Assembly: GCF_000310205.1 (NCBI RefSeq)
Contig: NZ_AMXE01000020.1
Span: 1 to 49,140 of the forward strand
Reading direction: 5' to 3'
Source: Thauera linaloolentis 47Lol = DSM 12138
GTDB lineage: Bacteria > Pseudomonadota > Gammaproteobacteria > Burkholderiales > Rhodocyclaceae
DNA: 49,140 bases
Each line of letters opens with the position of its first letter. Positions within the stretch are counted from its first letter, which is position 1. Of the stretch, positions 1 through 49,140 are shown in pieces. The notes under the pieces are model-generated. The model had not been told where the DNA came from. It ran no database searches and saw only the letters and a list, made by a program, of their open reading frames with translations. A program made the position numbers and the translations under genes.

Positions 1-123
1 GGCGACCGAGCCGCTGCCGCCGTCCGGTGCGCCGCAGGCGGCGAGCAGGCCGGCCGCGGCCGCGGCGGTCAGGAAGCGGCGCCGGTCGAGGGCGGTGTGG
101 CGGCAGCCGTGGTGTGTGCACAT
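1..123 (-). CDS. nosL: Probable NosL, N-terminal part only (runs off the window)
   Basis: Forty-one codons are visible, from an ATG at 123 to the window edge. The peptide has a twin-arginine-like stretch (DRRRFLTAAA) followed by a hydrophobic segment and a lipobox-like LLAAC, so it looks like an exported lipoprotein. It starts 26 bases after the end of nosY on the same strand. In known nosDFYL operons the gene here is NosL, an outer-membrane-anchored copper chaperone for NosZ. The copper-binding part lies outside the window, so the name rests on position and the lipoprotein signal; another exported lipoprotein is possible. Confidence 0.6.
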   Translation of the reverse strand, partial: MCTHHGCRHTALDRRRFLTAAAAAGLLAACGAPDGGSGSVA

Positions 124-149
124 GGGGATTCTCCTGTCTCAGTATGGGG

Positions 150-980
150 TCAGGCGCGGTTCGCGCCGAGACGGAAACGCCACGCGGCGATCGCAAGCGG
201 GACGACGATCCAGCCCGCCATCACGAGGCCGAGCAGCCAGGGCCGGGCCAGCGCGGGCGGGAAGACGGTGGCCAGGCCGTACAGCGTGCGCACGTCTTCC
301 AGCGAGAAGATGTTGAGGATGCGGAAAACGTCGGCCGGATTCAACAGCAGCAGGTAGGGCAGGGTCTCGCCGCCCCACTGGCCGGCGCTCACGACCAGCA
401 CGCCGAGCAGCAGCAGGTCGAAGATCAGCACGAAGAAGAACCACATCGCGATCGCCAGGCCCGAGGCGCGCGTGCGGTCGGCGGCGAACACCGACAGCAT
501 CACCGCCAGGCTGAGGAAGGCGCAGCCCAGCAGCACCGAGCTGAGCATGAAGCCGAAATAGTGGAACAGCGCATTGAGGTCGAGCTGCGCCGACAGCACG
601 ATGCCGACCAGGCCGAAGCCGGCCACGGTGGAGAAGGTCAGTGCGCCGGCCAGGCCGAGGTACTTGCCGAGCAGCAGCTCCACGCGGGTGATCGGCATCG
701 ACAGCAGCAGGTCGAGCGAGCCGCGCTCGCGCTCGCCGACGATGGCGTCGAAACCCAGCACCAGCGCAATCAGCGGGATCAGGTAGATGACGAGGCTGAC
801 GAGGCTGGCGATGGTCACCTCGATCGAGCGGAAACCTACGGTGCCCTGCTGCGCGGCGCCGAAATAGGCGATCGACAGCGCGAACGCGGTGAACACCAGC
901 GCCACCGCCAGCACCCAGCGGTTGCGGATGCGGTCCCAGAATTCCTTGCCGGCGATGGCGGCAATCTGCGAGAACTCCAT
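150..980 (-). CDS. nosY: NosY, ABC-2 type permease of the Nos maturation system
   Basis: Membrane subunit (276 aa) of the NosDFY ABC complex needed to assemble the copper-sulfur CuZ centre of nitrous oxide reductase. The N-terminus (IAGKEFWDRIRNRWVL) is followed by about six hydrophobic segments; the loop with DAIVGERERGSLDLLLSMP around residues 90-115 is the typical ABC-2 permease signature. A GGGG-rich ribosome site (AAGGGGCGAACC) precedes the ATG at 980. The gene starts 10 bases after nosF and is followed closely by the probable nosL, so it should be translated from the same message. Length matches the family. Confidence 0.95.
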   Translation of the reverse strand: MEFSQIAAIAGKEFWDRIRNRWVLAVALVFTAFALSIAYFGAAQQGTVGFRSIEVTIASLVSLVIYLIPLIALVLGFDAIVGERERGSLDLLLSMPITRVELLLGKYLGLAGALTFSTVAGFGLVGIVLSAQLDLNALFHYFGFMLSSVLLGCAFLSLAVMLSVFAADRTRASGLAIAMWFFFVLIFDLLLLGVLVVSAGQWGGETLPYLLLLNPADVFRILNIFSLEDVRTLYGLATVFPPALARPWLLGLVMAGWIVVPLAIAAWRFRLGANRA

Positions 981-990
981 GGTTCGCCCC

Positions 991-1938
991 TTAATCCGAA
1001 AAGCCGAAGAACACGTCTTCGAGCGAAGGTTCGCGCACGCTGAGGTCGCGCACCTTGCCGCCGAGCGCGGCCAGCGCGGCGATCACCGCCATCTTGGCCT
1101 CGCGCGGGCACTGTACCGCGACATGGTCTTCGCGTGCCTCGATCGCGCCCACCGGCAGGCTGCCCAGCGCCGCGCGCACGGCCTCGAAGTCTTCGGCGGC
1201 CACGCGCACGCTGAACCACAGCGGCAGGTCCATCTGTTCGCGCAGGGCCTGTACGGTGCCGGTGGCCTGCACCTTGCCGGCGGCCATGATCGCCAGGCGG
1301 TCCACCCGCTCCTGGATCTCGGCCAGGATATGCGAGGTGATGACCATCGTCACGCCCTCGCCCTTCAACTGCCGCAGGATGGCGTAGAAGCCGCGGATCG
1401 CCTCGGGGTCGAGGCCGGTGGTGGGCTCGTCGAGGAACAGGATGCGCGGCGTGCCGAGCAGGGCCTGGGCGAAGCCGAGGCGCTGGCGCATGCCTTTGGA
1501 GTATTCGCGCACGCGCCGGCGGGCGGCGTGGGCGAGGCCGACGCGCTCGAGCAGCGCGGCGTTGCCCTGCGGCGGCACGCCTTTCAGCCGGGCGAAGAAC
1601 TGCAGCGTCTCCAGCCCGGTGAGGTTGTCGTACAGCACCACGTTCTCGGGCAGGTAGCCGATCTTGCGCCTCACCGCGCGGAAGTCGCCGCCGGCGCCGC
1701 CCACCGGGGCGCCGTCGATGCGGATCTCGCCCGCGCTCAGCGGGATCAGGCCGAGCATCATCTTGAACAGCGTGCTCTTGCCGGCGCCGTTGTGGCCGAT
1801 GAGGCCGAACAGTTCGCCTTCGCGCACGTCCAGGTCGACGCCGTCGACCGCATGGATGCTGCCATAGTGCTTGCGCACGCCGCGGGCGACGATCACCGTG
1901 CGCGCGGCCTCATTCGGAGCGGGGGAAGTATCGGCCAC
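991..1938 (-). CDS. nosF: NosF, ATPase subunit of the Nos ABC complex
   Basis: ABC ATPase of 315 aa that powers NosDFY. Walker A reads GHNGAGKST, the signature loop YSKGMRQRLGFAQ and Walker B ILFLDEPTTGLD, all intact. The C-terminal 90 residues after the ATPase core form a regulatory extension, common in ABC-2 ATPases. The start at 1938 lies 29 bases inside the end of nosD, suggesting translational coupling. Sulfur-species transport to NosD for CuZ assembly is established for the family; nothing here departs from it. Confidence 0.95.
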   Translation of the reverse strand: MADTSPAPNEAARTVIVARGVRKHYGSIHAVDGVDLDVREGELFGLIGHNGAGKSTLFKMMLGLIPLSAGEIRIDGAPVGGAGGDFRAVRRKIGYLPENVVLYDNLTGLETLQFFARLKGVPPQGNAALLERVGLAHAARRRVREYSKGMRQRLGFAQALLGTPRILFLDEPTTGLDPEAIRGFYAILRQLKGEGVTMVITSHILAEIQERVDRLAIMAAGKVQATGTVQALREQMDLPLWFSVRVAAEDFEAVRAALGSLPVGAIEAREDHVAVQCPREAKMAVIAALAALGGKVRDLSVREPSLEDVFFGFSD

Positions 1939-3196
1939 GCCATGGGCTCCAGTCGGGGTTGTGCGGCTGCATTCGCGGCTTGGGGTCGACGATGCTGGGC
2001 GCGCGCAGCAGCGGGAACTGCTGGCCCACCAGTCGCAGCGTCTGCACCGCCGGGCTCGCCAGCAGCAGCTTCATCATCGGGTGGCGCCATGAGAGACGGT
2101 CCACCATGTCGTTGGCCTCGTACTGGACGTCGCCGGCGCCGTCGCCGTCGCGGTCCCAGCCGAGGTAGTTGCTCCAGTAGTTGCCTTCCTTCTCGCCCCA
2201 CACCATGTCGCGCGCGCCGACGTAGCGCACCTGCTCGCGGTTGGCGATGAAGTCGTTGCCTTCGACCTTGTTGTTCTTCGATCCGGCCCACAGGTGGATG
2301 CCGACCCGGTTGTCGATGACGCGGTTGCCGCGCAGCTCGTTGTATTCGGCGTCGTAGATGAAGAAGCCGCGCTGGTTGCCGGCGACGACGTTGTTCTCGA
2401 TCAGCGAGTCCTGGATGGTGCGCAGCATGATGCCGTGGTCCGAGTTGGCCCAGGCGCGGTTGTTGCGTACGGTCAGGCGGCGCACTTCCATCAGCGCCAG
2501 GCCGCCGCGGTTCATCCAGCTGTCGTTGCCTTCCCACACGTTGTCGTAGGCATTCATGTAGTGCGTGCCGTAGCGGCTATGGTGCAGGCGGTTGTCGCGG
2601 AACTGCGCGTCGTGCGACACATCCACGTACAGCGCGTCGCGCACGAAGCTGATGTTGTTGCCGATGATGCGCGCGCGGCGGGTGTTGTAGAGCTGGATGC
2701 CGTTGCCGCGCTGGGACGATTGCAGTTCGCGCTTGCCGGTGATCAGGTTGCCCTCGATGAGGACATCGTTCGACTGCTCGATCCACAGTCCGAACAGGGT
2801 GTAGGCGAAGTCGCAGTTGCGCACCACGGCATGGTGCGAGCCCGGCCAGACGTAGATGCCGGCATTCTGTTCGCGCAGGCTCGCGCCGGAGTCGGCGATG
2901 ATCAGCCCTTCGATGGTGACGTTCTCGGCCTTGATGCGGATGGTATCGCCGCGCAGGCCGCCCGAGATCGTCGGCCGGTCGATGCCGCGCAGCGTCAGCG
3001 GCCGGGTGATCAGCAGGTTCTCGACGTAGCGCGCGCGTTCGACTTCGATGGTGTCGCCCGGCGCGGCGCGGTCGATGGCGGCCTGGATGGATTCACCCGC
3101 CTTCACCCGCCACACCGTGGCCGCGGCCGGCAGGGCGAGTGTGGCCAGCAAGGCAAGAGCTGCAGCAAGGCGAAAGAGGCGGGCGGGCAGAGGCAT
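1910..3196 (-). CDS. nosD: NosD, periplasmic copper/sulfur maturation protein
   Basis: Periplasmic subunit (428 aa) of the NosDFY complex. The start at 3196 gives a clear signal peptide (MPLPARLFRLAAALALLATLALPAAA), although the frame stays open upstream. The mature part begins WRVKAGESIQAAIDRAAPGDTI and continues with repeated short strands of the type NDVLIEGNLI and NNVVAGNQRGFFIYD, the right-handed parallel beta-helix (CASH repeats) typical of NosD. The gene has its own candidate promoter immediately upstream, and its 3' end overlaps nosF by 29 bases. No strong Shine-Dalgarno is seen, only GACGGAT. Confidence 0.95.
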   Translation of the reverse strand: MPLPARLFRLAAALALLATLALPAAATVWRVKAGESIQAAIDRAAPGDTIEVERARYVENLLITRPLTLRGIDRPTISGGLRGDTIRIKAENVTIEGLIIADSGASLREQNAGIYVWPGSHHAVVRNCDFAYTLFGLWIEQSNDVLIEGNLITGKRELQSSQRGNGIQLYNTRRARIIGNNISFVRDALYVDVSHDAQFRDNRLHHSRYGTHYMNAYDNVWEGNDSWMNRGGLALMEVRRLTVRNNRAWANSDHGIMLRTIQDSLIENNVVAGNQRGFFIYDAEYNELRGNRVIDNRVGIHLWAGSKNNKVEGNDFIANREQVRYVGARDMVWGEKEGNYWSNYLGWDRDGDGAGDVQYEANDMVDRLSWRHPMMKLLLASPAVQTLRLVGQQFPLLRAPSIVDPKPRMQPHNPDWSPWRGRYFPRSE

Positions 3197-3224
3197 TGAT
3201 CCGTCGGTGCTTGAGCGTGGGGCG

Positions 3225-3266
3225 ATTATGCGACGCAATGTCTCAGTGTGCCTTGATCTTGGCAAA
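3225..3266 (-). promoter_or_regulatory. Candidate FNR/DNR-type promoter of nosD
   Basis: On the minus strand TTTGC-CAAG-ATCAA (3266-3253) keeps one good FNR half-site, ATCAA. CATAAT (3230-3225) is a good -10 hexamer. Box centre to -10 centre is 32 bases, as expected for an activator centred at -41.5. The start of transcription would be near 3218, about 20 bases before the nosD ATG. The left half-site is poor, so the call relies on the spacing shared with nosR and nosZ. Confidence 0.45.
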
Positions 3267-3315
3267 GTGGGGACCTGCCCCTTGGCGGCCGCGGCCGCGC
3301 CGGCTGCGTCGCAAA

Positions 3316-3347
3316 CGATCACCGCCCGCGGGGACGGACGGTGATCG
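3316..3347 (-). terminator. Hairpin between the nosR-distal ORF and nosD
   Basis: A 12-base stem (CGATCACCGCCC with GGACGGTGATCG) surrounds an 8-base loop. The one mismatch becomes a G-U pair in the minus-strand RNA, which then continues with TTTGCG. The hairpin lies just after the stop of the small membrane ORF, so it is probably a weak terminator or processing site that separates it from nosD. Confidence 0.5.
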
Positions 3348-3360
3348 TGCGGAGGAAGAC

Positions 3361-3786
3361 TCAGAGCACCAGCAGGCCGAGACTCTTGAGGGCGATGAAC
3401 AGCGTTGCGCCAATCAGCAGGTTCTTGAAGCCGACGTAGCAGATCATGTCCATCACGCTCGCCTTGCGGTAGCGCTGGCTCCACCATGGACCTTCCTTGA
3501 CGTAGGGTTTGGAGCCGAGGCGGACCACGACTTCGAACACGCTCCAGCCGAACCACCAGCCGATGATCGTGTTGGGGGCAAGGTCGTTGCCCAGTGCCGC
3601 CAGCACCCAGACGAGGGTGGCGGCGAGCGCGATCGCCAGGCTGGCGGCCTGGATCGTGCGCTGGCGCTGGAAGCCGCTGCGGCTCCAGGGCCACAGGTGG
3701 TCCCAGATCTCGGCGCCGATGTGCGCCAGGACGCCGCCGGGGTATGGCGGCTTCACCGGCTCGGTCATGCTGCGGGGGTCGATCAT
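3361..3786 (-). CDS. Small membrane protein of the nos cluster, function unknown
   Basis: A 141-aa protein starting at 3786 whose ATG overlaps the nosR stop codon (ATGA), implying coupled translation. It has three hydrophobic segments: residues about 40-62 (AASLAIALAATLVWVLAALG), 68-86 (TIIGWWFGWSVFEVVVRLG) and 112-141 (MICYVGFKNLLIGATLFIALKSLGLLVL). The N-terminus is rich in Pro, Trp and charged residues, and there are no Cys pairs or heme motifs. The frame is open far upstream, but that part is only the antisense-shifted shadow of nosR. I recognise no named family. Position suggests a partner of the NosR membrane domain or an assembly factor; this is inference. Confidence 0.85.
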   Translation of the reverse strand: MIDPRSMTEPVKPPYPGGVLAHIGAEIWDHLWPWSRSGFQRQRTIQAASLAIALAATLVWVLAALGNDLAPNTIIGWWFGWSVFEVVVRLGSKPYVKEGPWWSQRYRKASVMDMICYVGFKNLLIGATLFIALKSLGLLVL

Positions 3787-5993
3787 GATGCGCTCCTCGT
3801 CGACGTGACGGCGCTCAGGCCTTGGGCGGCTGGCGCCGGCTGGATCGGGATGTAGTAGCCGTCCTTGCCGATCGGCGTCAGCGTCAGGCCGGCCTTGGTG
3901 CGGCGCTTGCGCTCCTGCGCCAGCGGCGGGCAGGTGTTCTCGTCGGTATAGAGGATCATGCAGTCGAGGCAGTGCATGCATTCGCGATGGTCGATGCGGC
4001 CGTGCTCGTCGATCGCCAGCGAACCGCAACCTACTGCGCAGGCCTTGCAGGTGCTGCATTCCTGCTTGCGCTTGAGGCCGAACCAGCGGAAGGTCGAAGG
4101 CATCGCCAGCGAGGCGCCGAGTGGGCACAGGTACTTGCAGAACGGCCGCTCCATGAAGATCGACAGGCCGAGCAGCACCGCCACGAACAAGGTGTAGGGC
4201 CAGGCGCGGTTGAACATGCCGACGAGGAAGGTGGTCTTGAACGGCTCCACCTCGGCCAGCATCTCGGCCAAGCCCATCGAGAACACCGATACTGTGAGCA
4301 GAATGAAGAACACCGCGTACTTGATCCACTTCAGGCGGTTGTGCCACTTCATCGGCAGCTCGAACTGGAAGCGCTTGAGGCCGATCGTTTCTCCCACCTT
4401 GTGGATCAGCTCGGACAGCGAGCCAAAGGGGCACATCCAGCCGCAGAAGAGTCCCCGGCCCCACACGAAAGTGGTGAGGATGATGAAGATCCAGAACAGG
4501 AAGATGAAGGGATCGGTCAGGAACAGCTCCCATTTCCACTGAAACAGCAGCGAATGGAACCAGGTCAGCACCTGCGTGATCGAGGGCTGTGCGAGCAGGC
4601 CGAAGCCGACGAAGCCGATGCTGATCACCCAGAAAGTGTATTTGAAGGCGTTGACCGGCCACTTGTTCTTGCGCGTCGAGCGGCGCGTCAGCGCGTCGCG
4701 CTTGGCATAGACCACGGCCACGGCCACGAGCAGCGCGGCGAACAGGCCGATTTCCAGCGCGCGCGTCTTCCACACCCGCACCCAGGGGGCGTCGGGCTTC
4801 TTCACCTCCGGGCGGCCGCCGTCGAGGTAGGCCGCGGGCAGCCAGTATTCACGGTCGAAGTTCACGAAGGTGCGCGCGCCCGTCTCGCGGTCGACGCGGT
4901 TGCCGAGGAAGATGAACTTCCACGGGAAGGCGCCGGAGAAGGCGGGCGAGCGCACGATGAATATGCCCGATTCGTTGAAGGCCGGGGCGCCGGGCGCCGA
5001 GATGCCGTACAGGTTGAGGTAGTCGAGGTCGCGGAAGGTGAAGGCGTCCTGGCCCTGGCGGATCTGGATGCGATCGTAGATGCCGCCGCGTACGAAGCCC
5101 GAACCCTTGAAGGATTCGTTGCCGCCGGTACGGATCACGAACAGCGCGTGCTCGCCTTCGGCCAGCCGGCTCATCAGCGTGCGCCAGCCGGTTTCGCCCA
5201 TGATCGCGCGGCCGACCTCGGGGTGGTTCAGGTAGCCGTACCACAGCTCGATGAAGGGTTCGCTGCTGCGCGCCAGGCCGACTTGCTCGGGCATCACCGC
5301 CAGGCGCTGCACCACGCCTTCGCTGACCATCGTGGCCCAGTCGAGTGCACGGCCGCGGTCGGCGAACTCGGCCTGCGGGCGCACGGCCGCTTCCAGGATG
5401 CCGACCTGGCGGCCGACCGAGGCGCCGGACATCATCATCACCTGGTTCTGCGCGATGACCGTCACCGTGGCGCCCGAGATCGCATCCAGGCCGATGATGT
5501 CTTCTTCCGGGCGCGAGCGGCCGATCTCGATGTTGTCGCCGACGAACTTGCCCAGGTACTGGTCGTTGAACTTGACCAGCGCGGACTCGGGAATGCCCAG
5601 CAGCAGGATCGGCTCGGAGTGCTTGAGGATCTTGATGCCGGCGAAGTGGCCCTGCGGCGTGAGGCCGATCAGCGTGATCACCGGCTTGCCGGAGTAGGCC
5701 GGGGTGTCGGTGACGTCGGTCGACAGCACGACGTAGCCGACCAGCTTGCGCGTGCCGTTTTCCTCCGCGTAGCCCTCGACGTAGGACGGCTGGCCCTTGC
5801 GTTCGGAGAAACTCGTCGCGCCGGGCAGCACGTCGGTACAGGGGACGTAGTCGCACAGCGCCGGCGCGGTATTGACCTCGGGCGGCAGCTTGGCCTCGTA
5901 CGCGCTTTGCGCGCCGGCGGGCGGAGGGAGGAGGGCGACGGCAGCGAGAAGGGCCGCCATTGCGATGCCCCGCAGGGCGGAGAGGGGCTTCAT
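3783..5993 (-). CDS. nosR: NosR, membrane flavo-iron-sulfur protein for N2O reduction
   Basis: Required for nosZ expression and for electron supply from the quinol pool to NosZ. The 736-aa protein has a signal peptide, a periplasmic FMN-binding domain with SGATVT (Thr near residue 176, covalent flavin site), several membrane helices, polyferredoxin-like CGWMCP and CKYLCP motifs in the membrane domain, and a C-terminal pair of 4Fe-4S clusters (CSTCKACAVGC and CMHCLDCMILYTDENTC). The start at 5993 (MKPLSAL) has GGAG six bases upstream; an ATG at 6005 is possible but has no ribosome site. The stop overlaps the next gene by four bases. Confidence 0.95.
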   Translation of the reverse strand: MKPLSALRGIAMAALLAAVALLPPPAGAQSAYEAKLPPEVNTAPALCDYVPCTDVLPGATSFSERKGQPSYVEGYAEENGTRKLVGYVVLSTDVTDTPAYSGKPVITLIGLTPQGHFAGIKILKHSEPILLLGIPESALVKFNDQYLGKFVGDNIEIGRSRPEEDIIGLDAISGATVTVIAQNQVMMMSGASVGRQVGILEAAVRPQAEFADRGRALDWATMVSEGVVQRLAVMPEQVGLARSSEPFIELWYGYLNHPEVGRAIMGETGWRTLMSRLAEGEHALFVIRTGGNESFKGSGFVRGGIYDRIQIRQGQDAFTFRDLDYLNLYGISAPGAPAFNESGIFIVRSPAFSGAFPWKFIFLGNRVDRETGARTFVNFDREYWLPAAYLDGGRPEVKKPDAPWVRVWKTRALEIGLFAALLVAVAVVYAKRDALTRRSTRKNKWPVNAFKYTFWVISIGFVGFGLLAQPSITQVLTWFHSLLFQWKWELFLTDPFIFLFWIFIILTTFVWGRGLFCGWMCPFGSLSELIHKVGETIGLKRFQFELPMKWHNRLKWIKYAVFFILLTVSVFSMGLAEMLAEVEPFKTTFLVGMFNRAWPYTLFVAVLLGLSIFMERPFCKYLCPLGASLAMPSTFRWFGLKRKQECSTCKACAVGCGSLAIDEHGRIDHRECMHCLDCMILYTDENTCPPLAQERKRRTKAGLTLTPIGKDGYYIPIQPAPAAQGLSAVTSTRSAS

Positions 5994-6021
5994 GATGCGC
6001 TCCATTAGGAAATTGCGATGG

Positions 6022-6063
6022 AGTCTAGGAAAGCCGGAACAGGGTGTATTTGTCCCGGATCAA
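6022..6063 (-). promoter_or_regulatory. Candidate FNR/DNR-type promoter of nosR
   Basis: The minus strand reads TTGAT-CCGG-GACAA (6063-6050), matching eight of ten bases of the FNR/DNR consensus. TAGACT (6027-6022) is a -10 hexamer with its centre 32 bases downstream of the box centre, the class II activator arrangement. The predicted start is near 6015, 22 bases before the nosR ATG at 5993. Confidence 0.6.
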
Positions 6064-6099
6064 TTCGTCGGAGAAGGCGTGCCGCGGCGCGTCTGGAAA

Positions 6100-6130
6100 A
6101 GCAACAGGGGGCTTGGCGCCCCCTGTTGCT
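6100..6130 (-). terminator. Intrinsic terminator after nosZ
   Basis: A perfect 13-base stem (AGCAACAGGGGGC and GCCCCCTGTTGCT) with a 5-base loop is followed on the minus strand by TTTT. It lies 24 bases after the nosZ stop and before the nosR promoter, so nosZ is probably a monocistronic unit. Confidence 0.9.
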
Positions 6131-6154
6131 ATGCGGCCTGCTAGCGTGCCGGTG

Positions 6155-8104
6155 TCATGCCTCGACGATCATGCGGCTGCGCATTTCGAGGTGCAGCGCA
6201 TGGCAGAAGTGGGTGCAGTAGCACCAGAACACGCCCGGCTTGTCGGCCTTGAAGGTCACCGACTTGGTTTCCTGCGGATTGACGATGAAGTTGACGTTGT
6301 ACTTCGGAATCGCGAAGCCGTGCGTCAAGTCTTCGATCTTGTCCAGGTTGGTCAGGATGACGGTGACTTCGTCGCCCAGCTTGAGCTTGAACTCGCGCGG
6401 CTCGAAGGCCGGCGCCAGCGAGGTGATCTTGACCGTGACCTTGTTGCCGTCGCGGAACACGCCGGCCTCCTTCGCATCCTTGACCGCGTTCGGGAAGTCG
6501 TTGATGTCGTACACCTGCTTGGGCTGCAGCAGGTCGCGCTTGAAGATGATGAAGTCGTGCGGCTCGGGGCGGACCGGGTGGTCAGCCATCAGCACCATCT
6601 TGTCGCCCGAGATGTCGACCAGCTGCTCGGTTTCGGCGTGCAGCGGGCCGACCGGCAGGAAGCGGTCCTTCGAGAACTTGCACCCCACGCACAGCCACTT
6701 GCCGTCGGCGAACATGGTCTCGGACTGCGAGGCGTTGATGTGGCCGGGCTGGTAATGCACGTCGAGGCGGTCGACCACGTACTGGGCGTTGGTGTCGCCG
6801 CCGTGGAACTTGATGGCCGCCTCCACGTTCCACTTCACGATCTGGCTGTCGAGGAACAGCGTGGTGTAGGCATTGCCGCGGCCGTCGAAGGCCGTGTGCA
6901 GCGGGCCGAGGCCGATCTCGACTTCGGCGACGATGGCCTTGTCCAGGTCGTCCAGCTTGCCGTCGAACCATTCGAGCACCTTGGCCAGCTCGATCACGGT
7001 GGCGGTCGGCGACAGCTTGCCGGCGCAGATGAAGTACTTGCCGTCCGGGCTGGCGTTGACGCCGTGCGGGTTCTTCGGAACCGACACGTAGGCGACCAGC
7101 GCGGTCGCGGGGTCGGCGTTGGCGGCCTTGGTGCCATCGACGACCGGCACCTTGGAGGTGCCGAAGGTCTTGAACTTGCCGTCCTTGACCGCCTGCTCGA
7201 TGCGGCCGACGTTGAAGAAGATGCAGGCGTCGCGTTCGGCCGACATCATGCCTTCATAGTGGTAGCCGCCCTCGGTGTTGTACTGGTTCGAGGCGGCGAG
7301 CTTGCCGTCGTACGAAGTGGCGACGAGGTCGCAGTTGCCGTCGATCAGGACCTGCCAGCGCACGTCCATGGTTTCGGCATCGATGCAGCTGAAGAGCGCG
7401 CGGTATTGTTCCGGCGCATCGGCGTCACGGCCGTCGTTCGGCAGCGGAGTGTGGAACTCGGCGCCGCAGAACACGCGGGTGGTGTAGTTGATCGCGGGAT
7501 CGACCGGGTCGCGCTTGTCCGGGAAGATGCCGTGGAAGCCCTGCACGTTGGGCAACTCGGTGATCTTGTCGCAGATCAGGTAGTCGAGCCGGATGCGGGC
7601 GATGCGGCTGTTGATCTTGTCGTTGATCCACGCATAGCGGCCGTCGTAGTTGCCGTCCTTGTACGAGGCGTGGGTGTGGTGGGTGTCGCCGACGGTGTAG
7701 CGCAGGCTGCCGTCGGGCTTGGTGCCCATGACCGCCTTCGATTCGTTGGTGACGCCCCAGCCCACGAGCGCGTCGGGGACGAAGCAGGGCACGCGGTGCA
7801 GTTCGCGCCCGGAAGGCAGACCCAGCACGCGGAAGTCGCCGGTGTGGCCGCCGCTCCAGAAGCCGTAGTAGGTGTCGAGTTCGCCCGGCTTCAAGTGCAC
7901 CGAGTTGTGCGCTGCCGCGGGGGCAGCCGCGGATACGGCCGCGGGCGCGGCCGCCGGGGCGGATTCCTTGTTGCATGCCGACAGGCCCACCGACAGGCCC
8001 GCGCCGGCCAGGCCGGCGAAGGCGGCGGTGTTGAGGAACTTGCGGCGGTTCGGGTCGGGCATCGCGTCGGCCTGGTTCATCTTCACATCTTCGTTCATGA
8101 TCAT
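6155..8104 (-). CDS. nosZ: NosZ, nitrous oxide reductase (Tat-exported, clade I type)
   Basis: Periplasmic enzyme reducing N2O to N2, the last step of denitrification. The 649-aa precursor carries a twin-arginine signal (RRKFLNTAAFAGLAGAG) near residue 20, which marks clade I. CuZ ligands are visible in VGDTHHTH near residue 140. The C-terminal cupredoxin domain has the CuA motif (WCYCTHFCHALHLEM) near residues 625-640. GGGAG lies 4 bases before the first ATG (8104) and 10 before the second (8098), so either start is possible. It is flanked upstream by an FNR-like promoter and downstream by a strong terminator. Confidence 0.97.
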   Translation of the reverse strand: MIMNEDVKMNQADAMPDPNRRKFLNTAAFAGLAGAGLSVGLSACNKESAPAAAPAAVSAAAPAAAHNSVHLKPGELDTYYGFWSGGHTGDFRVLGLPSGRELHRVPCFVPDALVGWGVTNESKAVMGTKPDGSLRYTVGDTHHTHASYKDGNYDGRYAWINDKINSRIARIRLDYLICDKITELPNVQGFHGIFPDKRDPVDPAINYTTRVFCGAEFHTPLPNDGRDADAPEQYRALFSCIDAETMDVRWQVLIDGNCDLVATSYDGKLAASNQYNTEGGYHYEGMMSAERDACIFFNVGRIEQAVKDGKFKTFGTSKVPVVDGTKAANADPATALVAYVSVPKNPHGVNASPDGKYFICAGKLSPTATVIELAKVLEWFDGKLDDLDKAIVAEVEIGLGPLHTAFDGRGNAYTTLFLDSQIVKWNVEAAIKFHGGDTNAQYVVDRLDVHYQPGHINASQSETMFADGKWLCVGCKFSKDRFLPVGPLHAETEQLVDISGDKMVLMADHPVRPEPHDFIIFKRDLLQPKQVYDINDFPNAVKDAKEAGVFRDGNKVTVKITSLAPAFEPREFKLKLGDEVTVILTNLDKIEDLTHGFAIPKYNVNFIVNPQETKSVTFKADKPGVFWCYCTHFCHALHLEMRSRMIVEA

Positions 8105-8182
8105 GTCGCTCCCGTTCTGGCTTGATCGGCGTTCGTCCAGTCATCCGGAACGCGTGCGTCTTGCGCGGGCTGGGCGGATGCC

Positions 8183-8214
8183 TGTGACAAAATGTCCTGT
8201 GGCGTTTTGTCGCA
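8183..8214. promoter_or_regulatory. Inverted repeat at the nosZ transcript start
   Basis: TGTGACAAAA (8183-8192) and TTTTGTCGCA (8205-8214) form a 10-base inverted repeat with one mismatch and a 12-base spacer. If nosZ transcription starts near 8213, as the upstream box predicts, the repeat covers +1 to about +31. It could be a repressor operator or a stem-loop at the 5' end of the nosZ message. The binding protein is not identifiable from the sequence. Confidence 0.55.
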
Positions 8215-8219
8215 GGTGC

Positions 8220-8261
8220 ACTCTAGGCCCGGCTGCGGGGGCAAACCTTGATCTGGGTTAA
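8220..8261 (-). promoter_or_regulatory. Candidate FNR/DNR-type promoter of nosZ
   Basis: The minus strand reads TTAAC-CCAG-ATCAA (8261-8248). The plus-strand orientation shows a perfect TTGAT half-site. TAGAGT (8225-8220) is the -10-like hexamer, again 32 bases from the box centre. The spacing fits transcription toward nosZ; no matching -10 is found toward regB. Confidence 0.6.
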
Positions 8262-8294
8262 GGACCGTCCTTTCCGTCGGCATCGGAAGCGGCC

Positions 8295-9677
8295 GTGTCC
8301 GTATGGGATTTCATCAGGATGAATCTTCTTCGCGGCGGTTCCAGCGCATCGCAGTCCGACCCCGCAGGCTTGGTGGGCGCTTCCCGTACGGGCGGGGGCG
8401 GCATGCCCACCGAGCCGGAGATCGCCGCGCTGCGCACGGATCCGGCCCGCCTGCTGCAATTTCGCTGGCTGTCGGTCGCCGCCATGGTGGCGATGGCCGT
8501 GCTCGTGTTTCCCGTGCTTGCTCCTGGGCATCCCGCGCAGCCCCTGCTGGCGGTGGCGCTGGTCCTGGCGGCGGTGAACCTGGCCCTGCTGGCCGGCCTG
8601 GCGCGCTGGCTCGACGGGCGTGGCGGCGCCTTCGTGCAGCTGCTGCTCGACCTGCTGGGCTGGGGAGCTTTCCTGTTCTACGGCGGCGGCGTCACCAATC
8701 CGGCGATCTCGTTGCTGCTGCCGGTCGTGGCGGTGGGCGCCTCGATCCTGCCCGCGCGCCAGGCCTGGGCGCTGGCGGCGGCCGCGATCGGCGTCTATGC
8801 GGTGTTGTGGGAGTTTCATCATCCGGTGCGTCTCGCCGATGCCGCCGCGGCGATGCACTGGCACCTCGCCGGCATGTCGATCAGCTTCGCGCTCGCCGCG
8901 GTGACCGTGGTGTGGTTCATCGCCCGGCTCAATGCCGAGCTGGCGAAAGGTGCGGCGGCGCTTGCCGAGGCCCGCTCCGCGCGCGCCCGCGACGCCCACG
9001 TCGTCGCCCTTGGCAGCCTTGCGGCTGGCGCGGCGCACCGGCTGGGCACGCCGCTCGGCACGCTCCGCATCCTGGCGGACGAACTGGCGCGGCGGGACGG
9101 CCTGGACGGCGAAATGCGCGAAGACCTCGGCCTGATGCGGGAGCAGCTCGATCATTGCCGCGAGATACTCAACAGCCTGACGCGCGAGGCCGGTCAGCAG
9201 CGCGCCGAAGGCGGCGGGGCAGAATTCGCCGGGCCATGGCTGCGCGCCGCGGCGGCGCGCTGGCAGCGCCTGCGCCCGGAAGCCGGCTTGCGCCTGGAGA
9301 TCTCCCCCGAGCTGTCGGCGCACAGTCTCGTTGCCGACGCGAGCCTGGCCGAGGCGCTGCAGAATCTCATCGACAATGCGGCCAATGCCAACGCGGCGGC
9401 GGGCCGCGCCGGCACAGCGGTGGAGGTGCGCGCAGCGCTGGACGACGGCGGAATGCTGCGGATCGACGTGCTGGACAGCGGCTCGGGCATCGCGGAAGGG
9501 CGGCTCGCGGCGGCGCGCCATGCGCCGCTCGGCAGCCACGCCGAAGGCATGGGGGTCGGGCTGATGCTGGCGCATGCGGCGGTCGAGCATCACGGCGGCC
9601 AGCTGGATTTCCTCTCGCGCCCCGGTGGCGGCACCATTGCACGCATTGCCGTCCCGCTGCGTCCCGCTGGCGCATGA
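8295..9677 (+). CDS. regB: RegB/PrrB/RoxS-family redox sensor histidine kinase
   Basis: Membrane sensor kinase (460 aa from the GTG at 8295; ATGs at 8319 and 8403 are alternatives and the start is unsure). Six hydrophobic segments occupy roughly residues 55-210 and include GGGVTNP, the conserved quinone-associated motif of RegB. The H-box is AAHRLGTPLGTL with His248. Cys288 lies exactly 40 residues after it, the same spacing as His225 to the redox-active Cys265 of Rhodobacter capsulatus RegB. The ATPase domain has N-box NLIDNAANAN and G-boxes DSGSGI and GMGVGLML. RegB homologues respond to quinone redox state and oxygen. The stop is embedded in ATGA, although the cognate regA now lies 3.8 kb downstream. 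Confidence 0.92.
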   Translation: MSVWDFIRMNLLRGGSSASQSDPAGLVGASRTGGGGMPTEPEIAALRTDPARLLQFRWLSVAAMVAMAVLVFPVLAPGHPAQPLLAVALVLAAVNLALLAGLARWLDGRGGAFVQLLLDLLGWGAFLFYGGGVTNPAISLLLPVVAVGASILPARQAWALAAAAIGVYAVLWEFHHPVRLADAAAAMHWHLAGMSISFALAAVTVVWFIARLNAELAKGAAALAEARSARARDAHVVALGSLAAGAAHRLGTPLGTLRILADELARRDGLDGEMREDLGLMREQLDHCREILNSLTREAGQQRAEGGGAEFAGPWLRAAAARWQRLRPEAGLRLEISPELSAHSLVADASLAEALQNLIDNAANANAAAGRAGTAVEVRAALDDGGMLRIDVLDSGSGIAEGRLAAARHAPLGSHAEGMGVGLMLAHAAVEHHGGQLDFLSRPGGGTIARIAVPLRPAGA

Positions 9678-9701
9678 GTCCGGTGCGTCCCCGCTGCTGC
9701 C

Positions 9702-10643
9702 TCACGGCGCGGCGTGCGGCGGGAGTGGCGTGAAGTCCCGGCGTTCGGCGATGAAGGAGGGGCGTGGCGGCAGGCCGCAGAAAGGCGCGGCCGGCGTGTT
9801 GTGCACGCTGTTGTAGACGAAGAAGACGTTGCTGCGCGGCAGCGGCGTGATGTTGGAGTTCGAGCCGTGCATCACGTTGCAGTCGAAGAAGGTCACCGAG
9901 CCGGCCGGGCCGGTGGGCGCGACGATGCCGAACTCTTCGACCAGCCGCATCAGGCTGGCGTCGTCGGGCACGCCCACTTCCTGGCGTCTGAGCGAGGCGA
10001 GGTAGTGCGCCTGCGGCGTCGCGCCGACGCACGAGATGTAGCGCTGGTGCGAGCCGGGAATGATCATCAGTGGCCCGTTGTGCGGCGTGTTGGGCGTCAG
10101 GCTCACCGAGCAGCTCACCATCCGCATCGCCGGAATGCCGTCCTCCATGTGCCAGGTCTCGAAGTCTGAGTGCCAGTAGAACTCCTTGCCGCGAAAGCCG
10201 CTCTTGTAGTTGATGCGCGACTGGTGCAGATAGACCTCGCTGCCGAGCAACTGGCGGGCGATCGCCACCAGCCGGGGATAGGCGCACAGCCGGCGCAGCA
10301 CGGCGCTGCGTCTGTGGACTTCGAACAGCGAGCGCAGCTCGCCGCTGCCGGGTTCGATGATGGCTTCCGCGGCGTGCCTGACGGTTTCGTCGCGGCGCAG
10401 CGCGTCGAGCTCGCCGAGGCAGGCGCCGAGCTCGTCGGCGCCGATCAACTGGTCGAAAGTCAGATAGCCGTTGTCGCGGTAGAAGCGCAGCTCGGTTTCG
10501 CTCAGCGGGCCGTCGCCGGCGTGGCCATGGACCACCGGGTCCTGGCGGTCGGCGATGCGCGGCTCCGGCCAGAAGCGGGACGGATAGCGGTCGTCGTCGC
10601 GCGGCCGGGCATGCGCCGCCCGTGGTGGCAGTGTCGTCGTCAT
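9702..10643 (-). CDS. ectD: EctD, ectoine hydroxylase
   Basis: Fe(II)/2-oxoglutarate dioxygenase converting ectoine to 5-hydroxyectoine (313 aa). The iron ligands are seen in FYWHSDFETWH (HxD) and in DCNVMHGSNSN (distal His). The signature region around the HxD motif and the SPGSHQ-like IIPGSHQRYIS are typical of EctD rather than of general PhyH proteins. The start at 10643 has GAGGAG six bases upstream. It is the last gene of ectABCD, 13 bases after ectC, and its stop lies 24 bases from the end of the convergent regB. Confidence 0.95.
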   Translation of the reverse strand: MTTTLPPRAAHARPRDDDRYPSRFWPEPRIADRQDPVVHGHAGDGPLSETELRFYRDNGYLTFDQLIGADELGACLGELDALRRDETVRHAAEAIIEPGSGELRSLFEVHRRSAVLRRLCAYPRLVAIARQLLGSEVYLHQSRINYKSGFRGKEFYWHSDFETWHMEDGIPAMRMVSCSVSLTPNTPHNGPLMIIPGSHQRYISCVGATPQAHYLASLRRQEVGVPDDASLMRLVEEFGIVAPTGPAGSVTFFDCNVMHGSNSNITPLPRSNVFFVYNSVHNTPAAPFCGLPPRPSFIAERRDFTPLPPHAAP

Positions 10644-10656
10644 GACGTGCTCCTCT

Positions 10657-11046
10657 TCAGTCGGCCAGGACGTAGGCGCCGCCTGCGTCATGCACCTCGC
10701 GCCCGGTCAGCGGCGGGTTGAAGACGCACACCATGCGCATGTTCACGCCCTTATTGGCGCGCAGGATGTGGCGGTCGTGGGCGTCGAGGGCGTACAGCGT
10801 GCCCGGCCGGATGGGGTGGGTGAGGCCGGTGGCGAGATCGGTGATCTCGCCCTCGCCGTCGATGCAATAGACGGTTTCGAGATGGTTGCGGTATTCCATC
10901 TCGAGTTCGGCGCCGGCCTTGATGATGGTGTCGTTGACCGAGTAGCCCATGCCATCCTGCTTGTAGATGAGGCGGCGGCTGGTCCAGCCTTCGGTGTCGA
11001 CGTCGGCCGCGGTGCCGATGATGTCGTCGAGATGTTTCACGATCAT
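10657..11046 (-). CDS. ectC: EctC, L-ectoine synthase
   Basis: Cupin enzyme (129 aa) that cyclises N-gamma-acetyl-diaminobutyrate to ectoine. The start [12 protein letters not shown] at 11046 is typical of the family, as are [37 protein letters not shown] and the C-terminal [14 protein letters not shown]. Length equals that of characterised EctC. The frame is open upstream but the added residues do not match the family. It lies 47 bases after ectB. Confidence 0.96.
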
Positions 11047-11093
11047 GATTCGAGCCCTCGATGTGCTTGGGGTGGAAAAGGTGATGCGGCGCC

Positions 11094-12362
11094 TCAGGCG
11101 ACCTGGCCGATTTCTGCGGCGAGCGTGGCGGCGAGCGCGGCGTCTATCGTGTCCAGCCCTTTCGTCAGCGTTGCCTCGTCCATGGTCAGGCTGGGCAGCA
11201 GCTTCAGAACCTGGCCGTCGATGCCGGCGGTCTCGATGATCAGTCCACGCTCGAAGCAAGCCTGGGAGACGCGGCCGGCAAGTCCGGGGTCGCCGAACTC
11301 GACCCCCTGGATCAGGCCGCGGCCGCGCACCGCGCCTTCGACACCGTGCGACTTCAGCATGCGTTGCAGGTGCTTGTGCACCCGTTCACCCTTGTGCTCC
11401 ACCGCGCGGTTCAGGCGGTCGTCCTGCCAGTAGTGTTCCAGCGCCGCGGTTGCGGTGACGAAGGCGGGGCAGTGGCCGCGGAAGGTGCCGTTGTGCTCGC
11501 CCGGCGCCCATTGGTCGAGGTCCGGCCGGATCAGCACCAGCGCGAGTGGCAGGCCGTAGCCGGACAGCGACTTCGACAGCGTCACGATGTCGGGTTCGAT
11601 GCCGGCTTCTTCGAAGCTGAAGAAGCCGCCGACGCGTCCGCAGCCGACCTGGATGTCATCGACGATGAGGACGATGCCGTTGTTCCGGGTGATCCGGCGC
11701 AGGCGGCGCAGCCATTCGGCGCTGGCGACGTTGACGCCGCCTTCCGCCTGTACCGTCTCGACGATGACCGCTGCCGGCACTTCCATGCCGCTGCCGTTGT
11801 CGAGCAGCATCGCCTCGAAGTAGTCGAGGGTATCGACGTCGCTGCCGAGATAGCCGTCGAAGGGGACGGAGGAGGCGTGCGACAGCGGCACGCCGGCGCC
11901 GGCGCGCTTGAAGCCGTTGCCGGTCACTGCCAGCGAGCCCAGCGTCATGCCGTGGAAGGCGTTGGTGAAGCTCACCACCTGTTCGCGGCCGGTGACCTTG
12001 CGCGCAAGCTTCAAGGCGGCCTCGACCGCGTTCGTGCCGGTGGGGCCGGGGAACTGGAGCTTGTACGACAGGCCGCGCGGCGCCAGGATCAAATCGTGGA
12101 AGCGTTCGATGAAGCGCGCCTTCGCCGTGCTGTACATGTCGAGCGTATGGGTGATGCCGTCGGCCGCCAGGTAGTCGGTCAGCGCGCGTTTGATGGGTTC
12201 GGGGTTGTGGCCGTAGTTGAGCACGCCGGCGCCGCAGAAGAAATCGAGATAGCGCCGGCCACGCTGGTCGGTCATCCAGGCGCCTTTGGCCGTGGTGAAT
12301 ACTGCGGGGAAATTGCGGCAATAGCCGCGGACCTCGGATTCGTGTCGTTCGAAGACGTTCAT
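11094..12362 (-). CDS. ectB: EctB, diaminobutyrate-2-oxoglutarate transaminase
   Basis: PLP-dependent class III aminotransferase (422 aa) making L-2,4-diaminobutyrate from aspartate semialdehyde. It starts [16 protein letters not shown], typical of EctB. Recognisable elements are [18 protein letters not shown], the PLP-binding [11 protein letters not shown] and the Schiff-base Lys in [11 protein letters not shown] near residue 270. An AGGAGG-like ribosome site (CAAGGAGGAGTCTG) precedes the ATG. It is the second gene of the operon, about 100 bases after ectA. Confidence 0.96.
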
Positions 12363-12462
12363 CAGACTCCTCCTTGTAATGGTCGAGTGGTGACATCAGC
12401 CGGTGGCACCGACTGATGGCGTTGGCAAAGCGCTTGGCGAGCGCCGTCCCCGGCGCAGAGGC

Positions 12463-12990
12463 TCAGGGCGCCGAGCCGTCGAGCGGACCGATGCGGTACA
12501 GGGGTTCCGCAGGGTGCGGACAGGGGAACATGTCCGCTGTGAACAGCGGCGAGACTGCGCAGTCCGTGCCGCAGTCGCGGGCGAAGCGGCGGAACAGCGC
12601 CTGTGAAGCCGTGTTGTCGTCGGCGACGGTGGCGGTGACCCACCTGCAGCCGCGATTGGCCGGCAGCGCGCTCCATTCCTGCAGCAGCTTCAGCCCCAGG
12701 CCCTGGCCGCGGTGTTCCGGCAGGACGCCGATTTGCCATACGAAGGCCGTGTCGGTCTGGCGCGGCGGGTGGTAGCCGACGACGGCGCCGACCATGCGGC
12801 CGTCGTGTTCGGCGACCAGGCAGGTGTCGCCGAAATCGGCTGCGAACAGGAGGTAGAAATAGGCTGAATTGAGTTCCAGCGCGCCCGTGGCTCCGACCAG
12901 CCGCCACAGGGCGGCGCCGTCGTCGGGGCGTGCGGGCCGGAAATGAAGGGGACGGGAAATGCTCGGCTTACGTCGGTCCGTGTCGTTCAT
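12463..12990 (-). CDS. ectA: EctA, diaminobutyrate acetyltransferase
   Basis: GNAT-fold acetyltransferase (175 aa from the ATG at 12990) that makes N-gamma-acetyl-diaminobutyrate. Family hallmarks are FRPARPDDGAALWRLV, LELNSAYFYLLFAADF, the acetyl-CoA loop VLPEHRGQGLGLKLL and ADDNTASQALFRRFA. No clear Shine-Dalgarno precedes this ATG, and the frame stays open to 13092, so a start slightly upstream cannot be excluded. It is the first gene of ectABCD; neither an ectR nor an aspartokinase gene is adjacent. Confidence 0.93.
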   Translation of the reverse strand: MNDTDRRKPSISRPLHFRPARPDDGAALWRLVGATGALELNSAYFYLLFAADFGDTCLVAEHDGRMVGAVVGYHPPRQTDTAFVWQIGVLPEHRGQGLGLKLLQEWSALPANRGCRWVTATVADDNTASQALFRRFARDCGTDCAVSPLFTADMFPCPHPAEPLYRIGPLDGSAP

Positions 12991-13050
12991 GCCATGGGTT
13001 GTTTGTCGGTGGTGCGGCGTTTGCCATCGGATGGCGAGCGGCACACCAAG

Positions 13051-13088
13051 CCGGCGGGCGTCGCCTGCCGGCCGGCCCCGAAGGGCCT
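13051..13088 (-). ncRNA. Structured leader of the ect operon (two hairpins)
   Basis: In the minus-strand RNA a GGCCC-UUCG-GGGCC hairpin (13088-13075) with the very stable cUUCGg tetraloop is followed at once by a second hairpin with six-base GCCGGC arms (13073-13051). Both lie 60-100 bases before the ectA ATG, inside an untranslated leader of about 210 bases. A role in mRNA stability or translation is inference. Confidence 0.5.
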
Positions 13089-13207
13089 GCAAAGGAACTC
13101 AAGCGACGCTCAGGCCGTTGAATGAACCCGACCTGACCGGCTGCCGGCCGCGGATCGGGCGAAGAATCACGAAGGATTCGCCGGGAGGTGAATGCGTGTT
13201 CGTATAA

Positions 13208-13237
13208 ATTATATTGCGACAAATATAATTTGTGCAA
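13208..13237 (-). promoter_or_regulatory. ectABCD promoter with embedded palindromic operator
   Basis: Minus strand: -35 TTGCAC (13237-13232), an 18-base spacer and a perfect TATAAT -10 (13213-13208). Inside the spacer sits a perfect palindrome, ACAAAT-ATA-ATTTGT (13219-13233), placed to block or twist the promoter if bound. The stretch is AT-rich in a GC-rich region. The regulator is unknown; EctR-type MarR proteins are one possibility, but none is encoded nearby. Confidence 0.75.
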
Positions 13238-13380
13238 GCGCTCATGCAGTGTTTATACAGATGGAGCCTCGCGTCCGGTGCGTGCATGGGGGCTTCTGCG
13301 GATGGCCTGGGCCTGCATTGACCGGGGTTTTGCGTGGGCGGGTCCTCCATCGCGCGGTGCCGTATCGGTCCGGCGCGGGG

Positions 13381-13455
13381 TCGGATTTCCTTTCGTGTCC
13401 GGGAGGTGGCAACATTGCGCGCTCCGCCGTCCCGCTGCATCAGCCTGCCGCATGA
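13381..13455 (+). pseudogene. Remnant of the 3' end of a second regB copy
   Basis: Read in the frame ending at the TGA 13453-13455, this encodes DFLSCPGGGNIARSAVPL and a few more residues. That matches the C-terminus of the intact kinase, DFLSRPGGGTIARIAVPL, followed in both cases by a five-residue tail and stop. The DNA aligns without gaps over about 75 bases at roughly 78 percent identity by eye with 9605-9679. Weaker similarity may begin near 13345. The stop overlaps the regA ATG as ATGA, exactly as the stop of intact regB does at 9674-9677. Confidence 0.8.
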
Positions 13456-13994
13456 ATTCCGAACACGCCCCGACCCTGCTCGTCGTCGATGACGACCCCG
13501 CCTTCAATCGCGTGCTGGCGCGCGCGCTCGCGCAGCGCGGCTTCGACACCTATGGCGCCACCGACTGTGAAGGCGCGCTCGAACTGGCGCAGGATCATTC
13601 GCCCGAGTTCATCGTGCTCGACCTCAACATCGGCGGCGAATCCGGCCTCAAGCTCATCCGCCCGCTGCTCGACGCCAGTCCCGGCGCGCGCATCCTGGTG
13701 CTGACCGGCTATGCCAGCATCGCCACCGCCGTGGATGCGGTGAAGCTCGGCGCCGTCCAGTACCTGGCCAAGCCGGCCGACGTGGATGCCATCATCAAGG
13801 CCTTGCAGGCCGAGGACGTCGTCATCGACGAACGTGCGCCCGAGGCGCCGATGTCGGTCGACCGCCTCGAATGGGAGCACATCCAGCGCGTGCTCGCCGG
13901 GCACGACGGCAACATCTCGGCGACCGCGAGGGCGTTGCAGATGCACCGCCGCACGCTGCAGCGCAAGCTCGCCCGCCCGCCGGGCGGCACCTGA
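13452..13994 (+). CDS. regA: RegA/PrrA/ActR-family response regulator
   Basis: Two-component response regulator (180 aa) partnering RegB. The receiver domain has acidic pocket DDD (residues 13-15), phospho-accepting Asp57 in VLDLNIGG, Thr and Ala at LTGYAS, and the conserved Lys in YLAKPAD. After a short Pro-rich linker comes a Fis-type helix-turn-helix (HIQRVLAGHDGNISATARALQMHRRTLQRKL) typical of RegA. The start at 13452 (MNSEHAPT) overlaps the stop of the regB remnant; upstream extension of the frame is not RegA-like. In related bacteria RegA controls respiration, denitrification and carbon fixation genes; its targets here are not visible. Confidence 0.93.
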   Translation: MNSEHAPTLLVVDDDPAFNRVLARALAQRGFDTYGATDCEGALELAQDHSPEFIVLDLNIGGESGLKLIRPLLDASPGARILVLTGYASIATAVDAVKLGAVQYLAKPADVDAIIKALQAEDVVIDERAPEAPMSVDRLEWEHIQRVLAGHDGNISATARALQMHRRTLQRKLARPPGGT

Positions 13995-14007
13995 GCGTGC
14001 GCCGTCC

Positions 14008-14901
14008 GTGACCGCCGCACGCCATCCGCTGGAGGCGGATCTGTTCCTGTTGCTGGCCACGCTGGCGGCCGCGGCGGGCTGGATCTTCTCCAAGGAAGCG
14101 CTCGCCGGGCTGCCGCCCCTGCTGTTCGTCGGTAGCCGTTTCCTGCTGGCGGGCGTGGCGCTGGCCGTGTTCGGCTGGCCGCAGCTGCGCGTGCTCGGGC
14201 GCAGGGGCTGGCGGGGCGCGCTGATGGTCGGCGCCCTGTTCGCACTGGCGATGGCGTTCTGGATCAGCGGCCTGCAGCATGCCAGGCACATCGGCGAGGG
14301 GGCGTTCATCGCCAGCCTGGGGGTCGTGCTCGTTCCCCTGGTCGGCCGCCTGTTCTTCGGCGAGCGGCCGCCGCGCATGGTCTGGGTGTCGATGCCGCTG
14401 GCGCTGGTGGGCTTCGCCTGCCTGTCGCTGGAGCACGGCTTCCGCGTCGAGCCCGGGCAGTGGTTCTTCGTTGCGGCGGCGGCGGTCTTCGCGGTGCTGA
14501 TCAACCTCAACGGCCGTGTCGTGCACGACGTTCCGGCGCTGGCGCTGAGCACCGTGCAGGTGACGACGGTCGGGGTGCTGATGCTGCCGTTGTCGGCCGC
14601 GCTGGAAACCTGGCCCGGCGCGGTGCAGGCGCCGGTGCTGGGCTGGCTGCTGGGCAGCGCCCTGTTCGCCACCACGCTGCGTTTTTTCGCCCAGCTCCAT
14701 GGGCAGAGCCTGACCACGCCCAGCCACGCCGCAGTCATCCTGATGCTGGAGCCGATGTGGACCGCGCTTGCCGCCGCGTGGTGGTTCGGCGAGCGCATGG
14801 GCGCGCTGCAGTTCTTCGGCTGTACGCTGATCTTCTCGGCCCTCGTGCTCAGCCGCTGGCGGGTGGTGCGGGACGTGCTGAGGATGCTGGCGGGGCGCTG
14901 A
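14008..14901 (+). CDS. EamA/DMT-superfamily permease
   Basis: Inner-membrane protein of about 297 aa with ten hydrophobic segments in two EamA halves (FLLLATLAAAAGWIFSKEAL at the start, ILMLEPMWTALAAAWWFGERM in the last third). The latter is the usual EamA signature of a late helix. The best start is the GTG at 14008, 13 bases after the regA stop; no in-frame ATG lies nearby. Substrate cannot be told; amino-acid or metabolite export is typical of the family. It may be co-transcribed with regA. Confidence 0.85.
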   Translation: MTAARHPLEADLFLLLATLAAAAGWIFSKEALAGLPPLLFVGSRFLLAGVALAVFGWPQLRVLGRRGWRGALMVGALFALAMAFWISGLQHARHIGEGAFIASLGVVLVPLVGRLFFGERPPRMVWVSMPLALVGFACLSLEHGFRVEPGQWFFVAAAAVFAVLINLNGRVVHDVPALALSTVQVTTVGVLMLPLSAALETWPGAVQAPVLGWLLGSALFATTLRFFAQLHGQSLTTPSHAAVILMLEPMWTALAAAWWFGERMGALQFFGCTLIFSALVLSRWRVVRDVLRMLAGR

Positions 14902-14924
14902 GGGGCAGGGGAGTCTTGCATGCG

Positions 14925-15180
14925 CCGGCCGCCGCCAGGGGCGTTCCAGCGGCCGCGGCCCGGGCCCCTCGCCTCCCAGCGTGTCCTCCGGATTGCGTAG
15001 CGGGCATTCGTTCAGCGACGGGTAGCCGCAGCCGATGCAACTGTCGAGCATGTTGCGCAGGCGTGCCAGGCGCTTGATGCGGGCGTCGAGATCCTCGCGC
15101 CACCTTGATGACCGCGATGTAGCGCAGCGCCACCGCGGGAAAGCGCCGCGGGTTTCCGCGGCGCGGCGAATGGCGACGGC
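14925..15180 (-). pseudogene. soxR: Decayed soxR (redox-sensing MerR-family regulator)
   Basis: Two SoxR segments in different frames are joined near 15098. The upstream one reads RRFPAVALRYIAVIKVA (middle of the DNA-binding domain). The downstream one reads REDLDARIKRLARLRNMLD, then CIGCGYPSLNECPLRNPEDTLGGEG, the C-terminal 2Fe-2S region. About 40 residues are missing between them, the N-terminal helix-turn-helix is not found, the third cluster cysteine is Tyr (CIGCGY instead of CIGCGC), and no stop follows where SoxR ends. The gene is therefore non-functional. Ends are approximate. Confidence 0.8.
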
Positions 15181-15766
15181 GATGCGCGATGCAATTCGTC
15201 CCCGGCCCGGATATTCAATAGGGCCGAAGGCCGGAGCCCATTGTCGGGATGATTGCTTATGATCGGCACATCGGGAAAGTCAATTCAGATATCGATGCGC
15301 GGCTTTTTACGTCGGGGTGCAATCCTCAATTGCGGCCGCCAGTGTCCAGCCGGGCCGAATCCCGTGCGCCGCACCGTCCCACCCGCCGCTCCGATACCGA
15401 AATCAATTGCGATCCGGGGTGGGTGCGCCGGGGTGACTGTTGTCCGAAACTGTATCTGCGGGCCGTCATGTTGCACTGCAGTTCTGTCCTAAGATCGCCT
15501 CCACTCAACGGGCGAACTCCCTCTTCTCCGTATTTTCGGAATGGCCGCCTGGTGGATGCGAAGTGTTTCCATCAGCGGCTCTTTTTTTCGGATGGCAATG
15601 GGGAGATTGAAATAATCGGAAGGCACGGGCGTGATTCGAGGACGCGGTGCGCCGATTGCCCCGAATGAGTGTGTGACCAGGCAGGAGACAACGGATGGAT
15701 GGCAATGGGCAGGACGCCGTACTTTCCGTGTTTTGAATAAAACAGAAAAAATAGAATCAGGAGGAT
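15181..15766 (+). other. Non-coding upstream region of the alcohol dehydrogenase gene
   Basis: About 590 bases with no convincing gene and lower GC than its neighbours, especially 15700-15760. It holds the direct-repeat element at 15431-15457 and, at its end, the AGGAGG ribosome site at 15759-15764. I see no clear sigma-70 or sigma-54 promoter; the region may also contain the lost 5' part of the soxR pseudogene beyond recognition. Confidence 0.6.
15431..15457 (+). promoter_or_regulatory. Direct-repeat operator upstream of the PQQ dehydrogenase (MocR-site candidate)
   Basis: GGGT, then ACTGTT (15436-15441), seven bases including CCG, then ACTGTATCT (15449-15457); the repeat units start 13 bases apart. 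The same arrangement and most of the intervening bases recur at 21876-21902 beside the mocR gene. MocR regulators of the TauR, GabR and PdxR type bind direct repeats, so this is a likely target. It lies about 310 bases before the start codon. Confidence 0.7.
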
Positions 15767-17980
15767 GTGGTGGTATTCATAACGTCATCGAATCGGTTTT
15801 CCTGGCGGAAGGCGTGCCTGGGCATTGCAAGCTGTGTCGCCATTGCCGCCTTTCCATTCCATGCTGCTGCCGCCGCCGGAAACAAATCCGTGGCGGCGGT
15901 CGACCAGAAGCGGCTCGTCAACGCGGCCGCCGATCCGGGCAACTGGATTACCCGCGGCGGCACGTCGGACGAACAGCATTACAGCCCGCTGAAGCGGATC
16001 GACACGTCCAACGTGTCGCGGCTCGGGTTGGCCTGGTACGGCGAATTCGACACCAACCGCGGCCAGCAGGCGACGCCGCTGGTGATCGACGGCGTGCTGT
16101 ACACCAGCACGGCATGGTCGAAGGTGTACGCCTACGATGCCGCCACCGGCGAGCAGTTGTGGTTCTTCGATCCCGAGGTGCCGGGCAAGAAGGCGCCGGA
16201 TGGCTGCTGCGACGTGGTCAACCGCGGCGTGGCGGCGTGGAAGGGCAAGATCTACGTGGGCACCTACGACGGGCGCCTGATTGCGCTCGACGCCAAGAGC
16301 GGCAAGCCGGTGTGGGAGACGCAGACCACCGACGTGACGCGCAGCTACACCATCACCGGTGCGCCGCGGGTGGCCAACGGCAAGGTGTTCATCGGCAACG
16401 GCGGGGCCGAGTTCGGCGTGCGCGGCTACGTGTCGGCGTATGACGCCGAGAGCGGCAAGCTGGACTGGCGCTTCTACATCACCCCCAACCCGGAAGGAAA
16501 GCCCGACGGTGCGGCCTCGGACAGGATCCACCGCGAAATCGGCTTCAAGACCTGGGGCGACGGCTGGTGGAAGCAGACCGGCGGTGGCGGCACCGCGTGG
16601 GATTCCATCGTCTACGACAAGGACTACGACCAGGTCCTGATCGGCACCGGCAACGGCACGCCGTGGAGCCACGTGGCGCGTTCGGGTGGCGAGGGCGACA
16701 ACCTGTTCATCTCGTCCATCGTCGCGGTCGATGCCAATTCCGGCGAGTACAAGTGGCACTACCAGTCGACACCGGCCGAGGAATGGGACTTCACCGCGAC
16801 CCAGCCCATCGTGCTGACCGAGCTGGAGGTCGATGGCAAGAAGACCAAGGTGGCGATGCAGGCGCCGAAGAACGGTTTCTTCTACGTGCTCGACCGCAGC
16901 AACGGCAAGCTCGTTTCGGCGAAGAACTTCATGCCGGTGAACTGGGCCGCGGGCATCGACCTCGAGACGGGGCGCCCCATCGAGTACCCGGCGGCGCGCT
17001 ATTCGAAGCACGGCAACGACTTTCTTGCGATTCCGGGCGCGTTCGGCGCGCACAACTGGCCGCCGATGGCATACAGCCCGGACACCGGCCTGGTGTACAT
17101 CCCGGCGCAGCAGGGTTCGTTCGGCTACAAGCACGACCCGGACTTCAAGTACAACCCGCTCAACGGCGCCTGGAACCTGGCCAACATTTCCGGGCACCCG
17201 ACGCTGGCGCCGCGCGATGAGGCCGACCGCCTGAGCGTCACCCAGAGCTTCCGCGGCGACCTGATCGCCTGGGACCCGCAGGCGCAGAAGGAAGTCTGGC
17301 GGGTGCCGTATCCCTCCATCGGCGCGGGCGGCACGCTCGCCACGGCCGGCAACCTGGTGTTCCAGGGCACGCCGGACGGCATCTTCCATGCCTACGAGGC
17401 CGATACCGGCAAGGAAGTGTGGAGCTACGACGGCCGCATCGGCATCATCGCCGGCGCGATGAGCTACGAGATCGACGGCACCCAGTACGTTGCCGTGCTG
17501 TCCGGCCTGGGCGGTTCGGCCGGCCTGCAGATCCCGCACATGAAGAATCCCCGCGCGGGTATCGGACGGGTGCTGGTGTTCAAGCTCGACGGCAGCGGCG
17601 CCCTGCCGCCCTACGAGCGCGCGCACCGGCCGGCACAGGTGCCGGCGGAGACCTTCCCGCCCGAGATGGTCGCCCGGGGCGCGGCCTTCTACGGTAACTG
17701 CGTGGCCTGCCACGGCTACGGCACCTACACCAATGACGAGGTCGTGCCCGACCTGCGCCGCTCGCCGCTGCTGCTGGACAAGGCGTCGTTCGCGGCGGTG
17801 GTGTATGACGGCATCCGCGAAAGCCGCGGCATGGTGAGCTTCGCCGACCGCATGAGCCGCGACGACGTGGAGGCGCTGCGCGCCTGGCTGGTTGACCGCG
17901 CCATCCAGCTCAAGGCGGACGAGGCGGCCGAGCAGGCCGCGCGCGCATCCGGCAATCCGGCCGCCAAAGCCAACCCCTGA
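15767..17980 (+). CDS. PQQ-dependent quinohemoprotein alcohol dehydrogenase
   Basis: Periplasmic dehydrogenase of 737 aa with a signal peptide, an eight-bladed PQQ propeller (repeated W-motifs such as YAYDAATGEQLWFFD and HAYEADTGKEVWSYDGR), the vicinal disulfide Cys147-Cys148 in DGCCDVVNRG, and a C-terminal cytochrome c domain with CVACH (Cys645, Cys648, His649). It matches type II quinohemoprotein alcohol dehydrogenases, which oxidise primary alcohols and pass electrons to cytochrome c or azurin. At the usual catalytic Asp the sequence reads Glu (TPAEEWDF, Glu338). The start is GTG 15767 or GTG 15770; AGGAGG ends two and five bases before them. Substrate is not predictable; no pqq synthesis genes are in the window. 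Confidence 0.92.
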   Translation: MVVFITSSNRFSWRKACLGIASCVAIAAFPFHAAAAAGNKSVAAVDQKRLVNAAADPGNWITRGGTSDEQHYSPLKRIDTSNVSRLGLAWYGEFDTNRGQQATPLVIDGVLYTSTAWSKVYAYDAATGEQLWFFDPEVPGKKAPDGCCDVVNRGVAAWKGKIYVGTYDGRLIALDAKSGKPVWETQTTDVTRSYTITGAPRVANGKVFIGNGGAEFGVRGYVSAYDAESGKLDWRFYITPNPEGKPDGAASDRIHREIGFKTWGDGWWKQTGGGGTAWDSIVYDKDYDQVLIGTGNGTPWSHVARSGGEGDNLFISSIVAVDANSGEYKWHYQSTPAEEWDFTATQPIVLTELEVDGKKTKVAMQAPKNGFFYVLDRSNGKLVSAKNFMPVNWAAGIDLETGRPIEYPAARYSKHGNDFLAIPGAFGAHNWPPMAYSPDTGLVYIPAQQGSFGYKHDPDFKYNPLNGAWNLANISGHPTLAPRDEADRLSVTQSFRGDLIAWDPQAQKEVWRVPYPSIGAGGTLATAGNLVFQGTPDGIFHAYEADTGKEVWSYDGRIGIIAGAMSYEIDGTQYVAVLSGLGGSAGLQIPHMKNPRAGIGRVLVFKLDGSGALPPYERAHRPAQVPAETFPPEMVARGAAFYGNCVACHGYGTYTNDEVVPDLRRSPLLLDKASFAAVVYDGIRESRGMVSFADRMSRDDVEALRAWLVDRAIQLKADEAAEQAARASGNPAAKANP

Positions 17981-18001
17981 ACGCATGACCGACTACACAG
18001 G

Positions 18002-18030
18002 CACCGCCTCCGCGTCTTGCGGAGGGGGTG
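18002..18030 (+). terminator. Intercistronic hairpin after the alcohol dehydrogenase
   Basis: A 12-base stem with one mismatch (CACCGCCTCCGC and GCGGAGGGGGTG) and a 5-base loop lies between the dehydrogenase stop and the next ribosome site. There is no T-run. It more likely sets mRNA stability or partial polarity than complete termination. Confidence 0.55.
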
Positions 18031-18051
18031 GCTTCCTCACGAGGTGAAAAA

Positions 18052-18921
18052 ATGAACACAGAACGTCAAGAGCGTCCGTCGACCGGGCTGCTGCTGGGGC
18101 TGGCCTGCGTGGCCGGCGTTGCCGGAATGCTGGCGGCGGGGGACAGCGAGGCGGCCACCGGCCGCAGCTTCATCGCGCCGCATGAATATGCGCTGCCGTC
18201 CAATGTCCCCGATGGATTCGACGTGTTTCTCGTCTATGGCTACCTGGAGCGGGGCGACCAGGCTTTCGATGCCAAGGGCGACAAGCAGCGTTCCGACCGC
18301 ACGGAGACGATGGTCTCGCTGTTGAAGTATTCGCGCGGCTGGACCCTGGAGAGCGATCCGAACTTCGGCTACGCCTGGGAGCTGATCGTGCCGGTGAGCG
18401 GCTCACGCAACCGTACGGCGAGGACCTCGGCGAGCGGGGTGGGCGACCCCATCGTCGCGCCCTACATCTGGTACAAGCTGTCGGAAAAGGTCACCGTCGG
18501 CACCGACTTCCTGTTCCAACTCCCGGTCGGCGACAGCGACGTGGGCGGCGGCGACAGCTGGAAGTTCACCAACTCGGTTTTCGTCGACGTGCAACTGGGC
18601 AAGTTCAACTACACCGGCGACGTGATCTGGAACTTCCCCGGCACGTCGAACAAGGCGGACGCCAAGGCCGGGAAGTCGTGGTCGACCGAGCACTTGTTCG
18701 GCTATCGTGTCTCGCCGCTCGTGGAACCGTATGTGGGCGTCGCCTACGAATACCAGAAGGCGTCGGTGATCAACCCCGCCAACAGCGAGACCGACGTCAT
18801 GGGTGGGGTGATGTTCCATTTCAAGAAGGGCAGCGCGGCGTTCCACTTGCTGCACACGGTGGATGGCAAGAACCGGCCCGCCGGCAACTCGCTCAATCTG
18901 CGGCTGGTGTGGGCGCTCTGA
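18052..18921 (+). CDS. Outer-membrane beta-barrel protein, MetA-pathway/SphA-like
   Basis: A 289-aa exported protein beginning MNTERQ, with GAGGTG five bases before the ATG. A signal peptide (LLLGLACVAGVAGMLAAG) is followed by alternating amphipathic strands such as VTVGTDFLFQLPVGDS, PYVGVAYEYQ and a C-terminal strand LNLRLVWAL, the pattern of an outer-membrane barrel. It resembles the Phenol_MetA_deg family of barrels found in catabolic operons for hydrophobic substrates. Position between the alcohol and aldehyde dehydrogenases suggests it admits the alcohol to the periplasm; this is inference. Confidence 0.8.
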   Translation: MNTERQERPSTGLLLGLACVAGVAGMLAAGDSEAATGRSFIAPHEYALPSNVPDGFDVFLVYGYLERGDQAFDAKGDKQRSDRTETMVSLLKYSRGWTLESDPNFGYAWELIVPVSGSRNRTARTSASGVGDPIVAPYIWYKLSEKVTVGTDFLFQLPVGDSDVGGGDSWKFTNSVFVDVQLGKFNYTGDVIWNFPGTSNKADAKAGKSWSTEHLFGYRVSPLVEPYVGVAYEYQKASVINPANSETDVMGGVMFHFKKGSAAFHLLHTVDGKNRPAGNSLNLRLVWAL

Positions 18922-18973
18922 CGGCGGGCCGCCGGTCCGACAAGAAGGAAGGAAACTCGAAGGAGACGAAAGC

Positions 18974-20425
18974 ATGAAAAACGATCTGAATCCCGCGCTG
19001 GCCGCCCAGGCCGGCAGCGCCCGGCATTACGCGATGCTGATCGACGGCGAGCTGGTTGCCGGCGCGACGACGATCCCGGTCATCGATCCGGCGACCGAAG
19101 AGGTCTTTGCCCATGCCCCGGCGGCCGACGTGAGCCAGCTCGAAAAGGCGGTCGCGGCGGCCAAGGCGGCGTTCGGCGCGTGGAAGGACGTGGCGCCTGC
19201 CGAGCGCGCCGCGCTGGTGCATCGCATCGCCGACGCCATCGAGGCGCGGCGCGAGGAGATCGCGCGGATCATCACGCTGGAAGTCGGCAAGCCGATCGCG
19301 GCTGCCCGCGCGGACGTGGATCTGTCGCTGATGTGGGCGCGCCAGGTGGCGGCTGTGGAACTGAAGCCGGAGGTGCTGCAGGACGATGAACAGGCCTACG
19401 TCGAGGTCCGCTACAAGCCGATCGGCGTCGTGGCGGCCATCATCCCGTGGAACTTCCCGTTCTTCCAGACCGTGTACAAGCTGGTGCCGGCCCTGCTGAC
19501 CGGCAACACCGTCGTCGTCAAGCCGGCGCCGACCAGCCCGTTGAACGCGATGCTGCTGGGCGAGATCCTGCACGGCATCCTGCCGCCGGGCGTGGTCAAT
19601 GTCGTCGGTGATGACGGCAGCCTCGGTCCGCGCCTGTCGAGCCACCCCGACATCGGCAAGGTGTCGTTCACCGGGTCGACGGCGGCCGGGCGGCAGGTGA
19701 TGGCCAGCGGTGCGCCGACGCTCAAGCGCATCGTGCTGGAACTCGGCGGCAACGATGCCGCGATCGTGCTCGACGATGCCGACGTCGATTCGGCGGCCCG
19801 GGGCATCTTTACCTGGGCCTTCATGAATTCGGGGCAGGTCTGCATCAACATCAAGCGCATCTACGTGCCGGATGCGTTGTACGACCGCTTCTGCGACGTG
19901 TTCGCGAAACTCGCCAGGTCGGCGGTCGTGGGCCACGGGCTGGACGAGAAGACCGAGTACGGCCCGATCCAGAACCGGCGCCAGTACGAAGCGGTCCTGC
20001 GCTCGCTCGACGTCGCCCGGCGCGACGGCACGGTGATCGCGGGCGGCGAGCCGGCGCAGGGCAAAGGCTATTTCGTGCCGCCGACGGTGGTGCGGGACAT
20101 CGATGAATCGAGCCTACTGGTCAGCGAAGAGACCTTCGGCCCGATCCGCTCGATCCTGAGGTATTCGTCGATCGACGAAGCGGTACGCCGCGCCAACGAT
20201 ACGCAGTACGGGCTGGGCGGCTCGGTGTGGGGCAAGGACATCGAGCACGCGGCACGGATCGCCGCACGGCTGGAAAGCGGCACGACGTGGGTGAACACCC
20301 ACTTCGCGCTGGCGCCGAATGTCCCGTTCGGCGGACGCAAGCAGTCGGGACTGGGGGTCGAATTTGGCCTCGAAGGCATCCACGAGTTCACCGACCGCCA
20401 CGTCATCCACGTCGCGCGGGGGTGA
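18974..20425 (+). CDS. NAD(P)-dependent aldehyde dehydrogenase
   Basis: Cytoplasmic ALDH-superfamily enzyme of 483 aa with no signal peptide. Visible motifs are IPWNFPFFQ (cofactor entry), GSTAAGRQVM, ELGGNDAAIVLDD with the general base Glu, and the catalytic Cys in FMNSGQVCIN. The start at 18974 has AAGGAG nine bases upstream. It lies 52 bases after the outer-membrane gene and probably shares its message. It should oxidise the aldehyde formed by the PQQ dehydrogenase to the acid used by the acyl-CoA synthetase. Confidence 0.92.
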   Translation: MKNDLNPALAAQAGSARHYAMLIDGELVAGATTIPVIDPATEEVFAHAPAADVSQLEKAVAAAKAAFGAWKDVAPAERAALVHRIADAIEARREEIARIITLEVGKPIAAARADVDLSLMWARQVAAVELKPEVLQDDEQAYVEVRYKPIGVVAAIIPWNFPFFQTVYKLVPALLTGNTVVVKPAPTSPLNAMLLGEILHGILPPGVVNVVGDDGSLGPRLSSHPDIGKVSFTGSTAAGRQVMASGAPTLKRIVLELGGNDAAIVLDDADVDSAARGIFTWAFMNSGQVCINIKRIYVPDALYDRFCDVFAKLARSAVVGHGLDEKTEYGPIQNRRQYEAVLRSLDVARRDGTVIAGGEPAQGKGYFVPPTVVRDIDESSLLVSEETFGPIRSILRYSSIDEAVRRANDTQYGLGGSVWGKDIEHAARIAARLESGTTWVNTHFALAPNVPFGGRKQSGLGVEFGLEGIHEFTDRHVIHVARG

Positions 20426-20430
20426 CGGCA

Positions 20431-20463
20431 CCGGGCGGCGCGGATACCGTCCGTGCCGCCCGG
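20431..20463. terminator. Bidirectional terminator between the convergent ALDH and mocR genes
   Basis: CCGGGCGGC-GCGGA and TCCGT-GCCGCCCGG form a 14-base stem (one G-U) with a 5-base loop. It fills the 43-base gap between two convergent genes. Poly-T tails are lacking, so efficiency is uncertain. Confidence 0.7.
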
Positions 20464-20468
20464 CCGCC

Positions 20469-21851
20469 TTACAGGCAGGCCTTCATGCTCTCGATGAACA
20501 GCGGGTCCTGCAGGTAGCCGACGTTCAAGCGGGTCCAGGGCGACTTCGAGCGGGGGTTCAGCATGAAGATCGAGCCGGGGGCGAGAACGACCCCCTTGGG
20601 CAACAGGCGCAGCGTCAAGGCGTTCATGTCTTCGATGCCCGGGAAGCGCGCCCACAGATAGAGCGTCTGTTCGGGCTCGCAGAACAGTTCGGCGCCGAGA
20701 TCCTTCAGTATCCGGATTCCGTCCCGGGTGGCGCTGCGGGCATGTTCCTGGAGGCGGACGACGTGGCGCAGGAAATGCCCCTCGCTGAGCATCACGTCGA
20801 GAATCCGTTCGCTGTATTCGCAGCCGCTGACATGCAGCAGCATCTTGATGTCGGCCAGTTCCTCGATCCGGTTGACGTCGCCGGCGATGAAGCCGGCGCG
20901 CAATGATGCGGAAAGCGATTTGGAGAAACTGCCGACGTAAAGCGTATTCCTGAGATTGTCCACCGCTGATATCTTCGGGGCGGAATTGATCTTGATGTCG
21001 GCGACGGCATCGTCTTCGACGACCAGCAGGTTGTACATGGCGGCGAGTTTCGCGATTCGCCGTGCCTTTTCTTCGCTGATGTCCGAGCCGGTGGGGTTCT
21101 GCCCCGACGACTGGACGAAGAAAAGGCGGGCGCGTTCGGTACGCAGCTTGTGCTCGAGCATTTCGACGTCCGGGCCGTCGGCAAGGCGCGGAATGGCGAT
21201 CATCCGTGCGCCCTGCAACTGGAGCTTGCCGAATAGCGGGTAATAGCCGGGCTCTTCGACGAAAACCGGATCGCCGGCCGATACATAGCGCCGAATGATC
21301 AGGTCGAGCCCGTGGTTGCCGCCGTGCGTCGTCATGATCTGGCGTTCGGATGCGCCGATCGAATGGGCGGCCAGCTTGCGGTTGATGTGGGAGCGCAGGT
21401 TCGGATTGCCGTAGCGGCTGCCGTAGCGGAACAACCCGGCGATGCCGTTGCGCGTGATCTGGCGGTGGAACTTGTCGATGCGCATCTCCGACAGCCAGTG
21501 CGGCGGCGGCAAGGCGATGCTGAGGTTCGATTCGCCCGGGGCCTGCAGCAATTGCTGGCGCATAAGCCAGATGGTGTCGATGGCCCGCTGGTACGCCTGC
21601 GGCGACGCTTCGTCGCCATCGTGGGCCTGTCTGGGGCTGCCGATCACGAAAAAGCCCTTGCCCCGGTGGGCCTGGACCAATTGCCACTGCGTCAGCAGCT
21701 CGAATGCGGCGATGACCGTATTCAGCGAATGCGAATAGAGCCGCGCGTAGATCCGCAGCGACGGCAGCTTGTCGCCTTTCTTGAGCGAGCCGGACAGGAT
21801 CTGCTTCGAAATGTCCTGGGCGATCTTCTCCGCGGCGTTCTTCTGTTTCAT
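20469..21851 (-). CDS. MocR-family (GntR HTH plus aminotransferase domain) regulator
   Basis: 460 aa. The N-terminal winged helix-turn-helix (AAEKIAQDISKQILSGSLKKGDKLPSLRIYARLYSHSLNTV...) is followed from about residue 100 by a fold-type I aminotransferase-like domain. It has QNPTGSDIS, the PLP-contacting VVEDDAVADI and the Schiff-base Lys in GSFSKSLSASLRAGF, so PLP binding should be intact. MocR proteins act as PLP-dependent activators or repressors of adjacent catabolic genes. The ATG is 29 bases from a direct-repeat element that also lies before the PQQ dehydrogenase, suggesting self-regulation and control of the whole module. The ligand is unknown. Confidence 0.92.
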   Translation of the reverse strand: MKQKNAAEKIAQDISKQILSGSLKKGDKLPSLRIYARLYSHSLNTVIAAFELLTQWQLVQAHRGKGFFVIGSPRQAHDGDEASPQAYQRAIDTIWLMRQQLLQAPGESNLSIALPPPHWLSEMRIDKFHRQITRNGIAGLFRYGSRYGNPNLRSHINRKLAAHSIGASERQIMTTHGGNHGLDLIIRRYVSAGDPVFVEEPGYYPLFGKLQLQGARMIAIPRLADGPDVEMLEHKLRTERARLFFVQSSGQNPTGSDISEEKARRIAKLAAMYNLLVVEDDAVADIKINSAPKISAVDNLRNTLYVGSFSKSLSASLRAGFIAGDVNRIEELADIKMLLHVSGCEYSERILDVMLSEGHFLRHVVRLQEHARSATRDGIRILKDLGAELFCEPEQTLYLWARFPGIEDMNALTLRLLPKGVVLAPGSIFMLNPRSKSPWTRLNVGYLQDPLFIESMKACL

Positions 21852-21875
21852 GGCGTCATTGGGTGGGGGTGGCGT

Positions 21876-21902
21876 GGGTAACTGTTTCCCGCGACTGTAT
21901 CT
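21876..21902 (+). promoter_or_regulatory. Direct-repeat operator between mocR and the acyl-CoA synthetase gene
   Basis: GGGT, one base, ACTGTT (21881-21886), seven bases including CCG, ACTGTATCT (21894-21902); unit spacing is 13 bases, identical to 15431-15457. The two 27-base elements differ only in the unconserved linker positions. It lies close to the mocR start and about 140 bases before the divergent synthetase. Confidence 0.75.
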
Positions 21903-21950
21903 TCCTTGGCCGTGGGCTTCTTGCTAGCGTGATTCATTGTCTGGCGGCGT

Positions 21951-21991
21951 GGAAAGATTCATTTTTCGGGCTATTGCCGTTGAATCTTTCC
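21951..21991. promoter_or_regulatory. Perfect 11-base inverted repeat before the acyl-CoA synthetase gene
   Basis: GGAAAGATTCA (21951-21961) and TGAATCTTTCC (21981-21991) are exact complements separated by 19 bases. It lies 51 bases before the ATG. It could be an operator with two half-sites about three helical turns apart, or a leader hairpin. No second copy was found in the window. Confidence 0.6.
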
Positions 21992-22042
21992 GCCTATTCT
22001 TATTGGCGCCTTGCCGCGCCTATCTTACTGCGTGGAGATGAA

Positions 22043-23662
22043 ATGGAGAAACTCGCAAGCAGCGAGGCGGACGATTCCATTGACAAGCGTGCGATGTCGG
22101 CGCGGGTGATTCCCGCCCGCTACAACATGGGTTTCGACGCATGCACGAAGTGGGCGGCCGGCCCGGATCGCCTGGCACTGGTGCACGACGATGGAAAGAC
22201 CATCGAGCGCTATTCATTCCAGGACATCGAGGCGCTATCCAATCAGACGGCGAACCTGCTGCGCGATGCCGGCGTCACCGTCGGGACCCGGGTGGCCTTG
22301 ATGGTGCCGCAGCGCCCCGAGACGGCCTATTGCCACGTCGCCATCTACAAGTCGGCAGCCATCGCGGTGCCGCTGTTTCCGCTGTTCGGCGAGGAAGCGA
22401 TCGAACACCGCTTGTCCGACAGCGAGGCCGAAGTGTTCATCGGCGACCGCCAGTCGATCGCCAAGCTGAACCGGGTCCGTGCCCGGCTGCCACATCTCGA
22501 GCGCGTGTTCTGTGTCGATGGCGCCGCCGAGGGCGCCGAGGACTTCCACGCGCTTCGGCGCAGCGCCGCGGCGCATGCGCCGATTGCCGACACGTCCGCG
22601 GACGATCCGGCACTGATCATCTACACCTCCGGCACGACCGGAAAATCGAAGGGCGCGCTGCACGCGCAGCGCGTGCTGCTGGGGCATCTCCCCGGCGTCG
22701 AGATGTCGCACGACGGTCTCGGCCAGCCCGGCGACCTGATGTGGACGCCGGCCGACTGGTCGTGGATCGGCGGGCTGCTGGATGTGCTGATGCCCGCCTG
22801 GCACCACGGCATTCCCGTGCTTGCGCGCCGTTTCGAGAAGTTCGACGCCGCCGAGGCGATGGCATTGATGGCCCGCCACGGCGTGCGCAACGCCATGCTG
22901 CCGCCGACCGCACTGAAGCTCCTGCGTGCCGGCACGCGCGGCGATCATGACTACGGCCTGGCGCTGCGCTCGGTCGCGAGCGGCGGGGAAAGCCTGGGCA
23001 CCGAACTGCTCGACTGGGGGCGCGCCGTCCTCGGCGTGAACATCAACGAATTCTATGGACAGACTGAATGCAACATGGTGGTGTCGTCGAGCAGCCGCCT
23101 GTTTCCGGCCAAACCCGGCTGGATGGGCAAGGCGGTGCCGGGGCACGACGTGCGCATCGTCGATGCGTGCGGGGCGGTGAAGCCGATCGGTGAAGCCGGG
23201 CTGATCGGCGTCCGCCAGCCGAACCCGGTGTCCTTCCTCGGTTACTGGAACAACCCGGCGGCGACCCGCGACAAGTTCGCCGGCGACTTCCTGCTGACGG
23301 GCGACCAGGGCGAGATGGACGCCGACGGCTTCATCCGCTTCATCGGGCGCGACGACGACATCATCACCAGCGCCGGCTACCGGATTGGCCCGGGACCGAT
23401 CGAGGATTGCCTGCTCGGCCACCCGGCGGTACGGCAGGCCGCAGTGATCGGCATTCCCGATCCCGAGCGGACCGAACTGGTGAAGGCCTTCGTCGTCCTC
23501 AACGACGGGTTCGCCGGCGGCGACGAACTGACCCGGCAGTTGAAGGAGCACGTCCGCTCGCGGCTCGCCGGACACGAGTACCCGCGCCTGATCGAGTATC
23601 TCGACGAGCTGCCGAGCACGACCACCGGCAAGGTGCTGCGCCGCGAGTTGCGGCTTCGGTAA
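22043..23662 (+). CDS. AMP-forming acyl-CoA synthetase
   Basis: ANL-superfamily enzyme (539 aa from ATG 22043, with GGAG eight bases upstream). Motifs: P-loop-like IIYTSGTTGKSKGALH, NEFYGQTECNMVV, LLTGDQGEMDADGFIRFIGRDDDIITSAGYRIGP and the C-terminal acyl-adenylate Lys in TTTGKVLRREL. The frame is open upstream to 21863 but that part has no ribosome site and no family match. It resembles acetyl/propionyl and medium-chain acyl-CoA synthetases, so it would activate the acid released by the aldehyde dehydrogenase. Chain length is not predictable by eye. Confidence 0.92.
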   Translation: MEKLASSEADDSIDKRAMSARVIPARYNMGFDACTKWAAGPDRLALVHDDGKTIERYSFQDIEALSNQTANLLRDAGVTVGTRVALMVPQRPETAYCHVAIYKSAAIAVPLFPLFGEEAIEHRLSDSEAEVFIGDRQSIAKLNRVRARLPHLERVFCVDGAAEGAEDFHALRRSAAAHAPIADTSADDPALIIYTSGTTGKSKGALHAQRVLLGHLPGVEMSHDGLGQPGDLMWTPADWSWIGGLLDVLMPAWHHGIPVLARRFEKFDAAEAMALMARHGVRNAMLPPTALKLLRAGTRGDHDYGLALRSVASGGESLGTELLDWGRAVLGVNINEFYGQTECNMVVSSSSRLFPAKPGWMGKAVPGHDVRIVDACGAVKPIGEAGLIGVRQPNPVSFLGYWNNPAATRDKFAGDFLLTGDQGEMDADGFIRFIGRDDDIITSAGYRIGPGPIEDCLLGHPAVRQAAVIGIPDPERTELVKAFVVLNDGFAGGDELTRQLKEHVRSRLAGHEYPRLIEYLDELPSTTTGKVLRRELRLR

Positions 23663-23920
23663 GGCTACGGTGGGGCGACTGGTGGTGTGATTTCACCGGT
23701 GACGCGATCGGCCGCACTCGCCCAGCCCGATGTTCTGCAGCACCTGATCCAGCGTTGCTCCCGTGCTTGTCAGGGAAATACCGTATCAGCACAAGAGGGT
23801 GCATCAATCCCGGACGCTGGTTTGAGAATGCCGTTGCAGGTGCTGGAACAAGGCTTCTTGGCGTTCCAGACCCGTCTCCGGGCTAGCTCCAATACCGTTC
23901 AGATAAGCGCGGCTTGTTTC

Positions 23921-23981
23921 TGTAGGAGCGGCGCCAGCCGCGCGAACACGGCCTGATTCGCGGCTAAAGCCGCCCTTACCG
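23921..23981. repeat. REP-like element pair (GTAGGAGCGGC type)
   Basis: TGTAGGAGCGGCGCCAGCCGCG is followed after a short spacer by the inverted arm TTCGCGGCTAAAGCCGC and CCTTAC. This is the two-armed arrangement of the TGTAGGAGCGGCTTCAGCCGCGAA repetitive extragenic palindromes common in Pseudomonas and related bacteria. It lies in the gap between the convergent synthetase and ychF genes. Confidence 0.8.
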
Positions 23982-23999
23982 TGACGAGGCGCGCGTTGA

Positions 24000-24120
24000 C
24001 TGAACCGCATTGGGGCCAGTTCCCTATGTTTCCAAGGTGGCTTCTGGGGTGATTCCACCGCCAAATGGGGTAGTCGTGGGTTCGGAATGGGGTAGTTCCA
24101 CGGAAAACTACCCCATTGGC
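24000..24120. mobile_element. Possible insertion-sequence end remnant with repeated 11-mers
   Basis: AATGGGGTAGT occurs at 24064-24074 and 24086-24096 and in inverted form at 24107-24117. The surrounding text (phrases such as TATGTTTCCAAGGTGGCT and GATTCCACCGCC) resembles what I recall of the end regions of IS21-like elements. No transposase reading frame remains. The identification is from memory of similar sequences, so low confidence. The rest of the 520-base gap around it holds no gene. Confidence 0.4.
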
Positions 24121-24182
24121 GCTGCCCGCCGTGCTGTTCAGCCAGCCGAGTGCTACCCGGCTGTCACTGGGGCAGGAGAAAG

Positions 24183-25274
24183 TCAGACGTTGAACAAGAA
24201 ATTCAGCACGTCCCCATCTTTGACCACGTACTCCTTCCCTTCCGCGCGCATCTTGCCGGCTTCCTTGGCGCCGGCTTCGCCCTTGTACTGGATGAAATCC
24301 TCGAAGGCGATGGTCTGGGCGCGGATGAAGCCGCGTTCGAAGTCGGTGTGGATGACGCCGGCGGCCTGGGGGGCAGTGTCGCCGGCATGGATGGTCCAGG
24401 CGCGCACTTCCTTCACGCCGGCGGTGAAATAGGTCTGCAGGCCGAGCAGCGTGTAGCCGGCGCGGATCAGGCGGTCGAGGCCGGGTTCTTCGAGGCCCAT
24501 GGTCTCGAGGAATTCTTTCTTGTCGCCATCGTCGAGGTCGGCGATTTCGGCTTCGATGGCGGCGCACAGCGCGACCACCTGGGCGCCTTCGGCGGCGGCG
24601 TGGGCGCGCACGGCGTCCAGATGCGGGTTGCCCTCGAAGCCGTCCTCGGAGACGTTGGCGGCGTACAGCACCGGCTTGGCGGTGATCAGGCAGAAGGGCT
24701 TGAGGCTGGCCCACTCTTCCTTGGCGAGATCGAGCGCGCGCACCGGCTTGCCGGCATCGAGCTGGGCGAAGCTCTTTTCCAGCACCGCGACCAGAGCCTT
24801 GGCTTCCTTGTCGCCCGAGGCGGCGGGGCGCTTGTAGCGGGCGACGGCCTTTTCGACGGTGGCGAGGTCGGCCAGCGCGAGTTCGGTGTCGATGACTTCG
24901 ATGTCGCGGATCGGGTCGACGCTGCCCGAGACGTGGATCACGTTGTCGTCGGCGAAGCAGCGCACCACGTGCACGATGGCGTCGGTTTCGCGGATGTTGG
25001 CCAGGAACTGGTTGCCCAGGCCTTCTCCCTTGGAGGCGCCCGCCACCAGGCCGGCGATGTCGACGAATTCGACGATGGCCGGCTGCACCCGCTGCGGCTT
25101 GACGATTTCGGACAACTGGACGAGGCGCGGATCGGGCACTTCGACGATGCCGACGTTGGGCTCGATGGTGCAGAAGGGGTAGTTCTCGGCCTGGATGCCG
25201 GCCTTGGTGAGGGCGTTGAAGAGGGTCGACTTGCCGACGTTGGGCAGTCCGACGATTCCGCATTTCAGGCTCAT
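24183..25274 (-). CDS. ychF: YchF, redox-regulated ATPase/GTPase (OLA1 family)
   Basis: Obg-related P-loop NTPase (363 aa) acting on ribosome-associated stress responses. G1 is GLPNVGKST at the very N-terminus; the switch region includes [20 protein letters not shown]. The C-terminal TGS domain ends [25 protein letters not shown]...[16 protein letters not shown]. The start at 25274 (MSLKCGIVG) matches the family exactly. In many betaproteobacteria ychF follows pth; here a plus-strand Ap4A phosphorylase gene and a REP element lie between. Confidence 0.96.
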
Positions 25275-25461
25275 GTGAATCCTTGTCGTTCCGGGGCAGG
25301 CATCGCGTGAGCGGGCTATTGCCTTGATCCGGTGTGGAAAACCACGAATTGTACCGCGATGGGGGAGGGCATCCAAAGCCGGGCGATGGCTACAAAACGG
25401 CCGGGCTGCGCCTACAATGTCTGGCTTGCATTGCCACAAAACAAATCATGGAGGAGCGGAG

Positions 25462-26349
25462 ATGGTGAGCAAATGGATCGAGGCGATCGATGCGCGCAGC
25501 GCGGGCGCGCTGACGTCGGGGGCCTTGCAGCCGGTGCAGGCGGAGCAGACCGAGATGGAAGACGGCGGCATGCGCTTCATCGTGCGCTGGGTGTCGTCGC
25601 TGGCGGTGAAGGATGCCGCCAAGGCTGCCGGAGCGTCCCAGGTGGCGATTCCGGGCGGGCCGCGCGACCCGAACTTCAATCCCTTCCTGAATCCCGATCC
25701 GGAACTGACCGTCGGCCCGCTCGGCGACGAGCACGTCGTGATCCTGAACAAGTTCCCGCTGAGCGAGCGCCACTTGGTGCTGGCGCGGCGCGCGTTCGAG
25801 GAGCAGTTGCTGCCGCTGGCGCGCGGCGATTTCGCCGCGCTGGCCACGATCATGGCCGAGGCCGGCGGGATCGGGCTGTACAACGGTGGCGCCGCGGCGG
25901 GCGCGAGCCAGCGCCACAAGCATGTGCAGTGGATGCCGCCGGCCGAGGGCAATGCCAGTCTGCGCCTCTTCGCGCCTGGCCTCCCGGCCGGACTGCCCGA
26001 GCAGGGTGTGGCCCAGCACCCGGCGCTGCCGATGAAGCATTGCTTCGTGCGCGTGTGCTGCGGCGAGGGCGTTCCGGTGGAAGTGGCGGCGGACAGCCTG
26101 CATGCGGCCTACCGCCTGGCCTGCGAGACGCTGGACCTGCAGCCGGGGGCGGACGGCTTGCTGCCGCCGTGCAACCTGCTGGCGAGCGACGGCTGGCTGC
26201 TGATGCTGCCGCGCAGCGAGGAGTGCTTCGAGGGCATTTCGATGAGTGCGGTGTGCTTCGGCGGCACCTTGTATATCCGCCAGCCGGAGCAGATCGAGTC
26301 GATCCGGCGGGTGGGGCCGCTGAAGGCGTTGGCTGCGGTCGGGTATTGA
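25462..26349 (+). CDS. Ap4A phosphorylase II / ATP adenylyltransferase
   Basis: A 295-aa enzyme of the HIT-like superfamily that splits diadenosine tetraphosphate with phosphate. The start at 25462 has GGAGGAGCGGAG immediately upstream. It has PRDPNFNPFLNPDPELTVG, HVVILNKFPLSERHLVLARR and the HIT-type motif SQRHKHVQW near residue 150; the C-terminal ADNLLASDGWLLMLPR-like stretch closes the adenylyltransferase domain. It faces pth and lies back-to-back with ychF. Confidence 0.88.
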   Translation: MVSKWIEAIDARSAGALTSGALQPVQAEQTEMEDGGMRFIVRWVSSLAVKDAAKAAGASQVAIPGGPRDPNFNPFLNPDPELTVGPLGDEHVVILNKFPLSERHLVLARRAFEEQLLPLARGDFAALATIMAEAGGIGLYNGGAAAGASQRHKHVQWMPPAEGNASLRLFAPGLPAGLPEQGVAQHPALPMKHCFVRVCCGEGVPVEVAADSLHAAYRLACETLDLQPGADGLLPPCNLLASDGWLLMLPRSEECFEGISMSAVCFGGTLYIRQPEQIESIRRVGPLKALAAVGY

Positions 26350-26372
26350 TGCCGGGGCGGCCCCGCCCGTTT

Positions 26373-26446
26373 CGTAGGAGCTTCAGCCGCGAAAACAACG
26401 TATGGGCAACAATCAGGCCCCGTTCGCGGCTGAAGCCGCTTCTACG
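26373..26446. repeat. REP-like element pair between convergent genes
   Basis: CGTAGGAGCTTCAGCCGCGAA (left arm, missing CGG relative to the usual arm) and TTCGCGGCTGAAGCCGCTTC with TACG (right arm) flank about 30 bases. It is the same family as 23921-23981 and again sits between convergent genes. Confidence 0.85.
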
Positions 26447-26457
26447 GGGGCTGCATC

Positions 26458-27123
26458 TCAGGCGCCGGCGTCGTCCGGTGCCTGGGAAGGCGTCGCCGTC
26501 TTGGGGGATTTTGGAGGTTTGGGCGCTTTTGGCGGCGCCGGCCGGGCGTTGAGCCGGGTGGTGGCGGTGTTGAGTTCGCCCTTGGCAAGCAGCGGCCAGG
26601 CGGCGAGCGCCTTGTCGATGGACTCGTCGATCAGTTGCTGTTCCTCGCGCCGTGCCGGCTTGAGGACGAAATTCACCACTTCGTTGCGGTCGCCGGGATG
26701 GCCGATGCCGATGCGCAGGCGCCAGTAATCATGGGTGCCGAGGTGGGCGGAGGTGTCCTTGAGGCCGTTGTGGCCGCCGAGGCCGCCGCCGAACTTCAGG
26801 CGCAACTGGCCGGGGGGGATGTCCAACTCGTCATGGACGACGAGGATTTCCGCGGGTTCGATACGGTAGAAACGCGCGAGGGCGCCGATGGCCTGGCCCG
26901 AGCGGTTCATGAAGGTCTGCGGCATCAGCAGCCATGCGCCGGCGTCGCGCGCATTGGCGACCAGGCCGTGGAAGCGGGATTCGTGCGAGAAGCGTACGCC
27001 GAGCGTGTCGGCGAGCCGCTCACAAAACCAAAACCCGGCGTTATGCCGGGTTTCAGCGTATTCACCGCCCGGATTGCCGAGACCGACGATGAGGCGCAGG
27101 GGGCGCGAAGGCGTTGCGCTCAT
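26458..27123 (-). CDS. pth: Peptidyl-tRNA hydrolase
   Basis: Recycles tRNA from peptidyl-tRNA (221 aa). It has LIVGLGNPGGEYAETRHNAGFW with catalytic His, PQTFMNRSGQAI, VVHDELDIPPGQLRLKFGGGLGGHNGLKD and the RLRIGIGHPG loop. The start at 27123 (MSATPSRPLRLIVGLGNPG) is the best of several in-frame Met codons. A C-terminal Pro/Lys-rich tail of about 25 residues (RPAPPKAPKPPKSPKTATPS) is longer than in the E. coli protein. It follows rplY by 58 bases. Confidence 0.96.
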   Translation of the reverse strand: MSATPSRPLRLIVGLGNPGGEYAETRHNAGFWFCERLADTLGVRFSHESRFHGLVANARDAGAWLLMPQTFMNRSGQAIGALARFYRIEPAEILVVHDELDIPPGQLRLKFGGGLGGHNGLKDTSAHLGTHDYWRLRIGIGHPGDRNEVVNFVLKPARREEQQLIDESIDKALAAWPLLAKGELNTATTRLNARPAPPKAPKPPKSPKTATPSQAPDDAGA

Positions 27124-27181
27124 CGGTATCCGGTCTCCAGCATCCGTGGGGGCGGCAAATCGGGCGTGACGGGGAAGTGGC

Positions 27182-27781
27182 TCAGGCCGCTTCGCCTTCA
27201 CCCTCGGCTTCGGCGGCGCCGCGAACCTTCAGCGCGCTGGCGATCACCGGGTCGCCTTCGCCGTGCTGGACCAGTTCGACACCGGCCGGCAGCTTGACCT
27301 GGGAGGCGTGCACCGACTGGCCGGCCTCCAGCGCCGACAGGTCGACTTCGACGAATTCCGGCAGGTCCTTCGGCAGGCACTGGATGCCGATTTCGTTGAG
27401 GACGTGCGAGATGATGCAGCCGCCCAGCTTCACGGCGGGGCTGACTTCGTCGCCGGAGAAGTGCAGCGGCACCTTCAGATGCATCTTCTGGTCGGCGTCG
27501 ATGCGCTGGAAGTCGATGTGCAGGACTTGCGGCTTGAAGGCGTGCCACTGGGTGTCGCGCAGGACGGCGGTTTCCTTCTTGCCGTCGACGTCGATGCTCA
27601 GCACGGACGAGTGGAACACTTCCTTCTTCAGCAGGTGGTACAGCTCGTTGTGGTCGAGCGAGATCGGCAGGGCTTCGCCGCCGCCGTAGATGATGCCCGG
27701 CAGCTGGCCGGCACGACGCAGGCGGCGGCTCGCACCCGTACCTTGGGCGTCACGCTTGGTGGCCTTGAATTGGATTTGCAT
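27182..27781 (-). CDS. rplY: Ribosomal protein L25/Ctc (long form)
   Basis: 5S rRNA-binding protein of 199 aa with the N-terminal L25 domain ([34 protein letters not shown]) and a C-terminal TL5 domain ending in an acidic EGEGEAA tail. AGGAG lies six bases before the ATG at 27781. The long open frame upstream is a shadow of prs. It is separated from prs by a terminator-like hairpin. Confidence 0.96.
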
Positions 27782-27830
27782 GTGTTGCTCCTGGTGATGT
27801 GTCTTCGCCCGCGACCAGGCGAAAACGTTG

Positions 27831-27860
27831 AAAACCCGCGCCTTCGTGCGAAGGCGCGGG
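27831..27860 (-). terminator. Intrinsic terminator between prs and rplY
   Basis: An 11-base perfect stem (CCCGCGCCTTC with GAAGGCGCGGG), loop of four, followed on the minus strand by TTTT. It lies 7 bases after the prs stop. Confidence 0.8.
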
Positions 27861-27867
27861 CGAAAGC

Positions 27868-28818
27868 TCATTCCATGAACAGCGAGGAGACGGACTCTTC
27901 GTTGCTGATGCGCAAAATCGTGTCGGCCAGCAGCGAGGCCACCGAAACCTGGCGGATGCGGGCGCTGGCCCTGGCGTCGTCGCGCAGCGGGATGGTGTCG
28001 GTGACGACCAGTTCGTCCAGTGCCGAATCGTTGATGCGCGAGACCGCGGCGCCCGACAGTACGGCGTGCGTGCAATACGACAGCACGCGCTTGGCGCCGT
28101 GCTCCTTGAGCGCGGTGGCGGCCTTGCACAGCGTGCCGGCGGTGTCGACGATGTCGTCCATGATCACGCAGGTGCGGCCTTCGACCTCGCCGATGATGTT
28201 CATGACTTCGGACACGTTGGCCTTCGGGCGGCGCTTGTCGATGATCGCCAGGTCGCATTCCATGCGCTTGGCGAAGGCGCGGGCGCGCACCACGCCGCCG
28301 ACGTCGGGCGACACGACCAGCAGGTCGTCGTACTTCTGCTTGTCGAGGTCGTTCAGCAGCACCGGGGCGGCATAGACGTTGTCGACCGGGATGTCGAAGA
28401 AACCCTGGATCTGGTCGGCGTGCAGGTCCATCGTCAGCAGGCGCTGGACGCCGGCGGCCTGCAGCATGTTGGCGACGACCTTGGCCGTGATCGGCACGCG
28501 CGCGGAACGCGGGCGGCGGTCCTGGCGGGCATAGCCGAAGTAGGGGATGGCGGCGGTGATGCGGCCGGCGGAGGCGCGCTTGAGCGCGTCGACCAGCACC
28601 AGCAGCTCCATCAGGTTCTCGTTGGTCGGCGAGCAGGTGGGCTGCAGGACGAAGACGTCCTTGCCGCGCACGTTCTCGAGCAGCTCGATGTTGACTTCGC
28701 CATCCGAAAACCGGCCGACGGTGGCCGAACCGAGGGAGATACCCAGACGTCGTGTCACGTCGGCGCCAAGCTTGGGGTTGGCGTTGCTGGTGAAGACCAT
28801 CAGGCTGCCGTGGGGCAT
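27868..28818 (-). CDS. prs: Ribose-phosphate pyrophosphokinase
   Basis: Makes PRPP from ribose 5-phosphate and ATP (316 aa). Recognisable are [40 protein letters not shown], the flexible-loop stretch [27 protein letters not shown] and the PRPP loop [21 protein letters not shown] precedes the ATG at 28818 by nine bases. The order ispE, tRNA-Gln, prs, rplY, pth is conserved in Rhodocyclales and Burkholderiales. Confidence 0.97.
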
Positions 28819-28852
28819 GACCGCTACTCCGATGCCGTAAGAATCTGCGCGT

Positions 28853-28885
28853 AAAAACGACTCGGGCAGACCCGTGGTCTGCCCG
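28853..28885 (-). terminator. Intrinsic terminator after tRNA-Gln
   Basis: CGGGCAGACC and GGTCTGCCCG form a perfect 10-base stem with a 3-base loop; on the minus strand AGTCG then TTTTT follows. It begins 9 bases after the tRNA 3' end. Confidence 0.9.
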
Positions 28886-28893
28886 TCGTTGTA

Positions 28894-28970
28894 TGGCTGG
28901 GGAGGAAGGATTCGAACCCTCGAATGCCGGAATCAAAATCCGGTGCCTTAACCGACTTGGCGACTCCCCA
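28894..28970 (-). tRNA. tRNA-Gln (anticodon TTG)
   Basis: The minus strand folds to a cloverleaf: acceptor TGGGGAG with CTCCCCA, anticodon stem CCGGA/TCCGG around loop TTTTGAT (anticodon TTG), T-arm with GGTTCGAATC, discriminator G and an encoded CCA (28896-28894). The U1-A72 pair and G73 are glutamine identity features. Confidence 0.97.
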
Positions 28971-29030
28971 ATAAACCTGTTTCGCTTGCCTTGCGTATCG
29001 ACCGTGATACAGCCTGTAACGAAGCGGCCG

Positions 29031-29909
29031 CTATTCTAGCCATTCGTACAGTGGATGGCGAGAGGCGCTTCGCACTTTCCATGCCGACCACCGTTGCGGA
29101 CAGCTTGCTGCGATGCGTTCCGCGTCCTGCGCCGAAGGGGCTTCGGCAAAGACGCATGCGCCAGATCCTGTCATCCGGGCCGGTGCGTGTTGCATCAGCC
29201 AGTCGACCGCGCTTTGCACTTCCGGATACAGCTTGCAGGCCACTGGCTGCAGGTCGTTTCGCGTGGTGCATGCTGCGAAGTCCGCCATTCTGATGGGGGG
29301 TGTATCTCTCGTCAAGTCTTTCGCGCAAAAAATTTCAGCGGTGGGGACTGCCACGCCCGGCGAGACAAGCACGTACCAGGCTGGCGCAAGCGCCATCGGC
29401 TGCAGTGCCTCGCCCACGCCTTCGGCGAAGGCGTCGCGGCCGAAGATGAAGACGGGGACGTCGGCGCCGAGCTGCAGGCCGAGTGCCTGCAGTTCGGCAC
29501 GGCCCAGGCCGGTGCCCCACAGGCGGTTGAGCGCGATCAGCGTGGTGGCGGCATCCGAGCTGCCGCCGCCGATGCCGCCGCCCATCGGCAAGACCTTGTG
29601 CAGTGCGATGTCGGCGCCGAGGCGGCAGCCGGTGTGTGCCTGCAGCAGGCGAGCGGCGCGCATGACCAGGTCCTGCTCGGCGGGAACGCCGGGAACTTCG
29701 GTCGTGCGGTGGATTTCGCCGTCCCCGCGCAGGGTGAAATCGAGCGTGTCGCCCCAGTCGAGCAGGCGGAAGGCCGTCTGCAGCAGGTGGTAGCCGTCGG
29801 CGCGGCGGCCGACGACGTGCAGGAACAGGTTGAGCTTGGAGGGAGCCGGGCAGCCAGGCAGGCGTTGCGGGTCGGATGTGTCCGGCGGGGTCAGGGCAGC
29901 GTGGTCCAT
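29031..29909 (-). CDS. ispE: IspE, 4-diphosphocytidyl-2-C-methyl-D-erythritol kinase
   Basis: GHMP kinase of the MEP isoprenoid pathway (292 aa). It has [23 protein letters not shown], the ATP-binding glycine loop [16 protein letters not shown] near residue 105 and the C-terminal [11 protein letters not shown]. The start at 29909 (MDHAALTPP) overlaps the end of lolB by 19 bases. The upstream continuation of the frame is a shadow of lolB. Confidence 0.96.
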
Positions 29910-30478
29910 GAATCGATGACGAGGCGAATGCGGGCATCGCCGCGGGAGATGTCGAGGCGTGCCGGCGGCGCGTCGCCGGCGGTGCCGGCGTATTCCGGAT
30001 ATTCGATGCGCCAGCCCTGGTCGATGACGACGGCCGGCCGGCCGGCCGCGTCGAGGTTGCGGATCTCGGCTTCGGCCGCCGGCGCGGCTTGCGCCCAGCG
30101 GCTGAGGCGCTCGGCCGGGACCTCGACGCCGAGCACGCGTGGCAGCAGCGCTGCCGCGCTGTCTGCAGTCAGCGACTCGCCCTCGGCAGTCACCAGCCGC
30201 GCGCCGAGGGCGTCGGCATCGAGCCGGGCCGCGATCTGCCCGAGCGGGGTGAGTAGCGTGAAACGGTCCGTGCCGCGGTCGTGCGTCCATTCGATGTGGC
30301 CGCTGGCGGCCTGATTGCCGTTGCTGGCGGAAATGCGCCCTTGCAGCTCGAATGCGTTCGAGAAGCCGCGAACGGCAATGTCCGCGGGCGCGCTGGCCGG
30401 TAGCGGCGCGCAGGCGGACAGGGTGAGTGCCGCTACCGAGAAAGCGGCGGACAGGAGCCGCGGCTGGAGTGCGTTCAT
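29891..30478 (-). CDS. lolB: LolB, outer-membrane lipoprotein receptor
   Basis: Receives lipoproteins from LolA and inserts them in the outer membrane (195 aa). Signal peptide with lipobox LTLSACAP. Typical LolB segments are [44 protein letters not shown] and GWRIEYPEY. It overlaps the preceding TPR gene by ATGA at 30475-30478 and ispE by 19 bases; the lolB-ispE pair is conserved in betaproteobacteria. Confidence 0.93.
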
Positions 30479-32181
30479 TGCCCGCTCAGGCGGCGGACGG
30501 TGTCGGCCAGCAGGCTGTTGTCGGGGTGGGCCTGGCGTGCTTCCTCGAAGAGGCGCTTGGCGTCTTCGCGCCGTTCCAGCGTCCAGAGCACTTCGCCGAG
30601 GTGGGCGGCGATTTCGGCGTCCTTGCGGATCGTGTAGGCGCGTTCGAGGTGGATCAGCGCCCCGGCCGCGTCGCCGCGGCGGAAGCGTACCCAGCCCATG
30701 CTGTCGAGGATGAAGGCGTCGTCGGGCGAGAGTTCGAGCGCGTGCGCGATCAGCGCTTCGGCCTCGTCCAGGCGCAGGCCGCGGTCGGCCAGCGAGTAGC
30801 CCAGCGCGTTGCGGGCATGGGCGTGGTCGGGTTTGAGCTCGATCACGCGGCGCAGGCGGGTCTCCATCAGGTCGATCCGGTTCAGGCGCTCGGCGAGCAT
30901 CGCGGTTTCGTACAGCAGATCGGTGTCGTCCGGGGTGGCGAGCAGGGCCGCGTCCAGTACGGCGAGGGCGTCGCCCGTGCGCTCTGCCTCTCGCAGGATC
31001 TGGGCCTCCGCGAGCAGGTAGCGGCGCTTGTCCTCGTCGCTGCCGCTTTGCGCCTTGAGCAGCGCGCGCGCTTCGTCGACCGCGCCCTCGCGCGCCAGGC
31101 TCTGCGCGCTGCGGATCATCGCCTCGGCCTGGTGGTGCTCGTCGCTGATTTCGCCGAACCACTTGCGCGCCAGCGCGCCTTCGCCGCGCTGCTCGGCAAG
31201 CTGGCCGAGTTGCAGGCGGATCAGGTCGGGCTGCGGGTAGCCGGCTTCGAGGGCGCGCAGGTAGTGCGATTCGGCCGTGGCACCGTCGTCGAGCTGCATC
31301 GACAGCAGGCCGATCGCGTAGAGCAGTTCGGCGTCGTCAGGGGTGGCGGCGAGCAGGCGGCTGAATTCGTTGCGTGCATCGGCAAAGCGCTGTGCGCTGA
31401 CCAGTGCGCGGGCGTAGGCGAGACGCAGCGAGGGGCTGTCGGGGTTGCGCGCGACTTCGGCCTCGAGCTGGCGCACCGCCTCGGCCGATGCGCCGGTGTG
31501 CTGAAGGATCTGGGCCTTCAGTTGAATGGCGGGCTCCCAGCCTGGCTTCAGGTGCAGGGCCGCATCGACCGCGCCCAGCGCCTGCATCGGCTCTTCTGCG
31601 AGCATGGCCGCCTGCGCGCGCGCGACATGGGCTTCGGGCAGGTCGAGATAGGGGTCGGTCAGCCGCAGCACGATGTGCCGCGCGGCGTCCTTGTCGGGAA
31701 TCCCCGCGAGCGCCCGGTTCAGGCCGAGCAGGTTCTGCCCGATGCGCTCGTTGGATTGCGCCAGTGCCCGCGCGAGCTGGACCTGCACCTGTTCGAGGTT
31801 GCCCGCACCGCGGCCCACGCCGGCGAACACGCGGCGGGCTTCCTCGGAGTCGGGGGCGGTTTCCATCCACAGCCGCGCCGCTTCGCCGGCCATCTGGGGG
31901 TTGCGCGAGTACATCGCGATTTCGGTGGCGCGGCGGGCGACGCGCGGGTCGCGTGTGGCGCGTGCCAGATCGACGTAGAGCTGTGCCGACAGCCCGATCT
32001 GGCCGCGCGCGCCGGCGATCTCGGCGAGCAGGAGTTGATAGACCGTGCGCGGCGTCAGTTCCTGAGCCGGCAGCGGGCCGCCCACGTCGTCCCTGTCTGC
32101 CGCGCCGGCGATGCCGGCGGTGGCGCCCAGGCCGATGGCCAGGCACAGGATGCGGAGGATGCGGGAGGGGCGAGAGTTCAT
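30475..32181 (-). CDS. Exported tetratricopeptide repeat protein
   Basis: A 568-aa protein with a signal peptide ([27 protein letters not shown]) followed by about a dozen TPR-like helical pairs (for example [43 protein letters not shown]). It is the TPR protein regularly found upstream of lolB in betaproteobacteria. Function is not established; a periplasmic scaffold role is likely from the repeats. The start at 32181 was chosen for the signal peptide; earlier in-frame Met codons give no signal sequence. Confidence 0.88.
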
Positions 32182-32444
32182 ATTGGTGGTCCGGCGGGCT
32201 GCAGCGGTTTGCGCAGGGGAAATGGTGCCATGGAAGGCGATGGGATGCATGCGACAAGGCGTCGCCGGCCAGGCTGCGGCCGTACGGCGCCGTCCGAAGC
32301 CGGTGCTCCCGCTGCAGGGCGCCGGCACAAGTTGGAGCACTGCTCTAGAATTCGGTTCGCACCATGGTATGCAGATCGACGCCCTGCCCGCAAGACGGGT
32401 GGCCGAGGGGCGTCACGACATTGTTTCCCATTCCGATAGCGCCG

Positions 32445-33263
32445 ATGCCCGAACTGCCCGAAGTCGAAACCACCTGCCGTGGCGTACGCCCCCATGTCGA
32501 AGGCCGCATGCTGAGCGGCCTGGTCGTGCGCAATGCGCGCCTGCGCCTGCCGGTGCCGCCCGATCTCGCCGACGAGATCGTCGGCCGCAGGCTGTGCGCG
32601 GTGTCGCGGCGGGCGAAGTACCTGTTGCTGGATTTCGGCCACGGCACGCTGATCGTGCATCTCGGCATGTCGGGCAGCCTGCGCGTGGTCGCGGCCGATG
32701 CGCCGCACGGCGCGCATGACCATGTCGATCTGGTCTTCGGCGCGCAGGCACTGCGCCTGCGGGATCCGCGCCGTTTCGGAATGGTGGTGTGGCAGGCGGG
32801 CGACGCCGCGCGGCATCCGCTGCTGGCGCGGCTGGGGCCGGAGCCGCTCGGCGACGCTTTCGACGCCGGCTGGCTGTACAAGATCACGCGCGGCCTGCGG
32901 GCGCCGATCAAGCATGTGCTGATGGACAGCCGCCGCGTCGTCGGCGTGGGCAACATCTATGCGTCGGAAAGCCTGTTCCGGGCGCGCATCCATCCGCTGG
33001 AGCCTGCCGGAGCGCTCGGCCCGCGGCGCTGTGCGCGCCTGGTGCAGTCGCTGCGCGATACCTTGACCGATTCCATCGCCGCGGGGGGCAGCACACTGCG
33101 CGATTTCGTCGGCGGCGATGGCCGTCCTGGGTACTTCCAGCAGCAGTATTTCGTGTATGGCCGCGACGGCGAAGCCTGCCGGCAGTGCGGCGCCGCGGTC
33201 GAGAGGATCGTCAGCGGCCAGCGCGCGGCGTATTTCTGCCCGCGCTGCCAGCGCCGCGGCTGA
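32445..33263 (+). CDS. mutM: Formamidopyrimidine-DNA glycosylase
   Basis: Removes 8-oxoguanine and other oxidised purines (272 aa). The N-terminus MPELPEVETTCRGVRP gives the catalytic Pro and Glu; the H2TH region DSRRVVGVGNIYASESLFRARIHP and the C-terminal zinc finger (CRQCGAAVERI...YFCPRCQ) are intact. The start at 32445 is fixed by the mature N-terminus. It is divergent from the TPR gene across 263 bases in which I see no firm promoter. Confidence 0.97.
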   Translation: MPELPEVETTCRGVRPHVEGRMLSGLVVRNARLRLPVPPDLADEIVGRRLCAVSRRAKYLLLDFGHGTLIVHLGMSGSLRVVAADAPHGAHDHVDLVFGAQALRLRDPRRFGMVVWQAGDAARHPLLARLGPEPLGDAFDAGWLYKITRGLRAPIKHVLMDSRRVVGVGNIYASESLFRARIHPLEPAGALGPRRCARLVQSLRDTLTDSIAAGGSTLRDFVGGDGRPGYFQQQYFVYGRDGEACRQCGAAVERIVSGQRAAYFCPRCQRRG

Positions 33264-33394
33264 GGCGTGCGCGCTCGTCGGATTGCGTCTGCCGCCGGGC
33301 CGGTGCCCACACTTCCCGATGGCAGCTGCGCGCGTTCGCCGTTATGCTGACGCTATGTAAACCGCCTTCGCGGGCGTGCGCCCCCGTCATCCCG

Positions 33395-35371
33395 ATGAGC
33401 GACCCGATGACCCAACTGATCGACCAGTTTTCCGCCTACGCCAAATGGCGTGCCTCCGCCGCCGAGTCCGTGACGCGCCTGCGTGCGTGGCTGGCGCGCA
33501 ACGAAGTCGGCGATGCCCAGTGCGACCTGCGCCTGCACTACCTGCTGGAGCGTCTGCGCGACGACAAGCTCACGGTGGCATTCGTCGCCGAATTCTCGCG
33601 GGGCAAATCGGAACTGATCAATGCGATCTTCTTTGCCGATTACGGTGATCGCATCCTGCCCTCCAGCGCGGGGCGCACGACGATGTGCCCGACCGAGCTG
33701 CAGTGGAGCAAGGGCGTACAGCCGGAGCTGCGCCTGCTGCCCATCCGCACGCGCGAGCGCCAGGCGCCGGTGAGCGAACTGAAGCGCTATCCCGAGGAAT
33801 GGCAGGCGGTGTCGCTGCAGAGCCTGGATGTCGCCAGCCTGCAGGCGGCGCTCGCGCGCGTGGGAGAGACCGAGCGCGTGTCGCAGGACGAAGCCGGGCG
33901 TCTCGGTTTCGCCATCGACCCCGATGGCGAGGAGGGGCTCAAGCCGGGCGCCGACGGCTTGATCGAGATTCCATGCTGGCGCCACGCACTGATCCAGTTC
34001 CCGCATCCGCTGCTCGAACAGGGCCTCGTCGTGCTCGATACCCCGGGGCTGAACGCGATCGGCGCCGAACCCGAACTGACGCTGTCGATGTTGCCGAGCG
34101 CGCATGCGGTGCTGTTCATCCTGGCCGCCGACACCGGCGTCACGCAGAGTGACCTCGCCGTGTGGCGCGACTACGTGCAGGGCGGCGGGGCGCGCCAGCG
34201 CGGCCGCCTCGTGGTGCTGAACAAGATCGATGGCCTGTGGGACGGCCTGCGCGACGAGACGCAGATCGATGCGGAGATCGACAGGCAGGTGAGGTCGGTA
34301 GCGGAAACGCTGGCGATCGAAGGCGATGCCGTGTTCCCCGTCTCGGCGCAAAAAGGCCTGGTGGCGCGCATCACCGGCGACGTGGGCCTGCTCGTGCGCA
34401 GCCGCATGCCGGCCCTGGAACAGGCCTTGACCGGCGACCTGCTGCCCGCCAAGCAGGACATCGTGCGCGACGATACCCTGGCCGAGACCGGCGACGTTGT
34501 GGCGCAGACGCGCGGGCTGCTCGAAGCGCGCCTGGCGGGCCTGCGCGAGCAACTGCAGGAACTGACCGACCTTCGCGGCAAGAACCAGAGCGTCATCGAA
34601 TACATGATGCGCAAGATCCGCAGCGAGAAGGACGACTTCGAGCAGGGGCTGCAGAAGTACTACGCGGTGCGTTCCGTGTTCTCGAACCTGACCAACAGCC
34701 TGCTCGCCAGCATCGGCATGGATGCGCTGCGCGACGAAACCCGCCGCACGCGCGAGGCGATGCTGGAATCGACCTTCACCAAGGGCCTGCGCGATGCGAT
34801 GGAAGGTTTCTTCCTGCATCTGCGCGAGAACCTGCAGCGGTCGACGGGGGAAATCGGCGAGATCTCCCGGATGCTCGATGCGATGTACAAGCGCTTCAGC
34901 GTCGAACACGGGCTCAAGCTGACGCCGCCCGAAACCTTCTCGACCCTGCGCTATGAAAAGGAGATCGACCGCCTGGAGGCGGCCTTCAACCGCCAGCTCA
35001 ACACCACGCTGACGCTGGTGACGACGGAAAAGCACGTGCTCACGCAGAAGTTCTTCGAAACCGTCGCCGTGCAGGCGAGGCGCACCTTCGAGGTTGCAAA
35101 CCGCGATGTCGAGCAGTGGCTGCGCGCGGTGATGTCGCCGCTCGAAACCCAGGTGCGCGAGTACCAGATCCAGCTCAAGCGCCGGCTCGAAAGCGTCAAG
35201 CGCATCCACCAGGCGACGGACACGCTGGAAGACCGGGTGGAAGAGCTGAAGCAGGGCGAGGACGGCGTGCTGGTGATGCTGGCGCAGCTCGATGCCCTGC
35301 AGCGCGAGATTGCCGACACCCTCGGAGAGGGCGGCCGGCCCGAAGGCGCCGAGGTGCGCGAAGCGGCCTGA
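33395..35371 (+). CDS. Dynamin-like GTPase family protein
   Basis: A 658-aa protein with a GTPase domain in the first 300 residues and long helical segments after residue 370. G1 reads VAEFSRGKSELINA (the first Gly of GxxxxGKS is Ala), G3 DTPGLNA, G4 VVLNKIDG. The C-terminal half is rich in coiled-coil-like heptads (LEDRVEELKQGEDGVLVMLAQLDALQREIADTL). Bacterial relatives remodel membranes. The start at 33395 (MSDPMTQL) is preferred; 33407 is possible. No operon partner is evident. Confidence 0.85.
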   Translation: MSDPMTQLIDQFSAYAKWRASAAESVTRLRAWLARNEVGDAQCDLRLHYLLERLRDDKLTVAFVAEFSRGKSELINAIFFADYGDRILPSSAGRTTMCPTELQWSKGVQPELRLLPIRTRERQAPVSELKRYPEEWQAVSLQSLDVASLQAALARVGETERVSQDEAGRLGFAIDPDGEEGLKPGADGLIEIPCWRHALIQFPHPLLEQGLVVLDTPGLNAIGAEPELTLSMLPSAHAVLFILAADTGVTQSDLAVWRDYVQGGGARQRGRLVVLNKIDGLWDGLRDETQIDAEIDRQVRSVAETLAIEGDAVFPVSAQKGLVARITGDVGLLVRSRMPALEQALTGDLLPAKQDIVRDDTLAETGDVVAQTRGLLEARLAGLREQLQELTDLRGKNQSVIEYMMRKIRSEKDDFEQGLQKYYAVRSVFSNLTNSLLASIGMDALRDETRRTREAMLESTFTKGLRDAMEGFFLHLRENLQRSTGEIGEISRMLDAMYKRFSVEHGLKLTPPETFSTLRYEKEIDRLEAAFNRQLNTTLTLVTTEKHVLTQKFFETVAVQARRTFEVANRDVEQWLRAVMSPLETQVREYQIQLKRRLESVKRIHQATDTLEDRVEELKQGEDGVLVMLAQLDALQREIADTLGEGGRPEGAEVREAA

Positions 35372-35395
35372 GGCCCCTGCCCGCGCCGGAAATGC

Positions 35396-35434
35396 GCGAG
35401 GCCGCCCGCAGCGCAATGCCGCGGGCGGCCTCGC
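35396..35434. terminator. Bidirectional terminator between the dynamin-like and ferredoxin genes
   Basis: A perfect 14-base stem (GCGAGGCCGCCCGC with GCGGGCGGCCTCGC) and an 11-base loop in the 78-base gap between convergent genes. Confidence 0.75.
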
Positions 35435-35449
35435 CGTCTGTCGGCAGGC

Positions 35450-38109
<2,660 letters not shown>

Positions 38110-38140
38110 GTCAGCGGGTTCCGTCGGTTCGCGAGGGCGT

Positions 38141-39523
38141 TCAGTGGTGCGCCGGGGCGAGGGGCGAGCGCGGGCGCGGCGCCTGGGGCGGCTGGGGGTC
38201 GAGGCGGGCGATGTTCAGGCTGTCGTCGGCGAAGTAGCGCCGTGCGACGCCCTGCACTTCTTCCGCCGTGACGCTGCGCAGGCCGTCGAGCAGGCGTTCT
38301 TCGTCGCGCCATGACAGGCCGGCGGATTCGAGGTAGCCAATCTCCATCGCCTGCCCCATCAGCGAGTCGCGCTTGTAGACGCGGCTGGCCACGGCCTGGG
38401 TCTTGACGCGGGCGAGTTCGGCCTCGCTCACGCCGTCGTCGCGGATGCGCTGCAGTTCGGCGCGCAGCGCGGTTTCGAGTTCATCGACCGAATGGCCGGG
38501 GGCGGGAACGCCGTCGAGGTAGAACAGCGCGGGGCCGCGGCCGCTGCCGTCGTAGCCGGCGCCGGCGGAGAGCGCCAGGCCGCTGTCGCGCACCAGGCGG
38601 CGGGTGAGGCGGGCGCCGTCGTAGCCGTCGAGCACCGCGGACAGCACTTGCAGCGCGTAGGCGTCGCGGTCCTGCGCCGGGTCGCGCAGCGCGGGCACGT
38701 GCCAGGCCATGCTCAGGTAGGGCAGCTCGGCCGGCGCTTTCACCACGGCCTGGCGCGGCCCCTGCTGGGCCGGTTCGGGCGTGATGCGGCGGGCGGGCAG
38801 CGTGCGCGCGGCGATCGGGCCGTAATGGCGCTCGGCGTCGCGGAACACGCGGCGGTGATCGACGTCGCCCACCACCACCAGGTAGGCGTTGGCAGGGGTA
38901 TACCAGCGGCGGTACCAGTCGCGCGCATCGTCGGGCTGCATGGCCTCGAGGTCGGGCATCCAGCCGATCACGGGGCGGCGGTAGGGGTGGGCCTTGAACG
39001 CGGTGGCCATCAACTGTTCATAGACCAGCGCGCGCGGCTGGTCGTCGGTGCGCAGGCGGCGCTCCTCCTTGACGACTTCGAGCTCGCGGCGGAAGGCTTC
39101 GTCGTCCAGCACCAGGTGCTGCATGCGGTCGGCTTCGAGCGCCATCATCTCGCCCAGCCGGTCCGGCGGAACCTGCTGGAAATAGGCGGTGTAGTCCTTG
39201 CCGGTGAAGGCGTTGTCGCGTCCGCCGACGGCGGCCACGCGCTTGTTGAACTCGCCGGGGCCGACGTTCCTGGTGCCCTTGAACATCATGTGCTCGAGCA
39301 CGTGGGCGACGCCGGACACGCCTTCGGGTTCGTCCATCGAGCCGCTGCGGTACCACACCATGTGCACTGCCGACGGCGCGCGGCGGTCTTCCTTGACGAT
39401 GACCTTCATGCCGTTGGTGAGCGTGGTTTCGAAGGGGTTGGCGGTCGCGGTGGCCGGCGCGAGCAGCGGGGCCGCGATGGCGCTGCCGAGGAGGAGGGCG
39501 CGGGCAAACGTGTGGAGAAACAT
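38141..39523 (-). CDS. M16 family zinc metallopeptidase, catalytic subunit
   Basis: A 460-aa exported peptidase. Signal MFLHTFARALLLGSAIAAPLLAPATATA; zinc motif HVLEH in GVSGVAHVLEHMMFKGT near residue 75, with the distal Glu in ELEVVKEERR. AGGA seven bases before the ATG at 39523 supports this start over 39538. It is the first gene of the operon continuing with the non-catalytic M16 gene (31 bases on), rsmD, coaD and ferredoxin. Substrate unknown. Confidence 0.93.
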   Translation of the reverse strand: MFLHTFARALLLGSAIAAPLLAPATATANPFETTLTNGMKVIVKEDRRAPSAVHMVWYRSGSMDEPEGVSGVAHVLEHMMFKGTRNVGPGEFNKRVAAVGGRDNAFTGKDYTAYFQQVPPDRLGEMMALEADRMQHLVLDDEAFRRELEVVKEERRLRTDDQPRALVYEQLMATAFKAHPYRRPVIGWMPDLEAMQPDDARDWYRRWYTPANAYLVVVGDVDHRRVFRDAERHYGPIAARTLPARRITPEPAQQGPRQAVVKAPAELPYLSMAWHVPALRDPAQDRDAYALQVLSAVLDGYDGARLTRRLVRDSGLALSAGAGYDGSGRGPALFYLDGVPAPGHSVDELETALRAELQRIRDDGVSEAELARVKTQAVASRVYKRDSLMGQAMEIGYLESAGLSWRDEERLLDGLRSVTAEEVQGVARRYFADDSLNIARLDPQPPQAPRPRSPLAPAHH

Positions 39524-39685
39524 GGGTATGTCCTGCATCTGTTAGAATTCGCGGCGCTCCGCGAGGGTCGGTGCACCGTGCACCGGTCGGACGGGGAGCC
39601 GCATCTTAACGTGATCGGTAGCGGGTGCCCACGGCTGGCGTGGGGCCGCGCCGGCGCGAAACGTCCCCTCTGACCCGAGCGTGTC

Positions 39686-41050
39686 ATGTTTGGTTTCCTG
39701 AAGAAGAAGTTCGGCAAGGCCGAGCAGGCCGAGGTTGGCCAGCCCGATGCCGAGGATGTCGCCGAAAAGACCGTATCCGATGCAGCTCCCGCGGCGGCGC
39801 AGGGCGTCGCCGTTGAAGAAGCGCCTGCCGCCGGGCTTCAGGCATCCGCGCCGGAGCAGGTCCCGGAGGCTCCAGAGGCTCCAGAGGCCGCTTCGGAGTC
39901 CGTCGAGCCCCCCGATCCCGCATCCGTCCCCGCAACTGCCGCGGTTCCGGCTACATCCGGCGACGTGACGCCGGAGGGTTCTTCCGAGACCTCCGGCCGG
40001 GCCGAAGCGGCCGGGCCCGCGGACGCCGCCGAGCCCGTCGAATCCATCGAAGCCGTCGTGCCGGTGCCGGCCGAGGCGCCGGCCAGGCGCTCCTGGAGCG
40101 ATCGCCTCAAGGCCGGCTTGTCGCGAACCCGCCAGCAACTGGGCGGCGGCCTGGCGAGCCTGTTCGGCCGGCGCAAGATCGACGAGGACCTGCTCGAAGA
40201 GCTCGAATCCACGTTGTTGATGGCCGATTGCGGCGTCGAGGCCACCCAGCACCTGATCGACGAGCTGCGCCTGCGCTGGAAGCGCGATCGGCTGGAGACG
40301 GCCGATCAACTGCAGAAAGCGCTCGCCGACGGGCTGCACGCCATCATCGCGCCGCTCGAACAGCCGCTCGACGCCGCCACCCACCGGCCTTTCGTGATCA
40401 TGATCGCCGGGGTCAACGGCTCGGGCAAGACGACTTCCATCGGCAAGCTGGCCAAGTATTTCCAGGCGCAGGGCAAGAGCGTGCTGCTGGCGGCGGGCGA
40501 CACCTTCCGCGCGGCGGCGCGCGAGCAGTTGATGACCTGGGGCGAGCGCAACAATGTCACCGTGGTGGCGCAGGACGGCGGCGATGCCGCGGCCGTCATC
40601 TTCGATGCGATCAATGCGGCGCGCGCGCGCAACATCGACGTCGTGCTGGCGGACACCGCCGGCCGCCTGCCGACGCAGCTCCACCTGATGGAAGAAATCG
40701 CCAAGGTGCGGCGCGTGATCGCCAAGGCAGATCCGTCCGCTCCGCACGAGGTACTGCTGGTGCTCGATGCCAACATCGGCCAGAACGCGCTGGCGCAGGT
40801 GAAGGCCTTCGACAAGGCGATCGGCGTCACCGGCCTGGTCGTGACCAAGCTCGACGGCACCGCCAAGGGCGGCGTGCTGGCGGCGATCGCGCGCCAGTGC
40901 CCGAAGCCGCTGCGTTTCATCGGCGTCGGCGAGGGCATCGACGACCTGCAGCCGTTCAAGGCGCGGGAGTTCGTCGATGCGCTGTTCGAGCCCGCCGCGG
41001 GCGCAGGCAGGAGCGGGGCAGCTCGCAACGAAGCGGACCCGCGCGCATGA
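39686..41050 (+). CDS. ftsY: FtsY, signal recognition particle receptor
   Basis: A 454-aa GTPase docking the SRP at the membrane. The N-terminal 130 residues are an acidic, Ala/Pro-rich A-domain with PEAPEAPEA repeats. The NG domain starts near WSDRLKAGLSRTR, with G1 GVNGSGKTTSIGKLA, DTFRAAAREQL, VVLADTAGRLPTQ and TKLDGTAKGG. The stop overlaps the ftsE start as ATGA. A divergent M16 operon lies upstream. Confidence 0.97.
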   Translation: MFGFLKKKFGKAEQAEVGQPDAEDVAEKTVSDAAPAAAQGVAVEEAPAAGLQASAPEQVPEAPEAPEAASESVEPPDPASVPATAAVPATSGDVTPEGSSETSGRAEAAGPADAAEPVESIEAVVPVPAEAPARRSWSDRLKAGLSRTRQQLGGGLASLFGRRKIDEDLLEELESTLLMADCGVEATQHLIDELRLRWKRDRLETADQLQKALADGLHAIIAPLEQPLDAATHRPFVIMIAGVNGSGKTTSIGKLAKYFQAQGKSVLLAAGDTFRAAAREQLMTWGERNNVTVVAQDGGDAAAVIFDAINAARARNIDVVLADTAGRLPTQLHLMEEIAKVRRVIAKADPSAPHEVLLVLDANIGQNALAQVKAFDKAIGVTGLVVTKLDGTAKGGVLAAIARQCPKPLRFIGVGEGIDDLQPFKAREFVDALFEPAAGAGRSGAARNEADPRA

Positions 41051-41745
41051 TCGTCTTCGAGGACGTGGCCAAACGCTATGCGGGCGGCTACACGGCGCTA
41101 GCCGGCGTCAGTTTCGAGATCCGCCATGGCGAGCTGGTGGTGCTGTCGGGCCATTCCGGCGCCGGCAAGAGCACCTTGCTGAAGCTGATTCCCGTCATCG
41201 AGCGGCCGAGTGCGGGGCGTGTGCTGATCAATGGCCAGGACGTGTCCCACCTGCCGAAGGCGGCGATCCCCTACCTGCGCCGCAACCTCGGCCTGGTGCT
41301 GCAGGAAAGCCGGCTGCTGTTCGACCGCAGCGTGTTCGACAACGTGATGCTGCCGCTGGTGATCACCGGCCATCCGCCGCGCGACGCGGCTAGGCGGGTG
41401 GCGGCGGCGCTCGACCGGGTCGGCCTGGACGGGCGCGGCAAGGAGGTGCCGGCCGGGCTGTCGGGCGGCGAGCAGCAGCGGGTGGCGATCGCGCGTGCGA
41501 TCGTCAATCGGCCGTCCATCCTGATCGCCGACGAGCCGACCGCCCACCTCGATCCGGCCTATGCGGCCGACATCGCCGAGCTGTTCCTGTCCTTCAACGA
41601 GGCGGGCGTCACGGTGTTGGTCAGCACCCACGACGCCGCGCTGTTCGCGGCCAGCCGCCCGCGCCGGGTGGTGCTGGCGAAAGGCGTGCTGGCGGAAGAT
41701 ACGCATTCCGCCGGCGGCTGGGCCGCGTACGAGGTGGCGCCATGA
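41047..41745 (+). CDS. ftsE: FtsE, cell-division ABC ATPase
   Basis: With FtsX it activates peptidoglycan hydrolases at the septum (232 aa). Walker A GHSGAGKST, signature LSGGEQQRVAIARA, Walker B ILIADEPTAHLD. The ATG at 41047 overlaps the ftsY stop. Downstream, an 83-base structured insert separates it from ftsX, whereas these genes usually overlap. Confidence 0.96.
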   Translation: MIVFEDVAKRYAGGYTALAGVSFEIRHGELVVLSGHSGAGKSTLLKLIPVIERPSAGRVLINGQDVSHLPKAAIPYLRRNLGLVLQESRLLFDRSVFDNVMLPLVITGHPPRDAARRVAAALDRVGLDGRGKEVPAGLSGGEQQRVAIARAIVNRPSILIADEPTAHLDPAYAADIAELFLSFNEAGVTVLVSTHDAALFAASRPRRVVLAKGVLAEDTHSAGGWAAYEVAP

Positions 41746-41824
41746 GCGCCGTTGCCCGGCCGCCCGAAGGCGGCGCGCTCCTCCCATGGGGAGGTGGTCG
41801 CACCAGCGACCGGAGAGTAGTCCG
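41742..41824 (+). repeat. 83-base structured insert between ftsE and ftsX
   Basis: Three short hairpins in a row: CCGCC-CGAA-GGCGG (41760-41773), CCTCCC-ATG-GGGAGG (41780-41794) and GGTCGC-ACCA-GCGACC (41796-41811). ATGAGC occurs at 41742-41747, overlapping the ftsE stop, and again as the first two codons of ftsX (41825-41830). This looks like a small non-coding repeat inserted with duplication of the former overlapping start. Confidence 0.55.
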
Positions 41825-42721
41825 ATGAGCAACTGGTTCTATCTGCATGCGCGCGCCATCGCCCATGCGCTGCGCCGCCTGTTCGGCCAGCCCGTCGGCA
41901 CGCTGCTGTCGGCGCTGGTGGTGGGGATCGCGCTGTCGCTGCCGGGCGGCGGTTATCTGCTGCTGGACAATCTCGCCTCGCTCGCGCGCGGTGTGTCGGG
42001 GACGCCGGAGATCAGCGTCTTTCTCGATACGCAGGCGCAGAAGGCCGACGCCGATGCGCTCGAGGCGCGGCTGAAGGCCTTGCCCCAACTTGCCAGCTAC
42101 CGCTTCGTGGCGCGCGACGAGGCGCTGAAGCAGCTCGCAGCCAGCGGGCTGGGCGATGTGCTGGGAGGGCTAGGCGACAATCCGCTGCCCGACGCTTTCG
42201 TGCTGACGCCGCGTGGCGAAGACCCCGAACTGTTCGAACGCATGGCGGCGGACATCGGCACCTGGCCGCGAGTGGCCCATGTGCAGCTCGATTCGGCCTG
42301 GGTCGCGCGCCTGCACGCCCTGCTGGAACTGGGGCGCCTGGCCGTGCTGATGCTGGCGGGGCTGCTGGGCTTCGCGCTCGTCATCGTCACGTTCAACACC
42401 ATCCGCCTGCAGATCCTGACCCAGCGCCAGGAAATCGAGGTGAGCCGCCTGCTCGGCGCGACCGACCCTTTCATCCGCAGGCCGTTTTACTGGTTCGGCG
42501 GGTTGCAAGGCGCGCTCGGCGGCCTGGTGGCGCTGGGCACGGTGTGGGCGGGTGTGCAGGCGCTGGGGCAGCCGGTTGCCCGCCTAGCGGAAACCTACGG
42601 CGCCGTGTTCGTGCTCGGCGGCCCGGACTGGCGTGCGTCGGCCGCGATCGTCGCGTTCGCGGCCTTCCTCGGCTGGCTCGGCGCCGTCATCTCGGTACGC
42701 CGGCATCTCGCCGGCGCTTGA
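41825..42721 (+). CDS. ftsX: FtsX, cell-division ABC permease
   Basis: A 298-aa membrane partner of FtsE with four transmembrane segments (about 20-45, 165-195, 215-245, 265-290) and a periplasmic domain between the first two (PEISVFLDTQAQKADADALEARLK). It has FNTIRLQILTQRQEIEVSRLLGATDPFIRRPF, the typical coupling region. GGAGAG lies ten bases before the ATG, inside the structured insert. Confidence 0.95.
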   Translation: MSNWFYLHARAIAHALRRLFGQPVGTLLSALVVGIALSLPGGGYLLLDNLASLARGVSGTPEISVFLDTQAQKADADALEARLKALPQLASYRFVARDEALKQLAASGLGDVLGGLGDNPLPDAFVLTPRGEDPELFERMAADIGTWPRVAHVQLDSAWVARLHALLELGRLAVLMLAGLLGFALVIVTFNTIRLQILTQRQEIEVSRLLGATDPFIRRPFYWFGGLQGALGGLVALGTVWAGVQALGQPVARLAETYGAVFVLGGPDWRASAAIVAFAAFLGWLGAVISVRRHLAGA

Positions 42722-42826
42722 TTTTTCGGCCGTTCATCCCCAGATTAAATGAATCGCCGGTCAGGGCAGCTTGCCAGCCGCATGCCGGTGCATGATGGGG
42801 GGCAGCCGTTTCTTGGTGACCTCCTG

Positions 42827-42892
42827 ATAGCAACATTCAATCGATAGTATCTCGATTATCAATTAGAGCAATTCATCGAAGCGGTCTAAACT
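42827..42892 (+). promoter_or_regulatory. ahpC promoter with OxyR-like site
   Basis: ATAG, CAAT, ATCT and CAAT (42827-42863), each separated by seven bases, follow the OxyR layout ATAG-N7-CTAT-N7-ATAG-N7-CTAT with 12 of 16 matches. The site abuts TTAGAG (42863-42868), an 18-base spacer and TAAACT (42887-42892), a plausible promoter 55 bases before ahpC. The AT-rich block contrasts with its surroundings. Confidence 0.55.
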
Positions 42893-42946
42893 TCGTTCCA
42901 TCAAGTTTCAACACCCTGTTCCATCAACCCCGCTGGAGGACTACAG

Positions 42947-43510
42947 ATGTCGCTGATCAACACCGAAGTCAAGCCTTTCAAGGCCCAGGCCTACAAGAAC
43001 GGCAAGTTCATCGAAGTCACCGATGCCGACCTGAAGGGCAAGTGGTCCGTGCTGATCTTCATGCCGGCCGCGTTCACCTTCAACTGCCCGACCGAAATCG
43101 AGGATGCGGCCGACCACTACGCCGAGTTCGAGAAGGCTGGCGCCGAGGTCTACATCGTCACCACCGACACCCACTTTTCGCACAAGGTGTGGCACGAAAC
43201 TTCGCAAGCCGTGGGCAAGGCCAAGTTCGCGCTGGTCGGCGACCCCACCCACCAGCTGACCAACGCTTTCGACGTGCATATCCCGGAAGAAGGCCTGGCG
43301 CTGCGCGGCACCTTCGTCATCAACCCGGACGGCATCATCAAGACGATGGAAGTGCATTCCAACGAAATCGCCCGTGACGTGACCGAAACCGTGCGCAAGC
43401 TGAAGGCCGCCCAATACACCGCCGCCCACCCGAACGAAGTGTGCCCGGCGAAGTGGAAGGAAGGCGAAAAGACGCTGGCACCGTCGATCGACCTGGTCGG
43501 CAAGATCTAA
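42947..43510 (+). CDS. ahpC: AhpC, alkyl hydroperoxide reductase peroxiredoxin
   Basis: Typical 2-Cys peroxiredoxin of 187 aa. The peroxidatic Cys is in FTFNCPTE and the resolving Cys in NEVCPAKWKEG. The start MSLINTEVKPFKAQAYKNGKF is typical of enteric-like AhpC, and GGAGGA lies before the ATG. It is reduced by AhpF encoded next. Confidence 0.98.
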   Translation: MSLINTEVKPFKAQAYKNGKFIEVTDADLKGKWSVLIFMPAAFTFNCPTEIEDAADHYAEFEKAGAEVYIVTTDTHFSHKVWHETSQAVGKAKFALVGDPTHQLTNAFDVHIPEEGLALRGTFVINPDGIIKTMEVHSNEIARDVTETVRKLKAAQYTAAHPNEVCPAKWKEGEKTLAPSIDLVGKI

Positions 43511-43527
43511 GTCAGCCGCCGCACCGT

Positions 43528-43613
43528 CCGGGCCTGATCCGGCCCGGGCTGCTCGCTCCGCAGCCGGCCATGTGCCGGCTGTGTCGTATCAGGACCACCG
43601 TAAACCGCGGTGG
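43528..43613 (+). terminator. Three hairpins between ahpC and ahpF
   Basis: CCGGGCC/GGCCCGG (43528-43547), AGCCGGC/GCCGGCT (43562-43580) and CCACCG/CGGTGG (43595-43613), the last followed by CCG and TATTTTT. The set could terminate or attenuate the ahpC message, giving more AhpC than AhpF. Confidence 0.6.
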
Positions 43614-43639
43614 CCGTATTTTTGAAGGAAGAAGCCATC

Positions 43640-45208
43640 ATGCTGGACGCCAACATCAAGACGCAATTGAAAGCCTATCTGGAAAGGGTGACGCAGCCGA
43701 TCGAGATCGTGGCGTCGCTGGACGATGGCGAAAAGTCGCGTGAAATGCAGGAACTGCTCAAGGATGTCGCCGAGCAGTCCAACCTGATCACCCTGATCGA
43801 GCGGCGCGACGACGACGAACGCAAACCTTCCTTCTCGGTCGGCCCCAGGGGCGGGGAGGCACGCGTGCGCTTCGCCGGCCTGCCGATGGGCCATGAATTC
43901 ACCTCGCTGATCCTCGCCCTGCTGCAATCCGCGGGCTATCCGCCCAAGGTCGAGGCCGACGTGATCGAGCAGATCAAGGCGCTCGAAGGCGAGTTCGATT
44001 TCGAGACCTACATCTCGCTGTCCTGCCACAACTGCCCGGACGTGGTGCAGGCGCTGAACCTGCTGGCGATCCTCAATCCCAACATCCGCCATACCATGAT
44101 CGACGGCGCGCTGTTCCAGGACGAAGTGGAAAAGCGCCAGATCATGGCCGTGCCCACGGTGTACCTGAACGGCCAGGAATTCGGCGCGGGCCGCATGGAG
44201 CTGGGTGAAATCCTCGCCAAGATCGACACCGGCGCCGCGGCGCGCGAGGCGAAGAAGCTATCGGCCAAGGCGCCGTTCGACGTGCTGATCGTCGGCGGCG
44301 GCCCGGCCGGTGCGGCGGCGGCGATCTATGCCGCACGCAAGGGCATCCGCACCGGCATCGTCGCCGAGCGCTTCGGCGGCCAGGTCATGGACACGCTGGC
44401 GATCGAGAATTTCATCTCGGTGAAGGAAACCGAGGGGCCGAAGCTGGTGATGGCGCTCGAAGAGCACGTCAAGCAGTACGAGGTCGACGTCATGAATCTG
44501 CAGCGCGCGGCCAGGCTCGTGCCGGGCAGCGCGGACGGCGGCACGCTGGCCGAGGTTCAGCTCGAGAACGGCGCGGCGCTGCAGGCCAAGACCGTGATCG
44601 TCGCTACCGGCGCGCGTTGGCGCGAGATGAACGTGCCCGGCGAGCAGGAATTCCGCGGCAAGGGCGTGGCCTATTGCCCGCACTGCGACGGCCCGCTGTT
44701 CAAGGGCAAGCGCGTGGCGGTCATCGGCGGCGGCAACTCGGGCGTCGAGGCAGCGATCGACCTGGCCGGCATCGTCGGCCACGTCACCTTGCTGGAGTTC
44801 GCCGATGAGCTGCGGGCCGACGCCGTGCTGCAGAAGAAGCTCTACAGCCTGTCCAACGTCAAGGTGGTCAAGAGCGCGCAGACCACCGAGGTCACCGGCG
44901 CCGACAAGGTCAACGGCCTGGTGTACAAGGATCGCGCCTCGGGCGAGCCGCATCGCATCGAGCTGGAAGGCGTCTTCGTGCAGATCGGCCTGCTGCCCAA
45001 CACGGACTTCCTGAAGGGCACGGTCGAACTGAGCCGTTTCGGCGAGATCGTCGTCGATGCCAAGGGCCAGACCTCGGTGCCGGGCGTGTTCGCGGCGGGT
45101 GACTGCACGACCGTGCCTTACAAGCAGATCATCATCGCCATGGGTGAAGGCTCCAAGGCGGCGCTGTCGGCCTTCGATCACCTGATCCGCAGCAGCGCGC
45201 CGGCCTGA
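43640..45208 (+). CDS. ahpF: AhpF, alkyl hydroperoxide reductase flavoprotein subunit
   Basis: FAD-dependent NADH:AhpC reductase, 522 aa. The N-terminal double thioredoxin-like domain has redox pair CHNC near residue 130, FAD site [22 protein letters not shown] site [17 protein letters not shown] and active-site CPHCDGP. The ATG at 43640 has AAGGAAG upstream. A strong terminator follows. Confidence 0.98.
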
Positions 45209-45229
45209 TCCCGTTCTCCGTGCTGTCGT

Positions 45230-45258
45230 AGAATGCCCCGCCTGGTGCGGGGCATTCT
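45230..45258 (+). terminator. Terminator after ahpF
   Basis: A perfect 12-base stem (AGAATGCCCCGC and GCGGGGCATTCT) with a 5-base loop, 22 bases after the ahpF stop, followed by a short GCTTT tail. Confidence 0.85.
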
Positions 45259-45348
45259 GCTTTGCGGGGCACTTGCGCAAGCGTCCGCTGTCAGAGTCCG
45301 CGATTTGCCTTTTCGGGCCCGCCTGCCCATTCCTGACGGAGTATCCCC

Positions 45349-47235
<1,887 letters not shown>

Positions 47236-47242
47236 GTGCCTT

Positions 47243-47273
47243 GCCTGCGGTGGGGATTCCCGCCGCCGCAGGC
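47243..47273 (+). terminator. Weak terminator-like hairpin after the ABC exporter
   Basis: GCCTGCGG and CCGCAGGC pair across a 15-base loop that can itself pair partly (GGGATTCCC). No T-run follows. Confidence 0.4.
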
Positions 47274-47320
47274 CCCTCCGCCGGTTCGACTTGCAGGGCG
47301 TTCTCCACTAGAGTGGTGGC

Positions 47321-49090
47321 ATGACGTTCGAGCCCTTGCTTGCGGTCGCCCGGGACGATGCCGTCCGGCATCGGCGAGGCCTCGTATTCGTCTATCTGAT
47401 GGCCTCGCTGATCTTCGGCGGCTTGCTGTGGGCCGAATTGCTGCGTGTCGACGAAGCCTTCATGGCCGCCGCGCGGGAGCGCGGTCAGACCGTGTTCCGC
47501 TTGGTCGAAATCACACGCGAGTGGAATACGCACCATGGCGGCGTATACGTCCCGGTGACGGACGAAATGCAGCCGAACCCTTATCTGGTCCATCCGCGGC
47601 GCGATCTCATCACCTCGGACGGACGTCCCCTGACGATGGTCAATCCGGCCTTCATGACACGCCAGATCGCGGAGATTTCGGAGCGGACCGATGGCGTGCG
47701 CCTGCACATCACCAGCCTGAGGCCGGTCCGTCCGGCCAACCAACCCGACGCGTGGGAGGCCGAGGCACTCGAAGCCTTCGAGAGCGGGGTGCCGGAGCGG
47801 CTGGCATTGGTCGATGAAGAGCGCGGCCCGGTCCATCGCTACATGGCGCCCTTGAGGGTGGCCGAGTCCTGCCTGCCATGCCACGCCGGCAACGAGTACC
47901 GCGTCGGAGACGTCCATGGAGGCATCTCCGTGACGATGCCGGCTGGGCCCCTGCTCGCATTGCGCGACGCCCAGCGTCAGCGCGTGGCGGGCCTGTTCCT
48001 GCTGGCGTTCGTGCTTTCGGCGGGCTCGATCCATTACCTGCTGGCCGCCGCGCGGCGGCACGTGGGTTCGATCGCCCGCATCAATGCGGAGCAGGAGCGC
48101 CTCATCGCGCAGCGAACGGGCGAACTGGCGGCGAGCAACGCCGGGCTGGCGCGCGAGATCGCGCAGCGTTTGCGCGACCAGCGCCGGCTTGCCGCCAGCG
48201 AGGCGCGCTACCGGGCGGTGTTCGACAGCACGGCCGAGGGCATCATGTTGATCGATGACGAGATGCGCGTGCTGCAGGTGAACCCGGCTTTCACTAGGAT
48301 CACCGGCTACGAAGAGGACGAGGTGCGCGGCCGCGGGCTGGAACTGCTGGGCGCGGGGCGCCACGACCAGGCCTTCTTCGACGCGATACGGCGCATGCTG
48401 GCGGACACGGGCCGCTGGCAGGGCGAGGTCTGGAACCGGCGCAAGAGCGGCGACGCCTACGTGCAATGGATGTCCATCACGCGCGCCAGCCTGCCCGGGG
48501 AGGCAGCTGCCTTCGTCGCGACGCTGACCGACATCACCTTGCGCAAGGAGGCCGAGCAGCGCATGCAGTACCGTGCCGACCACGATGCGCTGACGGGCCT
48601 GCCCAATCGCGCCCTGTTCCAGGACCGGCTCGACGCCGCGCTGGCGAGCGCGCACCGGAACGGCGGGCAGTTCGCGGTGCTGTTCATCGATCTCGACCGC
48701 TTCAAGGCGGTCAATGACAGCCTGGGCCATCCGGCGGGCGATGCCTTGCTGGTCGAGGCCGGCGCGCGGATCCTGGGCTGTGTCCGCGAATCCGATACGG
48801 TGGCGCGCTTCGGCGGGGACGAGTTCGCGGCGATCCTGCCCGACGCAGGCGGCGTCGAGGATGCCCGGGAGGTGGCGCAGCGCATTTGCGCCGCGCTGGC
48901 AGAGCCGTTCATGCTGCAGCAGGGCCGGGCACAGGTGGCCGGTTCGGTGGGCATCGCGCTGTCGCCGATGCACGGCAGCGACCGCGCCGGGCTCGAGAGC
49001 CGCGCCGATCAGGCGCTCTACGCGGCCAAGCGCGCCGGAGGCGGCCGCTGGTGCGTGTATGCGGGCGCGGTCCAGGCCGGCGGGGCCTGA
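47321..49090 (+). CDS. Diguanylate cyclase with heme-binding DUF3365-type sensor and PAS domain
   Basis: A 589-aa membrane protein. A helix near residues 20-40 is followed by a periplasmic Tll0287/DUF3365-like domain containing the heme c motif CLPCH (Cys184, Cys187, His188) and HGGISVTMP. A second helix (about 222-242) leads to a coiled segment, a PAS domain (EARYRAVFDSTAEGIMLIDDE...) and a GGDEF domain with intact GGDEF (498-502) and the RESD inhibitory site nine residues upstream. It should make cyclic di-GMP in response to a heme-sensed signal such as redox state or a gas; the signal is inference. Confidence 0.9.
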   Translation: MTFEPLLAVARDDAVRHRRGLVFVYLMASLIFGGLLWAELLRVDEAFMAAARERGQTVFRLVEITREWNTHHGGVYVPVTDEMQPNPYLVHPRRDLITSDGRPLTMVNPAFMTRQIAEISERTDGVRLHITSLRPVRPANQPDAWEAEALEAFESGVPERLALVDEERGPVHRYMAPLRVAESCLPCHAGNEYRVGDVHGGISVTMPAGPLLALRDAQRQRVAGLFLLAFVLSAGSIHYLLAAARRHVGSIARINAEQERLIAQRTGELAASNAGLAREIAQRLRDQRRLAASEARYRAVFDSTAEGIMLIDDEMRVLQVNPAFTRITGYEEDEVRGRGLELLGAGRHDQAFFDAIRRMLADTGRWQGEVWNRRKSGDAYVQWMSITRASLPGEAAAFVATLTDITLRKEAEQRMQYRADHDALTGLPNRALFQDRLDAALASAHRNGGQFAVLFIDLDRFKAVNDSLGHPAGDALLVEAGARILGCVRESDTVARFGGDEFAAILPDAGGVEDAREVAQRICAALAEPFMLQQGRAQVAGSVGIALSPMHGSDRAGLESRADQALYAAKRAGGGRWCVYAGAVQAGGA

Positions 49091-49111
49091 GCACGCGCTG
49101 GCCCGCCGGGC

Positions 49112-49140
49112 TCAGGCCCCGGCGAGGCGTGCCGCGAGCG
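49112..49140 (-). CDS. Possible C-terminal end of a minus-strand gene
   Basis: Reading leftward into the window, the last codons give LAARLAGA and a stop at 49114-49112. It is convergent with the cyclase gene, 21 bases away. Too short to identify; it may be a chance frame. Confidence 0.25.

Follow-up and report, generated by a model that had tools for sequence, protein, structure and literature searches.

Probable old insertion of an ectoine gene block at the regB/regA junction of three Thauera species, with one duplication of the regB 3' end

In the window (the whole 49,140-nucleotide stretch of Thauera linaloolentis 47Lol DNA that was analysed), the genes of a RegB/RegA-type regulatory pair stand 3774 bp apart with an operon on the opposite strand between them, which raises the question of how the pair was split. 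The features of the locus, in window positions, are:

6155..8104, minus strand: nosZ, TAT-type nitrous-oxide reductase (TIGR04244, 998 bits against a cut-off of 625)
8295..9677, plus strand: intact gene of a RegB/PrrB-type sensor histidine kinase (NF033792, 9e-52; HisKA and HATPase_c), with an ambiguous start at 8295 or 8403
9605..9677, plus strand: regB 3' end, gene-attached copy (57/73 identical to 13383-13455)
9678..9729, no strand: putative junction of ehu and tlpA loss, including altered final ectD codons (sister loci have about 5 kb at the same place)
9702..10691, minus strand: ectD, ectoine hydroxylase, start uncertain (TIGR02408, above cut-off)
10657..11046, minus strand: ectC, ectoine synthase (NF009806, above cut-off)
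11094..12362, minus strand: ectB, diaminobutyrate transaminase (TIGR02407, above cut-off)
12463..12990, minus strand: ectA, diaminobutyrate acetyltransferase (TIGR02406, above cut-off)
12991..13200, minus strand: conserved, possibly structured ectA leader (model R1 match at 13068-13126; first hairpin at about 13098-13122)
13208..13236, minus strand: predicted sigma-70-type ect promoter (consensus scan, 10/12, spacer 17)
13383..13455, plus strand: regB tail remnant, immediately before and across the regA start (57/73 identical to 9605-9677)
13452..13994, plus strand: gene of a RegA/PrrA-type response regulator (NF033791, 2e-56; Response_reg and Fis-type HTH)

The operon ectDCBA was identified as a hydroxyectoine operon, as the EctA, EctB, EctC and EctD models all scored above the curated NCBIfam cut-offs and the genes lie on a single strand in a single order. 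The names RegB and RegA are given by best family only: NF033792 (ActS/PrrB/RegB) was the top NCBIfam family for the kinase with 176.3 bits, under the curated cut-off of 350, and NF033791 (RegA/PrrA/ActR) was the top family for the regulator with 190.5 bits, under the cut-off of 250. The nosZ gene is divergent to regB, at a distance of 258-346 bp in 21/21 Thauera loci compared, and is context outside the insert.

The initial annotation had noticed that the end of regB recurs, gap-free and at about 78% identity, in front of regA. This was borne out by the alignment of 9605-9677 with 13383-13455, in which 57/73 positions (78%) are identical without gaps (blastn E 6e-14 for a 300-bp segment against a 400-bp segment), and both copies end in ATGA, as had been read. 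The runner-up ungapped site for the 71-bp tail, over the whole window and both strands, has 39/71 matches, and none of 1000 shuffles reached the score of the repeat. A peptide is indeed encoded before regA and followed by a stop, DFLSCPGGGNIARSAVPLHQPAA, than which the first reading was five residues too short. Farther upstream than about 75-85 bp, resemblance to regB is no longer clear: the strongest of 12 comparisons were reached by 3, 9 and 14 of 200 shuffles, and all of these came from the remnants of the two sister genomes (G150 and G169), which are shortened by indels common to both. A longer duplication reaching into regA was suggested by ATGAGTCCGG after the window copy, found likewise at the regB/regA junction of G174, and was rejected, as the lowest of 30 comparisons of the flank with regA starts was reached by 63/1000 shuffles. 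The segment 9678-9688 matches 13273-13283 over 11 bp (E 0.049); this candidate insertion footprint was treated as chance.

The annotation had also taken an uninterrupted regB-regA pair to be ancestral and the ect block to be inserted into it, and both claims are upheld by other genomes. In 18 of the 21 comparable Thauera loci regB and the RegA match lie within 9 bp, with an overlap of 4 in 12 of these, and the pair lies within 150 bp in 72/80 named loci. The remaining three Thauera loci (the window, G150 and G169, hereafter the carriers) have one common insertion and a tail remnant at the same site; in the window the gene directly upstream of regA is not regB, unlike in the 18 uninterrupted loci.

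Between regB and regA, G150 and G169 encode two tlpA-like genes, ehuADCB and ectDCBA, a block of about 8.5 kb. They share with the window the site of insertion, the order of the ect genes and the remnant, and differ from it by the additional ehu and tlpA genes. Among 29 Thauera genomes ehuB (E up to 1e-30) was found in only these two, and in them solely at this locus, the window genome giving only partial matches of 29-32%. The four nearest ectB loci outside the genus are 77-79% identical, whereas ectABCD of other Thauera reach 75-76%; three of these outside clusters (G274, G349 and G179) have ectABCD followed by ehuBCDA, while the fourth (G437) is gapped, with ehuB, a partial ehuD and ehuA present and ehuC absent. 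Given this gene order in the nearest outside clusters, ehu and tlpA were probably lost in the lineage of the window, whose ectABCD alone would result from a secondary deletion of some 5 kb; loss is preferred to later gain in the sisters because of the gene order seen in other families, an argument that applies to ehu, not to tlpA. Read by eye, the ectD ends of the window and the sisters agree only to about DFTP.

ORF lists, a Pfam scan of ten G150 frames and mapping by homology revealed no recombinase, integrase, IS or att-like element among the identified insert genes of the three carriers, so no mechanism of insertion is marked by sequence. An integrase may have been present once and since lost. 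A search for a plasmid-borne mobile relative of the block gave 135 records with E no greater than 1e-100, the best ectB being 61.5% identical.

From the comparison of loci and the trees, the history that we favour with reasonable confidence is an old insertion of an acquired block at the regB/regA junction, with the tail duplicated once and ehu and tlpA later deleted in the window. A horizontally acquired block with ectABCD, ehuBCDA and two tlpA-like thioredoxin genes would have entered the junction in the ancestor of three Thauera species, leaving a stretch of about 75 bp from the 3' end of regB duplicated, so that regB kept its full C-terminus and regA the sequence across its start codon. 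The copying might have occurred by a single crossover of a circle with a junction fragment, by fill-in of a long staggered break, or from a donor copy. The copy before regA would then have ceased to be coding, and indels would have shortened it in two of the three carriers, while in the window lineage the deletion of about 5 kb would have taken ehu and tlpA and left ectDCBA alone. Both tail copies were probably kept because the same stretch encodes the RegB C-terminus and the start of regA.

Separate trees of regB and rpoB gave the same carrier clade (support, as split values throughout, 99 and 96), which was also found with nosZ (98) and ectB (100) and was weak with regA (57) and eamA (51). 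The carriers fall inside a six-species clade with whole regB (100) and rpoB (98), and with the last 300 columns of regB at 66. The nosZ tree shows transfers within the genus, G155 and G174 being placed away from G139, and was therefore set aside as a guide to species relationships. Among five tail topologies the best was one old duplication, in which the remnants form one group and the regB tails another that mirrors it; a separate duplication in each species was rejected (p-AU 8e-5), in agreement with the earlier argument that copies so diverged are not a recent duplication. The tail alignment has just 86 columns, and the support for tails joined with remnants is 46.

The annotation further proposed that the block was probably carried with a regB allele from a relative and recombined at regB; the gene on the left would then end in donor sequence, or be of donor origin throughout, and the tail on the right would be the native one. 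This is unproven rather than refuted, and we consider it rather unlikely. The two tail copies do show a divergence comparable to that between species (72% identity in the multiple alignment), and the G150 and G169 remnants match the native tails of G139, G155 and G174 better (64-66 and 49-63) than their own regB tails (51 and 32); old duplication and decay would explain these distances equally. The window remnant is, by contrast, closest to its own regB tail (66, against 40-50 for native tails), and whole regB places the carriers as rpoB does. Trees with such a donor gave a divided result: a tail donor near G152 was rejected by AU (0.0024) and not by SH (0.122), while trees with tails or remnants as basal branches of the six-species clade were not rejected (p-AU 0.12 and 0.36), the former having the carriers' tails outside remnants and natives. 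These basal topologies and the remnant patterns also weigh against the favoured history: it is not obvious that a single simple course of events yields the pattern of the window together with that of G150 and G169, and the two tail copies in the window may have exchanged sequence. An ancestral separation of regB and regA, with the tail likeness due to convergence or chance, is hardly credible: at an unrelated locus (L095) cytochrome bd oxidase genes also separate regB from regA, but no tail remnant was found there (340/1000 shuffles), and the significance of the repeat and the adjacency of the pair elsewhere refute this explanation.

As to the content of the insert, ectABCD might have entered alone, with ehu and tlpA joining later between regB and ectD in the ancestor of G150 and G169. 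The window holds only ectDCBA, no ehu was seen beside ectD in the examined stretches of the other Thauera ect clusters (G153, G174, G152 and G172), and a tlpA1 homologue (66-67%) stands elsewhere in G174 without ehu beside it. Nevertheless, ehu follows ectABCD in 4/4 nearest outside clusters, complete in three, and the window ectD end is unlike both sisters, as expected for a deletion junction, which makes late arrival improbable.

Both regB and regA are under purifying selection among the carriers (dN/dS 0.13 to 0.39). Relaxed selection after the split was considered for the regB pair G150-G169, which has the highest dN/dS of nine regB pairs (0.387), and is not claimed. The interval of this pair (0.26-0.54, at small dS) does not overlap with four of six non-carrier pairs; the other two carrier pairs (0.23 and 0.25) are inside the non-carrier range of 0.11-0.25, and rpoB dN/dS of the carriers is likewise high in its range.

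The layout soundly suggests that regB and regA would be under separate control after the split, regA now being transcribed, presumably, from the ectA-regA intergenic region. A consensus scan of 9600-13500 found no regA promoter; its sole promoter-like site (0.2 expected) was the ect promoter, and TATAAT is likewise present upstream of ectA in G150 and G169.

The ectA leader contains an element also found upstream of ectA in six other loci, and model R1 matches 13068-13126 at 83 bits, the window sequence itself being a model member. Its first hairpin (UUCAACGGCC, a loop of about 5 nt, GUCGCUUGAGUU) is invariant across seven ect leaders, one of them found by blind search. Further putative hairpins before ectA have diverged in sequence, and the predicted transcript has no evident ribosome-binding site. 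Rfam 15 gave four matches in 8000-16000 (E up to 5), none above the gathering score, and no match on the leader strand in 12991-13200. As a tentative suggestion, perhaps more doubtful than not, the insert may have brought an undescribed cis-regulatory RNA of ectABCD, and its promoter region may double as the control region of regA, with salt stress and a redox-type regulator sharing DNA.

Ectoine has been reported from halophilic sludge in which Thauera was dominant (PMC13307581). Among the titles and abstract openings listed on ectoine in Thauera, on ectABC riboswitches and more widely, none described this locus or an ect leader RNA, and the words untranslated, riboswitch and Thauera are absent from the main text of an ectoine review (PMC5924519).

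The locus documents the entry of an operon into an overlapping regulator pair with neither gene broken, because the shared stretch is present twice, and one genus displays the series of uninterrupted pair, full block and reduced block. If a new regA promoter lies beside the ect promoter, the two genes of a two-component system now form separate units, which would open the kinase-to-regulator ratio to testing; if the leader acts as RNA, it would represent a novel type of osmolyte control element.

Compared with the RegB/RegA (PrrBA, ActSR) redox pairs, which are the best family for both proteins, the window proteins fall below the curated cut-offs and their genes are 3.8 kb apart around an opposite-strand operon, whereas uninterrupted Thauera pairs are adjacent or overlapping. 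Some genomic islands insert into the 3' end of a gene and regenerate that gene. The window insert is likewise flanked at both ends by a direct repeat of the 3' end of an intact gene, but the copies have diverged to 78%, the target is not a tRNA gene, and no site-specific recombinase of its own is among the identified genes. The Thauera block has the gene content of the ectABCD and ectABCD-ehu clusters that Proteobacteria have acquired horizontally, and the sister species share the order ectABCD-ehuBCDA with G274, G349 and G179; it differs in its position within a regulator pair and, for the window, in the absence of ehu.

The ectDCBA genes of the window lie between regB and regA, and the 3' end of regB is repeated before regA. 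All four Ect proteins score over the curated NCBIfam cut-offs; the kinase and the regulator have their best matches in the RegB and RegA families at scores below these cut-offs, and are therefore named only RegB-type and RegA-type.

8295-9677, forward strand: RegB-type histidine kinase gene (regB)
9702-12990, reverse strand: ectDCBA
12991-13200, reverse strand: ectABCD leader, with the first hairpin at about 13098-13122
13452-13994, forward strand: RegA-type regulator gene (regA)

Positions 9605-9677, the final 73 bp of regB, align with 13383-13455 without gaps (57 of 73 positions identical, E 6e-14), a score that none of 1000 shuffles reached, which bears out the gap-free copy of the regB tail described in the initial annotation. 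The next best place for the 71-bp tail elsewhere in the window matches at 39 of 71 positions. The 3' limit of the repeat is ATGA; the flanks past it, compared with regA, gave no alignment better than shuffles, and upstream of about 75-85 bp the remnant (the tail copy before regA) shows no clear resemblance to regB. Downstream of the locus, at 15767-17980, a PQQ-dependent dehydrogenase with a cytochrome c domain (Pfam PF01011, PF13442) is encoded.

The nearest named RegA loci belong to Thauera, and regB was found in 23 of the 29 genomes of this genus in the collection (E up to 1e-60); 21 loci were compared, omitting G160 and G172, in which regB is cut at contig ends. The uninterrupted regB-regA pair, which the initial annotation took as ancestral, is present in 18 of the 21, with the regB stop at most 9 bp from the start of the RegA match and a 4-bp overlap in 12 of these. 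The gap in the three remaining loci is 3774 bp (window), 8650 bp (G150) and 8555 bp (G169), these being the three carriers of the ect block. nosZ adjoins regB divergently in the window, and its distance from regB is 258-346 bp in all 21 loci.

In G150 and G169, which share the insertion with the window, the gene order from regB to regA is tlpA2, tlpA1, ehuA, ehuD, ehuC, ehuB, ectD, ectC, ectB, ectA, with a tail remnant before regA in both; EhuB of G169 scores over the TIGR02995 cut-off. The TlpA/ResA-like proteins beside regB in this full insert form a divergent pair with a weak Lgt-like N-terminal part (L147 12687-14488, L148 6138-7939). ectB occurs in eight of the 29 Thauera genomes (E up to 1e-60), one copy being only 41% identical; it lies on a different contig from regB in G174, G152 and G172, and in G153 some 12 kb separate the ect cluster from regB, on the side of nosZ. 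In G153 ectB is also preceded by two adjoining stretches resembling EctA, at 60% and 66% (L149 14107-15263).

ehuB was found in two of the 29 genomes, at the regB-regA locus only, and its search in the window genome gave nothing beyond partial matches at 29-32%. Among 399 genomes drawn from the order, the four closest ectB genes from outside Thauera (77-79%) each belong to an ectABCD cluster with ehu genes after it. The ehuBCDA set is complete in G274, G349 and G179; in G437 (L199 4767-6774) ehuC is missing and, besides ehuB and ehuA, only the second half of ehuD is present. Because ehu genes accompany these four clusters, the ectABCD-only state of the window is probably the result of a deletion, although the other Thauera ect clusters are also without ehu in the stretches examined. 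Past about DFTP the ectD end of the window departs from both sisters, and a stretch of some 50 bp (9678-9729) had no convincing match in the extra 5 kb of either. About 110 bp within 13260-13382, from the ect promoter to the remnant, are without counterpart in G150 and G169.

The three carriers form a group with support of 96 in rpoB, 99 in regB, 98 in nosZ, 100 in ectB, 57 in regA and 51 in eamA. Together with G139, G155 and G174 they form a six-species clade supported at 100 in regB and 98 in rpoB, and regB therefore gives no sign of an origin outside it. Within the clade, G139 and G155 stand beside the carriers in regB (74) and with G174 in rpoB (78); in the regA tree G152 joins the clade (72). 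An alignment of the tails (86 columns, 12 sequences) gave mirrored groups of three regB tails (65) and three remnants (80), joined at 46, and the best of five topologies written by hand was a single duplication in the common ancestor. The initial annotation's reading that the tail copy is not recent is supported; a regB allele brought in from a relative, which it also suggested, is the less likely history.

Grouping the regB tails with G152 was rejected by the AU test (0.0024) but not by the SH test (0.122), and the AU test did not reject a branching of the tails, or of the remnants, outside the other members of the clade (0.12, 0.36). The remnants of G150 and G169, which have a one-base loss and a short deletion in common, score higher against native tails (G139, G155 and G174) than against the regB tails of their own genomes, an argument for a regB tail that is foreign or fast-changing; the window remnant has its best alignment with the regB tail of its own genome, an argument against one. 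One tail duplication per species was also tried and rejected (p-AU 8e-5). All three remnants (window 13383-13455 and its counterparts in L147 and L148) carry GGGAGGT, as opposed to GGCGGT or GGTGGT in six native tails aligned; this Shine-Dalgarno-like change is followed by TTG, which in G150 and G169 opens a three-codon frame before regA.

In an uninterrupted pair the last regB codons would extend over the regA start and the bases ahead of it, and an insertion at this junction would harm one of the genes unless the junction stretch were duplicated. The left tail copy may then serve RegB and the right one preserve the regA start. Both genes are under purifying selection, with dN/dS of 0.13-0.39 among carriers versus 0.04-0.25 in six other pairs. 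Transcription from regB can hardly cross an operon on the opposite strand, so regA would need its own promoter; a scan of 9600-13500 gave a single site, the predicted ect promoter (13236-13208), and none for regA.

Upstream of ectA, the three carriers agree in every base of 12985-13026 and 13090-13126, and the first-hairpin stem is letter-for-letter the same in seven ect leaders (the carriers, G152, G172, G437 and G708). A model, R1, was built from six of them, without G708. Among 395 genomes of the window's family it matched four of its members and one new genome, G708, of another genus (4.8e-9), about 100 bases upstream of ectA in an ectABCD cluster. Among 74 genomes of G437's family, only G437 itself matched at E up to 1e-5. 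Of the 399 genomes of the order 16 matched (E up to 0.01), strongly only in the case of two of the model's own members, the window and G437; the best weak match, G482, is without ect genes in the stretch examined. No strong match was found at the ect loci of G153, G174, G274, G349 and G179, or at ten further ect loci, nine of them covered over no more than about 1.5 kb around ectB. The sequence of the later hairpins varies between leaders, and a comparable row is predicted in each. Folding z-scores lie between -0.16 and -3.81 (window -1.38), so that fold stability alone is not decisive; the best fold of the window leader changes on trimming three bases, and the six-sequence fold has both-side changes in six of 33 pairs, with a covariation term that is not favourable. 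The leader had no Rfam match. We regard it as a conserved control element of ect that acts as RNA or as DNA; the RNA reading seems possible but less likely than not.

Among 80 named loci found with RegA, some from the same genomes as the collection, regB was matched in 76, at up to 150 bp in 72, at 215-250 bp in three and at 3212 bp in L095. The four without a regB match are L047 and L063, which start less than 300 bp from regA, L048, starting 1.3 kb upstream, and L080, starting 8 kb upstream. L095, a betaproteobacterial MAG (PHCX01000001.1), carries both cytochrome bd oxidase subunits (PF01654, PF02322) between regB and regA at 4807-7995, and a tail remnant is absent from it (score reached by 340 of 1000 shuffles); a tail copy is therefore no necessary companion of such an invasion. 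The interruption of L095 is unrelated to that of the carriers, so that these loci show at least two invasions of the regB-regA junction.
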